Origin: Paraburkholderia flagellata
Lineage (GTDB): Bacteria; Pseudomonadota; Gammaproteobacteria; Burkholderiales; Burkholderiaceae
Direction: 5' to 3'
Length of the DNA: 64,000 bases
NCBI RefSeq assembly: GCF_021390645.1
Contig: NZ_JAJEJT010000002.1
Span: forward strand, 2,042,976-2,106,975
The position numbers and the translations under genes are program-made. Of this stretch, positions 1-64,000 are shown piece after piece. Numbering within the stretch: position 1 is the first letter of the stretch; the number at the start of each line of letters is the position of its first letter. Under the pieces are notes generated by a model. It searched no databases. It had not been told where the DNA came from and was given only the letters and a program-made list of their open reading frames with translations.

Positions 1-714
1 CATGCGGCCCACGGGCACGCGGCGCGTGAAGTCCTGGCTCGACGCGATTTCGCTCATCATGGCCTGCATGTGCGAAAGCGGGCGCGTGATCTGGCGGTAC
101 AGCAGCGCGCCGATCAGCGTGAGCAGCAGCACCGCGCCGCCCGTCACGCCGGCAATGGCGCTCGTCGTGGTGTCGAGCGTACTGTTGAGCGTGCGGATCG
201 CGTCATCTTTCTGGCGGTTCTTTTCCACGCGCATCGTCGTGACGATACCTTCGAGTTCGTCGCGATACTGCGCGACGTTCGCGAAAAGATAGGCCTGTGC
301 GAGTTCGTTCTTGCCGCCCGCCTTCATCTTCGCTGTGTCATCGATCGCGGAGAAGTAGTTCGCGAGGCTTTCCTGCGCCTGCGAGACGAGGCCTTCCTGC
401 GCGTGGCTCGCTGCCGCCTTGCGTTGCACGTCGAGCGCGGCGCGTAACGCCGCTTCCTTGTCCTTGAGCTCGTTCTGCGCGAGCGACGCGACCGTGGCGT
501 CGGGTGCGTAGACGAGTGTCATGGTGGCGAGCTGCACGTCTTTCACGAGCGCCACGAGATCGGATGATGCGAGGGCGCTCGGCACAACGCCCTGGGTAAC
601 CTGGCGGACGTCGCTGGCGCTGTGGCGGGCCTGATAGGCCGCGTAGCCGCCGATGGCGGACAGCGCGACGAACATCAGGACGATGAGTAGCGTGATGCGG
701 TGACGAATGGTCAT
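1..714 (-). CDS. Methyl-accepting chemotaxis protein, N-terminal part (runs off the window)
   Basis: The reading frame starts at 714 on the minus strand and is still open at base 1, so about 238 residues of the N-terminus are visible. It begins with a short basic stretch and a first membrane helix (residues about 8-28, LLIVLMFVALSAIGGYAAY), followed by an alpha-helical periplasmic domain of about 150 residues resembling the four-helix-bundle ligand-binding domain. A second membrane helix (about 185-208) is followed by a HAMP-type sequence starting ITRPLSHMQAMM. This layout is that of a chemoreceptor. The signalling domain that would separate it from a HAMP-containing histidine kinase lies outside the window, so a kinase remains possible. 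Confidence 0.75.
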   Translation of the reverse strand, partial: MTIRHRITLLIVLMFVALSAIGGYAAYQARHSASDVRQVTQGVVPSALASSDLVALVKDVQLATMTLVYAPDATVASLAQNELKDKEAALRAALDVQRKAAASHAQEGLVSQAQESLANYFSAIDDTAKMKAGGKNELAQAYLFANVAQYRDELEGIVTTMRVEKNRQKDDAIRTLNSTLDTTTSAIAGVTGGAVLLLTLIGALLYRQITRPLSHMQAMMSEIASSQDFTRRVPVGRM

Positions 715-912
715 GTCGAAATCCCCGGGCCTTCGTAGCCGGCCGCGCTATGGTTGCGCGGCTCGGGACACGTTGGCCAATTTATTCGCGGTGGATTATC
801 GACGGTTAGGTATGACGAAATGATGACTACGCATGAATCGGCCGGGTGCGCTGTGCGTTAGACAACACTTGAGAATTGCGGCCTGTTGTGCGCTGGGCGG
901 CACGGATTGCGC

Positions 913-1455
913 TTAGTCGGGCACCGCTGGGTCGTCGAGAAACAGCACCATGAGTTCGTCGTCGGCATACACGCCGTCGATGCACAGGCCGCGCGGCTCG
1001 ACTCCATAGCGCACGAAGCCGCATGAGCGATAGAGCGCCTGGGCGCGGGGATTCAACACACTCACCACGAGTTGCACTTGCAGCAAGCCGAGCGCGCGAG
1101 CGTGTGCGATGGCGGCCTCCATCAATTGCCTTGCAATACCGGCGCCCCGCCATGCGGGATCGACAAAGACACCCCAGATGAGCCCCTTGTGCGCGAGCTT
1201 CTGGCGCGCGTCGCGCATGAGCCCCGTGATTCCAGTGAGCTTGTCGCCAGCGAATGCGCCGAATACGATGCGGTCGTTCGTGGCGCGAACCACGGCCCTG
1301 CTCTCTTCGGGCGTCCGCCTGGATTCTTCCTCGTAGGTCGGCACGATACCGGCCGGATAATTTTCGGTCGCGTACAAACGCATGGCGTGAAAAGCCTCGG
1401 CGTCTTGCTCGTTCAACGGGCGGATCGTTGCATTCATTGGCTTCGTTTCGTTCAT
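913..1455 (-). CDS. GNAT family N-acetyltransferase
   Basis: This 180-residue protein has the fold signature of the GNAT superfamily, which moves an acetyl group from acetyl-CoA to an amine. The acetyl-CoA pyrophosphate-binding motif A is seen as VDPAWRGAGIA (residues about 98-108), followed by a helix, and the C-terminal part carries the LNPRAQALYRSCGF segment typical of motif B. The substrate cannot be read from the sequence. An internal start at residue 7 (MNATIRPLNE) is equally plausible. The gene stands alone between the partial chemoreceptor and an AraC regulator on the opposite strand. Confidence 0.8.
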   Translation of the reverse strand: MNETKPMNATIRPLNEQDAEAFHAMRLYATENYPAGIVPTYEEESRRTPEESRAVVRATNDRIVFGAFAGDKLTGITGLMRDARQKLAHKGLIWGVFVDPAWRGAGIARQLMEAAIAHARALGLLQVQLVVSVLNPRAQALYRSCGFVRYGVEPRGLCIDGVYADDELMVLFLDDPAVPD

Positions 1456-1589
1456 GTGCAGTGCCTGGCAATGAAGAGAGAATGACTCATGCGACAGCCA
1501 AGCCTATCACGTCCCCCGGCCTTCTCGCCTTGCGCTAATATGGAACTTTCGCGTCGCATCATGCGCGCAGCATCACTCCGGGGTTTCTC

Positions 1590-2417
1590 ATGCCGCAAAC
1601 CGTAACGCCCGACGCGCAACCCTACTTCTGGCGCGATGCAGACCTGCCGTTCATCGAAGTGCGCGCAATCACCGACGGACGCAAGGTCAGCTATGGCCGT
1701 CACGCGCACAGCACGTTCTCGATCGGCGCGGTCACGGGCGGGCGCAGCACCTACCTGAACGGGAGCACGCTCTCTCACATCAGTGCGGGCGCGGTGGTGG
1801 TCATCAACCCGGAAGTCGTGCACGCATGCAACCCAGTCGCAGACGAGCCCTGGGCCTACCGCATGTTCTATCTCGACACGGCGTGGCTCGCGAAACTGCA
1901 ACACGATTTGGGTTTCGGCGCGCACGAAGGTTTCCGCCCGTTCGAACAGACCTTGAGCTGGGAGCGTGACTTGTTCGACGGGCTCAACGGGCTCTACGAA
2001 CTGCTCGTCGATCCGCATGAGTCAGCGCTGCGCAAGGAATGCGCGGTCGTAGCGTATTTCGCGAGGCTCCAGCAGTCCCTCAACCCTGCGCCGGCCAGCG
2101 TACGCGAACCGAACGAACGCCTCGCGCGCGCCGCAGAATTCATCGACGGCAATTACACCCGCACGCTCAAGCTCGAGGAGATTTGCGCCGCCGCCGATCT
2201 TTCGCCCTCGTATCTCATACGCGCGTTTCGCGAGCAATACGGCATGACACCGCACGCATATGTCGTGAACCGCCGCATCGAGTTCAGCCGTGCGCAACTG
2301 CGCCGCGGGCACACCATTGCGGATGTCGCGGCCGAGGCCGGTTTCGCCGATCAAGCGCATTTGCAGCGCGCGTTCCGTCAGTTCGTTGCCGCAACGCCGG
2401 GCCAATATCGCGGCTAA
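1590..2417 (+). CDS. AraC family transcriptional regulator
   Basis: The 275-residue protein has an N-terminal cupin-like sensing domain (HAHSTFSIGAVTGG near residue 38) and a C-terminal double helix-turn-helix of the AraC/XylS type (about 175-275), with LEEICAAADLSPSYLIRAFR and the second helix pair IADVAAEAGFADQAHLQRAF. Its stop lies 16 bases from the stop of a convergent LysE-type exporter gene. AraC proteins with this N-terminal domain often sit next to LysE exporters, so it probably controls that neighbour in response to an exported metabolite. The link is inferred from position only. Confidence 0.85.
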   Translation: MPQTVTPDAQPYFWRDADLPFIEVRAITDGRKVSYGRHAHSTFSIGAVTGGRSTYLNGSTLSHISAGAVVVINPEVVHACNPVADEPWAYRMFYLDTAWLAKLQHDLGFGAHEGFRPFEQTLSWERDLFDGLNGLYELLVDPHESALRKECAVVAYFARLQQSLNPAPASVREPNERLARAAEFIDGNYTRTLKLEEICAAADLSPSYLIRAFREQYGMTPHAYVVNRRIEFSRAQLRRGHTIADVAAEAGFADQAHLQRAFRQFVAATPGQYRG

Positions 2418-2433
2418 CGTAGCCGTCGCGCGT

Positions 2434-3042
2434 TCAGGCAAACACCAGCCAAAACGCACTGCCCGCAAGCAACAATGCCATGACGCGGTTCACGAACCGC
2501 ACGCGCGACGGTTCGCGCAATGCCTGGCGCAACGACGCGCCTGCCCACGCCCAGCACGCAATCGACACATAGCACACGACGAAATAGATCGCGGCAAACT
2601 GCCAGACCAGCGCACTCTCGCCAGAAGCCGCATATAAGCCCATGCCCGCCACCGATGCGAGCCACGCCTTGGGGTTGAGCCATTGCATCGTGGCGCCGAC
2701 CATCAGCGAGGGACCGCGCGACGCGTTCGGGGAGTCGATGCGGCCATCGTCGGCGGCGAGGCGATACGCAACGTACAGCAGGAAAGCCACGCCCGCCCAT
2801 TCGATCGCGCGCGTGAGAAACGGCAAGCGCGCCAGCAATGCGTGCATGCCAAGTCCGATCAGCAGCAACAGACACGCGAAACCCACGGTCGCGCCGGTAA
2901 CGTGGCGCAGGCTCGCGCGTAGCCCGTATCGCGCACCCGCGCTCAGCGCGACGATATTGACGGGTCCAGGGGTGATGGATGTGGCCAGCGCGAAGGCGGC
3001 CATCGACAAGGCAGTGCTCACAGTTTTCCTCGCTACGCCCAT
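2434..3042 (-). CDS. LysE family translocator
   Basis: The 202-residue protein is an inner-membrane exporter of the LysE/RhtB family, which removes amino acids or similar small molecules from the cytoplasm. It has the family opening ATSITPGPVNIVALSAGARYG (about residues 20-40), including the conserved ITPGP motif, and about five or six hydrophobic helices across its length, which is normal for the family. The substrate is unknown. It converges with an AraC regulator that is its likely controller. Confidence 0.85.
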   Translation of the reverse strand: MGVARKTVSTALSMAAFALATSITPGPVNIVALSAGARYGLRASLRHVTGATVGFACLLLLIGLGMHALLARLPFLTRAIEWAGVAFLLYVAYRLAADDGRIDSPNASRGPSLMVGATMQWLNPKAWLASVAGMGLYAASGESALVWQFAAIYFVVCYVSIACWAWAGASLRQALREPSRVRFVNRVMALLLAGSAFWLVFA

Positions 3043-3192
3043 TGGGGATCAGTAAGCGTCGAGGGTAGACGCGCGTGTCGCCGGCGTATTGAAGAAAATT
3101 GCCCCTGCCGGTGGTCGCGGCGCAATGCGGCACAGCACGGAACTCGCGCTATCATTGCGCCGCACCGACGACACTATTTCCGGAACTGCAAC

Positions 3193-3966
3193 GTGAAAAA
3201 GATCCTTATCATCGGCATCGGCGCGGGTGACCCGAACTACCTGACCGTGCAGGCGATCGAAGCGCTCAACGCCGCCGACGTGTTCTTCGTGATGGACAAG
3301 GGCGCTGCCAAGGACAAACTTGTCGCGCTGCGCAAGGAAATCTGCGCGCGCTTTATCAAGGACCACGACTATCGAATCGTGGAAGCGACGAGCCCCGAGC
3401 GGCGCCGCGACGAGGGTCTCGATTACAAGACCGCCGTGTACGAACTCAACCGCGACAAGCAGCGCGTATTCGAGCGCCTGATCGAAGAGGAATTGACGGA
3501 CGGCCAATGCGGCGCGTTTCTCGTATGGGGCGATCCATCGCTCTATGACAGCACGATCCGCATTCTCGATTCCATTCTTGCCGATGGCAGGCTGGCGTTC
3601 GACTTCGAGGTGATTCCGGGCATTAGCAGCGTTCAGGCGCTCGCGGCGAAGCATCGCGTGCCGCTCAACTTCATCGGCAAGCCGGTGAGCATCACGACGG
3701 GAAGGCGGCTCGCGGAGGGCGGCTTTCCGCAGGACGTGGAAAGCGCCGTGGTCATGCTCGACGCGCAAAACGCGTATGCGCAACTCGCGGGTGAGGACCT
3801 CGATATCTATTGGGGTGCATATGTCGGCACACCTGACGAGATCCTGATGTCGGGCCGCCTGGAAGACGTGAAAGACGAGATCGTCCGCGTTCGCGCACAA
3901 GCGCGCGAGGCGAACGGATGGATCATGGACACGTATTTGCTGCGCAAACGCGGCGTGAAAGACTGA
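3193..3966 (+). CDS. cobF: Precorrin-6A synthase (deacetylating), CobF
   Basis: The protein (257 residues) belongs to the tetrapyrrole methylase family and matches CobF of the aerobic cobalamin pathway, which methylates C1 of precorrin-5 using S-adenosylmethionine and releases the acetyl group. The SAM-binding glycine loop GIGAGDP is at residues 8-14, WGDPSLYDST near 115, and PGIS near 143. No other corrin ring gene is in the window: cobF stands alone between an exporter gene and the iron-uptake operon. Burkholderia relatives commonly carry cobF apart from the main cob cluster, as far as I recall. Confidence 0.88.
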   Translation: MKKILIIGIGAGDPNYLTVQAIEALNAADVFFVMDKGAAKDKLVALRKEICARFIKDHDYRIVEATSPERRRDEGLDYKTAVYELNRDKQRVFERLIEEELTDGQCGAFLVWGDPSLYDSTIRILDSILADGRLAFDFEVIPGISSVQALAAKHRVPLNFIGKPVSITTGRRLAEGGFPQDVESAVVMLDAQNAYAQLAGEDLDIYWGAYVGTPDEILMSGRLEDVKDEIVRVRAQAREANGWIMDTYLLRKRGVKD

Positions 3967-4021
3967 AAGGAGCGCGCGAACAATGACGTTCGCGCACGTC
4001 GTCTGGTTCACCCGTCGGGGC

Positions 4022-4732
4022 TTACGCCAGCCCTACGCACACCGCCACGATAATCGAGCCGAACAACAGCACAGCGCCCACCGTCTTGCGCCTGTTCAGC
4101 TCCGTCCAAAGAAGCACGCCTGTGAGCGACAGCAGAATGAGCGCCCCGGCGAAGCTGTCGATGAACAGCACCCAGCCCACGCTCATGCCCGTACCCTTGT
4201 GCAGGTTGGTGATCGTCGAGACGAGCGAGTTGTCGTTGCGCTTGAGCGTGAGCTTGTCGTTGCCCACCCAGTACTCGACCGCCACGCTCTCGCCGGGTGA
4301 CGTGAACATCATCTGCCAATGCTCAGGCTGCACGACTTTGCGATCGCCCCACGCCACGTTGTGCTCGGGCTCCTTCTGCACGCGGCCCATGCGTGCTGGC
4401 AGCTTCAAATCAGGTTGCGATCGCAACCATTTCACCATTTCTCGCGGCGTTTCGGGCGCTGGGTCTGGCACGGCGATCTGCACCGTCGAGACTTGCGGCG
4501 CGCCCGGCGAGATGCGCAGCGGCTCGGCGCGATGATTCAGCACGAACCCCGTTGCGCCGAACAGCAGGCCAAGCGCCGCGCCCCACAGACCCACCCAGCC
4601 GTGCACCTTGCGCAGCCACTTGATGAAGGTCGCGCGGCGCGAACGCTTTGCGCGCTCGTCGCGCTGTTCGGCGTCGAGAGGTGTGCGCCGCGTTGCCGGT
4701 GCATCGATCTCGGCGGTATCGGAAAAGCTCAT
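4022..4732 (-). CDS. PepSY-associated membrane protein, last gene of the iron-uptake operon
   Basis: The 236-residue protein has a charged cytoplasmic N-terminus, a membrane helix near residues 45-65 containing the HGWVGLWGA motif of PepSY-associated membrane proteins, a periplasmic central part, and two further helices near 188-208 and 215-235. Proteins of this kind accompany TonB-dependent siderophore receptors and are thought to help reduce or release ferric iron. Its ATG overlaps the stop of the upstream piuC gene by four bases (ATGA), so the two are translationally coupled. The exact function is not established. Confidence 0.8.
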
Positions 4733-5412
4733 GTTTCACTCCAAAGTCGCAAAAGATTGTGGTAGCAGCCCACGAGGCTGCGCCGCGCCTGGGCGTCGGC
4801 GTCGCTTGCGTTCAGGCGCTGGATAGCGGTGTCCATGTCGAAGAGCAGAGCGCGCTTCGTGTCGTCGCGCACGAGGCTTTGCACCCAGAAGAAGCTCGCC
4901 ACACGCGCGCCGCGCGTGACCGGCGTGACCTGGTGCAGGCTCGTGGCCGGATAGACGATCATGTCGCCCGCCGGCAGCTTCACTTGTTGCACGCCGTAGG
5001 TGTCTTCGACCACGAGTTCGCCACCGTCGTATTCGTCGGGCGACGAGAGAAAGAGCGTGCACGAAACGTCTGTGCGAAGCTTCACGCCGTTGGGCAGCAC
5101 ACGCACGGCGCCGTCCACGTGGCTGCCGAACGTCATGCCGCCTTCATAGCGGTTGAAGAGCGGCGGATACACCTGGTTGGGCAGCGCCGCGCTGATGAAG
5201 AGCGGATTGCGTTCGATGGCCGCGAGCACCATGTCGCCAAGCTCCCGTGCGATTGGCGTGTGCTCGGCGATCTGCACGTTGCGCTTCACGGGCGCGCCAG
5301 ACCAGCCAGCCGTCGCGCGGCCGTCTACCCAGGCGTCGCCTGCATTGTCGAGCCGCACGCGCAGCGCGCGCACCTGCTCGGGCGTCAGTACGTTGGGCAC
5401 GTGAACCAGCAT
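4729..5412 (-). CDS. piuC: Fe(II)/2-oxoglutarate-dependent PKHD-type hydroxylase PiuC
   Basis: The start at 5412 gives a 227-residue protein beginning [14 protein letters not shown], as in other PiuC/YbiX proteins, and has a GAAGGAAA ribosome site; an upstream in-frame ATG at 5475 lies inside a terminator hairpin and is unlikely. The iron ligands are H98 and D100 (GSHVDGA) and H160, with R170 as the likely 2-oxoglutarate-binding arginine. The gene follows fiu in the same direction and overlaps the PepSY gene. This grouping is known from iron-siderophore uptake loci, where PiuC is thought to modify the ligand; its substrate is not known. Confidence 0.9.
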
Positions 5413-5471
5413 CGTCGTTTCCTTCGTTGCGCCGCATTCGCGGCTGCATTCGCGCACACACGCGCAGTTAC

Positions 5472-5496
5472 GCAAAAAGCCCGCATTATGCGGGCT
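5472..5496 (-). terminator. Intrinsic terminator or attenuator between fiu and piuC
   Basis: Read on the minus strand this is a GC-rich hairpin (AAGCCCGC, five-base loop, GCGGGCTT) followed by a short run of T. It lies 47 bases after the fiu stop and 60 bases before the piuC start. It could end most transcripts after the receptor gene and so give less PiuC and PepSY protein than Fiu. Confidence 0.7.
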
Positions 5497-5542
5497 TCGC
5501 GTGACCGCGCGCAGAAGCGCGGCGCACGCGTATGCGCGCTAA

Positions 5543-7768
5543 TCAGAACCGGTAATCGGCCGTCGCAAGGAACGTGCGGCCAACGCCCGGCACTGAACGT
5601 CCGCCGTCCGACGGGATGAGGGCGTCATAGTAGAACTTGTTGGTCAGATTCAGCAGATTCAGCCGCACGTCCCACTTCTTTTCGTGGTACTCGGCCATCG
5701 CGTCCCAGCGCGTGTAGCCGCCGGTTTCCACGTAGTTCGTGTTCGCCGCGTAGCGCGCCGACATATAGGTCGGTCCGCCGCCGATTTCCCAATGCGGCGT
5801 GAACGCATAGGTGGTCCACAGCGTGAAGGTATTGCGCGGCGTGTTGGCCGGCGTGTTGCCCTGGGTTCCGTCAAGTGCCTTGAGAATCACGCCGTCCATA
5901 TACGTGTAGCCCGCGAACACCTGCCACTTGTTGGTGAGGTGGCCCGTTGCGCCCGCCTGGAAGCCGCGCACGCGAATGTCGCCCGAAAGCGTGTATTCGC
6001 CCGTCGCGGTTTGCGTGCGCGCGTTGTCCATTTCCTGCTGGAAGAATGCTGAGGTAACCGAAAGATTTCCGCCGAGCAAGTCCCACTTCGCGCCGACTTC
6101 ATACGATTTGGTGCTCTCGGGCGCGAGGTTCTGCGTGTTGTTCGTGACCGTAAGCGCTTCAAGCGACGGGTCAAACGACGTGCCGTACGAGAAGTAGTAC
6201 GACTGCCAGTCGGTCGGCTGATAAATCGCGCCCGCGCGAACGCTCGTGAACGTGTTGGTCTGGTCCGCGTAGAGCGGCAAGGTAATCGTGTTGGCAATAT
6301 GCGCCTGGAAGCGATCCCAACGCACGCCGCCAATGATCTTCCAGTGCTCCCCGATCGACATCGTTTCGTTGAAGTACGCCGCGAGCGTAGTCGCGCCAGA
6401 CTCCGCGTGGTTGCCCACCGTCGTCGTGACGTTCGAGGGCGTCGAGATATAGGCCGGGTTAAGCAGCGAGAGAATCGGCAGGTTGTTGCGCGTGTAGGCC
6501 TGATTCGTATAGCTGTCGTGTCCCACCTCGACGCCCGCGATCATCTCGTGCTTCAGGAAGCCCGTGTTGAACTTGTATTGCGCCATCGTATCGTTGTAGA
6601 TCGAGTGGTTCTCGATCACGCGGTCGTGGCTCGCAAGCTTGATGTACAGATCTTCGAGCGGCAGGTTCGTGAAGTTGCCGTTCTTGAGCGCCGTGCTCGA
6701 AGAAAGCGGGCCCGTTAACACGGCACCAGGCGCGGTCTCGCGCGCGTCGGTGAGCGAATGCGAGAACTGCGTCTGGTTGGTGATCTTGAACTGGTCGTTG
6801 AAACGGTGATCCACGCGCGCCTGAACAGTCTGCACGTCCTGGATCGTGCGGTCGTCGGTGAGGCCGTAGAACGTGCTTTTCGAAGGCGCGAACGGGTGGC
6901 CGTTGATCGCCTGCACGCCATAGTCCGGCATGTCGTAGTTGTGCTGGATCAGCGCCGAGATCGTGACTTCGGTCGGCGTGCCAATGCCAAAGCGCAACTC
7001 GGGCGCGAAACCGTAGTCCTTATTCTTCATCACGTCGCGCGTCGAGCCCATCGACTGGCCGAACGCATTCAGACGAAACGCAGCGTGATCGCCGAGCGGG
7101 CGGTTCACGTCGAGCGTCGCGCGATAGCGGTCGTCAGTGCCGATGGTGGTCGACACTTCGGTGAGCGGCTTGAGGTTCGCCTGCTTCGTGACCTGGTTGA
7201 TCACGCCGCCGGTGGAACCGCGGCCAAACAGCATCGACGAAGGACCGTAGAGCACTTCGATCGATTCGAGATCGAAGGTGTCGCGGTAGTACTGGTTGCG
7301 GTCGCGAAAGCCGTCGAGGTAAATGTCGTTTTGCGCCGTGAAGCCGCGCAGGTTGATGTTGTTGCCAATCTGGCCGCCTTCCGCACCGCCGATCGTGATG
7401 CCGGGCGCGTTGCGCAGCGCGTCCTGGAACGACGTGGCGCCCTGCGACTGCATCACGGCCTTGTTGATCACTGTGACCGACTGCGGAATGTCGCGCAGCG
7501 CCGTAGGCGTTTTCGCACCCACGGTCGCGGTATCAGCCTGGAAGTCCTGAGCATCGCTTTGACCCGACACGGAGATCGTGGGCAGTGTGGCGTTGTTCGT
7601 GGCGCTTGCCGCCTGCGAGGCCTGGATCGTCTGATTGCTCTGCGCGGCGGCCGCCCCCGAAGCGGCAGTGGCAGCAGTTGCAGGCGCGCTTTGCGCGAGT
7701 GCAGACGAAGCGAAAGGTACGGCAAAGGTCAGCGCGAGCGCACTCGCGAGCGGCGTCCGGTTCAACAT
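5543..7768 (-). CDS. fiu: TonB-dependent siderophore receptor, Fiu-like
   Basis: This outer membrane receptor imports ferric siderophores (catecholate type, judging by its partners) using energy from TonB-ExbB-ExbD. The start at 7768 gives 741 residues, beginning with a signal peptide (MLNRTPLASALALTFAVPF, cleavage after SSALA). A plug domain follows (LRDIPQSVTVINKAVMQSQG onward, with the GSTGGVINQVTK segment), then a long beta-barrel ending in aromatic F (ATADYRF), as expected for insertion by BAM. An alternative start at 7783 adds five residues. The gene heads an operon with piuC and a PepSY protein and has a Fur box upstream, so it should be iron-repressed. Confidence 0.93.
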   Translation of the reverse strand: MLNRTPLASALALTFAVPFASSALAQSAPATAATAASGAAAAQSNQTIQASQAASATNNATLPTISVSGQSDAQDFQADTATVGAKTPTALRDIPQSVTVINKAVMQSQGATSFQDALRNAPGITIGGAEGGQIGNNINLRGFTAQNDIYLDGFRDRNQYYRDTFDLESIEVLYGPSSMLFGRGSTGGVINQVTKQANLKPLTEVSTTIGTDDRYRATLDVNRPLGDHAAFRLNAFGQSMGSTRDVMKNKDYGFAPELRFGIGTPTEVTISALIQHNYDMPDYGVQAINGHPFAPSKSTFYGLTDDRTIQDVQTVQARVDHRFNDQFKITNQTQFSHSLTDARETAPGAVLTGPLSSSTALKNGNFTNLPLEDLYIKLASHDRVIENHSIYNDTMAQYKFNTGFLKHEMIAGVEVGHDSYTNQAYTRNNLPILSLLNPAYISTPSNVTTTVGNHAESGATTLAAYFNETMSIGEHWKIIGGVRWDRFQAHIANTITLPLYADQTNTFTSVRAGAIYQPTDWQSYYFSYGTSFDPSLEALTVTNNTQNLAPESTKSYEVGAKWDLLGGNLSVTSAFFQQEMDNARTQTATGEYTLSGDIRVRGFQAGATGHLTNKWQVFAGYTYMDGVILKALDGTQGNTPANTPRNTFTLWTTYAFTPHWEIGGGPTYMSARYAANTNYVETGGYTRWDAMAEYHEKKWDVRLNLLNLTNKFYYDALIPSDGGRSVPGVGRTFLATADYRF

Positions 7769-7924
7769 GAGGTCCCTGTGCAAGGCATACGACCCGGCCG
7801 TGCGACGCGCACAAAACTGGCGCGGACGACGCGGGTGGATTGGCTGGCTGGGCCGCCCCGAAAGGACCGAGGGAAACGAAGCTAGGCTGGCTGGTCTTGT
7901 TGTTTGGCCGCGGAAGGCTCCGCG

Positions 7925-7945
7925 GTAATGAGAATCGATATCATT
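7925..7945 (-). promoter_or_regulatory. Fur box upstream of fiu
   Basis: The sequence GTAATGAGAATCGATATCAT at 7925-7944 matches most positions of the canonical Fur box (GATAATGATAATCATTATC). It lies about 160 bases upstream of the fiu start, and the nearby AT-rich stretch could hold the promoter. The function of the downstream genes supports it. Confidence 0.8.
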
Positions 7946-8101
7946 CCATATGTTTCATTCCCTTTCAATCGGTTTCGGCGTTTGAGCAACAGTTTGGTGG
8001 TGTGATCGGTAAGGCTCATCACCGTTAAGGTAAATGTAATTTACGCCATTCAAATCGAGTCGACGCTCACTGTATTCATCTGATTAGTTCTGGACGGCGC
8101 G

Positions 8102-8134
8102 CGTCATTTAATTCGGATATCGAATTAAATGACG
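8102..8134. repeat. Perfect 14-base inverted repeat downstream of the LysR gene
   Basis: CGTCATTTAATTCG and CGAATTAAATGACG flank a five-base centre (GATAT), forming a perfect 14-base-pair stem ending 11 bases before the stop of the LysR gene. The stem is AT-rich and has no T tract, so it is a poor classical terminator. It could be an mRNA-stabilising hairpin or a binding site for a dimeric regulator. Confidence 0.55.
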
Positions 8135-8144
8135 ATGTCTCGCA

Positions 8145-9146
8145 CTACGCCGCTTGAGCGCATTCGCGCAATTGCTGCGCGAGTGCGCCAATCGCTTCGT
8201 CGAGCGTAGCGGTGCTGCGCCGAAGAATGCCGATCGGCTCCACACCCTGCGGGGCCGGCACGTCGATCTGCACGAGCACCCCAGCGTCGATGTCGCTCTG
8301 CGCGACTCGCTGCGGCACAATCCACACGGCGTTAGAACCGGCGACGATCAAGCGCGCCACGGAAGCCGATTGCGTTTCGATCGCGCCTTCAGGCACGGCG
8401 AAACCATGCGTTTCAAGAAACGCCTCGGTGTGATGGCGCGGCGCGGTGCGCTCGCCCGCGATCACGTGCGGAAAACCGAGCACGTCGCCGAGCGCTGGCG
8501 CACCGCTTTCGTTCGCAAGCGGATGCCCCGCGCGCACGACGACGAGGAGCGACTCCGTATAGAGATATTCGAACGACACGCCCTGCAACATCGCCGGCTC
8601 GGCCATGCGCCCCACCATCAGGTCGAGCTCGCCCGCTTTCACCGCACGCAGTAGCTCGGCATTCGAGTCGGTATGAATCTTCACGCCCACTTGCGGGCGC
8701 AACGCCGTGAAACGCAGGAGGGCTTCTGGCAGCAGCGCCGTTGCCACGGTTGGCAACGCGCCCAGGCGCACCGCTGGTGCTGCATGCGGGTCCTGCCGCC
8801 CGAGTGCGAGCGCGGACGCCTCGACCGCGCGCGTCGCGTCGAGCGCATAGCGCAGGAAGCGCTCGCCCTGCACCGTCAGCGCCGCGCCGTTTCTGCCGCG
8901 TTCGACGAGACGTGCGCCCGCCCATTGCTCGAGTTCCACGAGGGTCTTCGAAACGGCTGGCTGGCTCAAATGCAAACGCGCCGCCGCGCGCGCGAGCGTG
9001 CGCTCCTGGGCGATCGCCACGAAACAGTTCAAATGCCGCAGACGCAGCCTCGACGCGAGTTGCCGCTGTGCCTCGTCTGCCGCTTCGCGGGCTGCGTCTG
9101 CATCGATGTCGGCCTTCACGCGCCGCCGGGTTTCCTTATTTTCCAT
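8145..9146 (-). CDS. LysR family regulator, PcaQ/GbpR-like, of gallate dioxygenase
   Basis: The 333-residue protein has an N-terminal winged helix-turn-helix (LRHLNCFVAIAQERTLARAA, then LHLSQPAVSKTLVELE, residues about 37-77) and a periplasmic-binding-protein-like effector domain. The first about 35 residues, rich in Arg, Ala and Glu, are an unusual extension; a start within them is possible. It is divergent from a gallate dioxygenase gene 107 bases away, the usual arrangement for a LysR activator, so gallate, protocatechuate or a ring-cleavage product is the likely inducer. The effector assignment is inference. Confidence 0.88.
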   Translation of the reverse strand: MENKETRRRVKADIDADAAREAADEAQRQLASRLRLRHLNCFVAIAQERTLARAAARLHLSQPAVSKTLVELEQWAGARLVERGRNGAALTVQGERFLRYALDATRAVEASALALGRQDPHAAPAVRLGALPTVATALLPEALLRFTALRPQVGVKIHTDSNAELLRAVKAGELDLMVGRMAEPAMLQGVSFEYLYTESLLVVVRAGHPLANESGAPALGDVLGFPHVIAGERTAPRHHTEAFLETHGFAVPEGAIETQSASVARLIVAGSNAVWIVPQRVAQSDIDAGVLVQIDVPAPQGVEPIGILRRSTATLDEAIGALAQQLRECAQAA

Positions 9147-9161
9147 AATCTCAAGTTATGG
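9143..9161. promoter_or_regulatory. LysR-type operator overlapping the regulator start
   Basis: CCATAA-TCTCAAG-TTATGG is a perfect six-base inverted repeat that contains the T-N11-A pattern of LysR boxes. It overlaps the start codon of the LysR gene at 9144-9146 and lies about 95 bases upstream of the dioxygenase start. This is the expected place for a site that both autorepresses the regulator and activates the divergent gene. Confidence 0.65.
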
Positions 9162-9253
9162 AATTTTCAAGAAAAAGTCAATTTACATAACCTCCCGTCA
9201 ACCCTACATTGGCGCCATCGATATAAATCACCCGCAAACAAGGAGAGGGAGAC

Positions 9254-10555
9254 ATGGCCACGATCGTTGGCGGCATCGCCGTTTCGCACACCCCGACTAT
9301 CGGCTTCGCGCACGACGCGCACAAGGAGCAGGATCCGGCCTGGGCGCCGATCTTCGAGAGCTTCGAGCCGGTCAAGCGCTGGCTGCGCGAACAGCAGCCC
9401 GACGCCATCGTCTACGTCTACAACGACCATGTGACGTCGTTCTTCTTCGACCATTACTCGGCGTTCGCGCTCGGCATCGGCAACGAATACCAGGTCGCCG
9501 ACGAAGGCGGCGGCGCGCGCGACCTGCCCGGCATTGGCGGACACGCGGCGCTCGCGCGGCATATCGGCACGAGCCTCGTGAGCGACGAATTCGACATGTC
9601 GTTCTTCCAGGACAAGCCGCTCGACCACGGTTTCTTCTCGCCGATGTCAGCGCTGCTCGAGCGCACGGAAACGGGCTGGCCCACGCGCGTAGTTCCACTG
9701 CAGGTGGGCGTGCTGCAGTTCCCGATTCCCACCGCTCGCCGTTGCTTCAAACTCGGCCAGGCGCTGCGGCGCGCGATAGAGAGCTTCCCCGAGGACCTGC
9801 GCGTGGTGGTGATGGCAACGGGCGGCCTCTCGCACCAGGTGCACGGCGAACACGCGGGCTTCAACAACGTGGACTGGGACCACCGCTTCCTCGACGCCAT
9901 CACGAACGACCCGGAGGCGCTCGCGGAAATGACGCATGCGGAGTACGCCCAGTTGGGCGGGCTCGAAGGCGCCGAAATCATCATGTGGCTGATCATGCGC
10001 GGCGCGCTGAGCGGCAACGTGAAGAAAGTGCATAGCGGCTACTACCTGCCCTCGATGACGGGCATCGGCACACTCGTGCTCGAAAACGCGGCGATGGCGC
10101 CGGCCGGTGAGGCGCAGGCGCGGCACCGCCAGCACATGGCGCGGCAACTGGCCGGTGCGGAAAAGCTCACGGGCACGTATCCGTTCGGACTCGAATCGAG
10201 TGTGAAGGCGTACCGTCTGAACAAGTACCTGCACGCGATGATCGACGAGGGGCATCGGCGTGCATTTCTTGCGAACCCGGAGCGCTCGTTTGCCGAGGCC
10301 GGGCTGACCGAAGAGGAAAAGGGTCTCGTGCGCCGGCGCGACTGGCGCGGACTGATTCACTACGGCGTGATCTTCTTCATGCTCGAAAAGCTCGGCGCAG
10401 TCGTTGGGACTTCGAACCTTCACATCTACGCGGCCATGCGTGGGGAAACGCTTGAAGATTTCCTCAAGACACGCAATACGCGGGTGCTCTACTCGGTGGC
10501 GGGCGATGTGGAAGCGAGCGAGGAATGGCAGGACGGGGAAGCGAAGTCAGCGTAA
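9254..10555 (+). CDS. galA: Gallate dioxygenase (fused LigB-LigA extradiol dioxygenase)
   Basis: The 433-residue enzyme should cleave gallate (possibly also protocatechuate) between ring carbons 4 and 5 using Fe(II), giving 4-oxalomesaconate. Residues 1-280 form a LigB-type catalytic domain with candidate iron ligands H12 (VSHTPTIGF) and H59 (YNDHVTSFFFDHYSAF) and the segment LEGAEIIMW near 237. Residues about 295-420 are a LigA-like domain (SFAEAGLTEEEKGLVRRRDWRGLIHYG). This B-A fusion is typical of GalA/DesB gallate dioxygenases and not of two-subunit LigAB. The GGAGAG ribosome site is strong. No downstream pathway genes are adjacent. Confidence 0.88.
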   Translation: MATIVGGIAVSHTPTIGFAHDAHKEQDPAWAPIFESFEPVKRWLREQQPDAIVYVYNDHVTSFFFDHYSAFALGIGNEYQVADEGGGARDLPGIGGHAALARHIGTSLVSDEFDMSFFQDKPLDHGFFSPMSALLERTETGWPTRVVPLQVGVLQFPIPTARRCFKLGQALRRAIESFPEDLRVVVMATGGLSHQVHGEHAGFNNVDWDHRFLDAITNDPEALAEMTHAEYAQLGGLEGAEIIMWLIMRGALSGNVKKVHSGYYLPSMTGIGTLVLENAAMAPAGEAQARHRQHMARQLAGAEKLTGTYPFGLESSVKAYRLNKYLHAMIDEGHRRAFLANPERSFAEAGLTEEEKGLVRRRDWRGLIHYGVIFFMLEKLGAVVGTSNLHIYAAMRGETLEDFLKTRNTRVLYSVAGDVEASEEWQDGEAKSA

Positions 10556-10558
10556 GCT

Positions 10559-10582
10559 GGCGGCCGCTCGGGTGCGGCCGCC
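10559..10582. terminator. GC-rich hairpin between convergent galA and gltI-like genes
   Basis: GGCGGCCGC, a six-base loop and GCGGCCGCC form a perfect nine-base-pair stem directly after the galA stop and before the stop of the convergent binding-protein gene. There is no T tract, so its efficiency as a terminator is uncertain. Confidence 0.45.
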
Positions 10583-10604
10583 GCGTGAATACGCGATCCT
10601 GTAA

Positions 10605-11504
10605 TCAATCAAGCGCCCGATCATTCGGATGCGCAAACAGCGCCCGATTCTCGTTGGACAACGGATAGTTCAGGTTCATCCCCTTCGGCGGAACAGGCTG
10701 CGTAAACCACTTCGTGTAGAGCCGTTCTGCCTCACCCGAAGTTTGTATCCGAGCGATCACGCCATCGGCCAATTTCTTGAAGGCGGGGTCGTCTTTGCGC
10801 ACCATGCAGCCATATACCTCGGACAGCGGCGGCGTGCCAGTGATCAGGTAGTCCTGCTGGTTCGTCTCCTTGGCCCGCGCGCCGTACAGCAGCGGCTCGT
10901 CCATGACGAACGCGACAGCGCGCCCCGTCTTCACGTTGAGAAACGACTCCGCGTGGTCTTTGGCGGCGATGAGTTGCATGCCCATCTTCTTGTCGTTGTT
11001 CATCTCTCGCAGCAGCCTGTCCTCCGACGTTCCCGCCGTGGTCACGACGGTCTTGCCTGCGAGATCGGGAAAGTCCTTGATCCCCGAATCCTTCTTCGCA
11101 ATCAGGCGCACGCCGTACTGAAAGAAGCTGTTCGTGAACGCAACCTGGTTGTCGCGTTCCCTGGTGTGCGTGGTCGAGCCGCACTCGATATCGATCGTGC
11201 CGTTCTGGACCAGCGTAATGCGGTTCTGCGAAGTGATCGGAATTTCCTTGACCGTGAGCTTGTCGAGCTTCAGTTCCTTTTTCACCTCGTCGACGATCTT
11301 CAGCGCGATATCCTGGGCATAGCCGATCGTGTGCTGCTCGCTGTCGTAGTACGAGAACGGCACCGACGATTCCCGCACGCCCAGGGAAATCACACCTGTA
11401 TCGCGGATTTTTTTGAGGGTGGCGCTCGTGGCGTCCTGCGCCTGAACCGGCGCGAGATACGTGCATCCCATGACGACTGCCGCAAGCGTTGCAACCTTTT
11501 TCAT
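10605..11504 (-). CDS. Amino acid ABC transporter periplasmic binding protein, GltI-like
   Basis: The 299-residue protein carries a cleavable signal peptide (MKKVATLAAVVMGCTYLAPVQA) and the SBP_bac_3 fold of polar amino acid binding proteins. ATLKKIRDTGVISLGVRESS (about 28-47), IGYAQDIALKIVDEVKKEL and IDIECGSTTHTRER closely resemble glutamate/aspartate-binding GltI. It should deliver glutamate or aspartate to an inner-membrane ABC transporter. No permease or ATPase gene for it lies nearby, so it is an orphan binding protein that must share a transporter coded elsewhere. Confidence 0.88.
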   Translation of the reverse strand: MKKVATLAAVVMGCTYLAPVQAQDATSATLKKIRDTGVISLGVRESSVPFSYYDSEQHTIGYAQDIALKIVDEVKKELKLDKLTVKEIPITSQNRITLVQNGTIDIECGSTTHTRERDNQVAFTNSFFQYGVRLIAKKDSGIKDFPDLAGKTVVTTAGTSEDRLLREMNNDKKMGMQLIAAKDHAESFLNVKTGRAVAFVMDEPLLYGARAKETNQQDYLITGTPPLSEVYGCMVRKDDPAFKKLADGVIARIQTSGEAERLYTKWFTQPVPPKGMNLNYPLSNENRALFAHPNDRALD

Positions 11505-11618
11505 TTAGTCTCCTCCGGATGGTCGGTCGACGCTTCGTGCGCCGTACCCGAGTATTCATGCCTCGAAGCGACGTGGCAATTGAAATCGGTTGCGTCGACA
11601 TAACTCAAGGTTAAGTCG

Positions 11619-11927
11619 CTAGTGGATGAGCGACGTTCGAAGCGCCGTCAGCTCGTCGTTCAGGCAAGTACGAAGCTGAGTACCACTGCGACGCTCGGCG
11701 CGAAGCTGTGCGTCGAGCGCAAGTACGATCTCGCCAAGGGCGTCGATGGCGGCGAGCAGCGAGTCGGGGTCATGCCTCGCTTCGTCGGCCTGAATGGATT
11801 CGGCTTGAGGGCGCGGGACAGGGTGCGGTTGCGGAGTCGGCTCAGCCGCAGGTACGGGGAGCGCGCTGGGTGCCGGGTTGTCCGTTTCGAAATCGAACAG
11901 CGACTTGAATAGCATGGGGAGTTTCAT
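11619..11927 (-). CDS. Hypothetical protein, proline-rich with C-terminal helix
   Basis: I do not recognise this protein. The start at 11927 (MKLPMLFKSLFDFETDNP) gives 102 residues; an upstream in-frame start at 11981 adds 18 less convincing residues. A hydrophobic N-terminal stretch is followed by a Pro/Ala/Gln-rich linker (PAAEPTPQPHPVPRPQAE) and a C-terminal predicted helix (DSLLAAIDALGEIVLALDAQLRAERRS). No catalytic motif is visible. It stands alone. Confidence 0.5.
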   Translation of the reverse strand: MKLPMLFKSLFDFETDNPAPSALPVPAAEPTPQPHPVPRPQAESIQADEARHDPDSLLAAIDALGEIVLALDAQLRAERRSGTQLRTCLNDELTALRTSLIH

Positions 11928-11981
11928 TGCGAGGACCAGCGTGCAAGGGGACGAGGGGCGGCTATCTTCGCATCGGCTCAA

Positions 11982-12517
11982 GATTGCTCATCCCGAAAAC
12001 TTGCGGGCGGCCGTCGAGGCCAGGTTCGTTGGCAACACGAACCGTTCCGCGCGCCATGACTTGTCCACAATTTTTGTTGGCAGCCCTGTGCGTAACCCTT
12101 GGAAGACCGTATCAAGTCCTTGATGCGTTTCGGTTAACCCGCGGCGTTCCCAATCGCAGCAACGCAACCTCGAACGGCCTCGAAACCTACCTAGCTTTTC
12201 CACAGATTTTGTTGGCAGCCCTGTGCACAACTTCTGGACAGCGAACCTAAGCCCTTGATCGCAAACGCCAACACGTCACGCGACAGAGAAGTTGCACATT
12301 TTGGAGGCACTGGACTTGTCCACAGTTAACGGGGAAAAGTCTGTGCATACACCCCCCAACATCCACGCCAATCCATTGATTGCACAACAGATTTTCTCGC
12401 TGCGCGCATATCGCCTCACGCGCCCCCAAAACACGCATACCCCTAAAGTTCGCAAGGGAAATGCCGATATGCCTCGCTGTGTTGTTGGGCCTCAAGCGGC
12501 CCCATCGAAGGAAATTC
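11982..12517. repeat. Gene-free leader with imperfect repeats resembling DnaA boxes
   Basis: This stretch has no convincing gene. It holds two copies, exactly 135 bases apart (12063-12096 and 12198-12231), of a block containing TTTTGTTGGCAGCCCTGTGC preceded by GTCCACAA or TTCCACAG. A third, weaker copy at about 12315-12350 starts TTGTCCACAG and ends CTGTGCATA. Similarity continues past the second block (CTTGGA against TCTGGA, CCTTGATGCG against CCTTGATCGC), so this looks like an old partial duplication. The CCACA and TGTG ends resemble halves of DnaA boxes (TTATCCACA). Role unknown. Confidence 0.55.
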
Positions 12518-14170
12518 ATGCGCAACAATCAACCCATCACGCAACAGGAATTCGACTATCCCGCTTCGCAGATGCTCGTCTCGGCCACTGATCTCAAGGG
12601 CCGCATTCAGTACTGCAATCCTGCGTTCGTCGCGGTGTCCGGCTTTACGAAAGAGGAGCTGATCGGGAAGGCGCATAACATCATTCGGCATCCCGACATG
12701 CCGGCCGAAGCGTTCGCCGACCTGTGGGAGACCGTCCGTGAAGGGCGCCCCTGGACCGCGATCGTGAAGAACCGCCGCAAGTCCGGCGACCACTACTGGG
12801 TGCGCGCGAACGTCACGCCCGTCTCCGAGCAAGGCACGGTGGTCGGCTATCTGAGCGTGCGCGTGAAGCCCACGCGCGAGGAAGTCCGAACGGCTGAAGC
12901 CTTCTACGCGCAAATGCGCGAGGGACGTCTGCAAGGCGTGCGGCTGCGCCACGGCTCCGTGGTGCGCACGGGCCTCGTGGGTGCGCTGCAGTCGCTGCTG
13001 CGTGTGCCTATCGCCACGCGCATCGCATTCGGCTATGGCGCCGTGCCGGCCGTGTTCGCCGCAGCCGGCCTCGCCGCCTGGCAAGGTCTGCCGCCGCTGC
13101 CCTTCTGGGGCGCGTTCGGCGCGGCCTGCGTTTGTGCACTCGGCGCCTGGCGCCTCACCACGCGCCACCTCGGCGCGCCGCTCGCGCAAATGACCACGGC
13201 CTCCACGCGCATGGCCGCGGGCGACCTCACGGCCACGCTCGCGGTCGCCACGAACGACGATCTCGGCGACGTCCTCCACGCGCTCAACCAGTTGCAGGCC
13301 AATCTCACGGCGATCGTGTTCGACGTGCGTTCGCAGATCGACGGCATGCTAGACGCCGCGCACGAGATCTCCAGCGGCAATCTCGATCTCTCGCGCCGCA
13401 CTGAAATGCAGGCCGCATCGCTCGAAGAAACCGCGGCCACGATGGATCAACTCACGACCACCGTGCAGGCCAACGCCGAAGCGAGTGCGCGCGCACTCGA
13501 TCTCGCGCGCGACGCGCAGTCCGCAGCCGCCGAAGGCGGCTCGATCGCGGCGCAGATGGAGCGCACGATGACGGGCATCACCGACGCCTCGCGCCGCATC
13601 AGCGACATCACCGGCGTGATCGACGGCATCGCGTTCCAGACCAACATCCTCGCGCTCAACGCCGCCGTCGAAGCCGCGCGCGCGGGCGAGGCGGGCCGCT
13701 CGTTCGCCGTCGTCGCTGGCGAGGTGCGCATGCTCGCGCAGCGCTGCGCGGCGTCAGCGAGGGAGATCAAGCAGGTCGTGGACGCCAGCGTGAACGAGAT
13801 CGCCGAGGGCACGCGTCTCGTCGGCAACACGACTGCGCAGATGCGCTCGATCGACGAAGCCGTGAGCCGCGTCTCGTCGATCATCACCGAGGTCGCGAAC
13901 GCGAGCGGCGAGCAGGCAGAGGGCATCCGCCAGGTCAATCAAGCCGTGGCGCATCTGGACAGCGCCACGCAGCAGAACGCCGCCCTCGTCGAGCAGGCCG
14001 CCGCCACGGCGCAGCGGCTCGCCGAACAGGCCGACGTTCTCGACGAAGCCGTGCGCCTGTTTACGGTGGCGGGCGGCGCGGAAGCGTCGAAGCGCTCGAA
14101 GCCCGCTCGCACCCCGGCACGCCGCGAGAGCGTCAATATTGCCGAAGCGGCCGAACACATCGCGGCATAA
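12518..14170 (+). CDS. PAS-domain chemoreceptor, Aer-like
   Basis: The start at 12518 has a GAAGGAAA ribosome site and gives 550 residues; a longer frame from 12380 is unlikely. An N-terminal PAS domain (residues about 10-115, with NPAFVAVSGFTKEELIGK and NIIRHPDMP) is followed by a membrane segment region (about 165-210), a HAMP domain and a cytoplasmic methyl-accepting signalling domain. The hairpin tip includes DGIAFQTNILALNAAVEA and FAVVAGEVRMLAQRCA. The PAS part is close to that of Aer, which senses redox state through FAD, so this is probably an aerotaxis or energy-taxis receptor. It has no periplasmic sensor domain. Confidence 0.88.
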   Translation: MRNNQPITQQEFDYPASQMLVSATDLKGRIQYCNPAFVAVSGFTKEELIGKAHNIIRHPDMPAEAFADLWETVREGRPWTAIVKNRRKSGDHYWVRANVTPVSEQGTVVGYLSVRVKPTREEVRTAEAFYAQMREGRLQGVRLRHGSVVRTGLVGALQSLLRVPIATRIAFGYGAVPAVFAAAGLAAWQGLPPLPFWGAFGAACVCALGAWRLTTRHLGAPLAQMTTASTRMAAGDLTATLAVATNDDLGDVLHALNQLQANLTAIVFDVRSQIDGMLDAAHEISSGNLDLSRRTEMQAASLEETAATMDQLTTTVQANAEASARALDLARDAQSAAAEGGSIAAQMERTMTGITDASRRISDITGVIDGIAFQTNILALNAAVEAARAGEAGRSFAVVAGEVRMLAQRCAASAREIKQVVDASVNEIAEGTRLVGNTTAQMRSIDEAVSRVSSIITEVANASGEQAEGIRQVNQAVAHLDSATQQNAALVEQAAATAQRLAEQADVLDEAVRLFTVAGGAEASKRSKPARTPARRESVNIAEAAEHIAA

Positions 14171-14625
14171 CGACCGGCACCCACGCTGCGCCGCAAGAGC
14201 AGTCGATCCACGCCGGCTTATTGGTCTGAGAGATCGGCGTTAGTCCCATCTCGACAGTGCGCCGCCCCGGCGGCACCATGAAAACCGTCAACAAGCCGTA
14301 CCACGGTTTGCTGATCCGAGTAACAACGGCGTTTCAGCGGCTCATCCGGCCTGCCCGGGTGAGCCGTTTTTTCTGCTGCATATGCCTCTCGCCTGGCATT
14401 GCTTTGCTTCGCAACCATGACAGCGGTGCAACGCGCAACGCATTTCGCATGGCCCGTTGCAGGGCGCGCAAAAACGGGCGTCGCCGCGGCGAGTCGCGTT
14501 AAACTGGCTGGCCAGGGTCGCGGCACAGCGATCTCGCTGTGTGTGTCGGCGCTCACTTGCATGAACACGCCGTGCAGCCGACCCCGTACAATGGCTCGAC
14601 CACCCTACGCACGAGGACAACATCA
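14171..14625. other. Gene-free stretch with possible small RNA
   Basis: Nothing protein-like is convincing here. A strong intrinsic terminator at 14338-14372 lies 168 bases after the chemoreceptor stop, with no gene directly in front of it. The region from about 14270 to 14372 could therefore encode a small RNA, or be the long 3' end of the chemoreceptor mRNA. No further structure is seen up to the next small gene. Confidence 0.4.
14338..14372 (+). terminator. Strong intrinsic terminator
   Basis: CGGCTCA pairs with TGAGCCG, with a further CCGG/CCGG pairing inside the loop, and six T follow directly (14367-14372). This is a textbook plus-strand terminator. Confidence 0.85.
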
Positions 14626-14871
14626 ATGCGCACGACCGGGTCTTCCGGAAACATGACCCTGCTCACCGAGCATGACGACGCGACCGGACGCGAACTGCGT
14701 TCACTGCGCCTCGAATCGGCGGCCGACGGCAAAAGCCTCTTGCTGGTCGAAGTCGACGAGCGCAAGCCGGGCATCCATCGCGAAGTGCGTTATGAAATCA
14801 CGCCGGCCGAGCTGATCGCGGCAATTCGCGCACAAGGCGCCGAGTTGCCCGGGGAATCACACACGCGCTAA
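14626..14871 (+). CDS. Small conserved-looking hypothetical protein
   Basis: The frame from 14626 (MRTTGSSGNMTLLTEHDD) gives 81 residues; it has an AGGA ribosome site eight bases upstream. A second start at 14653 (MTLLTEHDDATGRELRSLRL) is possible. The body is regular and charged, with alternating strands (LRSLRLESAADGKSLLLVEVDE) and a final helix (TPAELIAAIRAQGAEL), suggesting a small folded alpha/beta protein. I do not recognise the family. Confidence 0.6.
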   Translation: MRTTGSSGNMTLLTEHDDATGRELRSLRLESAADGKSLLLVEVDERKPGIHREVRYEITPAELIAAIRAQGAELPGESHTR

Positions 14872-14892
14872 GCGCACGGAAAGAGGCGCCAC

Positions 14893-14928
14893 GAACGCGG
14901 CACGCAAAGTCTCGTGTGCCGCGTTCGG
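14893..14928 (+). terminator. Hairpin after the small hypothetical gene
   Basis: CGAACGCGGCAC and GTGCCGCGTTCG form a perfect 12-base-pair stem with a 12-base loop, 22 bases after the stop of the small gene. A T tract is lacking. A second perfect hairpin (ATGCCTGCCG, four-base loop CACT, CGGCAGGCAT) lies at 14991-15014. Confidence 0.5.
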
Positions 14929-15127
14929 TCGCTTTCCGTTCATTTCGCGCTCATCGCGTCTACCGCTTTTCAATCCGGCGCTTTTTTCACATGCCTGCCG
15001 CACTCGGCAGGCATTCTCACGCGCGTGCAGGGGGGTCGCTTGCACGCCTACGAAATGCGTCCATAATCTTTACGTTACCCTCCTATCTTTCCCGTTCCCC
15101 GCTTAAACGCGTAACGGAAGTAAGCCG

Positions 15128-16117
15128 ATGCTACATGACCTCGTCGCGCAATACGGGCCTGCGCTGGTGTTCATCAATGTGCTCGCCGGATCGCTAGGGC
15201 TGCCCGTGCCCGCGATGCCCGCGCTCGTCTTGTTCGGCGCGATGGCGGCCATGCATCCCGGTTCGATCGGCCAGCAGGTCGCGCCGGTGCTCGGGCTCTC
15301 CATCTTCGCCATGCTGATCGGCGACAGCGTGTGGTTCATGGCCGGGCGCCTCTACGGCGGCAACACGCTCAAGACGCTCTGCAAGCTCTCGCTCTCGCGC
15401 GACACCTGCGTGAAAAAAACCGAGCGCTTTTTCGGCCGCTGGGGCGTGCGCGTGCTCGCCGTCGCCAAGTTCGTGCCGGGCTTGTCGCTCGTTTCCGTGC
15501 CGTTGGCCGGCGCGATGGGCGTGCCCTACCGCCAGTTCGTCGGCTTCGACGGCATCGGCGCGGCGCTGTGGTCAGGCACCGGCCTGCTCATCGGCGTGAT
15601 GTTCGCACCGCAGATCGACATGATGCTCGCCGGCGCAAGCCGCCTTGGGCGCTTTGCCGCTGTCGTGGTGGTCGTGCTGCTGGTGCTCTACGCGACCTAC
15701 CGCTGGCAGCGCCGCCGTCAGCTCATCAAGAAGCTCGCGAGCGCACGCATCACGGTGGAGGACCTCTACCGCGCGATGGGCGGCAAGCCACCGCCCGTCG
15801 TGTTCGACATTCGTTCAGAAGAAAAGCGCAAGCTCGATCCGTACATCATTCCGGGCGCGTTATTCGCCGACGAGCGCAAGCTCGACGAAATCGTCGGCAA
15901 ATATCCGAACGACCAGAAGCTCGTGATCTATTGCTCGTGCCCCAATGAAATTTCCGCGGCCTGGATGGCGAAGAAGCTCGTCGAGGCCGGCTTTACTGAT
16001 GTGGTGCCGCTGCTCGGCGGCCTCGATGCGTGGCGCGACGCCGGCCGCGCGATCGAGTCGCTCCAGGTGCACGCCCACACCGAAGTCCCGGTCAACATCA
16101 CGCCGAAAGCTGTCTGA
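15128..16117 (+). CDS. DedA-family membrane protein fused to a rhodanese domain
   Basis: Residues 1-190 form a DedA/SNARE-associated membrane domain with several helices and the conserved segment FGRWGVRVLAVAKFVPGLS (about 102-120), as in proteins linked to membrane lipid handling and proton-motive-force homeostasis. After a basic linker (RWQRRRQLIKKL), residues about 205-320 are a rhodanese domain with VVFDIRS and the active-site loop YCSCPNE. C269 is the likely persulfide-bearing cysteine and C271 is a second one. The fusion would place sulfurtransferase or redox activity at the inner membrane. It is followed 46 bases later by a flavoprotein gene in the same direction. Confidence 0.85.
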   Translation: MLHDLVAQYGPALVFINVLAGSLGLPVPAMPALVLFGAMAAMHPGSIGQQVAPVLGLSIFAMLIGDSVWFMAGRLYGGNTLKTLCKLSLSRDTCVKKTERFFGRWGVRVLAVAKFVPGLSLVSVPLAGAMGVPYRQFVGFDGIGAALWSGTGLLIGVMFAPQIDMMLAGASRLGRFAAVVVVVLLVLYATYRWQRRRQLIKKLASARITVEDLYRAMGGKPPPVVFDIRSEEKRKLDPYIIPGALFADERKLDEIVGKYPNDQKLVIYCSCPNEISAAWMAKKLVEAGFTDVVPLLGGLDAWRDAGRAIESLQVHAHTEVPVNITPKAV

Positions 16118-16163
16118 TCCGGGCGGCCCGCTCCCGAGCCGCCCGCACGAGGAGAACCGCCAG

Positions 16164-17909
16164 ATGGGCACGATCACCGAAGCCGAGGTTCCGGAATCCG
16201 CGGACCTTCCTTCCGCGAGCCGCCACTCCGACACGCAGCCGCAACCCGCCGAAGCGCCGTTCTCGACGCTCTCCACGCGGCGCCACCAGATGTTCCCCGA
16301 GCTCACCGACGATGAAATCGCGCGCCTTGCGCGCTTCGGCGAGCGGCGCCACTGGGCAGCGGGCGAACTGCTCTTTCGAACCGGCGAAACCGGTCCCGGC
16401 ATGTTCGTGCTGCTCTCCGGTTCAGTCAAAGTGTTCCAGCGCGACGGCTTGGGCCGCGAGCGGCTCATCGTCGAACATGGGCGCGGGCATTTCCTCGCCG
16501 AAGTGGGCCAGCTTTCGGGCGGCCCGGCGCTCGTGGACGGCCTGGCGCTCGAACCCGTCGATGCGATCCTGATTCCGCCCGAGCAACTGCGCGCGGCCAT
16601 CGTCGCCGAGGCTGAACTCGGCGAGCGCATCGTGCGCGCACTGATCCTGCGCCGCGTCTCGCTCATCGAAAAGGGCGCGGGCGGCCCGATTCTCGTGGGC
16701 AAGCACGACGATCCCGCACTCGTTTCGCTGCAAGGCTTCCTCTCGCGCAACGGCCATCCGTATTCGGTGCTCGACGAGCGCGACGAAAGCATGCTCTGCG
16801 TAGTCGAGCGTTTCGCCGCGCGCTGCGAAGACCTGCCGCTCGTGATCTGCCCCGACGGCACGGTGCTGCGCCATCCGAGCGCCCCCGAGCTGGCCACGTG
16901 TCTCGGCATCCTGCCCGAGCTCGATGGCCAGCGCGTCTACGACGTCGCCGTGGTGGGCGCGGGCCCGGCCGGACTCGCCACCGCTGTGTACGCCGCCTCC
17001 GAGGGCCTTTCGGTGATCGTGCTCGATTCGCGCGCGCCGGGCGGCCAGGCGGGCGCAAGCTCGCGCATCGAAAACTACCTGGGCTTTCCCACCGGCATCT
17101 CGGGCCAGGCGCTCGCAGGCCGCGCGTTCGTGCAGGCGCAGAAGTTCGGCGCGCACGTGGCCATTCCGGTCACGGTGCGCAAGCTGTTCTGCGATGAAGA
17201 ACCGCGCCGGCTCGAAACCTGCAGCGGCGATGTGCGCGCGCATACCGTGGTGATCGCGAGCGGCGCGGTGTACCGCAAGCCCGCGATCGAGGGCATCGAT
17301 CGCTATACGGGGCGCGGAATCTATTACTGGGCCTCTCCGGTCGAGGCGAAGCTCTGCAAGCACGAAAACATCGTGCTCGTGGGCGGCGGCAATTCGGCGG
17401 GCCAGGCGATCGTCTACCTCTCGACGCATGCGCGCCAGATCGACGTGCTGATCCGCAAGACCGGATTCGAATCGACGATGTCGCGCTATCTGATTGACCG
17501 GATCGCCTCGCTCGCGAACGTGCGGGTGCATGGGCGCAGCGAGATCGGCGGCCTGGGCGAAGACGGTGGCGGTCTCGCGTCGGTGCGTCTGAAGACGCCG
17601 TGCCCGGAAGGCGTCGACCATTTCGATTCGCGCCACCTGTTCCTCTTCACGGGCGCCGACCCGAATACGGGCTGGTTGCGCGCGTGCGGCGTGAAGCTCG
17701 ACCCGCACGGCTTCGTGCTGACCGGGGACAACGAGTCGTGCAGCCTCGCGACTTCGGTGGAAGGCGTCTACGCGATCGGCGACGCGCGCGCAGGCTCGAC
17801 CAAGCGCGTGGCCGCGGCGGTGGGCGAAGGCGCGGCCGTGGTCGCGCAGATCCATCAACGGCTCGCCGCGCTGCGGCCGGTGTCGGTGGTTGCGGGCGTC
17901 CATGCGTGA
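16164..17909 (+). CDS. cNMP-binding domain fused to thioredoxin-reductase-like flavoprotein
   Basis: The start at 16164 follows a GAGGAGA ribosome site and gives 581 residues; the longer open frame from 15945 overlaps the upstream gene. Residues about 40-160 form a cyclic-nucleotide-binding-like barrel (AAGELLFRTGETGPGMFVLLSGSV). From about 260 a two-domain flavin reductase follows, with FAD motif VVGAGPAGLATA and NADPH motif VLVGGGNSAGQA. The CxxC redox pair of true thioredoxin reductases is absent: the matching region reads SPVEAKLCKHENI. It should be an NADPH-dependent flavin enzyme with a different electron acceptor, perhaps gated by a nucleotide. It seems to form an operon with its neighbours. 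Confidence 0.85.
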   Translation: MGTITEAEVPESADLPSASRHSDTQPQPAEAPFSTLSTRRHQMFPELTDDEIARLARFGERRHWAAGELLFRTGETGPGMFVLLSGSVKVFQRDGLGRERLIVEHGRGHFLAEVGQLSGGPALVDGLALEPVDAILIPPEQLRAAIVAEAELGERIVRALILRRVSLIEKGAGGPILVGKHDDPALVSLQGFLSRNGHPYSVLDERDESMLCVVERFAARCEDLPLVICPDGTVLRHPSAPELATCLGILPELDGQRVYDVAVVGAGPAGLATAVYAASEGLSVIVLDSRAPGGQAGASSRIENYLGFPTGISGQALAGRAFVQAQKFGAHVAIPVTVRKLFCDEEPRRLETCSGDVRAHTVVIASGAVYRKPAIEGIDRYTGRGIYYWASPVEAKLCKHENIVLVGGGNSAGQAIVYLSTHARQIDVLIRKTGFESTMSRYLIDRIASLANVRVHGRSEIGGLGEDGGGLASVRLKTPCPEGVDHFDSRHLFLFTGADPNTGWLRACGVKLDPHGFVLTGDNESCSLATSVEGVYAIGDARAGSTKRVAAAVGEGAAVVAQIHQRLAALRPVSVVAGVHA

Positions 17910-19170
17910 GCGCGGTGCGGACGCGGCCGATGCGCCCACGGTTGCCGAAGCCCGTTCCTCGCTGATTCTGCCGCTCGCGGCGGCGCGCACGCTGCACCTC
18001 GCGGCACAAAGGCTGCTCGCGCCGCCACGCCGCAAGGCCACGCCGGACGACGTGCTCGACGCCATCCGCCGCATGGCCCAGCTGCAGATCGACACGATCC
18101 ATGTGGTCGCGCGCAGTCCTTATTTCGTGCTGTTCAGCCGCATTGGCGCGTTCGAGCCGGCCTGGCTCGACGCGCATCTCGCGCAAGGGCGCCTGTTCGA
18201 ATACTGGGCGCACGAGGCGTGCTTCCTGCCGATCGAGGACTATGGGCTGCTGCGTCATCGCATGCTCGATCCTTCAGGCATGGGCTGGAAATACGCGGCC
18301 GAGTGGCACGACCAGTACCGCGACGAAATCGATGCGCTGCTCGAACGCATTCGCACCGAGGGCGCTGTACGTTCCGCCGACTTCGCGCGCGCCGAGGGCG
18401 ACAAGGGCAACGGATGGTGGGACTGGAAGCCGGAGAAGCGGCATCTGGAGGTGCTCTTCGCAACCGGCGCGCTGATGGTGGCCCAGCGTCACAACTTCCA
18501 GCGCGTGTACGACGTGGCCGAGCGCGTGTTGCCACACTGGAACGACGCACGCGATCTGCTGCCGCGCGCCGAAGCGGAACGCGAGCTGCTCCTGCGCTCC
18601 TGCCGCGCGCTCGGCGTGATCCGTGCGGACTGGGCCGCCGACTACTTCCGCCTGCCGCGCCGCCCGTATGCCGATGCCCTGCATGCGCTCGCCGACGCGG
18701 GCGAGTTGCTGCCAGTGCGCGTGGAAGGCTGGAAGCAGGACGCGTTCGTGCATCGCGAGCACGCGCCGCTCATCGACGATGCGGCAAGCGGCAAGCTCGC
18801 CTCCACGGTCACGACTCTGCTCTCGCCCTTCGACCCGGTGGTCTGGGACCGCAAGCGCGCACTGGCGCTATTCGATTTCGACTACGCCATGGAGTGCTAT
18901 GTGCCGGCAGCGAAGCGCAAGTACGGTTACTTCGTACTGCCGATCTTGAATCGCGGGCGGCTCATCGGGCGTATCGACGCCAAGGCGCATCGGGCGCAGC
19001 AGGTGTTCGAGGTGAAGTCGCTGCATCTGGAGCCCGGCGTGCGCGCGAGTGGCCGTCTGGTGGCCGACTTGCGCCGGGCGCTGCAGCGTTGCGCGGACTG
19101 GCACGGCACGCCGGAACTGAGCATCGACGCCGCGCCGGACGGCCTTGCGGCCGCCCTGCTGGCTGTGTGA
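17902..19170 (+). CDS. YcaQ-type winged-helix DNA glycosylase (AlkX/HTH_42 family)
   Basis: The ATG at 17902 overlaps the stop of the flavoprotein gene by eight bases and gives 422 residues. The protein matches the YcaQ family across its length: helix-turn-helix repeats at the N-terminus (AARTLHLAAQRLLAPPRRK, DAIRRMAQLQIDTIHVVARS), FEYWAHEACFLP near 104, and the C-terminal STVTTLLSPFDPVVWDRKRA and FDFDYAMECYVPAAKRKYGYFV. E. coli YcaQ unhooks DNA interstrand crosslinks made by nitrogen mustards, so a crosslink-repair role is likely. Coupling to a redox flavoprotein is unexplained. Confidence 0.88.
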   Translation: MRERGADAADAPTVAEARSSLILPLAAARTLHLAAQRLLAPPRRKATPDDVLDAIRRMAQLQIDTIHVVARSPYFVLFSRIGAFEPAWLDAHLAQGRLFEYWAHEACFLPIEDYGLLRHRMLDPSGMGWKYAAEWHDQYRDEIDALLERIRTEGAVRSADFARAEGDKGNGWWDWKPEKRHLEVLFATGALMVAQRHNFQRVYDVAERVLPHWNDARDLLPRAEAERELLLRSCRALGVIRADWAADYFRLPRRPYADALHALADAGELLPVRVEGWKQDAFVHREHAPLIDDAASGKLASTVTTLLSPFDPVVWDRKRALALFDFDYAMECYVPAAKRKYGYFVLPILNRGRLIGRIDAKAHRAQQVFEVKSLHLEPGVRASGRLVADLRRALQRCADWHGTPELSIDAAPDGLAAALLAV

Positions 19171-19232
19171 GCGCGCGGCTACGGGTGGCAAAAGCGGCTT
19201 GGCAAAAGCGCAGCCGCACACATTGAGAATGA

Positions 19233-19508
19233 TTAGTGCTCCAGCTTGGCGCGCAGCTCGCGTGCGGCCTCGAGCAATCCTTCGTAGCCAGAACGCGCGT
19301 GCTGTGGCAGGTCGGGGTCGCCCACCAGCGCGCCCAGCGTTTCAACGAGACTGAAGACGAGGCCCTTGGCCGCGCCCGCAGCGATCTTCCCGGATTTCAC
19401 GCCTTCGTCGACGTGGCTGAGGGCGGCGTTCAGACTCTCCAGATCCGGCTGCGATGAACCGGCGCCAGGCTTTTGAGCGTCCTGCTTTTGCGTGTCGTCG
19501 CTCGTCAT
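19233..19508 (-). CDS. Small hypothetical protein
   Basis: The start at 19508 (MTSDDTQKQDAQKPG) has an AAGGGAGA ribosome site and gives 91 residues. A disordered polar N-terminus is followed by two predicted helices (DLESLNAALSHVDEGVKSGKI and GAAKGLVFSLVETLGALVG) and a C-terminal helix (GYEGLLEAARELRAKLEH). It is probably a small soluble helical protein. I do not recognise a family, and the neighbours give no clue. Confidence 0.6.
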   Translation of the reverse strand: MTSDDTQKQDAQKPGAGSSQPDLESLNAALSHVDEGVKSGKIAAGAAKGLVFSLVETLGALVGDPDLPQHARSGYEGLLEAARELRAKLEH

Positions 19509-19642
19509 GATGAAGTCGATCTCCCTTGGTGAGCAGTAGTCAAAAGAATCCCGCACTTCTTAATGTTATATACCCATCGGGTGCGGGCGTCCATTCGACG
19601 CCCGGCAGCGCAAGGCTCAACGCAAAGTCAACGCAAAGCGCG

Positions 19643-20521
19643 CTCCTGAATCTTCTCACCTTTGCCGCCCGCGCGCAGAGTTCTCGGGCGCGACGGCTTG
19701 TCGCCCTGTCGCGCGCGGCGGCAAAAAAACGCCTTGAAATCAGGGCTAATGTGGTTTTTGCACGATAAATTGGCGCGTGCCTCGCCTCGCTTCACATGAT
19801 CGCTGATGGCGCGCTCGAGCCCCTCCCGAAAACGCTCACCTCAGTGCATCGAAACGTGGGTTCACGCGGTTTCGAGTGCGGCTGCCGGCCGGCTCGCGCT
19901 CACCGCATCACAGGCGGGTTTTGCGTTTCGCCCATGTTTTCAAGGCACTTTTTCACGTGACTGTTCAACCCATACGCTCACGCAATTTCGTGTGAGGTGC
20001 GTGAACAAGCGCGAACATACTCACTCCCGAAAAGCCTCACCTATCGCGTGAACGGCCATGCGGGCGTCGAAGCGATGCCTGAACGATGCCGCGCGATGCG
20101 GTATCGTATGTGGATGTCTGCAGATGCCAATGCGAGGAATCACACGATGAGCTACGCAACGAATGCGCCCGCCCGCAAGGAAATCGACTCGCTCGGCGGT
20201 GCCGCCGTCGTCGAATTCGGTACCGACTGGTGCGGCTATTGCCAAGGCGCGCAACCCCTGATCGGCGCAGCGTTCGAGCGCAATCCGCAGGTGCGCCGCC
20301 TGAAAGTGGAAGATGGTCCGGGCCGCGCGCTAGGCCGCTCGTTTCGCGTGAAGCTGTGGCCCACGCTCGTCTTCTTGCGCGACGGCGTGGAGGTCGCGCG
20401 CGTCGTGCGTCCGCAAAACGCCGCCGAACTCGACGAGGCATTCGCTTCGCTCGCATAGTCTCGCCAGGTCCTCTTACGCGGTCCGAACTATCCGCGCGGA
20501 CCGCTCCCGAAAAACCTCACC
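19643..20521 (-). repeat. Group of four dispersed 18-base elements (copies at 19643, 19823, 20024, 20504)
   Basis: Four copies of CTCCCG-N6-CTCACC (reverse complement of GGTGAG-N6-CGGGAG) occur at 19643-19660 (CTCCTG variant), 19823-19840, 20024-20041 and 20504-20521. All lie between genes: three in the 640 bases before the thioredoxin gene and one between the convergent thioredoxin and hpaR genes. The spacer is A-rich (AAAACG, AAAAGC, AAAAAC, AATCTT). The 19509-20146 gap holds nothing else I can recognise. Confidence 0.8.
20147..20458 (+). CDS. Thioredoxin family protein
   Basis: The start at 20147 follows a GAGGA ribosome site and gives 103 residues. It has the thioredoxin fold signature VVEFGTDWCGYCQGAQPL with active site CGYC at about residues 29-32, and the cis-proline loop at LWPTLVFLRDG. 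The active site differs from CGPC of classical thioredoxin, and aspartate and tryptophan stand in front of it as usual. It is cytoplasmic because it has no signal peptide. It is probably a disulfide reductase of unknown target. It faces hpaR convergently. Confidence 0.85.
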   Translation: MSYATNAPARKEIDSLGGAAVVEFGTDWCGYCQGAQPLIGAAFERNPQVRRLKVEDGPGRALGRSFRVKLWPTLVFLRDGVEVARVVRPQNAAELDEAFASLA

Positions 20522-20557
20522 TTTGCTCGCGAGCCCGCCTGAACGCGCGCGCCGCGC

Positions 20558-21007
20558 TCACTCCTCAAGCCCGGCGAGCAGATCGTCGATCGCGCGATAC
20601 ACGCGCTCGACCACCTCCGGTCCCACCTCCGCTTCAAGCGCCTTGTAGCGCGCCTCCAGTTCCTTCGAAATCGCTTTCACGAGCTGATGGCTCTTCTTCG
20701 TGAGCGAAACGAGCACGCGCCGCTGGTCGTCGGCGAAACGCTCCTTCGTCACGAGGCCGAGCGCCTCCATGCGCGCGAGCACGCCCGCCATGCTCGGGCT
20801 GGATATCGTGCACAGGTCGGAAATCTGCCGCGGTTCGAGCGGCCCGCTTTCGTTGAGCGCGCGTATCACGCGCCACTGCTGCTCGGTCAAGCCGTGCGAC
20901 GTGATGAGCGGGCGAAAGCGTTCCATCATCTTTTCGCGCGCGCGCAGCAGCAGCATGGGCAGGTTGCGGTGCGCAACACGAGTGGTCGGACGCGAAGTAT
21001 CGGACAT
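20558..21007 (-). CDS. hpaR: MarR family repressor HpaR of homoprotocatechuate degradation
   Basis: The 149-residue protein is a dimeric winged-helix repressor. It begins with RNLPMLLLRAREKMMERFRP and carries the DNA-binding helices PRQISDLCTISSPSMAGVLARMEALGLV and the wing segment DDQRRVLVSLTKK. The sequence and the divergent placement against hpaG1, 124 bases away, identify it as HpaR. In known hpa systems it represses the meta-cleavage operon and is relieved by homoprotocatechuate or related aromatic acids. A perfect inverted repeat in the intergenic region is its likely operator. Confidence 0.92.
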   Translation of the reverse strand: MSDTSRPTTRVAHRNLPMLLLRAREKMMERFRPLITSHGLTEQQWRVIRALNESGPLEPRQISDLCTISSPSMAGVLARMEALGLVTKERFADDQRRVLVSLTKKSHQLVKAISKELEARYKALEAEVGPEVVERVYRAIDDLLAGLEE

Positions 21008-21091
21008 GGCGGATTTCAGCTAAACAGGAATTCGAAGAACTGGGCGCCCCAGGGGAAACCCGAAAAATTCTCATCGACGATTGACGACCGA

Positions 21092-21111
21092 TGATAGCAA
21101 GCGCACTATCA
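21092..21111. promoter_or_regulatory. Candidate HpaR operator
   Basis: TGATAG and CTATCA flank an eight-base spacer, forming a perfect inverted repeat in the hpaR-hpaG1 gap, 20 bases before the hpaG1 start. Position and symmetry suit a MarR dimer that controls both divergent promoters. Confidence 0.6.
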
Positions 21112-21130
21112 CTCACATATTAGTATTTCC

Positions 21131-21919
21131 GTGAAGCCAATCCAAGCCATGTTTTCCGTTGCCGATCATCTGCTGCACATCGAAGGCGAGGCCTTGCCGC
21201 GCGACGTAAGCGCCGCTGCCATGTGCTCGCTGCTCGCCGCGGGTGCGCGCTGCCGGGCGCCCGTGAGCGGCGCTGTCTACGGCACGCTGCTCAACGACCG
21301 CCACGCGCTCGAAGCGCTCGGCGACGCCGTGAACGCGCCCCCTTATCAAGCGCCGCCGCGCGCGCCCATCCTGTATGTGAAGCCGCACAATACACACGCC
21401 GGGCATCGTGCGCGCGTGGTCGTCCCTGGCAGCGACGGCGTGCAAGTGGGCGCGTCGCTCGGCATCGTGATTGGACGCACCGCGACACGCGTCGCCGTGC
21501 ATGAAGCGTTCGATTACATCGCGGGCTATACGCTCGTGGCCGATCTGAGCGTGCCGCACGCGAGCGTCTATCGCCCCTCGGTGCGCTTTCGCGCGCGCGA
21601 CAATTTCTGCGTGATTGGCCCCGCCGTGGTCGCGCGCCGTCATGTGGACGATCCCGATCAGCTTGCCATCGCCGTGAACGTAGAAGGCGGTGCTGCCTTC
21701 AATGCGACCACGGCCACGAACGTTCGAGGCGTCGCCCAATTGCTCGCCGATGTCACCGACTTCATGACGCTCGCTCCCGGCGACGTCATCACGCTCGGCG
21801 TGCCAAATGGTGCGCCCGTGGTTCAGGCCGGTGCGCGCGCAACCATCGTCATTGGAGACTGGGCGCCGCTCGAAATCGAATTCGTAGCGGCAAGCGTCGC
21901 GCAAGGAGAACAAGCATGA
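21131..21919 (+). CDS. hpaG1: HpaG1, isomerase/decarboxylase subunit of the homoprotocatechuate pathway
   Basis: The 262-residue protein belongs to the fumarylacetoacetate hydrolase fold and corresponds to one half of E. coli HpaG. It has GTLLNDRHALEAL and YVKPHNTHAGHRARV near the N-terminal third, the family segments AFDYIAGYTLVADLSVPHA, and FMTLAPGDVITLGVPNGAP at the C-terminal end. In this pathway the HpaG activities decarboxylate 5-oxo-pent-3-ene-1,2,5-tricarboxylate and isomerise the product to 2-oxo-hept-3-ene-1,7-dioate. It is the first gene of a seven-gene operon and overlaps hpaG2 by four bases. Confidence 0.9.
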   Translation: MKPIQAMFSVADHLLHIEGEALPRDVSAAAMCSLLAAGARCRAPVSGAVYGTLLNDRHALEALGDAVNAPPYQAPPRAPILYVKPHNTHAGHRARVVVPGSDGVQVGASLGIVIGRTATRVAVHEAFDYIAGYTLVADLSVPHASVYRPSVRFRARDNFCVIGPAVVARRHVDDPDQLAIAVNVEGGAAFNATTATNVRGVAQLLADVTDFMTLAPGDVITLGVPNGAPVVQAGARATIVIGDWAPLEIEFVAASVAQGEQA

Positions 21920-22671
21920 TGCGCGGACGCGTTGCCTACGCAGGCGCGATACACGAAGCCACACCCGAAGGCAGCCGCGTGCGGCTCGCCGACGGCCGTG
22001 TGCGCGAGGAGCACGAAGTCGTGTGGCTCGCCCCGTTCGAGCCCGGCACGATCTTCGCGCTCGGCCTCAATTACGCCGAGCATGCGAAGGAGTTGCAGTT
22101 CTCGAAGCAGGAGGAGCCGCTCGTGTTCCTCAAGGGGCCGGGCAGCGTAATCGGCCATCGCGGCACCACCCGCCGTCCTGCCGATGTCACGTTCATGCAC
22201 TACGAGTGCGAGCTTGCCGTCGTGATCGGCCGCACCGCGCAGAACGTGAAACGCGAGGAAGCCATGCAGTACGTGGCCGGCTACACGATCGCGAACGACT
22301 ACGCGATCCGCGACTATCTGGAGAATTACTACCGCCCGAACCTGCGCGTGAAGAACCGCGACGGCGGCACCGTGCTCGGGCCCTGGTTCGTCGATGCGGC
22401 CGACGTCGCCGACGTCAACGCGCTCGGCCTGCGCACGTACGTGAACGGCGAACTCAAGCAGAACGGCAACACGCGCGATTTCGTCACCGGCATTGCAGAA
22501 CTCATCGAGTATTTGAGCGGTTTCATGACGCTCGCGCCCGGCGACGTCATTTTGACCGGCACGCCCGAAGGCGTCGTCAACGTGAATGCGGGCGACGAAG
22601 TGGTGTGCGAGATCGACGGCCTGGGCCGTCTGGTCAATACCATCGCGAGCGATGCCGGCTACGGGCGCTGA
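21916..22671 (+). CDS. hpaG2: HpaG2, second HpaG half
   Basis: The 251-residue protein is the second fumarylacetoacetate-hydrolase-fold half, a paralogue of its upstream neighbour. The conserved metal-binding elements are well preserved: FALGLNYAEHAKEL, VFLKGPGSVIG, the acidic segment YECELAVVIGRTA, YTIANDYAIRDY and LTGTPEGVVNVNAGDEV. Metal is bound by the two glutamates of YECELAV and a later aspartate in this family. In E. coli the two halves are fused as a single HpaG, whereas here they are separate, translationally coupled genes. Confidence 0.92.
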   Translation: MMRGRVAYAGAIHEATPEGSRVRLADGRVREEHEVVWLAPFEPGTIFALGLNYAEHAKELQFSKQEEPLVFLKGPGSVIGHRGTTRRPADVTFMHYECELAVVIGRTAQNVKREEAMQYVAGYTIANDYAIRDYLENYYRPNLRVKNRDGGTVLGPWFVDAADVADVNALGLRTYVNGELKQNGNTRDFVTGIAELIEYLSGFMTLAPGDVILTGTPEGVVNVNAGDEVVCEIDGLGRLVNTIASDAGYGR

Positions 22672-22705
22672 ATCGGCCAGGAATCGAACTCAGGATACGT
22701 TAGAC

Positions 22706-24163
22706 ATGCGAATCGAACATCTCATCAACGGCCGTGCGCATACGGGGCGCGACTATTTCGAAACTGTGAATCCCGCGAACCAGGCCGTGCTCGCGGAAGT
22801 CGCGCGCGGCGGCGCAGAGGAAGTCGACCTCGCGGTGCGCGCCGCGAAAGACGCCTTTCCGGCGTGGGCCGCGAAGCCCGCCACTGAGCGCGCGAAGGCC
22901 ATTCGCAAGCTCGGCGAGCTGATCGCGAAGAACGTCCCGGAGATCGCGCAGACAGAAACGAACGACACGGGCCAGACCATTTCGCAAACGGGCAAGCAAC
23001 TGGTGCCGCGCGCAGCCGATAACTTCAGCTACTTCGCCGAAGTCTGCACCGCCGTGGACGGCCACACGTACCCCACGTCCACGCACCTGAACTACACGCT
23101 GTTTCATCCTGTGGGCGTCTGCGCGCTTATCTCGCCCTGGAACGTGCCGTTCATGACCGCCACGTGGAAGGTCGCGCCCTGCCTCGCGTTCGGCAACACC
23201 GCCGTGCTGAAGATGAGCGAGCTATCGCCGCTCACGGCCTCGATGCTCGGCCAGCTCGCGCTCGACGCGGGCATTCCGGCAGGCGTGCTCAACATCGTGC
23301 ACGGCTATGGCAAGGAAGCGGGCGAGCCGCTCGTCGCGCATCCCGACGTGCGTGGGGTTTCGTTCACGGGCTCGACGGCGACGGGTAACCGCATCGTGCA
23401 GGCTGCGGGCCTCAAGAAGTTTTCGATGGAGCTGGGCGGCAAGTCGCCGTTCGTGGTCTTCGACGATGCCGATTTCGAGCGCGCGCTCGACGCCGCCGTG
23501 TTCATGATCTTCTCGAACAACGGCGAGCGCTGCACGGCCGGCTCGCGCATTCTCGTGCAGCGCTCGATCTACGCAAAGTTCGCGCAGCGCTTCATCGAGC
23601 GCGCAAAGCGCATCACCGTGGGCGATCCGCTCGACGAGAAAACCATCGTCGGCCCGATGATCAGCCAGAGCCATCTCGCGAAGGTGCGCAGCTATATCGA
23701 ACTTGGGCCTAAGGAAGGCGCAACGCTCGCTTGCGGCGGCCTCGACGCGCCCGCGTTGCCCGATGCGCTCAAGAACGGAAACTTCGTTCAGCCAACCGTG
23801 TTCGTCGATGTCGATAACCGCATGCGCATCGCGCAGGAGGAAATCTTCGGCCCGGTTGCGTGCCTGATTCCCTTCGACGACGAAGCGGACGCGATCCGTC
23901 TTTCCAACGACATCGCCTATGGCCTCTCCAGCTACGTGTGGACCGAGAACACGGGTCGCGCATTGCGTGTGGCGGCGGCCGTCGAAGCGGGCATGTGCTT
24001 CGTGAACAGCCAGAACGTGCGCGACCTGCGCCAGCCGTTCGGCGGCACGAAGGCTTCGGGCGTGGGCCGCGAAGGCGGCACGTGGAGCTATGAAGTGTTC
24101 CTCGAGCCGAAGAACGTGTGTGTTTCGCTCGGCTCGCATCACATTCCGCACTGGGGCACGTAA
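22706..24163 (+). CDS. hpaE: 5-carboxymethyl-2-hydroxymuconate semialdehyde dehydrogenase HpaE
   Basis: The start at 22706 (MRIEHLINGRAHTG) gives 485 residues; the longer frame overlaps hpaG2. It is an NAD-dependent aldehyde dehydrogenase with the substrate-binding N-terminal FETVNPANQAVLAEVARG, the cofactor segment FTGSTATGNRIV, the catalytic glutamate in MELGGKSPFVVF and the catalytic cysteine in NNGERCTAGSRI. It oxidises the ring-cleavage semialdehyde to 5-carboxymethyl-2-hydroxymuconate. It shares the TAATG junction with hpaD. Confidence 0.93.
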   Translation: MRIEHLINGRAHTGRDYFETVNPANQAVLAEVARGGAEEVDLAVRAAKDAFPAWAAKPATERAKAIRKLGELIAKNVPEIAQTETNDTGQTISQTGKQLVPRAADNFSYFAEVCTAVDGHTYPTSTHLNYTLFHPVGVCALISPWNVPFMTATWKVAPCLAFGNTAVLKMSELSPLTASMLGQLALDAGIPAGVLNIVHGYGKEAGEPLVAHPDVRGVSFTGSTATGNRIVQAAGLKKFSMELGGKSPFVVFDDADFERALDAAVFMIFSNNGERCTAGSRILVQRSIYAKFAQRFIERAKRITVGDPLDEKTIVGPMISQSHLAKVRSYIELGPKEGATLACGGLDAPALPDALKNGNFVQPTVFVDVDNRMRIAQEEIFGPVACLIPFDDEADAIRLSNDIAYGLSSYVWTENTGRALRVAAAVEAGMCFVNSQNVRDLRQPFGGTKASGVGREGGTWSYEVFLEPKNVCVSLGSHHIPHWGT

Positions 24164-25026
24164 TGGGCAAACTCGCGCTCGCAGCCAAGGTCACGCACGT
24201 GCCTTCGCTCTACCTCTCCGAACTGGACGGCCCGCACAAGGGTTGCCGCCAGGCCGCTATCGATGGTCACCACGAGATCGGGCGGCGCTGCCGCGAGTTG
24301 GGCGTGGACACGATCGTCGTGTTCGATGTGCACTGGCTGGTGAATAGCGAGTATCACATCAACTGTGCGCCGCGCTTCGAAGGCGTCTACACGAGCAACG
24401 AGTTGCCGCATTTCATCAAGAACATGCCGTATGCGTATCCCGGCAATCCGCAGCTCGGCCATCTGATTGCCGATGTCGCGAACGAAATGGGAGTGAAGAC
24501 ACGCGCGCATAGCGACACGACGCTCGACCTCGAATACGGCACGCTCGTACCGATGCGCTACATGAACGGCGACGAGCATTTCCGCACCGTTTCCGTGGCG
24601 GGCTGGTGCATGTGGCACGACCTCGCCACGAGCGCCCGCTTTGGCCTGACAGTGCGCCGCGCAATCGAGGAGCGCTACGACGGCACGGTGGCAATACTCG
24701 CGAGCGGGTCGCTGAGCCATCACTTCGCCAACAATGGCACGGCCGAGGCATTCATGCACAAGGTCTGGGACCCGTTCCTCGAAGCGACCGACCGAAACGT
24801 CGTGGCGATGTGGGAGCGCGGCGACTGGAAAACCTTCTGCGACATGCTGCCGATGTACAACGAAAAGTGTTGGGGCGAAGGCGGCATGCACGACACGGCC
24901 ATGCTGCTAGGCGCACTTGGCTGGGACCGCTACGTAGGCCGCGCGGAAGTCGTCACGCCGTATTTCGGCAGCTCCGGCACCGGGCAGATCAACGCGATCC
25001 TGCCCGTGACGCCGTTGCCGGTTTGA
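24163..25026 (+). CDS. hpaD: 3,4-dihydroxyphenylacetate 2,3-dioxygenase HpaD
   Basis: The start at 24163 overlaps the hpaE stop (TAATG) and gives 287 residues. It is an extradiol, LigB-type (class III) ring-cleavage enzyme using Fe(II) or Mn(II) that opens homoprotocatechuate. Conserved segments are KVTHVPSLYLSELDGPHKG, VFDVHWLVNSEYHINC, LEYGTLVPMRYM and ASGSLSHHFANNG. The histidines in THVP and in the VHW region are the expected metal ligands. It belongs to the E. coli HpcB type, unrelated to vicinal-oxygen-chelate dioxygenases. Confidence 0.92.
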   Translation: MGKLALAAKVTHVPSLYLSELDGPHKGCRQAAIDGHHEIGRRCRELGVDTIVVFDVHWLVNSEYHINCAPRFEGVYTSNELPHFIKNMPYAYPGNPQLGHLIADVANEMGVKTRAHSDTTLDLEYGTLVPMRYMNGDEHFRTVSVAGWCMWHDLATSARFGLTVRRAIEERYDGTVAILASGSLSHHFANNGTAEAFMHKVWDPFLEATDRNVVAMWERGDWKTFCDMLPMYNEKCWGEGGMHDTAMLLGALGWDRYVGRAEVVTPYFGSSGTGQINAILPVTPLPV

Positions 25027-25041
25027 ACAACGGAGCAAGCG

Positions 25042-25443
25042 ATGCCCCATCTCACCCTCGAATACAGCGCGAATCTCGCGGATGCGAGCAACATCGGTCA
25101 GCTCTGCGAAACGCTTGCCAACGTGCTCGACACGCAACGCGATGAAAACGGCGCACGCATCTACCCGCGCGGCGGCATTCGCACGCGTGCGCTGCGGTGC
25201 GAACAGTACTTCGTCGCCGATGGCGCTCCCGGGAACGCCTTTCTGCATGGCTGCCTGAAGATTGGCGCGGGCCGTTCGCAGGCCGTGCGCAGGGCGACCG
25301 GCGAAGCGCTCTTCGATGCGATCAAGCAACACTTCGCACACGCCTTCGCCTCGCACGGCCTCGCGCTTTCGCTTGAAATCGTCGAGTTCAGCGAGGAAGG
25401 CGCGTGGAAGCACAACAACCTGCACGCCCGGCTCAAAACCTGA
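25042..25443 (+). CDS. hpaF: 5-carboxymethyl-2-hydroxymuconate delta-isomerase HpaF
   Basis: The 133-residue protein has the N-terminal [11 protein letters not shown] expected of the CHMI family, in which the proline after the removed initiator methionine is the catalytic base, as in 4-oxalocrotonate tautomerase. Further conserved parts are [18 protein letters not shown] and [21 protein letters not shown]. It isomerises 5-carboxymethyl-2-hydroxymuconate before decarboxylation. It follows hpaD by 15 bases. Confidence 0.92.
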
Positions 25444-25466
25444 GCGCACGCGTACTGGAATTCACC

Positions 25467-26270
25467 ATGCTAGATGAGCAAACCATCCACGAGTTGGCCG
25501 CGCAGCTCGATGAAGCGGAACGCACGCGCACGCAGCTGCGGCATTTTTCGCGGTCGCATCCGGACATGACGATCGACGACGGCTACGCAATCCAGCGCGA
25601 GTGGGTCAAACTCAAGCTCGCGGCGGGCCACACGATCAAGGGCCGTAAGATCGGGCTCACGTCGCGCGCCATGCAGCGTTCGTCGCAGATCGACGAGCCC
25701 GACTACGCGCCGCTGCTCGACAGCATGTTCATCCCCGCAGGCACCGATATTCGCGCGGACCGTTTCATCGCGCCGCGTGTGGAAGTCGAACTGGCATTCG
25801 TGTTGAGCCGGCCGCTGCAAGGGCCCGACGTCACGCTCTTCGACGTGCTCGACGCAACGGCCTACGTCACACCGGCCATCGAGATCATTGACGCGCGCAT
25901 CGAGCAGTTCGACCGCGAAACCAAGGCGCCACGCAAGGTGTTCGACACGATTTCCGACTTCGCAGCCAACGCGGGGGTCGTGCTGGGCGGCCGCCCGGTC
26001 AAGCCGCTCGACGTGGACCTGCGCTGGGTCGGCGCACTGCTTTACAAGAACGGCGCCGTGGAGGAAAGCGGTCTCGCGGCAGCGGTGCTCAACCATCCGG
26101 CCACCGGAGTCGCCTGGCTCGCCAACAAGATCGCGCGCCACGACGAGCGCCTCGAAGCAGGCGACGTGATTCTGAGCGGCTCGTTCACGGCTCCGATTCC
26201 AGCGCGCGCGGGCGATACGTTTCACGCCGATTACGGCCCGCTTGGCGGTATCGGCTTCAATTTCGTCTGA
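25467..26270 (+). CDS. hpaH: 2-oxo-hept-4-ene-1,7-dioate hydratase HpaH
   Basis: The start at 25467 ([18 protein letters not shown]) gives 267 residues and matches the hydratase/4-oxalocrotonate-decarboxylase family. The segments [28 protein letters not shown] (metal-binding EVELAF), ITPAIEI-type [12 protein letters not shown] and [18 protein letters not shown] are typical. The enzyme adds water to 2-oxo-hept-4-ene-1,7-dioate using a divalent metal, giving the aldolase substrate for HpaI. It lies between hpaF and hpaI in the operon. Confidence 0.92.
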
Positions 26271-26286
26271 TCAGGATTCCATAGTA

Positions 26287-27069
26287 ATGTTCGCACCCGC
26301 CAACCCGTTCAAGCGCGCGCTCGCGCAAGGCCGCCCGCAAATCGGCCTGTGGGCCGCGCTGGCCGACTCGTACGTAACCGAACTGCTTGCGAACACGGGC
26401 TTCGACTGGCTGCTGATCGACGGCGAACACGCGCCCAACGATCTGCGCAGCACGCTCGCGCAGCTACAGGCGGTCGCGCCCTACCCCACGCACCCGATCG
26501 TGCGGCCCGTGCGCAATGACGCGGCGATCATCAAGCAACTGCTCGACATCGGCACGCAAACGCTGCTCGTGCCGATGATCGAGAACGCCGACGAAGCACG
26601 CGCCGCCGTCGCAGCGACGCGCTATCCGCCGCATGGTGTGCGCGGCGTAGGCAGCGCGCTCGCGCGCGCCTCACGCTGGAACGGTTCCGCCGGTTATCTA
26701 CATCACGCCGCAGAAGAACTGTGCGTGCTGGTCCAGGTGGAAACGGCGAGCGCGCTCGCGCAACTCGAGGCAATCGCGAATGTGGAAGGCGTGGACGGCG
26801 TGTTCTTCGGACCCGCTGACTTAAGCGCTTCGATGGGTCTGCTCGGCCAGCCGGGTTCGCCACAGGTGCGCGAAGCGATCTGCAAGGGTATCCGTGCCGT
26901 GCGCGCGCAAGGCAAGGGGGCGGGCGTGCTCGCGGCCGATCCGGTCATTGCGAACGAATATCTCGAAGCGGGCGCGACTTTCGTTGCCGTGGGCAGCGAC
27001 GTGTCGTTGCTCGCGCGCAGCGCAAGCGAACTGGCCGCGAAATTCCGCCAGCGTGCGGCGCGCGGCTAG
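26287..27069 (+). CDS. hpaI: 4-hydroxy-2-oxo-heptane-1,7-dioate aldolase HpaI
   Basis: The start at 26287 gives 260 residues. It is a class II, metal-dependent pyruvate aldolase of the HpcH/HpaI family that cleaves the C7 hydroxy-keto diacid to pyruvate and succinate semialdehyde. Motifs include [29 protein letters not shown] (catalytic base region), [37 protein letters not shown] and [14 protein letters not shown]. It ends the operon; no succinate semialdehyde dehydrogenase is adjacent. Confidence 0.92.
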
Positions 27070-27088
27070 TGCGCTTCATTCGCTCACT

Positions 27089-27532
27089 TCATTCGCCCTC
27101 TTCTGTGCTCGCCACGAGCTTCGCTAACACGGTGGCCAGTACTTCGCGCTCGTGCTCGCTCAAGGTGGCGAGAATCGCGTCGTTTGTCGCCTTCGAGATC
27201 GTCGCGGCGCGCCGGTAAGTGCTGCGCCCCTGCGCGGTGAGCGCCACGAGCACGCCGCGTGCGTCCGCCTCGTTCGAGGTCTTGACTAGCAGGCCTTTGC
27301 GTTCGAGCACGTCGGTGGCACGGCTCGCCTGACTGCGATCGAGATTCGACACGCGCCCGAGATCCGACACCGACAACGAGCCGAACGCCCCCACGCTGAG
27401 CAGCAGTCGCGCCTCCGTGAGCGACAGCGACAGCGCTGCCTCGAACGCGTCGCTCATCGTGCGGTCGGTCTGCTTCTTGAGCACATGGAGCCGGTACGTG
27501 AACAGCTCCGCGATGTTGAACTTCCCCGTCAT
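27089..27532 (-). CDS. MarR family transcriptional regulator
   Basis: The start at 27532 (MTGKFNIAELFTYRLHVLKK) gives 147 residues, normal for MarR proteins; an upstream in-frame start at 27622 would add 30 unconvincing residues. The winged helix is seen in LTEARLLLSVGAFGSLSVSDLGRVSNLDRSQASRATDVLERKGL and the wing in EADARGVLVALTAQG. The gene is divergent from a class II aldolase, so it probably represses the aldolase-PanE unit in response to that pathway's substrate. Its sequence is clearly different from HpaR. Confidence 0.85.
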   Translation of the reverse strand: MTGKFNIAELFTYRLHVLKKQTDRTMSDAFEAALSLSLTEARLLLSVGAFGSLSVSDLGRVSNLDRSQASRATDVLERKGLLVKTSNEADARGVLVALTAQGRSTYRRAATISKATNDAILATLSEHEREVLATVLAKLVASTEEGE

Positions 27533-27699
27533 TCGTTTTCCCGCCTGGTTTCCACCGGCCGCGAAATACGGCCACGCCATCAGGATAGCATCGATGAAAG
27601 CCTTGTCCTGAAGGTATTTCATTGAAAATTTGATGCTTGCACACGCATTTATTTGCGCGTAGGATCGGCGTGATCCGAGCCAGCCATGAGGAGACCTTC

Positions 27700-28470
27700 A
27701 TGAATGAAAACATCCAGCGCACGCGTCCCGAATGGTGCGACCCCACGGAATGGGAAGCGCGTGTGCAGCTAGCCGCCGTCTATCGCGTGTTTCATCTCAT
27801 GGGCTGGACCGAGCTGATCTTCAATCACATTACGCTGCGCGTGCCGGGGCCGCAAAAACATTTCCTCATCAACCCGTTCGGGCTCACGTATGACGAAATC
27901 AAGGCCTCGAATCTCGTCAAGATCGATCTCGACGGCAATATCCTGAGTCCGAGCGAGTATCCGATCAACCCGGCCGGCTTCGTGATCCACAGCGCGATTC
28001 ATGCAAACGTGGAAGACGCGCATTGCGTCATGCACACGCACACCACGGCAGGGCTCGCGGTGGCATGCATGGAAGGCGGCCTTGCGTATACGAACTTCTA
28101 TTCGGCGCAGTTGCACGACATGGTCGCGTATCACGACTTCGAAGGCATCACCGTGCACGCCGAAGAAAAAACGCGCATTCTGAAGTCGATGGGCGACAAG
28201 CGGCTGCTCATCCTGCGCAATCACGGGCTGCTCTCGCACGGCGTGACCCTCGCGCACGCATTTGCGCTGCTGTGGACGCTCAACCGCGCGTGCGAAGTGC
28301 AGGTCGTGACCGATTCCATGCGCGGTCAGACGCTGCCGATCGCGCCCGCCATTGCCGAGCGCTCGACGCGCGACGCGTTGCAGTTCTCGCCCGCACATGG
28401 CGCGGGCCAGAACGTGCTCGACGCGCTGGTCCGTCGTGTCACGCGCATCGACCCCTCATATCAGGAGTGA
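27700..28470 (+). CDS. Class II aldolase/adducin family protein
   Basis: The start at 27700 follows a GAGGAGA ribosome site and gives 256 residues. The fold is that of fuculose-phosphate aldolase and RhaD-type enzymes, with GWTELIFNHITLRVP, the metal-binding histidine pair in HCVMHTHTTAGLAVA and a third histidine in LRNHGLLSHG. A partner acid is in the loop before LGYDF-type sequences (HDFEGITVH). Many members act on non-phosphorylated substrates and some are decarboxylases. It is followed by a PanE-like reductase, so it probably works in catabolism of a small hydroxy-keto acid. The substrate is unknown. Confidence 0.85.
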   Translation: MNENIQRTRPEWCDPTEWEARVQLAAVYRVFHLMGWTELIFNHITLRVPGPQKHFLINPFGLTYDEIKASNLVKIDLDGNILSPSEYPINPAGFVIHSAIHANVEDAHCVMHTHTTAGLAVACMEGGLAYTNFYSAQLHDMVAYHDFEGITVHAEEKTRILKSMGDKRLLILRNHGLLSHGVTLAHAFALLWTLNRACEVQVVTDSMRGQTLPIAPAIAERSTRDALQFSPAHGAGQNVLDALVRRVTRIDPSYQE

Positions 28471-28474
28471 TAGT

Positions 28475-29476
28475 TTGAACACCCCGAATCAAAAGATCAC
28501 CGTCGTCGGCGGCGGTGCGATCGGCGGCCTGATCGCGGCACGTCTTGCGCGCGCGGGCTGCGCCGTGAATCTGCTCGCGCGCGGCGCGCATCTGGAAGCG
28601 ATTCGCCGCGACGGTCTCACGATCGTTGAAGCCGACACACGTTATACGCAAGCCCTGAACGCCACCAGCGACGCCGCCTCGCTCGGCACGCAAGACCTCA
28701 TCTTCATTTGCCTCAAGGGTCAGGCGCTCGCGCAGTCGGCGGCTTCGCTCGCGCCGCTCGTGGGTCCGCACACGCATATCGTCTCGGCAATGAACGGCGT
28801 GCCCTGGTGGTTCCTCCACGGATTCGGCGGCGCGCACGCAAACGGCCGCCTCGAAGCGGTCGATCCGGGTGGCGTCGTGTCAGCGGCGTTGCCGCCCGCG
28901 CAGGCTTCGGGATGTGTCGTCCATCTGTCGTCGTCGATTGCGGGGCCGGGCGTGATCCGCAAGGGCGGCGGCAATCATCTGATCGTCGGTGAAGGCTCAG
29001 CGCACATGGCCGCGCGCGCGCAGGAAGCGCGTGATCTGCTTGCGCAGGCTGGCTTCGAGGTCGCGAAAGCCGCACCCATTCAGTCCGATATCTGGGCGAA
29101 GCTCTGGGGCAACATGACGATGAACCCGATCAGCGCGCTGACGCGCTCGAGCGCCGACGTGATTCTCGACGACCCGCTCACGGCGCAACTCGTGAGCGCG
29201 GTCATGGCCGAAGCGCGCGCGATTGGCGAGGCGCTCGGCATTCGCCTCGCGATGACCATCGAGGAGCGCAACGCGATCACGCGCAAGCTAGGCGCGTTCA
29301 AGACCTCGATGCTGCAAGACGTGGAGGCGGGCCGTTCGCTCGAAGTCGAGGCGCTCGTCGGCGCGCCGTATGAACTGGCGCAGCGCGTGGGTATCGCGGC
29401 ACCGTCGCTCGGCATGCTTTATGGCCTTGCGCGCCAACTCGACTCGAATCTCGAAGCGGCGCGCGAGGCACGCTAG
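28475..29476 (+). CDS. PanE-like 2-dehydropantoate 2-reductase family protein
   Basis: The start codon is TTG at 28475, six bases after an AGGAG site; this gives 333 residues. The N-terminal Rossmann motif is VVGGGAIGGLIAARLARAG, followed by LLARGAHLEAIRRDGL, which suits NADPH. The C-terminal ApbA domain contains KAAPIQSDIWAKLWGNMTMNPISALT with the catalytic lysine expected in AKLW, and MLQDVEAGRSLEVEALVG. Its place after a class II aldolase, four bases from its stop, suggests a ketoacid reductase in a catabolic pathway and not pantothenate synthesis. Confidence 0.82.
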   Translation: MNTPNQKITVVGGGAIGGLIAARLARAGCAVNLLARGAHLEAIRRDGLTIVEADTRYTQALNATSDAASLGTQDLIFICLKGQALAQSAASLAPLVGPHTHIVSAMNGVPWWFLHGFGGAHANGRLEAVDPGGVVSAALPPAQASGCVVHLSSSIAGPGVIRKGGGNHLIVGEGSAHMAARAQEARDLLAQAGFEVAKAAPIQSDIWAKLWGNMTMNPISALTRSSADVILDDPLTAQLVSAVMAEARAIGEALGIRLAMTIEERNAITRKLGAFKTSMLQDVEAGRSLEVEALVGAPYELAQRVGIAAPSLGMLYGLARQLDSNLEAAREAR

Positions 29477-29479
29477 AGG

Positions 29480-30769
29480 TCAATCCTCGAGCGGCTTGCC
29501 CGTGAGGTCGCGAATGAACGGCAGCGCAAGGCACGAAATCGCCACGCACGCCATCACGTACCACGCGGGCGCGAGCAGATTGCCCGTGCTCTTCACGAGC
29601 CAGGTGGCAACCGTCTGCGCGAAGCCGCCGAAAATCGCCACGCCGATGCCGTAGACGATCGCCATGCCGGTCGCGCGCACGGCGCGCGGAAACATCTCCG
29701 GCAGCATCGTGATGGAAGGCGCGGCCTGCAGCGCGAGCAGCACGCTCAGGCCGCCCACGGTGATCAGGAGGCGCGCGGCGTCCGGCCCGCTCGTCAGCCA
29801 GAGAAACGCCGGATAGATCAGCAGCAAGACACCCACGCGCGGCCAGAAGATCAGCGTGCGGCGGCTGAAACGATCGCAGAGCAACCCCGAAAGCGGGCCG
29901 ACCACGAAGGTCACGACGCCCGAGACCAGCCCGGCAAGCAAGGCCGTCGGCGCGGGCACCTTCAGTTCGTGGATCGCATAGGTCGGCATATAGAACGTGA
30001 CTACGTAGGCCGTAACCGTGGAGCCGATCGTCAGCAGGATGCCGAGCGCCGCGCGCCGCCAGTGGTCGCGCAGCACGGCGAGCACCGGCATGCGCACCAC
30101 GCTCGCCTGCTCCGGCAACTGTTCGTCGAGGCGCCGGCGAATCCACATGCCGATCGGGGCAATCGCTACACCCATGAGGAAGGGCACGCGCCAGCCCCAG
30201 GCGAGCAGCGCGTCGGGCGTGAGGAAAGTCGTCAGGAGTCCTGCCATCAGCGCGCCGAGCGAAACGCCGATGCCCTGGCTCGCAAACTGGAAACTGCCGA
30301 GCAGCCCGCGATTCGCTGGCGTGCCCGCCTCGATCAGCAGCGTGGTGGAAGCGCCCACTTCGCCGCCCGCGGAAAAGCCCTGCAGCAAACGCGCGAACAC
30401 GATCAAGACCGGCGCGGCCACGCCGATCTGCGCATAGGTGGGCGCGAGGCCGATCAGCATGCAGCCCAGCGCCATCATGAAGATCGTGAGCGTCATGGCA
30501 GGTTTGCGGCCGGCGCGGTCGGCATAGGCGCCGATCACGATGCCGCCCAGCGGCCGCATGACAAAGCCCACGCCGAAGGTCGCCACCGAAGCGAGCAACT
30601 GCCCGTAGCTCGACATGGTGGGAAAGAACAGCTTGCCGATGGTCAGCGCGAAGAAGCTGTAGACGGTGAAATCGAAGAACTCGAGCGCATTGCCGATCGT
30701 CGCGGCGACGATCAACTGCGTGCGGCTCAGTTTGGCCTTGCGCACTCCGGTCATGCTGACGCTGTTCAT
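29480..30769 (-). CDS. MFS transporter of the metabolite:H+ symporter family
   Basis: The start at 30769 (MNSVSMTGVRKAKLSRTQ) has a GAGGAG ribosome site and gives 429 residues. It has twelve predicted membrane helices and the signature loop GAYADRAGRKPAMTLTIFMMALG between helices 2 and 3, and it opens like citrate, shikimate and dicarboxylate symporters (TIGNALEFFDFTVYSFFALTIG). It probably imports an organic acid used by the convergent aldolase-PanE unit: the two stops are only three bases apart. The substrate is not known. Confidence 0.88.
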   Translation of the reverse strand: MNSVSMTGVRKAKLSRTQLIVAATIGNALEFFDFTVYSFFALTIGKLFFPTMSSYGQLLASVATFGVGFVMRPLGGIVIGAYADRAGRKPAMTLTIFMMALGCMLIGLAPTYAQIGVAAPVLIVFARLLQGFSAGGEVGASTTLLIEAGTPANRGLLGSFQFASQGIGVSLGALMAGLLTTFLTPDALLAWGWRVPFLMGVAIAPIGMWIRRRLDEQLPEQASVVRMPVLAVLRDHWRRAALGILLTIGSTVTAYVVTFYMPTYAIHELKVPAPTALLAGLVSGVVTFVVGPLSGLLCDRFSRRTLIFWPRVGVLLLIYPAFLWLTSGPDAARLLITVGGLSVLLALQAAPSITMLPEMFPRAVRATGMAIVYGIGVAIFGGFAQTVATWLVKSTGNLLAPAWYVMACVAISCLALPFIRDLTGKPLED

Positions 30770-31189
30770 GGCTCTCCTCGTCGGCCTCTGGCGGGCCTGG
30801 ATGGTTGACCGTGCAACGGTAGCATTCGTCCGGGCGCACGCGCCACTGATCAAAACCCGCGTAGGCGCTGGACCATAAGCCGATGAAGCGTCCCTTTTAT
30901 CGGCGCGCGGCTTGCGCGCCTCGTCCGCGTTCGTAAGGTAAAAGAGGCATACTCCCGGCATAGTCAGCACTCACGTTTCGCGCACCGCGCCGTTTTTTGC
31001 GGCTCCGCAAACGCCACGTGGCCCACCCGCGCATCAAACGGGCACCAAAATTGCGGCAGCGCGTCGAACGTTCCGACGAATCGGGCGACGGCAGGCTGTG
31101 CGCCGCGCCAACGCGCTTCCTGCCACGCGTTTCGCCCCGCTGTCTTTTCAATCCGCCGCCACTGATGGGTCGCCGCAGTCGCGATCCGT
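30770..31189. other. Gene-free stretch, nothing recognised
   Basis: The gap between the divergent MFS and MscS genes must hold both promoters. I see no inverted repeat, operator or terminator that stands out and no convincing small gene. Confidence 0.5.
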
Positions 31190-34102
31190 ATGCCAATGAC
31201 AAGGATGTCCCTTTCTTCCGCCTTTCGGTCCGCGTGCGCGCCGCGCCCGCGGACCCGCTTCTGCTCCGTGCTTGCCGTATTCGCCGTTTTCTCCGGTCTG
31301 ATGCTCGCGCTCGGCACGTCCAGTGCAACGGCAGCAACGCCGGCCACCCTCGCCGAAGCGCTCAAGCCCGGCACGAGCGCAGCGCATCCTGCCCAGCCTG
31401 CCGCGCCCGACGCCAACGCAAACAACCCCGCCGCACCCGTGGCGCTCACGCCGGCCCAGGCGCAAGCCGCCCTCAAGGTCCTCGACGACCCCGTGCAGCG
31501 CGGCCACATGGAAGACACGCTGCGCGCGATCGCTGCCGCCGGTGCGCTGGCTGTGCCCGCCTCGGCGAGCGCGCCAGCCAGTGCGCCCGCCGCGGCCTCC
31601 GGCCCGTCGGCGGCTACGCCCGCTTCCACGCCGCTCGCAGGCGCGCTGCGCTCCAACGGTCTCGTCGTGCAGATCGCCGATCACGCCGCGAACGGCGCGC
31701 GCACGGTCGGCCAGCATCTGAACCATACCTTTGCGACGCTGCTCGGCCTCTGGTCCACGCGCAACTGGTGGCAGGACCATCTGAACACGCCGCAAGGCCA
31801 CGCGCTGCTGCTCGCCCTGCTGCGCGTACTGCTGCTCACGCTCGCGCCCGCGCTCGCGCTCGCCACGGTGCTGCGCCGCGTCATCGCCACGCCGGAGCGC
31901 GCCATTGCCGCCCATCTGGCAGCGAAACAGCGCGAGGGCGCCGAACCCTCGCAAGGCGGCACATCTGCGCCGCAGCCGCAAACGCCCGAAGCGACGGGCA
32001 CGAGCGTCGCGCTCGCCGCGCAAGCGAAAGCCGAGGCACAGGACGATGCGCTGCGCGAAGCCGCCGGCATGGAGCCGGCCGAGGGCAAGGACAAGAAGGA
32101 CAGCGACCCGAACGCCGGCCCCAACGCGAATGCGAGCGCCAACGCGGCAGCGCGCGCCACTGTGGTCGCGGCGCAAGCGGGGGACAACGCCGACGCCTCG
32201 CCGAAAACCGCCGCCGGCCGCGCGAAAGAGGCGTACCACGCGCTGCGTGGCGCGCATCACTGGCGCCTCTTGCAGCGTTTGCCGGGCGCGTTGCTCGTGA
32301 TGCTGCTCGAAGTCGTACCGGTGATCGCCTTCGGCCTGTGCGCCGCGGGCGTGCTTTCGCTTCTCGGCCCCGAAGACGCCGCGCCCGCCGAAGCCGTGGG
32401 CCATATCGTCGATACCTACGTGATCTGCCGCGTGATCGCGATATTCGGCAAGCTGCTGTTCGCACCCGACGCCGCCGCGCTGCGCCTCGTGCCGCTCCCC
32501 GACGAATGGGCCGCTTACGCGCAGCGCTGGCTCGTGCGCATCGTCGTGATCGGCGGCGTGGGCGGGGCGATTGGCGGCGCGGTGCCGCTCGGCATGACCG
32601 AGGACGCGCATCTCGCGCTCGTGAAGGTCGTCACGCTGATCGGCCACCTCGCGCTCGCCGTGATGATTCTGCAACTGCGCCGCCCCGTGGCCGACGCCAT
32701 GCGCGCCGCCGCCGCACGCCACGGCTCGTACGCGTGGTTCATGCAGTGGTTCGCCGATATCTGGGTTGGCGTGGCGCTCTTCGTCGTCATCGCCCTGTGG
32801 TTCGTCTGGGCGCTCGATCTGCGCGGCGGCTACGCGGCGCTGCTGCGCGCGGGTGGACTCTCGCTCGTCGTCCTGCTCGCCGCACGTGTAAGCGCCATCG
32901 TGCTGCTCGGCGCGTTGAGCCGCGTGTTCGGGCTGCGCGACGATCAGGAGAAGATGAGTTTCGGCCAGCGCCGCGCGTATCGCTACTACCCCGCGCTGCG
33001 ACGCATCGTCGTCCTGACGATCGGGATCGTGACGCTCGACCTGCTGCTGCACGTCTGGGGCCTGCGTCCCGCACGCATCCTCGCGCTCGCGCCTATCGGG
33101 CATCTGCTGGGATCTGCAGTCCTGACTATCGTGATCGCCATCGTCGCCGCGGTCGCGATCTGGGAGTTCGCGAATGGCGCGGCCGAGCGGCGCCTGAACG
33201 CCTGGACCGATGCCGGCGACTTCGTGCGCGCCGCGCGCCTGCGCACGCTCTTGCCGATGTTCCGCACCACGCTGTTCGTGTCGATCCTCGTCGTGGTCGG
33301 GCTTACCGCGCTTTCGCAACTCGGCGTGAACACCGCGCCGCTCATTGCGGGTGCGAGTATTTTCGGCGTGGCGCTCGGCTTTGGCTCGCAAAAGCTCGTG
33401 CAGGATTTCATCACCGGCATCTTCCTGTTGACGGAAAACGCCATGCAAGTGGGCGATTGGGTGACCGTGGCGGGCGTCTCGGGCACCGTCGAGTTTCTCT
33501 CGATCCGCACCGTGCGCCTGCGCGGTGGCGACGGCTCGCTCTACACCGTGCCGTTCAGCTCGGTCACGACCGTGAACAATACGAATCGCGGCATCGGCAA
33601 CGCGGCGGTGAAGGTGCAGATCGCGCATGGCGCGGATCTGCAACGCGCCATCGACACGCTGAAGGACATCGGCGCCGAAATCCGCGCGGAAGACGCGTTC
33701 AAGAACGGCATTCTCAGCGACTTCGCGTACTGGGGCGTCGATCAGGTGGATGGTGCGACCGTGACGCTCGTCGGGCAGATTCAGTGCAAGGACTCGGCGC
33801 GCTGGGGCGTGCAGCGCGAGTTCAACAAGCGCGTGTTGCTGCGCTTCACGGAGCGCGGTATCGAGCTGGCGAATCCGCAGCGCAACTTCCTCGTGGGCAT
33901 GGCCCGCGGTGACGATGTCGAGGGGCATACGTACGGCGACGAGCACGGCGACGACGCCAGCGATGATGCCAACGACGGCGATCGCTCGCGGGCGCAATCG
34001 CGCGGCGCTTCGAAGGCTGGTTCGCAAGGGAGCAAGCCGCGCAATGGCCGCGTCGGTGCATCGGGCGACGGCAACGGGTCGTCGAGCGGCAAACCGAATT
34101 GA
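31190..34102 (+). CDS. Large mechanosensitive ion channel, MscS family
   Basis: The 970-residue protein has a signal peptide (AVFAVFSGLMLALGTSSATA) and a periplasmic Ala/Pro-rich part. Several membrane helices follow between about residues 200 and 680, interrupted by a charged linker rich in Glu, Gln and Asn, and an MscS domain lies at about 690-890. The pore helix and beta domain are seen in LGVNTAPLIAGASIFGVALGFGSQKLVQDFITGIFLL and VGDWVTVAGVSGTVEFLSIRTVRLRGGDG. The Asp/Gly/Ser-rich C-terminal tail is low complexity. It is a large YbiO/MscM-like channel that releases solutes on osmotic downshock. A start at 31205 is also possible. Confidence 0.88.
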   Translation: MPMTRMSLSSAFRSACAPRPRTRFCSVLAVFAVFSGLMLALGTSSATAATPATLAEALKPGTSAAHPAQPAAPDANANNPAAPVALTPAQAQAALKVLDDPVQRGHMEDTLRAIAAAGALAVPASASAPASAPAAASGPSAATPASTPLAGALRSNGLVVQIADHAANGARTVGQHLNHTFATLLGLWSTRNWWQDHLNTPQGHALLLALLRVLLLTLAPALALATVLRRVIATPERAIAAHLAAKQREGAEPSQGGTSAPQPQTPEATGTSVALAAQAKAEAQDDALREAAGMEPAEGKDKKDSDPNAGPNANASANAAARATVVAAQAGDNADASPKTAAGRAKEAYHALRGAHHWRLLQRLPGALLVMLLEVVPVIAFGLCAAGVLSLLGPEDAAPAEAVGHIVDTYVICRVIAIFGKLLFAPDAAALRLVPLPDEWAAYAQRWLVRIVVIGGVGGAIGGAVPLGMTEDAHLALVKVVTLIGHLALAVMILQLRRPVADAMRAAAARHGSYAWFMQWFADIWVGVALFVVIALWFVWALDLRGGYAALLRAGGLSLVVLLAARVSAIVLLGALSRVFGLRDDQEKMSFGQRRAYRYYPALRRIVVLTIGIVTLDLLLHVWGLRPARILALAPIGHLLGSAVLTIVIAIVAAVAIWEFANGAAERRLNAWTDAGDFVRAARLRTLLPMFRTTLFVSILVVVGLTALSQLGVNTAPLIAGASIFGVALGFGSQKLVQDFITGIFLLTENAMQVGDWVTVAGVSGTVEFLSIRTVRLRGGDGSLYTVPFSSVTTVNNTNRGIGNAAVKVQIAHGADLQRAIDTLKDIGAEIRAEDAFKNGILSDFAYWGVDQVDGATVTLVGQIQCKDSARWGVQREFNKRVLLRFTERGIELANPQRNFLVGMARGDDVEGHTYGDEHGDDASDDANDGDRSRAQSRGASKAGSQGSKPRNGRVGASGDGNGSSSGKPN

Positions 34103-34403
34103 TGCGCTGACATCGCAGCCGGTGCGCGGCTCGAGCGCGCCGGCCTCACCCTTCGTTTCGCACCGCGTAGCTCCCGAAAAAGCTCACCGATACGACGCAA
34201 TGAGCGCTGCAACGTAATGCTGACGCAGTAAAGTTCTCCGTCTAATCAAGGGTCTGCGCGCGGTGGCATGGTGCGCAGCACGCGCGGCGCGATGAGTCCC
34301 GAAGAAGCTCACCTTTTCGGCTGCCTTCGCAATTGCCGGCCACGAAGCGGGACCCACGCGGCGCTCCCGATATAATCGATTCGCCATTCAACGAGGACAT
34401 CTC
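34103..34403 (-). repeat. Intergenic gap with two dispersed 18-base elements (34171, 34296)
   Basis: Copies of CTCCCG-N6-CTCACC lie at 34171-34188 (perfect, spacer AAAAAG) and 34296-34313 (GTCCCG variant, spacer AAGAAG), 125 bases apart, after the channel gene. A TATAAT box at 34371-34376 is the likely -10 of the FKBP gene starting at 34404. Nothing else is recognised. Confidence 0.78.
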
Positions 34404-34802
34404 ATGAAATCACTGCTTGCCCTGGTCGCCGCTGCCACTGTTGCAACGTCCGCGTTCGCCGCCAACACCATCGAAAAGTTGCCGTCGGGCGTCGTCGTCG
34501 AACACATCAAGCAAGGCACCGGTCCGCAGCCCGCTGCCACCGACGTCGTGCGCGTGAACTATCGCGGCACGCTCGCGAACGGCACGGAATTCGACAGCTC
34601 CGACAAGCATGGCGGCGCCGCGACCTTCCCGCTCAATCGCGTGATTCCTTGCTGGACGCAGGGCGTGCAGAAGATGAAGGTCGGCGGCAAGGCGAAGCTG
34701 ACCTGCCCGGCGGCGACCGCTTATGGCGATCGCGCGGTCGGCCCGATCCCGCCGAACAGCGACCTCACGTTCGAAATCGAACTGATCGGCATCGGACAGT
34801 AA
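34404..34802 (+). CDS. FKBP-type peptidyl-prolyl cis-trans isomerase, exported
   Basis: The 132-residue protein starts with a signal peptide (MKSLLALVAAATVATSAFAAN) and then a single FKBP domain: GVVVEHIKQGTGPQPAATDVVRVNYRGTLANGTEFDSS, VIPCWTQGVQKMKVGGKAKLTCPAATAYGDRAVG and PPNSDLTFEIELI. It lacks the N-terminal dimerisation domain of FkpA and Mip and is a minimal periplasmic folding helper. Two cysteines, in PCWTQG and LTCPAA, are noteworthy and could form a disulfide. A terminator follows. Confidence 0.93.
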   Translation: MKSLLALVAAATVATSAFAANTIEKLPSGVVVEHIKQGTGPQPAATDVVRVNYRGTLANGTEFDSSDKHGGAATFPLNRVIPCWTQGVQKMKVGGKAKLTCPAATAYGDRAVGPIPPNSDLTFEIELIGIGQ

Positions 34803-34822
34803 AGCCAGCAGATTCTGCCGGC

Positions 34823-34860
34823 AAAAAAAACGGGCGGTTAAACCGCCCGTTTTTGTTTTT
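34823..34860. terminator. Bidirectional intrinsic terminator
   Basis: ACGGGCGGTT and AACCGCCCGT flank a single A, with a run of A in front and TTTTTGTTTTT behind. It ends the FKBP gene on the plus strand and the convergent ABC transporter operon on the minus strand. Confidence 0.9.
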
Positions 34861-34875
34861 ATGAGGACCCAGGCC

Positions 34876-36210
34876 TTACGCCTCGACATCCTCGAGACTG
34901 AAGATCTCAGTCTGGTCGTTATACGAAAACACCTCGCCATAACGGGCCCATTCGACCACGGTATCGAGCGTTTCTTCCGCGGCGACATCAGAGAGCACGT
35001 CCTCCAGTTCCTGCTCGAAGCGCACGCGCGGCGCGCGATGGCCTGGCCGTTCGTCGAGCACCTTCTTGATCCGCGCCGCGAGCGGCACGTTGCGCAGCAG
35101 GTGATCGGCGAACATGAGCTTGCGCGCCTGCGTGCCCATCTCCGCGAACACGCGGGCGGGCGGCGTAAGCAACACATCGCCTTCGCGCACGTCGGCGAAG
35201 CCGAGCTGCTGCAGCATTTCCACGATCGGGAACAGGTCGTCCACTTCCAGATGGAGTGAGCGCGCAATTTCCGGCATGTCGGCGCGGCCGTGATAGGGCG
35301 CCGCCGCCAGCGTCTCGATCAGACCCGCCATGATGTTCGTCGACACGTCCGGCAAGCGGCTGCCCACTTCGAGACGGCGATGCGTGGCCTCGGCGGCTTC
35401 GCGCGCGGTCATCTTCGCGTAGATGTCGTCAACGAGTTTGCGGAATGCGGGGTCGAGCCGGTTGCGCGGATGCTTGAACGGCACCTTGATTTCAGCCGAC
35501 ACGCGCCCCGGGTTCGACGAGAGCACGAGAATGCGGTCGCACATGAACACCGCTTCCTCGATGTTGTGCGTGACGATGAGCACCGACTTGATCGGCAAAC
35601 GGCCTTGCGTCCACAGGTCGAGCAGATCGGTACGCAGCGTTTCGGCGGTCAGCACATCGAGCGCGGAGAAGGGCTCGTCCATGAGCAGCAGCGTCGGGTC
35701 GACCACGAGCGCGCGCGCAAAACCCACGCGCTGGCGCATGCCGCCGGAAAGCTCACGCGGGTAGGCGTTTTCGAAGCCGTCCAGACCGATCAGGTCGATC
35801 GCCGCCAGCGCGCGCTCGCGGCGCGCGCGCGCGCCCACGCCTTGCGCTTCGAGACCGGCTTCCACGTTCTGCAGCACGGTGAGCCACGGGAACAGTGCGA
35901 AGGTCTGGAACACCATCGACACGCCTTCGGCCGGCCCGTCGAGCGGCTTGCCGAGCCAGTTCACCTCGCCTTCGGTCGGCTCGATGAGCCCGGAGATGAT
36001 CCGCAGCAGCGTGGACTTGCCCGAGCCGGAACGGCCCAGCAAGCCGACGATCTCGCCCTCGCGCAGCGAGAGGTTCACGTCGTCGAGCACGAGGCGCTCG
36101 TCCTCTTTCTTCGCGAAACCACGCGAAACATGCTTGACGGCGAGCACTTCCTCGCCGGGAGCGGGCCGCATCGGCAGCAGGTCGGATGAGACGATTTTCG
36201 GATTCAGCAT
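34876..36210 (-). CDS. ABC transporter ATP-binding protein with C-terminal AAA-associated domain
   Basis: The start at 36210 (MLNPKIVSSDLLP) has a GGAG site and gives 444 residues; the open frame runs further upstream into the permease gene. Residues about 20-260 are a nitrate/sulfonate/taurine-type ATPase with Walker A GLLGRSGSGKSTLLR, Q loop VFQTFALFPWL, signature ELSGGMRQRVG, Walker B LLLMDEPFSALDV and H loop IVTHN. The C-terminal 170 residues match the AAA-associated domain found fused to such ATPases. It pairs with the double permease 14 bases upstream. No binding protein gene is adjacent and the substrate is unknown. Confidence 0.87.
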   Translation of the reverse strand: MLNPKIVSSDLLPMRPAPGEEVLAVKHVSRGFAKKEDERLVLDDVNLSLREGEIVGLLGRSGSGKSTLLRIISGLIEPTEGEVNWLGKPLDGPAEGVSMVFQTFALFPWLTVLQNVEAGLEAQGVGARARRERALAAIDLIGLDGFENAYPRELSGGMRQRVGFARALVVDPTLLLMDEPFSALDVLTAETLRTDLLDLWTQGRLPIKSVLIVTHNIEEAVFMCDRILVLSSNPGRVSAEIKVPFKHPRNRLDPAFRKLVDDIYAKMTAREAAEATHRRLEVGSRLPDVSTNIMAGLIETLAAAPYHGRADMPEIARSLHLEVDDLFPIVEMLQQLGFADVREGDVLLTPPARVFAEMGTQARKLMFADHLLRNVPLAARIKKVLDERPGHRAPRVRFEQELEDVLSDVAAEETLDTVVEWARYGEVFSYNDQTEIFSLEDVEA

Positions 36211-36224
36211 GATGTCACTCCATC

Positions 36225-37973
36225 TCAATCGAGGCGCAGCCGGGACTCGGCGTACGTGTACAGCGGACGCCAGAGCACGCGGTTGAACAGCGTAACGAAC
36301 AGGGACATCATCGCGATGCCCAGGATGATCTTCGGGAAGTCGCCAGCGGCGGTCGTTTCTGCGATGTACGCGCCAAGGCCATGCGCGACGACTTTCGTGT
36401 CGCCCCACTGAACGAACTCGGAGACGATGCTCGCGTTCCATGCACCGCCGGAAGCCGTGATCGCGCCCGTGATGTAGTACGGGAAAATGCCCGGCAGCAT
36501 GGCTTTTTTCCACCATTGCCAGCCGCGAATGCGGAAGTTCGTGGCCGCTTCCTTGTAATCGTTCGGATAGGCGCTCGCGCCCGCGATCACGTTGAAGAGG
36601 ATGTACCACTGCGTGCCGAGCACGATGAGCGGCGAAAGCCAGATGTCCGGGTTCAGGTGAAAGCGCACGATCACGATCACGAACACCGGAAACAGCAGAT
36701 TCGCCGGGAACGCGGCGAGAAACTGCGCGAGCGGCTGGACCTTCTCGGCGAGCGCCGGGCGCAAGCCGATCAGCACACCGAGCGGCACCCAGATCACCGA
36801 AGCGATGGCGATCAGCAGCAGCACGCGAAAGAGCGTGATGAGGCCGAGCACGAACACGTGCCAGACTTCATCGAGCGTCACGCCCGTGCGCACATAGGCC
36901 ACGACGCGCCACACCACGAACACGGTCAGCGCGATCACGAACACGGCCCATACGATGTCGCCCAGGCGCGAGCGCTTGCTCATCGTGGTGACGACGGGCA
37001 GTGACTTCGGCAGTTGCACGCGCAACGGAATGCGCGCGAGCGTGGCGAGCATGAAGCCCATCGGCACGAGCAGGCGGTGAATGAGGCGCGTGCGGCGAAT
37101 GAGGTCGAGGAGCCACGATTCCGGCGCGTCGCCCGAACTCGTATTCTCCATGCGGAACTTGTCGGCCCACGCCACGAGCGGGCGGAACAGGAACTGGTCG
37201 TACGCAAGAATGACCACGATCATCGCGAGGATCACCCAACCCACGGCGTGCAGATTCTTTTCCGCGATCGCCTGGGCCAGATACGCGCCAACACCCGGCA
37301 GCGTGATCGTGTTGTTGCCCACCGTGATCGCTTCGGAAGCCACCACGAAGAACCAGCCGCCCGACATCGACATCATCATGTTCCAGATGAGGCCCGGCAT
37401 CGAGAACGGCACTTCGAGCTTCCAGAAACGCTGCCATGCGGTCAGGTGAAAGCCGCGCGAGACCTCGTCCAGATCGCGCGGCACAGTGCGCAGCGACTGG
37501 TAGAAGCTGAAGGTCATGTTCCACGCCTGGCTCGTGAAGATCGCGAAGATCGCCGCGAGTTCGGCGCCCAACACACGCGAGGGAAAGAGCGCGAGGAAGA
37601 ACGTGACCGTGAAGGAGATATAGCCGAGCACCGGCACGGACTGCAGGATGTCGAGAATCGGCACGAGCACGATGCCCGCGCGGCGGCTCTTCGCCGCGAG
37701 CGTGCCGTACACGAGCGTGAAGGTGAGCGAGGCGACCATCGCCGCCAGCATGCGCAGCGTGGTGCGCATGGCGTACTCAGGCAGGTTGGCCGGGTCGAGC
37801 GAGATGACCTGGGTCTTGAGCGTGGCGATGGGCGCCATGGTCTCGTGGAAGCCCACGGCCGCCATCGCGATCAGGCCGATCATCAGCGGGAACGCCACGA
37901 AGTCCCAGCGGTTCGGCAGCACGCGCCACGCCGAGGCGTTGGCCGTGCGGTTCAGGTTGAAGCTGAACTCCAT
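36225..37973 (-). CDS. ABC transporter permease with two fused membrane domains
   Basis: The 582-residue protein holds two copies of the binding-protein-dependent permease domain, each with the EAA-type coupling loop (DEVSRGFHLTAWQRFWKLEVPFSMPGLIWN near 190 and YKEAATNFRIRGWQWWKKAMLPGIFPYYITG near 490). It has about a dozen membrane helices. One polypeptide therefore probably forms the whole channel with two copies of the ATPase encoded downstream. The family is annotated as nitrate/sulfonate/bicarbonate type, but true substrates of the double-permease group are unclear to me. Upstream lies a long leader region with two small ORFs. Confidence 0.87.
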   Translation of the reverse strand: MEFSFNLNRTANASAWRVLPNRWDFVAFPLMIGLIAMAAVGFHETMAPIATLKTQVISLDPANLPEYAMRTTLRMLAAMVASLTFTLVYGTLAAKSRRAGIVLVPILDILQSVPVLGYISFTVTFFLALFPSRVLGAELAAIFAIFTSQAWNMTFSFYQSLRTVPRDLDEVSRGFHLTAWQRFWKLEVPFSMPGLIWNMMMSMSGGWFFVVASEAITVGNNTITLPGVGAYLAQAIAEKNLHAVGWVILAMIVVILAYDQFLFRPLVAWADKFRMENTSSGDAPESWLLDLIRRTRLIHRLLVPMGFMLATLARIPLRVQLPKSLPVVTTMSKRSRLGDIVWAVFVIALTVFVVWRVVAYVRTGVTLDEVWHVFVLGLITLFRVLLLIAIASVIWVPLGVLIGLRPALAEKVQPLAQFLAAFPANLLFPVFVIVIVRFHLNPDIWLSPLIVLGTQWYILFNVIAGASAYPNDYKEAATNFRIRGWQWWKKAMLPGIFPYYITGAITASGGAWNASIVSEFVQWGDTKVVAHGLGAYIAETTAAGDFPKIILGIAMMSLFVTLFNRVLWRPLYTYAESRLRLD

Positions 37974-38164
37974 TAGCGGCCTCCGTTAGCGAGTACAGGC
38001 GCGGCGCAGGCGCGCGCTGCGCGGCGGGTCGTTCGCATTGTGTGTTTGAACTGGTTCATGTCGAAGCACCGGCGTTTGGTTTATTGCGCGAATCCCTCGC
38101 GCGGCGCGTATGGCCGGCCGGGCCGGCTAGGCATACGCGGGGGATCCGTTACATCTCGTCTGAT

Positions 38165-38335
38165 TCAGACCCGAAACACGCGCGCTCGCAGGTCTCGCCA
38201 GCGCGCGGCGAGTCGCGATTTCCGGCAGGGCGGCGGGGCGCTCGCGCGCTCACGCGCGCCGAGCACATCGGGATGGAGGGTGTGCTGCGTTTGCTGCAGT
38301 TGCGACAGATGCGGCAAAAGAAGGCCGAAGTTCAT
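38165..38335 (-). CDS. Candidate small ORF B (56 residues) in the ABC transporter leader
   Basis: The ATG at 38335 follows CAGGAGAACCAGT, a good ribosome site with seven-base spacing, and the frame ends at 38165. The peptide starts MNFGLLLPHLSQLQQTQHTL and continues with a basic, Arg-rich half. The first half looks like a translated sequence and the second half may be only open by chance. It lies 190 bases upstream of the permease start on the same strand. It might be a leader peptide. No homology is claimed. Confidence 0.35.
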   Translation of the reverse strand: MNFGLLLPHLSQLQQTQHTLHPDVLGARERASAPPPCRKSRLAARWRDLRARVFRV

Positions 38336-38404
38336 ACTGGTTCTCCTGGCGTCACGGAAGACGCATTGAGGAGGAAAGCCAGCAGACCCGACAGAGCGCT
38401 TTCT

Positions 38405-38491
38405 TCAGCGCGCGGCGGCTCGCGTCTGCCCGCTTTCCTCAGAGCAATTCAAAAGGAAGCGGCATAACGGATAACTGTCACTGTCAGACAT
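38405..38491 (-). CDS. Candidate small ORF A (28 residues) in the ABC transporter leader
   Basis: The ATG at 38491 follows AAGGAGTTCCG, a near-ideal ribosome site with six-base spacing. The peptide starts MSDSDSYPLCRFLLNCSEES and stops after 28 residues. Its start lies about 518 bases upstream of the permease start, ahead of small ORF B. Short, well-started ORFs in tandem in front of a transporter suggest a translational sensor, but this is only inference. Confidence 0.35.
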   Translation of the reverse strand: MSDSDSYPLCRFLLNCSEESGQTRAAAR

Positions 38492-39199
38492 CGGAACTCC
38501 TTATCGTCACGGCGGCTGGCCCCGGGAGCTTCCATCGAGCCGGCGGCCCGAACGCGAAGCGCCCTGGAAGCGCGCATGTGTCGATCCGCGCGTCGCGCTC
38601 AAGGCGCAACGAACGAACCGTGCCGCAAGCGCGCATCGATCAGGGCGGGCTTACGGCGCGATGTCGGCCATCCGCGGCGCCCGATACGATCGAGTCGCTG
38701 CGGCGTCGGTCGACGCTATTCAAGAGTGCACGAAGATTTACTGCTAGACGCGCACCATCTGCCTGGCTGGCAAGACGGCGGCTTAGAGAAAGGGAGCGCG
38801 GACGTCCTGCCGGTCAGGCAGCGAAACTGTTCGAAGATCGACAACTGCTACTGTCCAAGGCGTCAGCCCCTTTTGTTAAGACGGGCGAATTTTAGGCGCG
38901 CCACCTGTCCGAAGTCAACACGATTCGCGTCCCGCGTCAAATCTCGTGCCAATGTCGCCACAGCGCCGGCTGGTGGCCCGAATCGCGTTCGATCCGCGCT
39001 CGAGCGGCAGCGCCGGAAACCGCTTGCGGGCGCGGCATGCATTTTTTGGGGATGCATCGCCAGCAGCCTTGCGCCAATCGCGTTGATCCGCTCGCCTCAC
39101 AAAGAGGGATCGTTCACTTCACCATACTCTTGTTGCACATTGCCTGTCTGCGGCCGCGGTCTCAATCCGGGCGCAATGCGCATACCCGGCGCGCTCGCG

Positions 39200-39661
39200 T
39201 CACGCGCTCTTGCGCAATGCCTGCTGGCTGGTTTCGCCGGCGCCCATGCGCTCGAGCCGCTCGCTTGCCTCTGTTAGCGCCCACAGCGGCGCGCTTTGCA
39301 ACTGGCGGTCGTACACCGTCACGAGTTGCGCGACCGCCTCGAAGCCCGCTTCGTCCAGCTGCCAGCCGCCGCCCGTGTTGCCGCACTCGAAGCAGGCGAT
39401 CAGCGCGGCATCGGCCGAGCGCACCTTTTCCGGCTCAAGAACGCCGTATCCGGCCTCCGCAATCGATTGCGCGAGCACGTGTGCATGGAGCAGGGCGCGT
39501 GCGTCGTCGCCCGTGCCGCCTCGGCGCAGCGCGGCGAGCGCGAGATGCACTTGCAGCGCAAGCTCGTTGGCGACCGCGTGCGGGATCGGCAGCAGCATCG
39601 ACTTGCTGCGGCGGGGGCGACCGGATTGCGAGCGCTGCGGAAAAGGGATGGTCCTGGCCAT
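39200..39661 (-). CDS. Hypothetical protein
   Basis: The start at 39661 (MARTIPFPQRSQSGRPRR) gives 153 residues; the frame is open further upstream, with another start at 39760 that would add a Cys-containing stretch. After a basic N-terminus the protein is mainly helical (LLPIPHAVANELALQVHLALAALRRG, ALLHAHVLAQSIAEAGYG), with ADAALIACFECGN in the middle and VTVYDRQLQSAPLWALTEASERLERM at the end. I recall similar uncharacterised proteins in Burkholderiaceae but no function. Ribosome sites are weak for both starts. Confidence 0.55.
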   Translation of the reverse strand: MARTIPFPQRSQSGRPRRSKSMLLPIPHAVANELALQVHLALAALRRGGTGDDARALLHAHVLAQSIAEAGYGVLEPEKVRSADAALIACFECGNTGGGWQLDEAGFEAVAQLVTVYDRQLQSAPLWALTEASERLERMGAGETSQQALRKSA

Positions 39662-39819
39662 GGAAGGGCAAGTAAGAGTCTGTTCCGTGCAATAACGGCA
39701 CGCCGCGCCGAAGGTTAAGCGTCGACCTGCAAATCGAATGTAACGATCGGTGACAGACATGCACCACGCATCGTCTGGCGAAAGGGTGGCCAGTTGACCG
39801 TGGCCGGGCGGTGGCGGCC

Positions 39820-40296
39820 TCAGCGCCGGCCGCCCTCGCCCGGAGCCTCGCCGCTGCCCTGTCCGCGGCGCGCGGCCATGAACGCCTCGATGTGGGCGAT
39901 GGCCTGCTCGCACTGCTCGAGCGTCAGGAGATGAATCGACGGATTGGGCAGGTCGAAGCCCAGTTCCTCCCCCAGCCAGCGGATGGCCTTGCCGCGCGCC
40001 TCGAAGGCGTTGACCTTGTCACGCCGCATTTTCGCGGCCACTAGCGGTTCGAGCGCGTCGTGCAGGCGGCTCTTGGCGTCGCGCAGTGCGGCGTTGGCAA
40101 GCCGGCCGAGCGGTACGTTGCGCGTGCTGCGCGCGGGCACGCCGATCCACGCCTCGCAGGGCGTGCAGACCCAGAGCGGGCCGTGATCGTCGCGATACGG
40201 GTAGGCCTCGTCGGCAAAGCGCGCGAGCACCGCTTTCGCGCCGCAGTAATCGCACAGTGGCTGCGGCAGCGCCTTGACGGGACGGCCTACGCGCAT
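39820..40296 (-). CDS. Zinc-finger-containing protein (DUF3268-like)
   Basis: The start at 40296 (MRVGRPVKALPQP) gives 158 residues; four more are possible from 40308. The N-terminal part holds two cysteine pairs, CDYCGAKA and WVCTPCEAWIG, that should bind one zinc ion, as in the DUF3268 family. A helical part follows with RRDKVNAFEARGKAIRWLGEELG and LTLEQCEQAIAHIEAFM. Nucleic-acid or protein binding is possible. Function is not known, and the neighbours do not help. Confidence 0.7.
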   Translation of the reverse strand: MRVGRPVKALPQPLCDYCGAKAVLARFADEAYPYRDDHGPLWVCTPCEAWIGVPARSTRNVPLGRLANAALRDAKSRLHDALEPLVAAKMRRDKVNAFEARGKAIRWLGEELGFDLPNPSIHLLTLEQCEQAIAHIEAFMAARRGQGSGEAPGEGGRR

Positions 40297-40449
40297 GCGA
40301 ACCTCCACGGGGCGATGGTCGATGAATGCATGACTGGACGGGTGGATGAGCGGTGGCTCGCTGTGAGCGAGCCCAGGAGAAAGGATAACGGCAAACCCCG
40401 GCGCACGGCATCGGCGGGACGGGGCGCCGCAGTTGCGGCGCGTGTGTGA

Positions 40450-41718
40450 TCAGTTCGCGCTCGCGGTGGCGCGCGTCTCTTCGCGTTCTAGCGTGCGCGT
40501 GTCGCGCAGGGCGGGAAAGAGCCGCATCCACAGCAGCGCGACGCAGATCGTCGCCACGCCGCCCACGAGGACGGCGCGCTGCGCACCCCACCAGCCAGCC
40601 GTGAGCCCCGATTCGAATTCGCCAAGCTGGTTCGATGTGCCAATGAAAAGCGAATTGACCGCGCTCACTCGGCCGAGCGTTTCATCGGGCGTGCGCAACT
40701 GCACGAGCGACGTGCGCACGACCACGCTCACGACGTCCGAGGCACCCAGCACCGCCAGCGCCATGAGCGACACGACGATGTTGTGCGAGAGCCCGAACGC
40801 GATCGTCGCGCAGCCGAACACAATCACGCCGCCGAACATCGCGAGACCCGGCCGGCGCCGCAGCGGAAAGTGCGCGAGCCAGATCGAGCCCGCCAGCGCG
40901 CCCGCGGCCGTCGCCGAACGCAGGAGCCCGAGCGCGATGGGCCCGGCGTGCAGAATGTCGCGCGCAAACACAGGCAAGAGTGCCGTCGCGCCGCCGAACA
41001 ATACTGCGAACAGATCGAGCGACAACGCGCCGAGAATGACGGGCTGCGAACGGATGAACGCGATGCCCGAGAACACCGATTCGAGCGTGACAGGCGTGCG
41101 CGCGGGCGGTTTCGCGCGCATCGGAATCGTGCGCGAGAGTGTGGCCGCCGCCGCGAACGCGAGCGAGCAGGCCGCAAAGGCCGGCGTCGCGCCGATGCCG
41201 TACAGCAGACCGCCCAGCGCCGGACCGACGATGTTCGCGGTCTGGTTCGCCGAGGTCGACCAGGCAGTCGCATTAGGGAGTTGTGAGCGCGGCACGACGC
41301 CCGGGAGCAAGGACGAAATGGCGGGCGACTCGAACGCGCGCGACGCGCCCACGCAAGCGGCGAGCACGTAAATGAGCGGCGCGCTCAGCCAGCCGCCGAT
41401 CGTGCCGGCTGCGAAGGTCAGCGCGGCGGCACATTCAATGAACTGGCAAACCGATGCGATGCGTCTGCGGTCGTACCGGTCCGCCACGTGGCCGACGACG
41501 AGCGTGAGGCAGAACATCGGCAGGAACTGCGCGAGGCCGACGAGACCGAGCGCGAACGCACTATGCGTGAGCGCGTAGATGTGCCAGCCCATGGCGACGG
41601 CGAGCATCTGGAACGCAAGCGACGACAGCACGCGCGCGCCATAGAAGCGCCGGAAACCGCGATTGCGCGAAAGACTGGGCGGGTCGTCGGACGCCGCCTC
41701 CGGAGAGGGTGTGGTCAT
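40450..41718 (-). CDS. MFS exporter, EntS-like
   Basis: The start at 41718 (MTTPSPEAASDDPPSLSRN) gives 422 residues with twelve predicted helices. The loop GHVADRYDRRRIASVCQ after helix 2 and GASRAFESPAISSLLPGVVPRSQLPNATAW are typical of the EntS/MFS_3 group of exporters, which includes enterobactin and drug exporters. No siderophore synthesis genes are nearby, so its substrate cannot be named. It is divergent from a ModE-box-controlled gene. Confidence 0.85.
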   Translation of the reverse strand: MTTPSPEAASDDPPSLSRNRGFRRFYGARVLSSLAFQMLAVAMGWHIYALTHSAFALGLVGLAQFLPMFCLTLVVGHVADRYDRRRIASVCQFIECAAALTFAAGTIGGWLSAPLIYVLAACVGASRAFESPAISSLLPGVVPRSQLPNATAWSTSANQTANIVGPALGGLLYGIGATPAFAACSLAFAAAATLSRTIPMRAKPPARTPVTLESVFSGIAFIRSQPVILGALSLDLFAVLFGGATALLPVFARDILHAGPIALGLLRSATAAGALAGSIWLAHFPLRRRPGLAMFGGVIVFGCATIAFGLSHNIVVSLMALAVLGASDVVSVVVRTSLVQLRTPDETLGRVSAVNSLFIGTSNQLGEFESGLTAGWWGAQRAVLVGGVATICVALLWMRLFPALRDTRTLEREETRATASAN

Positions 41719-41840
41719 TGAACAGCAGGAAAAAGCAAAAAGTGGGTGCGTGCGCAACCAGGCGCAAAGCGGTAATTTTAGTTCATGCGACGTGGCGCTA
41801 CAGGAACATGAGGCGCGTGATTCATGCGCTGCGTCTCTGA

Positions 41841-41868
41841 ATCGTTATATCCTATAGAATACATCGAA
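41841..41868 (+). promoter_or_regulatory. ModE-box-like site A
   Basis: ATCGTTATAT, a ten-base centre, and ATACATCGA resemble the ModE operator (ATCGNTATAT, spacer, ATATAACGAT), with about seven of nine right-half bases kept. It lies 28 bases upstream of the GTG start at 41896. Confidence 0.7.
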
Positions 41869-41895
41869 CGAACATCCAGCAGACGGAGGCAGCAA

Positions 41896-42495
41896 GTGGC
41901 GAGTAGTCGGCGCCTCATAAGCGCGACATCGATATCGCAGGCGCGTGGCGCACCCGCACCAGCCGGCGCGGACGGCTTCGCGGCCACGATCACCACGCTG
42001 CGTCCCGCGTCGGGGCACGAGCGCGCGGAATTGATCCGCGACGTGATCGACGCGTTCCGGCGGTTGCGCAACAGCATCGAGCGCTTCGAGCGCATGCTCG
42101 CGCGCGGTGACGGCGTTGCTGGCGGTAGCGGCGTTGGCAGCGCGCACGCGGCGCAAGTCGGCGCGTCGCTGCAACCGCTGCTCGTCGCGCTCTCGCGGCG
42201 CATCGATCTTGCCCGCTTCGCCCGCCCGCGCGAACTCAAGCGCGCCATTCGCGACGCGCGGCGCCTCGACAAGACGCGCGATGCGCTTTTCAGCGACGCA
42301 TTCTGTCTCGATACCGAAGCGCTGCGCCGCACTGTGGCCGATCTGGAGCGGCTCGATGCGGCTTTCGTCGGGCTCGGCGTCGAGCATGTGCTTGCGCAGC
42401 ATGCGAACTCGAACGCGGACCGCGCTGTCGCCAACGCCAAAGCCGTCGCAGTCAGCGCCGTCGCAACGACGCTCGTGCGCGAACCCGCCGCCTGA
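41896..42495 (+). CDS. Hypothetical protein, first gene of the molybdenum module
   Basis: A GTG at 41896, seven bases after GGAGG, gives 199 residues. A start at 41824 would put the ModE-like site inside the gene and is rejected. The protein is helical with a long region RAELIRDVIDAFRRLRNSIERFERML, a Gly/Ala-rich linker, and ELKRAIRDARRLDKTRDALFSDAF and TEALRRTVADLERLDAAFVGLG later. I do not recognise a family. Its control by a ModE-like site shared with modA suggests a role in molybdenum handling. Confidence 0.65.
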   Translation: MASSRRLISATSISQARGAPAPAGADGFAATITTLRPASGHERAELIRDVIDAFRRLRNSIERFERMLARGDGVAGGSGVGSAHAAQVGASLQPLLVALSRRIDLARFARPRELKRAIRDARRLDKTRDALFSDAFCLDTEALRRTVADLERLDAAFVGLGVEHVLAQHANSNADRAVANAKAVAVSAVATTLVREPAA

Positions 42496-42497
42496 TC

Positions 42498-42524
42498 ATC
42501 GTTATATTCCATGGTATATTGCGC
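42498..42524 (+). promoter_or_regulatory. ModE-box-like site B
   Basis: ATCGTTATAT, a short centre containing CCATGG, and TATATTGCG form an imperfect palindrome like the ModE operator. It lies about 70 bases upstream of the DUF2325 gene and directly after the preceding stop. Confidence 0.72.
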
Positions 42525-42596
42525 TGTCGGCGCGCGGCCAGCCGTGGGCACGCGCCCATGCACAGCCCCGCGTTGCGCACCGGATCAGAGGTCACC

Positions 42597-43916
42597 ATGC
42601 ACGCACCGCCGTTCCGCCTTGCCCGCACGCCGGGCACCACATCTGCCCAAGAGACCCCGCTGCGCGTCCTTGCGGATGCAGACTGCTGCGGCCCTTCGCA
42701 AGCCGAACTCGCCCGCGCGCGGCAGCGCACGCGCCTCGCCGAACTCGACGCCCATCTGCACTGCTCCATCATCGGCACCTGCCTGAGCACGCATGAGCTG
42801 CGCAAGCTCGTCCCGAAATTCACGAGGCTCGACGCCCAGCGCGCGAGCGATCTCGAGATCCACCATGCCGCGGTCGAACTGGCGATAGAAGGCGGCGCGG
42901 GCGGCAAGGCACTGCAAAAGGCCCTCGACACGCGCTATGCAGGTGCGGTGCGCCGTTTTGCCAGTGCGCGCGACGCGCAAGCCGTGCTCGCGCTCTGGAA
43001 TGAATCGCTCGCGAGCGGCGACATCCCACCGGCTTACTGGGCGCTGATGACGCATCCGGCCACGACGATGGAGGTGCGCCAGGCCGCGTTCGGCGAGCTG
43101 CACATGCTCTCGCACCTGGTTGGCGCCGCCAATCGCGCCGACTTGCGCCGCCTCGTGGCACTGGAAGCAGAGAACGCCGAACTACAGGCCAAAATCGAGC
43201 GCCAGCAGGCGCGCCTGCACGAGATGAGCGGTGAACGGGACGCGGCGCGCAACGCCCTCGAAGCGCAAACCGCGCAGTTGGCGGCGCAGCGCGAAACAGC
43301 GCCTCAGCAGGCGCAGCTCGAAGCGCTGCAGGAAGCGCTCGCGGCACGCGATGCGCGGGTCGCGCTGCATACGAGCCGCCGCGAAATCGCCGAGCAGCGC
43401 GCGAATGCCGACGCCGCCGCGCTCCACACGCTGCGCGCGCAACTCGACGAAGCCCATGCGCTGATCGACGCCTTGCGCGCCGAAGTCCACGCCATGGAGC
43501 AGACAACGCAAGCGCACGAGGATCCACAGGCCCAACGCGCACTTCCCGAGAATGCGCTCAAGGGCCGCCGCATCGTATACGTGGGTGGCAGGCCGGGTTC
43601 GAATCACGCGCTCAGGCGCTGGGTGGAGTCGGCGGGAGGCGAGCTGACGGTGCACGACGGCGGCGTGGAAGATCGCAAGGGCCTGCTCGCTGCGGCGCTC
43701 GCAAACGCGGATCTAGCGGTGTTTCCCGTGGACTGCATCGACCACGATTCAATGAGCACGCTCAAGCGCGTGTGCGAACGGCACCAGGTGGCGTGGCACC
43801 CGCTGCGCACGGCGAGCCTTGCCAGCTTCGTCGAGTTGATGGTGCGGCTGCATGCGAACGCAACACCCACGCTTGCCGCGGTGCCCGTCTCGCGTTTCTG
43901 CTTGCGCCACGGCTAA
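42597..43916 (+). CDS. DUF2325 domain protein with coiled coil
   Basis: The start at 42597 follows AGAGGT and gives 439 residues; a start at 42558 is possible. The N-terminal about 170 residues contain DADCCGPSQAELARARQRTRL and HLHCSIIGTCLSTHELRKLV, with a cluster of cysteines and histidines that could bind metal. A coiled coil follows at about 190-310, then a C-terminal DUF2325 domain (RRIVYVGGRPGSNHALRRWVESAGGELTVHDGG, FPVDCIDHDSMSTLK). DUF2325 proteins occur in nitrogen-fixation and molybdenum loci as far as I recall. Function is unknown; a ModE-like site precedes it. Confidence 0.8.
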   Translation: MHAPPFRLARTPGTTSAQETPLRVLADADCCGPSQAELARARQRTRLAELDAHLHCSIIGTCLSTHELRKLVPKFTRLDAQRASDLEIHHAAVELAIEGGAGGKALQKALDTRYAGAVRRFASARDAQAVLALWNESLASGDIPPAYWALMTHPATTMEVRQAAFGELHMLSHLVGAANRADLRRLVALEAENAELQAKIERQQARLHEMSGERDAARNALEAQTAQLAAQRETAPQQAQLEALQEALAARDARVALHTSRREIAEQRANADAAALHTLRAQLDEAHALIDALRAEVHAMEQTTQAHEDPQAQRALPENALKGRRIVYVGGRPGSNHALRRWVESAGGELTVHDGGVEDRKGLLAAALANADLAVFPVDCIDHDSMSTLKRVCERHQVAWHPLRTASLASFVELMVRLHANATPTLAAVPVSRFCLRHG

Positions 43917-43958
43917 GCGGCTGACATTGGCGGCAGTGTGCCGCCGCATCACATCACG

Positions 43959-44372
43959 TCAGGTTTTCACGAGTTTGACGAGCGCCTCGATCTCGGTATC
44001 GCAGACCGCTGCGGCGCGCGCCTCGATGCTGCGATACAGGCGAACGATCTCTTCGCCCACTGGCGTGAGCATGCTACCGCCGCCGCTCTGCCCGCCATGT
44101 TCCGAAACCGTGGCCGGCGACTCCAGCGCGCGGTTGAGTTCGTCCATCAACAGCCATGCGCGCCGGTACGACATGTTCATGCTGCGCGCCGCAGCCGAGA
44201 TCGAGCCATGCTCGCGAACGGCTTCGAGCAGCGACACCTTGCCTGGCCCGAGCGCGATCGTGTCGCCCTGAATGATGCGCATGCGAAAACGCACCTCGGG
44301 TAGAGCCGGTTTCTGCGCCTGTTCGGGCGCGGGGGCGTCTGTGCGCGGTTGATCGTTGGGGGACTTGGTCAT
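43959..44372 (-). CDS. modE: ModE-like molybdate-responsive regulator, DNA-binding domain only
   Basis: The start at 44372 (MTKSPNDQPRTDAP) gives 137 residues. A short Pro/Ala/Gln N-terminus is followed by a winged helix of the ModE N-terminal type: FRMRIIQGDTIALGPGKVSLLEAVREHGSISAAARSMNMSYRRAWLLMDELNRAL. The C-terminal molybdate-binding TOBE pair of E. coli ModE is missing, so this is a short form that would not bind molybdate by itself. A separate molbindin gene lies two genes away. Three ModE-box-like sites nearby are its likely targets. Confidence 0.88.
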   Translation of the reverse strand: MTKSPNDQPRTDAPAPEQAQKPALPEVRFRMRIIQGDTIALGPGKVSLLEAVREHGSISAAARSMNMSYRRAWLLMDELNRALESPATVSEHGGQSGGGSMLTPVGEEIVRLYRSIEARAAAVCDTEIEALVKLVKT

Positions 44373-44420
44373 GCGCGCAAGCATACACGATGCGTGCCGC
44401 GCGCCGTGCCCCCTGGACAG

Positions 44421-45023
44421 CTAACGCCCGGCGGGAAAGCAGAAGCCGAAATCCTCGCAGCCGGGACAGCCGGGCGCAGGGCCTGGCGTGGCGCCCGATG
44501 CCAGCGCAAGTTCGCGCGCCAGCAGTTTCTTCCAGCGCAAGCCTTCCACATTGCGCGCCACGACCTCGGGAAAAAAACGCTCCAGCATGCGCGTCACGTC
44601 ATCGCGGCCACGCAGGCCGAGATCGCGCCACAGATGATCGGGTCGCAGACACGCTTGGGCAATGATTGCGGCGAGGCAACGCACGTCGTCGGGGTTGGCT
44701 TGCGGCGCAGCAAGCACAACGAGAAGGGCATGCATTGCCGCGGCGAACGCAGCATGCGACGCATCCGTTACCACGTGCGCGTGCAGCGCGTCATTCGTCA
44801 CCGGGCACACGAAGTGCCGTGCACCAAGCGCCTCGATCTGCGCACGCGATAGCCCAAGCAACGGCAATTCGCCGCGCACCTCGCGCGCCGCGACGAGCCG
44901 TGAGAAGAGCCAGGCATCCGGCGTGCGCGGCGCCGCTGGCGCACCCGTCAGGGCGTCGCAGCGCGCGGCGGCCAGTGCATCGAAATCGCGCGACGGCGGC
45001 AGCGCAGCGGATTCGTTGTTCAT
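44421..45023 (-). CDS. nifQ: NifQ-like molybdenum protein
   Basis: The start at 45023 gives 200 residues; a GTG at 45032 adds three. It matches the NifQ family, which supplies molybdenum-iron-sulfur units for the nitrogenase cofactor, through LFSRLVAAREVRGELPLLGLS, RPDHLWRDLGLRGRDDVTRML and RNVEGLRWKKLLARELAL. The C-terminal cluster-binding motif is normally C-x4-C-x2-C-x5-C. Here only GCPGCEDFGFCF is present, and the first cysteine position is Gly. No other nif gene is in the window. It may serve other molybdenum enzymes or a nif cluster elsewhere. Confidence 0.85.
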   Translation of the reverse strand: MNNESAALPPSRDFDALAAARCDALTGAPAAPRTPDAWLFSRLVAAREVRGELPLLGLSRAQIEALGARHFVCPVTNDALHAHVVTDASHAAFAAAMHALLVVLAAPQANPDDVRCLAAIIAQACLRPDHLWRDLGLRGRDDVTRMLERFFPEVVARNVEGLRWKKLLARELALASGATPGPAPGCPGCEDFGFCFPAGR

Positions 45024-45051
45024 CACGCTCACGTGCGATCGCAGCCGCGCA

Positions 45052-45480
45052 TCAAGCGTCGACGCCGACGATCACGCTCGATGCCTTGAAGAGCGCCGCA
45101 GCCTGCTTGCCCGCCGCGAGGCCGAGACGATCGACGCTGTCGTTCGTCACAATGGCCGCGATTTGCGCGCCGCCCGGGGCCGCGAGCACGACTTCCGCAT
45201 TCACCGCCCCCTTCGTGACCGACGAAACCGTACCGGCCACGACATTGCGCGTGGACACCTTGCTCGCGTCGCCGTCGACCATGAGGATCACCGACGATGC
45301 CTTCACGAGCGCGAAGGCCGGCTTGCCAGCGGCGAGACCCAGCGAAGCGGCACTGCCATGCGTGATGATCGCGACGATCTCGAGCCCGCCATCGGCGCGC
45401 AACGTGACTTCGTCGTTGACGGCGCCGGCCTTGACCGCGCTAATCTGGCCGGAGAAATGATTACGGGCGCTGGTACGCAT
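45052..45480 (-). CDS. Molbindin with two TOBE (Mop) domains
   Basis: The start at 45480 follows GGAGG and gives 142 residues. Two tandem Mop/TOBE domains are clear: RNHFSGQISAVKAGAVNDEVTLRADGG and STRNVVAGTVSSVTKGAVNAEVVLAAPGG, each followed by the conserved SxxxLGLAAGKxAxALxKASSVI segment. Such proteins bind molybdate (or tungstate) oxyanions between subunits and store or buffer them in the cytoplasm. It follows the divergent modA promoter region and ends 28 bases before the NifQ-like gene, so both probably form one minus-strand operon. Confidence 0.92.
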   Translation of the reverse strand: MRTSARNHFSGQISAVKAGAVNDEVTLRADGGLEIVAIITHGSAASLGLAAGKPAFALVKASSVILMVDGDASKVSTRNVVAGTVSSVTKGAVNAEVVLAAPGGAQIAAIVTNDSVDRLGLAAGKQAAALFKASSVIVGVDA

Positions 45481-45614
45481 GAGGGCCTCCACAGTTAATT
45501 AGGACAATGAGCCGGGAAAAGAGCTGGACCCTCAGTGTAGCCGTGTCAGTGTGACGCGCACAGGCATTGATCGGCGAAATAGCCATTTGGATAAGCACAT
45601 GAATACAGCAGTCC

Positions 45615-45643
45615 ATCGTAATATATTGGCCTTTATAACGGAC
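45615..45643 (+). promoter_or_regulatory. ModE-box-like site C at modA
   Basis: ATCGTAATAT, a short centre, and TTTATAACGGA fit the ModE operator pattern, with the right half very close to TATAACGAT. The site ends 13 bases before the modA start at 45656 and could block the promoter or translation initiation. It also faces the divergent molbindin gene. Confidence 0.75.
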
Positions 45644-45655
45644 GGGGTGTCGAAC

Positions 45656-46549
45656 ATGTTTATCCGCAAGCTGGTGGCCTCAGTCGTCGTGATGAGCGGT
45701 GTGATGGGTGCGATGGGCGCAAGCGCCAACGCATTCGCCGACGAATCCGATGTCAACGTGCTCTATGCAGGCTCGCTCGTGAACCTCATGGAAAAGAGCG
45801 TGGGCCCCGCGTTCGAAAAGGAAACGGGCCTGCATTTCAAGGGCTACGCGGCAGGCTCGAACAAGATCGCCAATGAAATAAAGGGCAAGCTGCGCCGCGG
45901 CGATGTGTTCATCAGCGCGAGCCCGAAGGTCAACACGAGCCTCATGGGCGAGGCCAATGGCAATCACGTGACGTGGTACGTGAATTTCGCCGAATCGCCG
46001 CTCTTGATCGGCTACAACCCGAAGAGCCGTTTCGCCAACGACTTCAAGACGACGAAGTGGAATCAGGTGCTGCAGGAACCGGGCATCCGCCTTGGCCGCA
46101 CCGACCCGAAGCTCGACCCGAAGGGCGCCTTCACCGTGGAACTCATGACGAAGGCCGCGCAGGCGTACAACCAGCCTGATCTCGTCGAGAAGACGCTCGG
46201 CGCGCCGGATAATCCCGAGCAGGTGCTGCCGGAAGAAACGCTCGTTGGCCGTCTGCAGTCTGGTCAGCTGGACGCGGGCTTCTTCTACTCGACCGAAACC
46301 TCTGACCTGAAGATTCCGGCGATCCACCCCGCGCCCGAACTGAAGATCAAGGCGAACTACACGCTCACGATCCTGAACGACGCACCCAACAGCGCCGGCG
46401 CTGCGCGCTTCGTGAACTTCCTGCTTTCGGCCGAAGGCCGCAAGCTGCTCGCTGAGCACGGCGTGGACGTGACGAAGCCCGCCGTCAACGGTCAGACCCA
46501 GGCGATCCCGCCGTCGGTCCAGGCCGTGATCGACGCCGCACAGCAATGA
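45656..46549 (+). CDS. modA: Molybdate/tungstate ABC transporter periplasmic binding protein (ModA/WtpA-like)
   Basis: The start at 45656 places the signal peptide directly at the N-terminus (MFIRKLVASVVVMSGVMGAMGASANAFA) and gives 297 residues. The mature part resembles WtpA-type oxyanion binders more than E. coli ModA: VNVLYAGSLVNLMEKSVGPAFEKETG, GYAAGSNKIANEIKGKLRRGDVFISASPKVN and NFAESPLLIGYNPKSRFA. It binds molybdate or tungstate in the periplasm and passes it to the fused permease-ATPase whose ATG overlaps its stop. The ModE-like site upstream implies repression when molybdenum is sufficient. Confidence 0.88.
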   Translation: MFIRKLVASVVVMSGVMGAMGASANAFADESDVNVLYAGSLVNLMEKSVGPAFEKETGLHFKGYAAGSNKIANEIKGKLRRGDVFISASPKVNTSLMGEANGNHVTWYVNFAESPLLIGYNPKSRFANDFKTTKWNQVLQEPGIRLGRTDPKLDPKGAFTVELMTKAAQAYNQPDLVEKTLGAPDNPEQVLPEETLVGRLQSGQLDAGFFYSTETSDLKIPAIHPAPELKIKANYTLTILNDAPNSAGAARFVNFLLSAEGRKLLAEHGVDVTKPAVNGQTQAIPPSVQAVIDAAQQ

Positions 46550-48399
46550 CACAAGCCGCGCAGGTTACTGTGAAGCGCTCGCAGCCGCTCTGGTGGCTCG
46601 GCGCACTGCTCGCGGTCTACCTGTGCGCGCCGTTCGTCGCGAGCATTCCGCAGATCGGCCAGGCGGACTGGGCAGGCGTCGACTGGCACGCCACCTGGTC
46701 GGCAGTCGGCGTTTCGGTGGCGAGCGCGAGCGTGGCCACGTTCGTTATCCTGCTGGGCGGCGTGCCGCTCGGCTACTGGCTCGCGCGTTCGCGCGCGCGC
46801 GGCATCGCGCTCGTCGGCTTCGTCGTGCAGTTGCCGCTGGCGCTGCCGCCGCTCACGAGCGGCGTGCTGCTGCTGTTTCTCATCGGGCCATATAGCGGTA
46901 TCGGCCAGCTGTTCGGCGGCTCGCTCACCGACTCCTTCACGGGCATCGTGCTCGCCGAAACCTTCGTGGCCGCGCCGTTCCTGATCGTCGCGGCGCGCTC
47001 GGCGTTCACCGCCGTCGATCCCGTATTCGACGACGTCGCCGCCACGCTCGGCCATCATGCTGCCAGCCGTTTCTTTCGCGTCACGCTGCCCATCGCGTGG
47101 CCCGCCATCCGCGCGGGGCTCGCGCTCGCCTGGCTGCGCGCGTTCGGCGAGTTCGGTGCGACCGTGATGGTGGCGTATCACCCGTATTCGCTGCCTGTCT
47201 ATACCTACGTCGTGTTCGGCGGCCAGGGCCTGCCAGCGATGATGCCGCTCCTGCTGCCCACGCTCGGCATTGCGATCATCTGCGCGGTGCTCTCCGTCTA
47301 TAGTCGAGGCGCGCGCTCGACGCTGGCGGTGAACCTCGACAACGGCGACGAACTCACCAGTATCACGCCCGCCGCCACCGCGTCGGATCACGCCGGCCTG
47401 CGTCTCGCCTTCGCGGCGCGCCGCCATCTCGGCTCGTTCACGCTCGACGTTTCGTGGCAGCCGCAAACGCGCCGGCTCGCGATCATCGGCCCTTCGGGTT
47501 CGGGCAAGTCGCTCGCGCTGCGCATCGTCGCCGGGCTCGAACGCAACGACGCGGGCTTCGTCACGCTCGGCGCGACCGACCTCGGCGTGCTGCCGCCAGA
47601 GCGCCGCCAGATCGGCTACATGCCGCAGGACTACGGGCTCTTTCCGCACATGACGGTGGCGCAGCAGCTTGCGTTTCCCGTCGATGCCGACGCCGCCAGC
47701 GCACGTTACTGGCTCGCGCACCTCGGCCTCGACGCGCTCACGCAGCGCCTGCCGCACCAGCTCTCGTTCGGCCAGCGTCAGCGTGTGGCGCTTGCACGTG
47801 CGCTCACACGGCACACGCAACTGCTGCTGTTCGACGAGCCGTTCGCCGCACTCGACACGCCGCGCCGCCGCCGCCTGCAGCAATCGTTGCGGGCGCTGCA
47901 ACGCGAAGTGGGCGCGGTGACGGTGATCGTCACGCACGACCCCGACGAAGCCGCCCTGCTCGCCGACGAAGTGCTCGTGATCGAACAGGGACGCGTGCTG
48001 CAGGCAGGCGCCGTGGCCGACGTTTTCCAGCGGCCCGCCACGCTGCGTGTGGCCGAATTGCTCGGCCTGCACAACGTCGGCGAAGGGATCGTGCGAGCTG
48101 GCGGCGCGATCGAAACGCCGACGGGACTGCGCCTGCCGTGCGCCGACACATCGCTTGCGGTAGGCTCGCGCGTGATGTGGCGCGTCTCGCCGCGCGCGCT
48201 CGTCGCGACGCAAGAGGGCGCGTGGCAAGGGCGCATTGCGGGCACGTCGCTGCGTCACGGCGACCGCTACGTTGCAGTCGAGATCGCAGGCGTTACCTTC
48301 GATATCGCCGCCGAAGACGCGCCGGCATCGCAATCCGGCGACCTGCGCTTCACCATCGACGCGAACGGCGTGCTCGCCTGGCCGGCGCACTGCGCCTGA
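46546..48399 (+). CDS. modBC: Molybdate ABC transporter fused permease-ATPase (ModB-ModC)
   Basis: The 617-residue protein joins a permease domain (residues about 1-260) to an ATPase domain (about 285-490) and a C-terminal TOBE-like tail. The permease loop is DDVAATLGHHAASRFFRVTLPIAWPAIRAGLALAW. The ATPase has Walker A GPSGSGKSLALR, Q loop MPQDYGLFPHMTV, signature LSFGQRQRVALARAL, Walker B LLFDEPFAALD and H loop VTHDPDEAALLADE. ModB and ModC are usually separate, so the fusion is notable. Its ATG overlaps the modA stop (ATGA). A strong terminator lies 68 bases downstream. Confidence 0.9.
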   Translation: MTQAAQVTVKRSQPLWWLGALLAVYLCAPFVASIPQIGQADWAGVDWHATWSAVGVSVASASVATFVILLGGVPLGYWLARSRARGIALVGFVVQLPLALPPLTSGVLLLFLIGPYSGIGQLFGGSLTDSFTGIVLAETFVAAPFLIVAARSAFTAVDPVFDDVAATLGHHAASRFFRVTLPIAWPAIRAGLALAWLRAFGEFGATVMVAYHPYSLPVYTYVVFGGQGLPAMMPLLLPTLGIAIICAVLSVYSRGARSTLAVNLDNGDELTSITPAATASDHAGLRLAFAARRHLGSFTLDVSWQPQTRRLAIIGPSGSGKSLALRIVAGLERNDAGFVTLGATDLGVLPPERRQIGYMPQDYGLFPHMTVAQQLAFPVDADAASARYWLAHLGLDALTQRLPHQLSFGQRQRVALARALTRHTQLLLFDEPFAALDTPRRRRLQQSLRALQREVGAVTVIVTHDPDEAALLADEVLVIEQGRVLQAGAVADVFQRPATLRVAELLGLHNVGEGIVRAGGAIETPTGLRLPCADTSLAVGSRVMWRVSPRALVATQEGAWQGRIAGTSLRHGDRYVAVEIAGVTFDIAAEDAPASQSGDLRFTIDANGVLAWPAHCA

Positions 48400-48406
48400 C
48401 CCGCGA

Positions 48407-48794
48407 CTCCTGAAAACGCTCACCTTTCGCGCCGAAGTGCGTCCGCCGACGTCGCGCCCAACGACAAAAAAGCCCCTTTTCAAGGGGCTTTTTGCATAAG
48501 CGGTTAGCGATTTGAAGTGCAATTTCGCACCGTTGTACGCGGGTCCCGAAAACGCTCACCTCTTGGCATCTCGCGCTCGCTCGCGCAAGGTTTCGATTGC
48601 TAACACCTGGTACTCGGCAATATTCGCACCCTTTAACCTGGGACTACCAGGAAAATCTTGCGCGCTGGAACCAGGTTCTCCTGTACATCGGGACCACGAA
48701 ACTTCCGCGGCCAACTAGCGGCGACGGTGATTGCGGCATGCGTTGTCAACGAACCGTTGCGATACCACGCATGCTGCTCCCGAATCTTCTCACC
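48407..48794 (-). repeat. Three dispersed 18-base elements after modBC (48407, 48543, 48777)
   Basis: Copies of the element lie at 48407-48424 (CTCCTG variant), 48543-48560 (GTCCCG variant) and 48777-48794 (perfect, spacer AATCTT), all in the CTCCCG-N6-CTCACC orientation. They fill the 400-base gap between the modBC stop and the next gene's stop; the first begins eight bases after the modBC stop. Apart from the modBC terminator nothing else is recognised in this gap. Confidence 0.8.
48467..48493 (+). terminator. Intrinsic terminator of the mod operon
   Basis: AAAAAGCCCCTT and AAGGGGCTTTTT form a stem with a three-base loop (TTC) and a T run. It can work in both directions. Confidence 0.9.
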
Positions 48795-48813
48795 TATGAC
48801 CGCGCCGCCGCGC

Positions 48814-49836
48814 TCAGATCATGAAGCGGCTGTCTTCGACGAGCACGCGCGGCAACGGTTGAAGGTCAGCGCGCGCGAAGCGCACCAGCGAGAAGGCGCG
48901 CAGACCCTGCGGACTCGCCGGAAGGCGCGCGAGTGGAAACGTGATCGAGGCGCTGTTGCCCGGACCGCCGTTCGATAGCAGGACGTTCATCGGACTCAGG
49001 CAGATCTCACGCATTTCGACGTTCGTGTATTGCGCGGGATTCGCGAGCACCCTGCAGATCACCGTGAGCTGGTGTTCGAGCGCTTCACTCTTGAGGCCGA
49101 GCGCGGCGATCTCGCGCTCGTTCTGCGCAATCTGCGCCTCGACCTTCGCCACTTCGGCGACGTTTTGCGCGGCATGCTCACCCAGCATGCGCTGCGTCCC
49201 CGCGCCGTGACGCGTGAGCAGTTGCAGGCGTGTTCTAAGGAGCGCGCGCTCCTGTTCGAGCACATCGCGGCGCGACTCGTCGGCGCTGATCTGCTCGAGG
49301 CCTTCGAGTGCAATCTGCTCGACAACGCGCTCCACGATCTGCTCGCGTAGTTCGCTTTCGGTTTCGCCGCACACGCGCACCTGATGGTCGTCGAAACTCA
49401 GCGTAGTCTGCATGACATCGGCATGCACCTCGTCGCCATGCAGCTCGACACCGAAGGCGCGACGCTCGTTCAGGGCCATGCCGAGCACCGCGTAAGTCTC
49501 GCGCGCAAGCGCATGACTCTCGAACCATGCATGCAGTTCGGGCGAGCGGCTTAGCATATGGCCGACCTCGTCGGGCGCGGCGAAAAACGCGTGGATATAG
49601 GGATCGCTCGACCAGGCGGCGGCGCTCGCTTCGCGCGCGGGCGGCATCCGGTCCACCACGTCGCGCACATACGCGATTGACTGCGCGAGCGCGGGCGCAA
49701 GCCGCTCGCGCCACTCGGGCACGAGTTTGAGCGTAGGGCTGAGCACGAGCAGACGCTCGATCAGCGTCTGGATTTGCGGCGATTCGGGCGCCTGCTTCGC
49801 GCGGGCGCGGGGCCAAAGCCTGGCCAGGATACCCAT
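48814..49836 (-). CDS. Hypothetical protein with central coiled coil
   Basis: The start at 49836 (MGILARLWPRARAKQAPES) follows GGAG and gives 340 residues. The N-terminal half is helical (LIERLLVLSPTLKLVPEWRERL, YIHAFFAAPDEVGHML). The centre is a coiled coil (VERVVEQIALEGLEQISADESRRDVLEQERALLRTRLQLL and VEAQIAQNEREIAALGLKSEALEHQL). The C-terminus, from about 280, contains VEMREICLSPMNVLLSNGG and a beta-rich end with PLARLPASPQGLRAFSLVRF. No membrane segment or enzyme motif is visible. I do not recognise the family. It is flanked on both sides by 18-base elements. Confidence 0.7.
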   Translation of the reverse strand: MGILARLWPRARAKQAPESPQIQTLIERLLVLSPTLKLVPEWRERLAPALAQSIAYVRDVVDRMPPAREASAAAWSSDPYIHAFFAAPDEVGHMLSRSPELHAWFESHALARETYAVLGMALNERRAFGVELHGDEVHADVMQTTLSFDDHQVRVCGETESELREQIVERVVEQIALEGLEQISADESRRDVLEQERALLRTRLQLLTRHGAGTQRMLGEHAAQNVAEVAKVEAQIAQNEREIAALGLKSEALEHQLTVICRVLANPAQYTNVEMREICLSPMNVLLSNGGPGNSASITFPLARLPASPQGLRAFSLVRFARADLQPLPRVLVEDSRFMI

Positions 49837-49986
49837 GGAAAACTCCGTTGCAGACCGCTTGCGCGCGGCGGCGGTGAAGCGTAGGACGTACAACGAAAGC
49901 TATTGTCGCGAATGACTATACCGCGAATCACAACCCGCTCGCGACGACGCTGCCGCAGCGCAGCAGCGGCTCGCGTTACGTTCTTG

Positions 49987-50004
49987 CTCCCGGAAACGCT
50001 CACC
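49987..50004 (-). repeat. Dispersed 18-base element (perfect copy, spacer GAAACG)
   Basis: CTCCCG-GAAACG-CTCACC lies in the 370-base gap between the coiled-coil gene and the small ORF at 50206. No other structure is recognised in this gap, which must hold both promoters. Confidence 0.8.
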
Positions 50005-50205
50005 TTTTGCATTACGTAACGCGCGCCGCATAGGGCTGAACCTTGCCGCCGAAGTGCGAGACGGTGCGACGAAAAACCGCGCGGCGCATACCGCAGCGAG
50101 CCTGCTCTTCCGCATATGCTCAAACGGCGCACGTATATTAATTTCCAATCCGAATCAATTCGCCAACTGCGTCGATTCCCTTCCGCGCGCTCGCAGTCAT
50201 TCACA

Positions 50206-50379
50206 ATGACTAAGGATCTTGGCGCCGAGTTCATCGTGAGCCAGTTCATGACCGACGCGAAGAAGTACGTGGAAGCAGGCGCGTCATACAAGCCGCCAGT
50301 CGAGGTGAAAACGATAGACGCCGTGCGCGTGGTGGCGGACGAAGCATTCGATCCGAAGAATCCCGACTACAAGTTCTGA
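50206..50379 (+). CDS. Small hypothetical protein (57 residues)
   Basis: The start at 50206 gives MTKDLGAEFIVSQFMTDAKK followed by a short strand-rich end (VEVKTIDAVRVVADEAFDPKNPDYKF). A longer frame from 50116 is less likely. The Shine-Dalgarno sequence is weak. The amino-acid make-up is that of a real small soluble protein, but I know no relatives. It sits between 18-base elements on both sides. Confidence 0.5.
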   Translation: MTKDLGAEFIVSQFMTDAKKYVEAGASYKPPVEVKTIDAVRVVADEAFDPKNPDYKF

Positions 50380-50400
50380 AACCTGGGCCGTGAGAGCAAA

Positions 50401-50453
50401 GGTGAGGATTTTCGGGAAGAGCGCATCAGGTTCGACTCCTGGAACTCCTCACC
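50401..50453. repeat. Two 18-base elements facing each other (50401 plus, 50436 minus)
   Basis: GGTGAG-GATTTT-CGGGAA on the plus strand at 50401-50418 is followed 17 bases later by CTCCTG-GAACTC-CTCACC at 50436-50453 in the other orientation. This is the only head-to-head pair in the window and one of two places outside the origin with a plus-oriented copy. It lies between convergent genes. Confidence 0.78.
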
Positions 50454-50507
50454 TATCGTTGTATCGGTGAACTCACGATGCGGTGAGTGACTCACCGCCG
50501 CATGCGC

Positions 50508-51122
50508 TCAACGATACTTCTGCAGTTCGGCATCGGTGATCGGTTGCGCCGGCAGATTCAGCATGCCCGGCAAGTCGCCCAACTTCGGCAAGCCGCTGAC
50601 GTTGGCCCAGCGGCCGCCCGAACCTTGATAAATGAGCGTAGGCGTACCGTCGAAACCGAGGTCCTGAAAGAGCTTGATGTTGTTGTCGAGCTTGTTCTTG
50701 TCGGCGGCGGGAATGTGCGCGAGCGGTGCGATGCCGCCCGATTCGTCCTTCTCCGAGTAGTGCGTTTCCAACTCCTTGAGAAGCGCGGCGCCGTCTTTCG
50801 CTTCCAGCAGCGCGGCCGCCTTGCCCGCCGAATCGGGCTTCAGAAAGCCCATAGGAATCCAATGCACCTGCAGGCCCACCGCTTCATACGGTTGCAGCGC
50901 TTTCCACACCAGGTGACAGTAAATACAGTTAGGGTCCATAAAGACATAAAGCGTCGACTTCACGTTTGACCCATTCGCACCTTCGACGATCGCACTTGCA
51001 TTCTGCAAACTCACGGCCGCCGTTGCGGGCAACCAGGTGGGTTCGGGTGCGTCGGACGCCATGGCGCCAGCGCTCAGGACCAATGCGCCGGCGGCGATCA
51101 GCATGCGTGTGAACTTCTTCAT
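50508..51122 (-). CDS. Periplasmic thiol:disulfide protein, DsbC/DsbG-like
   Basis: The 204-residue protein starts with a signal peptide (MKKFTRMLIAAGALVLSAGAMAS) and has one thioredoxin fold with FMDPNCIYCHLVWKALQ (active site CIYC, about residues 65-68) and the cis-proline segment FDGTPTLIYQGSGG. The N-terminal dimerisation domain of classic DsbC is nearly absent, so it is a short form that may act as a monomeric periplasmic thiol oxidoreductase. No partner DsbD gene is nearby. Confidence 0.85.
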   Translation of the reverse strand: MKKFTRMLIAAGALVLSAGAMASDAPEPTWLPATAAVSLQNASAIVEGANGSNVKSTLYVFMDPNCIYCHLVWKALQPYEAVGLQVHWIPMGFLKPDSAGKAAALLEAKDGAALLKELETHYSEKDESGGIAPLAHIPAADKNKLDNNIKLFQDLGFDGTPTLIYQGSGGRWANVSGLPKLGDLPGMLNLPAQPITDAELQKYR

Positions 51123-51249
51123 TCTTTTCCTTTGACCTGGATAGCGCGTTCCATGACTTGCGCCCTGTAAAGCGAAGGCTCGTATCTTAGAGTCAGGCCG
51201 TGGCGCGCGCCTGACGCCAATATGACAGAGGCGTCAGGTTATCAGCAAA

Positions 51250-51267
51250 GGTGAGCGTTTGCGGGAG
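51250..51267 (+). repeat. Dispersed 18-base element (perfect copy, spacer CGTTTG)
   Basis: GGTGAG-CGTTTG-CGGGAG lies between the Dsb-like gene and the outer membrane protein gene, in plus orientation as in the origin array. Confidence 0.8.
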
Positions 51268-51278
51268 GACGTCGAAGC

Positions 51279-51863
51279 CTAGAATTTGAAACGCAACTGA
51301 AACCCGATGGTGAATGGAAGATCGTCAGAAGGTATCGGCGGAATGACGATGAAGTTCACGCCCACGCGCTTGTAAGCAACCATCACGATAGGCGCGACCA
51401 CGGGCCCGATCGTATGGTCGTGGCCGAGGCCCCAGTTGCCATAGTTGTAGCCGGAGATGATGCCGCCCATCGCCGCGAGCCGCACGAAGCCCCAATGCAG
51501 GAACTCGGGGGCCCACACCGCGCCGCCATAATACGAGGGCCGGCGCAGCGAATTGCGAAAGCCGCCTGCCGTGAGCGCCCACGTGTCGCCTGGCCAGCAT
51601 TCAATGCCGAGGCCCGGGTTGAACTGTTCGAAGTCCTTGTCGGGATGGATGTGGTACGAGCCCACCATTGCGTCTACCCACAGGCCTGAACTACACCAGT
51701 TTGCCGCGTGCGCCGACTGCGCCGTGCCGAACAGCAGCAAGGGCAAGAGCAGCAGGGCAACCGCCGCGCTGCGTTTCGTTTTCTTCGCTTTCGTTGTCGC
51801 TTTCGTTGTCGCGTTCGTTCTCGTGATTGTTGCTGCGCCACCTTGCTTCTGCCAAAACCGCAT
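51279..51863 (-). CDS. Exported beta-rich protein, possibly PagP-like outer membrane protein
   Basis: The 194-residue frame has a Thr/Lys-rich N-terminus and then a signal-peptide-like segment (AAVALLLLPLLLFGTAQSAHAANW). The mature part is rich in Gly and aromatic residues (WALTAGGFRNSLRRPSYYGG, GGIISGYNYGNWGLGHDHTIGPVVAPIVMVAYKRVGVNFIVIPP) and ends FTIGFQLRFKF, a typical outer membrane beta-barrel C-terminus. The end loosely resembles the lipid A palmitoyltransferase PagP. I would not assign that activity without a profile search. The true start may be downstream of 51863. Confidence 0.6.
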   Translation of the reverse strand: MRFWQKQGGAATITRTNATTKATTKAKKTKRSAAVALLLLPLLLFGTAQSAHAANWCSSGLWVDAMVGSYHIHPDKDFEQFNPGLGIECWPGDTWALTAGGFRNSLRRPSYYGGAVWAPEFLHWGFVRLAAMGGIISGYNYGNWGLGHDHTIGPVVAPIVMVAYKRVGVNFIVIPPIPSDDLPFTIGFQLRFKF

Positions 51864-52050
51864 GGGCTCTCCGTCCTTTATTGCGCCGATCCGCTACGGG
51901 GTCGTCTGTTTTCTGAATGCTGGTTCGCGGTGAATGACGAACTGTACCGCAACCCGATACGTGCGCAATGGAGCCCAGGCTCGGATCGGGCGACGCGTTC
52001 GCCGCTGGCATGGTGCCAGCGGCGCGAGTCGTCCCGATGAAAGCAAAGCG

Positions 52051-52530
52051 TCAGAGGCCGAGATCCGAGAGGCCCGGATGATCATCGGGACGGCGCCCGA
52101 GCGGCCAGTGGTAGAGACGATCCGCCTCGTGGATCGGCAGGTCGTTGATCGATGCGTGACGGTGCGCCATCAGACCGTTCGCGTCGAATTCCCAGTTTTC
52201 GTTGCCGTACGAGCGGAACCAGCTGCCCGAATCGTCGCGCCACTCATAGGCAAAACGCACCGCGATGCGATTGTCCGTGTACGCCCATAGCTCCTTGATC
52301 AGGCGATAGTCGAGTTCGCGCGCCCACTTGCGCGTGAGAAATTCGACGATCGCCGCGCGGCCCGTGACGAACTCGGCGCGATTGCGCCACACGCTTTGGG
52401 GTGTGTACGCAAGCGAAACGCGTTGCGGATCGCGCGTGTTCCAGCCGTCTTCCGCGGCGCGCACTTTCTGCATGGCGCTCTCGCGCGTGAACGGCGGCAG
52501 CGGCGGACGCACTTCGGGCGAATCACTCAT
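52051..52530 (-). CDS. DUF1348 / NTF2-like (SnoaL) family protein
   Basis: The start at 52530 follows AAGGAG and gives 159 residues. It is closely similar to the DUF1348 group of NTF2-like proteins: [89 protein letters not shown], and [13 protein letters not shown]. The cone-shaped fold binds small hydrophobic molecules; no enzymatic role is established. It overlaps the preceding tetR gene by eight bases, so the two form an autoregulated pair. Confidence 0.88.
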
Positions 52531-53245
52531 GGTCTTGCTCCTTGCGTTGGGCAGCGCGCCGGGACGGCGCGCGTAATGGGGACCGGCTTTGGGATTGGCT
52601 TCGGGAACCGGCAACGCGTTTTGGCGCGAGTCCCTCGATCAACGATCGGCCTGCCGCGCGCGCGTCGAGCGCCGCATCGGCGTCGCCGCTCACGAGCGCC
52701 ACGCCGATCGCGCCGTCGATCAAAATCAGCCATTGGCGCGCGAGACGTGCGGCGGCACGGCGATCCACGCCGACGCTCGCGGCCCACGCATCGCTTTGTT
52801 CGCGCACGAAGTCGAGCAGGCGCGCCTTGTGTTCGCGAGCGACCACGCGCACGGGGTCATCAGGCGACGCGACTTCGCCAGCCGCGTTGAGAAACGCGCA
52901 ACCGTGAAAGCCTTCGGACGTGAACCACTCGCGCAATACGTCAAACATGCCGATGAGGCGTGCCTGCGGCGTGCGTCCGCGCGCGAGCGTGCCGGCGATG
53001 AACCAGCGCATCCAGCGCTCGTCGCGCCGTGAAAGCGCAGCCGCGACCAGCGCGTCCTTCGATTCGAAATACGTGTAGAAGCTCTTGCGCGCCGCACCCG
53101 CCGCGCGAACGATCGCATCGACGCCCGTTGCGTGAATGCCGCCCGCGTAGATCAGCGCCTCGGCGGCGTCGAGCAGGCGCGCGCGCGCGTCGACCTGCGG
53201 CGCTTGTGTGTTCGCTTCGGGGATCGTTACAGCGGGCGGGCTCAT
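52523..53245 (-). CDS. TetR family regulator
   Basis: The 240-residue protein has the N-terminal helix-turn-helix [46 protein letters not shown] and a ligand-binding helical domain (about 75-205) with [21 protein letters not shown]. The C-terminal 25 residues are an Arg/Ser/Gln-rich tail. Two near-identical palindromes lie 60-105 bases upstream and are its probable operators. It is cotranscribed with the DUF1348 gene and probably responds to a small toxic molecule. The ligand is unknown. Confidence 0.88.
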
Positions 53246-53305
53246 GGCTAGTCTCGTTCAGCGCAATTGCGGCGGGATTGCCGGGGGATTGCGCCGATCA
53301 GCGGG

Positions 53306-53348
53306 AGAATGATCGTTCTCCCAGCCTGCAATGTAGAACGATCATTCT
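53306..53348. promoter_or_regulatory. Twin TetR operators
   Basis: AGAATGATCGTTCT at 53306-53319 and AGAACGATCATTCT at 53335-53348 are two copies of the palindrome AGAAYGATCRTTCT with centres 29 bases apart, each next to GGGAG or CTCCC. They lie between the tetR start and the stop of the EamA gene. The centre spacing is close to three helical turns, so two dimers could bind on one face. Confidence 0.8.
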
Positions 53349-53354
53349 CCCAAG

Positions 53355-54329
53355 TCAAGACACCTTGCTGTTGCGCGTGCCGCGCAGCGCGCTTATACGA
53401 TTCCAAAACGCGCGCCCCGAAACCGCGAACACGGCGGCCACGACCAGTGTGAGGCCGAGCACGCGCGTGGGGGTCAGCGGCTCGCCGAGCAGCACCGTGG
53501 CAAGCGCCACGCTCGACACCGGCGCCACGGCTGTAAAGACCGCCGCCTCGCCGCCAGGCACACGCGCCGCGCCCGCGTACCAGAGCCAGAATCCGCCGAC
53601 TGTCGGCACGAGCGCGTAATAAGCCACACCGAGCACGGCATGCAACGGCACCGTGTGGGCTGCGCCAAGCCAGCCGGGTAGCGCACACAAGCCCGATACG
53701 ACGAAGCCGATTCCCGTCATCGCGCTAGCCTGCGCGAGTGGCGGCCACGGGCGAGAAAGCCGTTTGTTTAGCAAGACGAACAGGCTTTCGCACACGACTG
53801 CGCCGAGTATCATCGCGTCGCCCGTGAGCGAGCGCGCGCCATCGCGGTGTTCGCCTGGTGCGAGCGTGACCATCGCCACGCCGAGGCTCGCGATCGTCAC
53901 CGAAACGAGCGTGCTCGCGCGCAGCCGCTCGCCCAGCACCAGCGCCGCCGTCAACGCGCAGACGGCGGGAAGCGTGCCGAGGATGATGCCGGCGTCGCTC
54001 GCGGAGGTCCGCTGCGTGCCAGCGATCAGCAAGACCGTATAACCGACGCTGCCGATGGCGGCCTGTGCGACGAGCAAGAGCGCGTCGCGCAGGCCGGCAC
54101 GCGGAAACGCCGTGCCGGTGAAACGCATGAGCAGCAGAAACACCGGCAACGCAAAGGCGAAGCGCAGCGCGGTGCCAGTCAGCGGATCGAGCCCGGCGCC
54201 GATGGCCTTGCTCGCAATGACCGTGCTGCCCACGGTAAGCATGGCCGCCGTCAATTGCCAATGGGCGACGGATCGGGGAGAGAGGGTGAAGCGTCGCGCG
54301 CTTTCGCGCGACGGCAATCGTATCGACAT
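53355..54329 (-). CDS. EamA/RhaT family transporter
   Basis: The 324-residue protein has ten predicted membrane helices in two EamA repeats, opening with LTAAMLTVGSTVIASKAIGAGLDPLTGTALRFAFALPVFLLL and with the second repeat from about residue 175. It is an inner-membrane drug/metabolite-superfamily exporter, perhaps for amino acids or nucleosides. It is preceded by an AraC regulator gene in the same direction, a common pairing that suggests induction by the exported compound. Confidence 0.85.
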   Translation of the reverse strand: MSIRLPSRESARRFTLSPRSVAHWQLTAAMLTVGSTVIASKAIGAGLDPLTGTALRFAFALPVFLLLMRFTGTAFPRAGLRDALLLVAQAAIGSVGYTVLLIAGTQRTSASDAGIILGTLPAVCALTAALVLGERLRASTLVSVTIASLGVAMVTLAPGEHRDGARSLTGDAMILGAVVCESLFVLLNKRLSRPWPPLAQASAMTGIGFVVSGLCALPGWLGAAHTVPLHAVLGVAYYALVPTVGGFWLWYAGAARVPGGEAAVFTAVAPVSSVALATVLLGEPLTPTRVLGLTLVVAAVFAVSGRAFWNRISALRGTRNSKVS

Positions 54330-54419
54330 GGAGCGCTCCTCGTGGTGATACGCCTGTATAGGCTCACCACGGCGCGCCGTCTTGGATCGTTGTGCGTCAG
54401 CGCTTGAGGCGCATGGAAC

Positions 54420-55244
54420 TCATGCTGCGCGCGCGAGCCGGTAACGCCCCGGCGAAACACCGAACTGCCGCGCGAAGGCGCGGTTCAGGTGGCTCTGGTC
54501 GCAGAAACCGGCGGCCAGCGCGGTCTGCGCCGGGGCAGTGCCCGCCTTGAGCAGACGCCGCGCGAGCGCCACGCGGCGATGCAGGATATAGCCGTGCGGC
54601 GCGACGCCGAACGCACGCAGGAAGCCGCGATGGAGCTGGAAGCGGCTCAACCCCGCCGACTGCGCGAGTTGCGCGAGTGAGAACGGCTGGGCCGGATCGG
54701 TGTCGATCATGTCGCGCACTCGCGCAAGCGACGCCGGTGAGCACTGCGCGAGCGCGCGCCGGTGGCCGAGCGCCTCGACGAGCCGCCTCATGACTTCGAG
54801 CGCGGCGGCGTCGAAGGCCATGTGGGAGAGGTCACCGTTTTCGTCGGTTACGTGGGCGAAGGCCGCATCGAACAGCGCGCGCAAACGCGGCTCGCTGATG
54901 ACCGGCGCGTGAAGCGCGAAAGCGGCGTCGTCACCCTGCGTGATGTCGGCTTGCAGCGCGTCGACCCAGCGCGGCTCGAAATACAGCATGCGCCATGTGC
55001 GCCCGGCGGCATCGAGCGGACGGCCGTCGTGCACCTCGCCCGGATTGACGAGGATGAGGTCGCCCGGCACGGCCTCGACCTGGCCCGCGTCGCTCAGCGA
55101 GACATGGCCGCCGCGATCGATTACGCCAATGCCGTACTGGTCGTGCGTGTGACGCCCGAACGAGCGCACGGTCGCGGCCGTCATTGCGTCGACGTCGCGC
55201 ACGAGCGTGGCGTGAAAACACACGGCGTGGTTCGTGGCTGGCAT
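54420..55244 (-). CDS. AraC family transcriptional regulator
   Basis: The start at 55244 (MPATNHAVCFHATLVRD) with GGAG upstream gives 274 residues; the long open frame further upstream is not credible. It has an N-terminal cupin sensor (FGRHTHDQYGIGVIDRGGHVS, PGDLILVNPGEVHDGRP) and a C-terminal AraC double helix-turn-helix (FSLAQLAQSAGLSRFQLHRGFLRAFG and QTALAAGFCDQSHLNRAFARQFGVSPGRY). This sensor type is common in regulators next to LysE and EamA exporters; the EamA gene lies 90 bases downstream. Confidence 0.87.
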   Translation of the reverse strand: MPATNHAVCFHATLVRDVDAMTAATVRSFGRHTHDQYGIGVIDRGGHVSLSDAGQVEAVPGDLILVNPGEVHDGRPLDAAGRTWRMLYFEPRWVDALQADITQGDDAAFALHAPVISEPRLRALFDAAFAHVTDENGDLSHMAFDAAALEVMRRLVEALGHRRALAQCSPASLARVRDMIDTDPAQPFSLAQLAQSAGLSRFQLHRGFLRAFGVAPHGYILHRRVALARRLLKAGTAPAQTALAAGFCDQSHLNRAFARQFGVSPGRYRLARAA

Positions 55245-55320
55245 GGATCGATTCTCCGCGCTTCGGGCTCCAATGGCGTATGAAACCCGAGTTTCGCGCG
55301 GCGCGCAATGTGCGCGTGAC

Positions 55321-55376
55321 CCGGACGGGCAGTCCCGGACGGGCAGTCCCGGACGGGCAGTCCTGAACGGGCAGTT
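55321..55376. repeat. Tandem 14-base repeat, four units
   Basis: The unit CCGGACGGGCAGTC occurs three times without change from 55321 and once more with changes (CTGAACGGGCAGTT). The array lies in the gap between divergent araC and yceI genes. Such an array may vary in copy number or bind a regulator. Confidence 0.8.
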
Positions 55377-55473
55377 GCGATCCGTCCCCGGCGCGTTATG
55401 CTTGCGGACCGGGTGGAAGAAACGCATGCCGCCAAACGTACTTACGGGTATTGACGAGTTAAAGGGAGCAGAG

Positions 55474-56151
55474 ATGAAAGACCGGCCGCCTGTGTCGCTT
55501 GCGCGCCTCGTTCGCGGCTCGCGCCGTGCCTTCTGCATGGCGCTGTGTGCAGCGAGCCTCGCCGCGTGCACGCCGCTGCGCGTGGTCACGCACAGCGTGA
55601 GCCGCACGGAAGCCGACGTGCCGGCGGGGCGCTACGCGATGGACGCGCATCACTGGAGCGTCGTATTCGACGTCGATCACTTCCACTACTCGCGTTTCGT
55701 CATGCGCTTCGACCGCGCGCAGGCAACGCTCGACTGGACTGCGGGCGGCCTCGAAACCGCCACGCTCGACGCGGTGATCGACGCCACGAGCCTCGACACC
55801 AACGTCAGCGCGCTCGACGCCATGGTGAAAGGCCCGCAGATGCTCGACGTGCAGCGTTATCCGGAGATTCATTTCACGAGCACGCACTTCACGCGCACGG
55901 GCGAGGGGCGCGGCACGCTCACCGGTAATCTCACGATACGCGGCGTGACCCAGCCGGTTACGCTCGACGTCACCTTGAACGGCTACGCGCCGAATCCGCT
56001 CACGAAGCAGCCCACGGTAGGCTTCGCCGCCATGGGCCATTTCAACCGCTCAGCGTTCGGGTTGACGAGTTGGTATCCCGCCGTGGGCAACGAGATCGGC
56101 GTGCGCATCGAGGCGGAATTCGCGCAGCCGGTGCCGGAACAAGCGCGGTAA
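55474..56151 (+). CDS. YceI family lipoprotein
   Basis: The start at 55474 follows AAAGGGAG and gives 225 residues. The N-terminus has a lipoprotein signal (AFCMALCAASLAACTPL, lipobox LAAC), so the protein should be lipid-anchored. The rest is a YceI lipocalin-like barrel: GRYAMDAHHWSVVFDVDHFHYSRFVMRFD, DATSLDTNVSALDAMVKGPQMLDVQRYPEIHFTS, GTLTGNLTIRGVTQPVTLDVTLNG and FNRSAFGLTSWYPAVGNEIGVRIEAEF. YceI proteins bind isoprenoid chains; the biological role is open. It is a monocistronic gene convergent with tdh. Confidence 0.92.
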   Translation: MKDRPPVSLARLVRGSRRAFCMALCAASLAACTPLRVVTHSVSRTEADVPAGRYAMDAHHWSVVFDVDHFHYSRFVMRFDRAQATLDWTAGGLETATLDAVIDATSLDTNVSALDAMVKGPQMLDVQRYPEIHFTSTHFTRTGEGRGTLTGNLTIRGVTQPVTLDVTLNGYAPNPLTKQPTVGFAAMGHFNRSAFGLTSWYPAVGNEIGVRIEAEFAQPVPEQAR

Positions 56152-56164
56152 AACCGCTCCGCAT

Positions 56165-57196
56165 TCAGGCCGCGGTCCAATCGAGAATCACCTTGCCGCT
56201 CTCACCCGAGAGCATGGCCGCGAAACCCTTCTCGTAGTCGTCCACGTTAAAGCGGTGCGTGATGAGGGGCGAAAGATCGAGCCCGCTCTGCAGCATCGCG
56301 ACCATCTTGTACCAGGTCTCGAACATCTCGCGGCCGTAAATGCCCTTGATTTCCAGCCCCTTGAAGATCACCTGGTTCCAGTCGATGGCGGTTTGCGCGG
56401 GCGGAATGCCGAGCAGCGCGACCTTGCCGCCGTGGTTCATCGACTCGAGCAGCGCCGTGAACGCACTCGGCACACCCGACATCTCGAGACCCACGTCGAA
56501 GCCTTCGGTCATGTGCAGGTCGTTCATCACATCGCGCAGCGATTCGCGCGAAACGTTCACCGCGCGCGTCGCGCCCATCTTGCGTGCGAGTTCGAGCCGG
56601 TAGTCGTTGACGTCCGTAATGACGACATTGCGCGCGCCCACGTGCTTCGCGATCGCCACGGCCATGATGCCGATCGGCCCCGCGCCGGTAATCAACACGT
56701 CCTCGCCCACGAGGTTGAACGAAAGCGCCGTGTGCGTGGCATTGCCGAACGGATCGAAGATCGCCGCGAGATCGTCGGAAATCTCGGGCGGAATCTTGAA
56801 CGCGTTGAAGGCCGGAATCACGAGATATTCGGCGAACGCACCTTCGCGGTTCACGCCCACGCCCGTCGTGTTGCGGCACAGGTGGCGCCGCCCCGCGCGG
56901 CAGTTGCGGCAAAAGCCGCAGGTGATGTGCCCTTCGCCCGACACGCGGTCGCCAATCTGGAAGCCGCGCACCTCCTGGCCCATCTCGACGATCTCACCCA
57001 CGTATTCGTGGCCCACGTGCATCGGCACCGGAATGGTTTTCTGCGCCCAGTCGTCCCATTTCCATATGTGGATGTCCGTGCCGCAGATCGCCGTTTTGCG
57101 GATCTTGATCATCACGTCGTTATGCCCGACTTCGGGCTTCTTCACGCGCGTGAGCGTGAGGCCAGGCGCGCGTTCGAGTTTGGCAAGTGCTTTCAT
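56165..57196 (-). CDS. tdh: L-threonine 3-dehydrogenase
   Basis: The 343-residue enzyme oxidises L-threonine to 2-amino-3-ketobutyrate with NAD+. It has the medium-chain dehydrogenase layout: catalytic zinc site C38 ([21 protein letters not shown]) with [12 protein letters not shown], structural zinc cysteines in [15 protein letters not shown], and the NAD loop [19 protein letters not shown]. Length is standard. It follows kbl by 17 bases, and the pair turns threonine into glycine and acetyl-CoA. Confidence 0.96.
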
Positions 57197-57213
57197 TTGA
57201 TTCGCAATCCTTT

Positions 57214-58413
57214 TTAAATCACGCCGAGCTGCTTGCCTGTGCGCGCAAACGCCTCTACGGCGCGCCCGATCTGCTCGGGCGTGTGCGCAGCGCTCATCTG
57301 CGTGCGAATGCGCGCGCGGCCCTTTGGCACGACGGGATACGAAAAACCGATGACGTAGACGCCCTCGTGCAGGAGCGCGTCGGCCATTTTCGTGGCGACC
57401 TGGGCGTCGCCCAGCATCACGGGAATGATCGGGTGCTCGCCGGGCACGAGCGCGAAGCCGAGCGCGCTCATATCGCGGCGAAACTGAGCGCCATTCTCGC
57501 GCACGCGGCGGCGCAGTTGCGCGCCCTCGTCGCTCGCAATCAGTTCGAGCACAGCAAGCGAAGCGGCCGCAATGCTCGGCGTAAGCGTGTTCGAGAAAAG
57601 ATACGGACGTGAGCGCTGGCGCAGCAGATCGATCACTTCCTGCTTCGCCGCGACATAGCCGCCCGATGCGCCGCCCAGCGCTTTGCCTAGCGTGCCGGTG
57701 ATGATGTCCACGCGCTGAAGGACGCCGCAGTGCTCGGGCGTTCCGCGCCCATGCTCGCCGATGAAGCCCACCGCATGCGAGTCGTCGACCATCACGAGTG
57801 CGTCATAGCGGTCCGCGAGATCGCAGATGCCCTTGAGATCGGCAATGATGCCGTCCATCGAGAACACGCCGTCGGTGGCGATGAGCTTGTAGCGTGCGCC
57901 GGCTTCGTCGGCTTCTTTCAGCTTTGCTTCGAGATCCGAAAGATCGTTGTTCTTGTAGCGATAGCGGCGCGCTTTCGAAAGGCGCACGCCGTCGATGATG
58001 CTCGCGTGGTTGAGTTCGTCGCTGATGATGGCGTCGTCTTCGCCGAGCAGCGTTTCGAAAAGGCCGCCGTTTGCGTCGAAACAGCTGGAATAGAGGATGC
58101 AGTCTTCGGTTTGCAGGAACGTGGCAAGCGCGCTTTCGAGTTGCTTGTGCACGGTTTGCGTGCCGCAGATGAAACGCACCGACGCCATGCCGAAACCGTC
58201 GCGCTCGAGACCGTCTTTCGCGGCGGCGATGAGGCGCGCGTCGTTGGCGAGGCCGAGGTAGTTGTTCGCGCAGAAGTTGAGCACGTCGCTGCCGTCCGCG
58301 AGCCGGATGTCGGCCGACTGCGGCGTGGCGATCACGCGCTCGTTCTTGTAGAAGCCATCTGCGCGGATCTGGTCGAGCGTCGCGCGTAGGTGGTCGAGAT
58401 ACGGGGTACGCAT
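57214..58413 (-). CDS. kbl: Glycine C-acetyltransferase (2-amino-3-ketobutyrate CoA ligase)
   Basis: The 399-residue PLP enzyme splits 2-amino-3-ketobutyrate with CoA into glycine and acetyl-CoA. Motifs of the alpha-oxoamine synthase family are complete: [66 protein letters not shown], and [19 protein letters not shown] with the PLP lysine in GKALGG. It leads the kbl-tdh operon and is divergent from an XRE-cupin gene that probably regulates it. Confidence 0.96.
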
Positions 58414-58515
58414 GAATCGTGCTCCTCACATAGCTGCGGACTGCCGCAGACTGCAGCGGTTTTGCCGCGGTTTGCTATAGTCGCCGTCAGCTGTTGGCGA
58501 AAATTTCCGTTATTT

Positions 58516-58531
58516 CGAACCCAGGTTCGAT
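58516..58531. promoter_or_regulatory. Palindromic operator between kbl and the XRE-cupin gene
   Basis: TCGAACC-CA-GGTTCGA is a perfect inverted repeat, followed by a related half TCGATATGTCGAAC. It is centred in the 151-base divergent gap. It is the probable binding site of the XRE-cupin regulator. Confidence 0.7.
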
Positions 58532-58564
58532 ATGTCGAACGCACTCTAATCGATGAGGCCGTGA

Positions 58565-59218
58565 ATGGCAAGCACCCGCAAACCACGCGCCACCCCGGCG
58601 AACGCCCTTCCTGACGCGCCCGCATCGGCTGCCGCTGGCGCACTGCCTGCATCGGCCGTACCCGCCACCGCGCCGCCGCGCGTGGGCGAGCAGATCCAGC
58701 GACTGCGCGCCGAGCGCAAGATGACGCTCGACGACCTCTCGCGCGCGGCGGGCGTCTCAAAATCCATGCTATCGGAAATCGAGCGCGACAAGGCGAACCC
58801 GACCATTGCTGTGGCCTGGCGGCTCACGAATGCGCTGGGCGTCAAGCTCGATTCTCTGTTTGCCGCCCCGAAGGCGCCCGAGGCAATCGCGGTCGCTGGG
58901 CCGCACGACATCCCGACGCTGCACGGTCACGACGCCGGTTACCAGTTGCGCGTATGGGGGCCGATCGAGCTAGCCGGCAACTTCGAATGGTATGAGCTGA
59001 CGCTCAAACCCGGCGGGGCGCTGGTTTCGGCCGCACACGAACCGGGCACGCGCGAGCATCTCACGGTGCTGCAGGGGAGCATCGAGGTCGAAGCGGCAGG
59101 CGCCACACAGCGCCTGAAGGCCGCGGACACGGCGCGCTATATCGCCGACCAGCCGCATGCGATCCGCAACGCAGGCAAGGGCGAGGCGCGCGCGCTGCTG
59201 GTGGTGATTCACGGCTGA
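58565..59218 (+). CDS. XRE family regulator with cupin domain
   Basis: The 217-residue protein has an Ala/Pro-rich N-terminal extension (about 40 residues), a helix-turn-helix of the XRE type (RVGEQIQRLRAERKMTLDDLSRAAGVSKSMLSEIERDKANPTIAVAWRLTNAL) and a C-terminal cupin (ELTLKPGGALVSAAHEPGTREHLTVLQGSIEVEAAGATQRLKAADTARYIADQPHAIRN). Cupin-XRE proteins usually regulate amino-acid or polyamine catabolism. Its divergent placement suggests control of kbl-tdh, with threonine or glycine as a possible signal. The start at 58565 lacks an obvious strong ribosome site. Confidence 0.88.
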   Translation: MASTRKPRATPANALPDAPASAAAGALPASAVPATAPPRVGEQIQRLRAERKMTLDDLSRAAGVSKSMLSEIERDKANPTIAVAWRLTNALGVKLDSLFAAPKAPEAIAVAGPHDIPTLHGHDAGYQLRVWGPIELAGNFEWYELTLKPGGALVSAAHEPGTREHLTVLQGSIEVEAAGATQRLKAADTARYIADQPHAIRNAGKGEARALLVVIHG

Positions 59219-59277
59219 CCGCCCGCCTCACCGCCAGCTCTGGCCGAACGGACGAGGCTGCGCGATCGGCCCGACTA

Positions 59278-59293
59278 CTGTATATTTATACAG
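59278..59293. promoter_or_regulatory. Near-ideal LexA (SOS) box
   Basis: CTGTATATTTATACAG matches the E. coli-type SOS box CTGT-N8-ACAG with an AT-only centre, flanked by TA and TG. It ends 22 bases before the start at 59316, where LexA would cover the promoter. Confidence 0.8.
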
Positions 59294-59315
59294 TGAAAGT
59301 CCGACTGGAGCCGTC

Positions 59316-59723
59316 ATGTCCCTCCCACCCGAACTGCCGCGCGAGCACGATCTGGCGGCCTTGCGCTTTCAGGCCGCCGCACGCGACCTCGAACTCATCG
59401 TCCGCAACATCGCGCAGCGCTATATCGCGCGCCAGGTGCCGCTCACCTGGCGCCTGCTGCATGCCATCGAGGCAGAAGCGCTAGCGGATCTCGGCTTCGC
59501 CAGCCGCCACGACGCCCTCATGCTTGGCCTCTTTCAACGGCCGGGCGACCTTGCCTGGCCGGAAACCGACGAGACCGTCGACTTCGGGCAATCCAACGCG
59601 CTGCCGGCCGTATTCGCATTCGCGGTCTCGGCCTATGAACGTGCCGCGCACTGCGCGGAGGAATCGCGCCGACACACAAGACGCAAGGACGCTGTGTGGC
59701 GCGCGAGGGCCTGGGGTGGTTGA
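59316..59723 (+). CDS. Hypothetical protein under a LexA box
   Basis: The start at 59316 follows TGGAG and gives 135 residues. The protein is mainly helical: LAALRFQAAARDLELIVRNIAQRYIARQ, then PLTWRLLHAIEAEALADLG and LPAVFAFAVSAYERAAHCAEESRRHTRR. No catalytic or DNA-binding motif is obvious and I do not recognise a family. A LexA box directly upstream suggests induction by DNA damage. It lies 86 bases before a recombinase-like gene on the same strand, which has its own TATAAT at 59781. Confidence 0.7.
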   Translation: MSLPPELPREHDLAALRFQAAARDLELIVRNIAQRYIARQVPLTWRLLHAIEAEALADLGFASRHDALMLGLFQRPGDLAWPETDETVDFGQSNALPAVFAFAVSAYERAAHCAEESRRHTRRKDAVWRARAWGG

Positions 59724-59809
59724 GCGCATGCCGCTGAAGCGTCGGGCGGCGCAATTACAGCGCGATGATCCTGCGATCGCTATAATGGTCACGTAACGCA
59801 ACTAACGGA

Positions 59810-60811
59810 ATGATAGAGATGGCGTCCTCCGCTTCCTCACGTGACCTCTTCGACCAGCAACGCCAAGACTGGCAGCGTGACCCCGCCGCCGCGTTCGACG
59901 CCTGGCTTGCCTCACAGGATCTGCGCCGGTCCTCCGCCGAAGTCTATCGCGTGCAATGGGGACGCTTTCTCGAATGGCTCGCGCTCAAGCGCAAAACGAT
60001 CATGACCGTGGATACCGGCACGATCGCCGAGTTCGTCGCAAGCCTCGACGTGAAGAAGCCGCAGCGGCTGCGCTACCTGCGGCTCATCGAACGCGTGCTC
60101 GATCACGTGCGCGAAATCGAACTTGCCTCCACGAACCCGGCGCGCTTCATCGCCCAGGACGGCGAAGCGGCGTGGCGCAACGCCCGCGAGAACGAGCCGA
60201 CTGGCTTTCTTACGCCCAATGAGCGCGCGGCGATCATCGGCCAGTTGTTCTCGCCGCTCGTCGAACCCTCTGCCGCGAAACGATGGCGCGAACGCCGCGA
60301 CCGGGCGCTCGTCGCCATTTTTCTGGGAGGCGGATTGAAAACGGGGGACGCCATCGCGCTCACGCTCGACTGCGTGGCGATCGGCGCGGAATGGGTCACG
60401 ATCGAAGCCGCCAACCCGGCGTTTACGCGCGTCACGCGCCTGACGCCATTCGCCGTCGACGTGCTCGGCGCATGGCTCGAAGCGCGCCGGCTCGCCGGAC
60501 TGCCGGGACAGCTGGTGTTTCCGGGCTCGCCCTCGGGACGCCCCATGCACAAGGCCACGGTGTTACGCGCCATCGACGGATTGATGGAAGCAGCGGGCGT
60601 GGCCGAAACTCGCGCCGAGCGCGCGAGTCCGCAGACCTTGCGCAACACCTTCGCAGCGGACTTGTTCGAGCGAGGCGTCGATACGGATCAGGTAGGGCAG
60701 TGGCTCGGTTTCCTGCAGCCGATCTCCGCGGGGCGGTTGCATCGTGCATGGAAAACGTGGACGGAACGCGAGGCGACGCAACACGCTTCAGCGGAAAGCG
60801 ACAAGACGTGA
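59810..60811 (+). CDS. Degenerate tyrosine recombinase-like protein
   Basis: The 333-residue protein has an N-terminal core-binding (SAM-like) domain (about 25-115: FDAWLASQDLRRSSAEVYRVQWGRFLEWL) and a C-terminal catalytic-fold domain (about 130-320). The family active site is largely missing. The first Arg is K177 (FLGGGLKTGDA), the HxxR box reads Q275-T-L-R278 with the second His as Asn, and LGH reads LGF at 299-301. No Tyr stands at the nucleophile position (SAGRLHRAW, about 307-314). Only R278 is kept. It probably binds DNA without recombining it. A start at 59819 is equally possible. Confidence 0.82.
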   Translation: MIEMASSASSRDLFDQQRQDWQRDPAAAFDAWLASQDLRRSSAEVYRVQWGRFLEWLALKRKTIMTVDTGTIAEFVASLDVKKPQRLRYLRLIERVLDHVREIELASTNPARFIAQDGEAAWRNARENEPTGFLTPNERAAIIGQLFSPLVEPSAAKRWRERRDRALVAIFLGGGLKTGDAIALTLDCVAIGAEWVTIEAANPAFTRVTRLTPFAVDVLGAWLEARRLAGLPGQLVFPGSPSGRPMHKATVLRAIDGLMEAAGVAETRAERASPQTLRNTFAADLFERGVDTDQVGQWLGFLQPISAGRLHRAWKTWTEREATQHASAESDKT

Positions 60812-60858
60812 AACGCCGCGTCGGCGGGCGATCCGGCTCTCTCGGGACGCATGTGCGT

Positions 60859-60876
60859 CTCCCGTAAAAGCTCACG
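60859..60876 (-). repeat. Dispersed 18-base element near the origin (spacer TAAAAG)
   Basis: CTCCCG-TAAAAG-CTCACG lies between the convergent recombinase-like and kfrA-like genes. It differs from the consensus at one position and is in minus orientation, opposite to the origin array. Confidence 0.75.
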
Positions 60877-60917
60877 TATCCAGGCCGGGCTGAACTGGCG
60901 CCTCATTCAGTCGACGC

Positions 60918-62123
60918 TCAGGAAGCCTGTTCGTGCGAATGCTTGCCTGCCATGAAGCGCGCGTACGCCGCAAACTTCGACTCCCCCGTTCCCGACGTGT
61001 GCTCGCACTCCGGGCAAGTGAATTCGAAACCATCGTCCACTTCGGACAACTCCGGTTCCCCTTCGTGACAGTTTGGACAACGCGCCGGCAACGCGACGTG
61101 CCCATCGACCGAGGTGCCGAGACTCGCCAACTCGGTTTCGCCTAGCCGGCCGGCGGCGGCGAGTGAACAGAGCACGGCCGCGACGGAAGCATCGAGTCCT
61201 TTCTGGCCGCGCAACGCAGTGACCTGCAGGGTGAGCTCATCCACCTCGTCGGACCGCTCGCGCAGTACGGCGTCGAGCCGGTCGGCGCGGGCCTTCGCCG
61301 TCGCCAATTGCTGGATGAAATCGAATTCCTTCTTGCTGGCATCACGCTGGGCCGACTGCCAGGTCGACGACATCGTGCGCAACGAGTCCAGTTCGACCAG
61401 CATGGGCTTGACGCGCCGTTCGGCCTCGGCGAGCGCATCCTTGATCTGTTGCGCATAGTGCTCGGTGCTTTTGCGCATTTCCTCGTGCAAGCCGTCGATG
61501 CGATCACGCAAACCCGCATTGGTCATCTGTTCCGCTTCGACCCGTTTGCGCAGCGCGTCGTTTTCCGTCTCCAGACGCTGTATCAGCACGTCGCGGTTGC
61601 CATGTGCTGCGGCGCCTTGTGCGGACGCCGCGGCAAGCTGGCTTTCGAGTTCGCGGACCCGCTCATAGGCCGCTTCCACGCGTGCTTCGCTGCGTTGCAA
61701 CATTTCATCGGCCGCCGAGCGACGGGCTTCGGCCTCCCGGGTTGCCTGCTCGGCATCGATGCGACCGGCTTCGAATTCCGCGCGTTCGGCCTGCAAGGCA
61801 TCGCCCGCAAGCGCCAGTGCTTCCTCAAAAAGTGCGCCAAGCAGTTCGCCGGCGCGTTCTTCCAGTGCGGGCGGAATCGCCCCAGCGCCCACACGCACTT
61901 TTGACGTCGCGCGAATGCGCTGCCAGAAAAGCTCGATGTCTTTGGGGATGTCGCTCGCACTGCCTGTCTGGGTCAACTCACGGACGGCAGCCATCGAAGG
62001 TTTGATCTCGAAATCGAAGAACAAGCGTTTGCAGGCATGTAAGGAAAGCTCCTGCCTGCGTGCGCCGTTGTTGCGCAAATTCTCGATTTCTTCGCGGATT
62101 GCCTGGCGGTCCTGGTCTCGCAT
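60918..62123 (-). CDS. KfrA-type DNA-binding protein with coiled coil and C-terminal zinc ribbon
   Basis: The start at 62123 (MRDQDRQAIREEIENLRNNG) gives 401 residues. Residues about 1-110 match the KfrA N-terminal DNA-binding domain (SMAAVRELTQTGSASDIPKDIELFWQRIR). A long coiled coil follows at about 110-325 (LQRSEARVEAAYERVRELESQL, LRDRIDGLHEEMRKSTEHY). The C-terminus has two cysteine pairs, CPNC (near 349/352) and CPEC (near 370/373), that should bind zinc. KfrA proteins of plasmids regulate their own gene and support segregation and nucleoid structure. The zinc ribbon is an addition to the usual layout. It borders the candidate origin. Confidence 0.88.
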   Translation of the reverse strand: MRDQDRQAIREEIENLRNNGARRQELSLHACKRLFFDFEIKPSMAAVRELTQTGSASDIPKDIELFWQRIRATSKVRVGAGAIPPALEERAGELLGALFEEALALAGDALQAERAEFEAGRIDAEQATREAEARRSAADEMLQRSEARVEAAYERVRELESQLAAASAQGAAAHGNRDVLIQRLETENDALRKRVEAEQMTNAGLRDRIDGLHEEMRKSTEHYAQQIKDALAEAERRVKPMLVELDSLRTMSSTWQSAQRDASKKEFDFIQQLATAKARADRLDAVLRERSDEVDELTLQVTALRGQKGLDASVAAVLCSLAAAGRLGETELASLGTSVDGHVALPARCPNCHEGEPELSEVDDGFEFTCPECEHTSGTGESKFAAYARFMAGKHSHEQAS

Positions 62124-62272
62124 ATTCGTCTTCTCGGCGGGGGAGTGGACGAATAATAACAAATTACGTTCTATTTGCTACGTTTTTGAGTGTTGGGATT
62201 GTCGGGGGTGACTCACTGGCGTTCTGTAGGCGTTTTTGGTCAGTGCACGACGAGATCAGCTCGACCAGTCCG

Positions 62273-62296
62273 TGAAACAAATCGAAGTTTGTTTCA
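62273..62296. promoter_or_regulatory. Perfect inverted repeat, candidate KfrA operator
   Basis: TGAAACAAA and TTTGTTTCA flank TCGAAG, a perfect nine-base inverted repeat 150 bases upstream of the kfrA-like start. KfrA proteins bind inverted repeats at their own promoter. The GTTTC/GAAAC core also recalls parS sites, but the spacing and centre do not fit them. Confidence 0.65.
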
Positions 62297-62501
62297 TAAG
62301 CCCTTGTAAACGCGCGGGTTTTTAGCCTGATTGTAAGGCTATCCGTTGTTTCACGCGAGCGGACTCAAGAATCTGCGCTGGCGGTTGGATTGGAATGTGG
62401 ATATCTCGGATAGCTCGCGAGGCGATTCTTGCTTGAGAGATATAAAAGTAAACACCCTTGATACCGGTTAAAAACGTTAACGCCACGGCAAATCCTTACC
62501 T

Positions 62502-62630
62502 GGTGGGGCTTTCCGGCCGATCAGGTGAAGCTTTACGGGACCCTGGGTGAGTGCTTGCGGGAAAGTTGGGTGACGGGCTTCGGGAACGCCGGTGAGCCGC
62601 TACAGGAAAGGACGTGAGCGGGTTCAGGAG
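62502..62630 (+). repeat. Tandem iteron-like array, six units at a 22-base period
   Basis: Units start at 62502 (weak), 62524, 62546, 62569, 62591 and 62613, spaced 22, 22, 23, 22 and 22 bases. Each is a variant of GGTGAG-N6-CGGGAG (for example GGTGAG-TGCTTG-CGGGAA). A 22-base period places all units on the same face of the helix, as in iteron arrays that bind plasmid and chromid initiators. Confidence 0.82.
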
Positions 62631-62657
62631 CGGGTGGATTCTTGACTTCCCGGCAAG

Positions 62658-63881
62658 GGTGAGACGATACGGGAGGCCGCGGTCAGGCAGGTCGCGAGTA
62701 GCTGGGCTCGGCTGCGATGTTACGGGAAATGCAACGGTGAGCGGGTTCGGGAGCGCGGATTCGTGCCATTTTTCGGCTGAATCGAGTGGTTGCAGCGCTT
62801 GGGGTGAGAAGTATCGGGAAAAAATGCGGATCGAAGGTGAAGTTTTTCGGGAGTCGAAGCCCGAAATCGGGCGAAATGGGGCCTTCGAGGGACGAAAGGT
62901 GAGCTTTTTCGGGGGGCTTGCAGCGATCCGAGCGGATCTCCCGGCTGCTTGCAACGCGTCGCCGGGGACTTCTCGCGGCGAAAGGTGAGGATTTTCGGGA
63001 GATTTCCGCAGTGCGGCGAAACCAGCGGCGTCCATCCGGGCCAGGAAGGATAAGGTGAGGCTTTTCGGGGGCGATTTTCCGCAGATTTCATGCCTAAGGT
63101 GAGCAAATTCGGGAGAAAGTTGGTGTTCACTGCGCTGTAGACGCCGAGATTACGCGGGTGCTGGTGGTGTTTCTCTCGGTTGAAATCCTGCTTGGGTGAG
63201 ATTATTCAGGAGCGGTCTTTCGGCAAGCGCGTATTTGTCTGCTTGTTCCGTCGTTGCTTGAGGTGAGGTGATACGGGAGCCGAGATCGCATTCCCGGACC
63301 TGCCTCGCATGTGGATAAGTCACGGAATTCATTGGTTTTTTCTTTTCGATGGCATGAGAGGTGAGGGTTTCCGGGAGGCACCGTGACGGTGCGGTGCAAC
63401 CGTACCGGGACGCAAAAGGTGAGGACTTTCGGGAGCCGAGGCGGCCTGGCAGCCGCTGCGACGGCCTTTCGGTGCGGACTGATATGTTTGGTGAGCGCGG
63501 CAATAGGTGAGAATTTTCAGGATACGTTAGGGCTCGCGTTGGCGAAACCTCGACAAATTTGGGCTTCGATCGCCAAATCGCGCAGCCTTTGCCCCGCAAT
63601 GGGGGACTTTCTGCCGGTCTCGCACGAGCGACGCGCCGTGTTTTGCTGCAGTGCGATCGAATTGCAGCGGAATCTTTAGTCAGCGACCGGTCGGAGCCTG
63701 GATTTCGCTGCCTACGACGGAATTTTCTCACCGGCCACACGAAAATATTTGAGGTGAGCCGATACGGGAGTTGATGGCGACCCTTGGTGCACTGGCGCAA
63801 ATACGGGATCGGGCCGGACCGTGCATGACGCAAAGCGCCCCGCTGGATGGGCGTCTGGCCAAAGGTGAGGCAATACGGGAA
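62658..63881 (+). repeat. Extended array of the 18-base element, 15 further copies
   Basis: Copies start at 62658, 62736, 62803, 62836, 62898, 62984, 63054, 63098, 63195, 63262, 63360, 63418, 63506, 63753 and 63864, all in plus orientation. Eight match all twelve fixed bases of GGTGAG-N6-CGGGAG (62658, 62736, 62984, 63098, 63262, 63360, 63418, 63753). The spacer is T-rich (GATTTT, CTTTTT, GCTTTT) or ends in ATA. Weak relatives occur at 62711 and, inverted, at 63715; lone GGTGAG halves occur at 63490 and near 63890 and 63927. Confidence 0.88.
63310..63318 (-). promoter_or_regulatory. Perfect DnaA box inside the 18-base array
   Basis: TGTGGATAA is the exact reverse complement of the DnaA box TTATCCACA. 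It lies between two perfect 18-base elements (63262 and 63360). One DnaA box next to initiator repeats is typical of iteron plasmid and secondary-chromosome origins. Confidence 0.75.
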
Positions 63882-64000
63882 GGTGTCGCGGTGAGCGGCG
63901 CGCGCGATGCGCGCATCACCGGCAATGGTGAGAGAGGCCCTATAGACGCCCATCACCACAGACGGTATCCTTTCGCGAAATTCTCTCCTCGACCCGACGC

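Follow-up and report, generated by a model that had tools for sequence, protein, structure and literature searches.

The 64-kb window, that is, the whole stretch of DNA analyzed here, ends in an array of about twenty direct repeats that is likely the iteron-type origin of a secondary chromosome (C2), as judged from its sequence and surroundings. The explanation that covered the observations best was an array of a published chromosome-2 iteron, located before a Rep_3 gene and likely serving as the origin, together with two-tier Rep steps that we infer. As a whole, we consider this explanation very probable. The array was assigned as the origin of C2 because its adjacency to rep, a continuous contig junction, and a switch in GC skew were found together.

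When up to two mismatches were allowed, GGTGAG-N6-CGGGAG matched 21 times on the plus strand from 62524 to 63881, eight times perfectly. The whole window contained 42 such matches on both strands, whereas 100 shuffled versions averaged 7.7 and never exceeded 17. At a threshold of 8 bits, a PWM trained solely on 118 iterons of other genera recovered 20 array copies, with first bases at 62524 to 63864 and without exception on the plus strand. The Markov null for this PWM was 1.8 matches per 64 kb on both strands. The match at 62681, which belongs to the 21 pattern matches and was not recovered by the PWM, is probably a chance match. Both counts agreed with the preliminary description of about twenty same-strand copies, eight of them perfect. 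The described spacing of 22 bp followed by 33 to 247 bp also held (22, 23, 22, and 22 bp, then 33 to 247 bp), but the described start at 62502 did not. This slot carries three mismatches (judged by eye), so the clear start of the array is 62524. Helical phasing of the whole array was rejected, as it was non-significant in seven of eight arrays and marginal in one, with a p value of 0.048 (range 0.048–0.72); of the spacing features, the 22-bp period of the core was retained.

From kfrA to rep, the order was an AT-rich block, five packed iterons, 13 spaced iterons, a variable gap, two iterons, two half-iteron repeats, and the ATG. The packed core (62524..62630, plus strand) consisted of five weak iterons with 22/23-bp spacing (62524, 62546, 62569, 62591, and 62613). 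The thirteen spaced iterons (62658..63523, plus strand) were mostly stronger. In a 33-sequence alignment, the iterons appeared as conserved islands amid variable DNA. The two promoter-proximal iterons (63753..63881, plus strand) were 111 bp apart, and the last one ended 119 bp before the rep ATG when C2 was taken as circular.

The window corresponds to C2:2042976-2106975 of this genome (G000), and its end is the last base of C2 (2,106,975 bp). C2 is the second-largest contig of the 9.0-Mb genome; the largest, C1 (3.18 Mb), starts inside dnaA. Base 1 of C2 is the ATG of a 452-aa Rep_3-family protein with Rep3_N and Rep3_C domains (PF01051, 45.7 bits, cut-off 22.4; PF21205, 39.7 bits, cut-off 21.1). 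The cognate rep gene expected just beyond position 64,000 was thus found. It is followed by parB and then parA on the other strand. The end/start junction of C2 was continuous in P. nodosa scaffold L039, whose Rep is 99% identical, with 87% identity across the junction. Of the C2 stretches sampled for GC skew, all 12 between 0 and 1.06 Mb had positive values, and 11 of the 12 between 1.14 and 2.06 Mb had negative ones. Inside the window the skew was mixed (−0.008, −0.027, −0.004, and +0.011 by 16-kb quarter). The proposed GC-skew check therefore placed the sign change around the C2 junction, i.e., at the array, with mixed values near the junction itself. The second-chromosome setting read from the window was borne out by the Rep_3 gene with parB and parA, by the GC-skew switch, and by the concentration of the motif on C2.

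When the end of the window was compared with plasmid sequences, the matches fell mainly on kbl-tdh, and none of them spanned 80% of the query. In a search of solved structures with Rep, pi (2nra) was a weak match (E 0.0044), and the other match was a thermonuclease (E 0.52). The AlphaFold model of Rep was built from 14 close sequences and was not used because its mean pLDDT was 49.8. The 120 listed of 457 Rep homologues were all at least 89% identical and were too similar to help the model. Two features were also observed around the par genes. The palindrome TTTATGCGCATAAA occurred in three copies around parA (L032:2595, 3377, and 3525); being parS-like by form only, these copies are probably the parS sites of the C2 replicon. 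Two DnaA-box-like sites in opposite orientation, 26 bp apart (L032:4306 and 4332), were located about 1 kb past parA and 4.3 kb from the rep start.

The element had been described as unpublished. This was wrong, because the c2 iteron consensus of B. cenocepacia, given as ctCCCGAAAAacCTCACCTtt in the S2 Fig legend of Du et al. 2016 (PMC4948915), is the reverse complement of the motif. The chromosome-2 origin of B. cenocepacia J2315 shares this consensus (ctCCCGAAAAacCTCACCTtt = aaAGGTGAGgtTTTTCGGGag) and is located near rep and parAB in the portions of that source available to us. According to a table legend of the same paper, the iteron has additional copies elsewhere, and c2 carries a second cluster at a distance of 140 kb. 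Its available portions do not mention a weak 22-bp core, a half-iteron operator, distal gap sites within 45 kb, or an hpnD copy. By its 21-bp consensus and its rep and parAB context, the array can be placed in the published Burkholderia c2 iteron family. It also has the make-up of a Rep_3 origin, with a Rep_3 gene, direct repeats of about 17–22 bp, and inverted partial iterons as a predicted rep operator.

Rep_3 iteron plasmids (F RepE, pPS10 RepA, and R6K pi) likewise encode initiators with Rep3_N and Rep3_C, and they carry direct iterons and an inverted half-iteron operator. F, pPS10, and R6K-type plasmids have few, tightly packed iterons. In contrast, the array here has about 20 iterons over 1.36 kb on a 2.1-Mb replicon, with distal copies over tens of kilobases.

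To follow the array in relatives, the best 80 of 242 Rep-encoding loci were used, 79 of which hold upstream DNA. A loose-pattern array with 12–19 copies on the rep strand within 2.2 kb was present in 79 of 79 loci, and an opposite-strand array copy was seen in one of them (L076). Paraburkholderia showed an almost constant order of spacings, part of which was retained in Trinickia and Caballeronia. One strongly variable gap of 135–773 bp preceded the last array copies in the related loci. The array had 15 copies in B. cenocepacia, 16 in Mycetohabitans, and 9, 3, and 6 in three Vallotia endosymbiont plasmids.

More distant initiators had other repeats. The gene of a Rep on a Methylovorus plasmid (43% identity) was preceded by 11 copies of GGTGAG-N7-GGA in both orientations, eight of them with CGGA. 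Two TGTGAG-N6-TGGGA copies preceded the gene of a Variovorax Rep (about 39% identity), and ten GGTA-N7-ATGGG copies preceded that of the B. cenocepacia c3 Rep (34% identity); these last two patterns were drawn up after inspection of those sequences. On these alignments and patterns, the iteron changes with initiator identity.

The kfrA-like gene (60918..62162, minus strand) flanks the origin and encodes a KfrA_N protein (Pfam PF11740, E 5e-16). Its product had been named as a candidate binder, and kfrA does abut the array. It is nevertheless very improbable that the iterons are bound not by Rep but by the KfrA-like protein or by some other factor of segregation or of the nucleoid. Three Vallotia plasmids keep arrays, and kfrA was undetected on all three by tblastn. 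The motif changes with Rep identity and is asymmetric, as expected for a Rep monomer; a two-winged-helix Rep monomer has an asymmetric site, as in other Rep_3 proteins. The published iteron assignment, in the portions available, agrees with Rep as well. The three Vallotia plasmids (66,104, 61,393, and 72,431 bp, each read whole) are AT-rich, and no loose-pattern copies were found outside the array in any of them. Because they carry the array with neither kfrA nor distal copies detected, the array depends on neither of these and accompanies the Rep gene. Distal copies were seen solely on large replicons; AT-rich drift in Vallotia could also have erased them, and the three cases are related.

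A tyrosine-recombinase (Phage_integrase) gene (59810-60811) adjoins kfrA and the origin. Recombinase or integrase genes were also annotated on one Vallotia plasmid and near rep on a Methylovorus plasmid. Between kfrA and the AT-rich block there is a perfect 10-base inverted repeat, CGTGAAACAA / TTGTTTCACG (62271-62280 and 62346-62355, 75 bp apart). Its halves gave strong columns in the 33-sequence alignment, and both exact 9-base halves were present in 16 of 78 loci. They resemble the parts of a split parS (GTTTCACGTGAAAC).

The strength of the packed core was compared with that of the rest of the array by using a PWM trained on 38 pattern-matched sites from distal stretches of two relatives. 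Loci were scored when all five slots were above 0, which dropped 9 of 79. The mean score of the five packed iterons was below that of the rest in 70 of 70 scorable loci, a contrast favored by the picking of the rest with a near-consensus pattern. The mean scores of the five slots were 20.8, 15.1, 4.6, 11.4, and 14.6, respectively, and that of the rest of the array was 25.3. In this window, the packed iterons scored 10–19 and the 14 distal sites 22–34. Identical deviations recurred in the weak slots across many loci, for example CGTGAGCGGGTTC in slot 5.

The AT-rich block before the core (62432..62500) contains AAAAACGTTAACG and GTWWAC sites (62448 and 62476). It is conserved and is a predicted unwinding element. 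The block is mildly AT-rich (0.46–0.56 AT per 100 bp), like the preceding 250 bp. At least one GTWWAC within 110 bp before the first iteron was found in 79 of 79 loci, and exact A3-5CGTTAACG in 58 of 79. Methylation of GTWWAC and CACAG at B. cenocepacia origins is reported in the available portion of PMC7364216. On the other side of the array, two 31-bp inverted half-iteron repeats, GGTGA-N21-TCACC, lie at 63890..63957. At least one such repeat was present in 79 of 79 loci with upstream DNA and at least two in 69 of 79. They form a predicted operator for rep autoregulation.

A DnaA box had been taken as a further pointer to the origin. One exact consensus box is indeed present (63310..63318, minus strand), but it is not generally conserved. 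When exact boxes were scored up to 2.3 kb upstream of rep, one was found in 22 of 79 related loci. The DnaA box was therefore weak support for the origin and was not supported as a conserved origin part.

The window contained 14 further strong copies from 19643 to 60876, about 3–44 kb upstream of rep, 12 of them on the minus strand. A fuller iteron consensus, approximately AAAGGTGAGNNTTTTCGGGAG, was derived from these copies. The nearest one (60859..60876, minus strand) lies some 3.1 kb upstream of rep, in the intergenic gap that separates the recombinase gene from kfrA. Three sites flank a conserved gene (50401..51267; 50401 on plus, 50436 on minus, and 51250 on plus). A cluster of four follows on the minus strand (48407..50004; 48407, 48543, 48777, and 49987), then a minus-strand pair (34171..34313). 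The outermost minus-strand cluster (19643..20521; 19643, 19823, 20024, and 20504) surrounds a thioredoxin-family gene (20147-20458, PF00085). A loose-pattern minus-strand site 2.7–3.8 kb upstream of rep was found in 71 of 78 related loci.

The strict pattern GGTGAGNNNWTNCRGGAN matched 31 times in the 9.0-Mb genome, and its reversed-pattern control did not match. The array accounted for 11 matches and the preceding 43 kb for 12 (window 19.6–51.3 kb); four more fell on the remainder of C2, among them C2:11457, and the last four on other contigs. The extra initiator-type sites were thus concentrated near the origin on the same replicon (12 before the array vs 4 on the rest of C2). The motif is concentrated on C2; the preliminary description had named equal density on chromosome 1, without relation to any origin, as a result that would refute its reading. 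Each of 13 same-genus genomes, this one included, had 24–45 strict matches (control 0, once 1), and 8 genomes outside the family had 0–1 each.

Distal sites occupied corresponding gene gaps in G000, G011, and G002. Ten pairs from G000 and G011 were matched by order within corresponding gaps. The 11 fixed bases were identical in nine pairs and 0.91 identical in the tenth, and flank identity was 0.22–0.46. Among the distal sites of the window, flank identity was 0.269, against 0.271 expected by chance. These data make a mobile or REP-like repeat family without a link to replication an extremely improbable source of the dispersed copies. Copies on both strands across about 45 kb would suit such a family, but the shared stretch is about 21 bp, the distal flanks are at chance level, and the cores are kept at matching places in relatives. 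An apparent periodicity of about 14 kb among the distal clusters was rejected as a regular one. It was explained by conserved gene order, because the clusters are tied to corresponding genes.

After a choice between overlapping frames, and with the start of the thioredoxin-family gene taken as 20147, all 14 distal sites of the window were outside coding sequence. Three sites were in a divergent gene gap. In 11 genomes, 104 of the 123 strict distal sites within 100 kb were oriented outward from the origin; positions were hand-copied for this count, which did not extend over the ends of other circular contigs. Such features would suit an array that is the origin with distal copies that regulate transcription or organize the origin domain, through Rep or another factor; outward orientation is unneeded for a pure sink. 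However, 5 of the 14 sites (20504, 48407, 48543, 48777, and 60859) were in convergent gaps, where no promoter is expected, and one further site was inside hpnD. The outward bias failed in G180 (3 of 12), and strand skew of the G-rich motif may explain part of it. We regard regulation of transcription or of the origin domain as rather unlikely.

Some iteron clusters were far from the origin. Second clusters were seen at G115:C2:2461732-2465203 and G173:C2:76915-80389, with some copies 22–23 bp apart. They come from two genomes of another genus and are possibly the cluster mentioned by Du et al. At G030:C2:1670849-1671349, there was a run of nine iterons, five at 38-bp spacing and three with the spacer palindrome GGAATTCC. 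Among open-access literature, no report of conserved c2 distal iterons or of an hpnD copy was found, and the supplementary table of Du et al. may list some.

The copy at C2:11457 lies inside hpnD (TIGR03465, above cut-off), where it reads V-R-I-F-G. It was followed in 30 other, chosen genomes, 24 of which had the Rep (E at most 3e-256) and six of which had no or remote Rep matches; hpnD was found in 28 of 30. The site was present in 24 of 24 Rep-bearing genomes, 23 times with GGTGAG and once with GGTGAA (G148). It was absent from all four hpnD genes of genomes without this Rep, in which the position had Arg as CGG and CGC in two and Lys in two. Among the 24 Rep-bearing hpnD genes, 21 were parsable. 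The Arg codon of the site was AGR in 21 of 21, whereas AGR made up 17 of 802 other Arg codons in the same frames. The pattern is strong evidence pointing to selection on the DNA itself, with four controls that are also more distant relatives.

A strict copy also occurred on C1 near 3080964 (L127:8964-8981), 98 kb from dnaA, in the gap where the genes for a thiamine-pyrophosphate enzyme and for a branched-chain amino-acid binding protein converge. A single chromosome-1 iteron could in principle be a crtS-like trigger that times chromosome-2 replication. Of 97 sampled genomes of the genus, eight (including this one) had the exact C1 17-mer in this gap, although the sequence around it had diverged. 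However, when 26 regions were taken around the best hit to the flanking gene, a single one contained a loose-pattern match, and G180 and G148 had no strict match off the rep-bearing contig. Other few-contig genomes varied, with strict matches off the rep contig on C1 in G030 (1), G115 (1), G146 (3), and G153 (2), on C1 and C3 in G173 (2 and 4), and on C3 in G197 (1). Because the C1 copy is conserved in a minority of the genus genomes, a crtS-like site was rejected as a general one, and we consider the trigger quite improbable. These scans would miss a crtS site that differs from the iteron, as the one of Vibrio does.

In V. cholerae, extra initiator sites near ori2 on the same chromosome titrate the initiator RctB, according to the available parts of PMC3937223 and PMC6090056. 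The two systems are alike in being iteron chromids with extra initiator-type sites near the origin. They differ in that V. cholerae, in those sources, has a different iteron, which contains a Dam site, along with additional 39-mer sites and crtS on chromosome 1, whereas the consensus here has no GATC and a general chromosome-1 iteron site was not found. In its available parts, a survey of large extrachromosomal replicons (PMC13342612) reports that most complete replication at the same time as the chromosome and that ori2 of B. cepacia is in contact with a large part of chromosome 1, and it names no timing site for Burkholderia.

By analogy with V. cholerae, the strong distal sites likely titrate Rep and limit the frequency of starts. 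In the mechanism that we propose, Rep would bind each iteron through its two winged-helix domains. The strong spaced and distal iterons would take up Rep first, and the weak packed core would be filled by Rep monomers last, when free Rep is high. The filled core would then allow the adjacent AT-rich block to open. Because the strong distal sites are within about 45 kb of the origin, they would double right after firing, and would therefore block a second start or delay the next round. Rep dimers on the inverted half-iterons before the ATG would repress rep.

Such a two-tier clock may be shared by Burkholderia, Paraburkholderia, Caballeronia, Trinickia, and their kin, with a weak core at the melting site and a strong field of about 50 kb that times Rep. 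The iterons of the outer field would mostly point along the departing fork, one of them being within hpnD codons, and this field has no copies on the three Vallotia plasmids (61–72 kb). We put this forward tentatively, with somewhat less than even confidence. Once-per-cycle firing of plasmid-like second chromosomes is known in detail mainly from Vibrio. Since the protein sequence can be preserved when the site is mutated, the hpnD copy would be a clean single-site target for a test. The conserved weak core and the strong distal sites would offer countable DNA sites for testing such firing in a second lineage.
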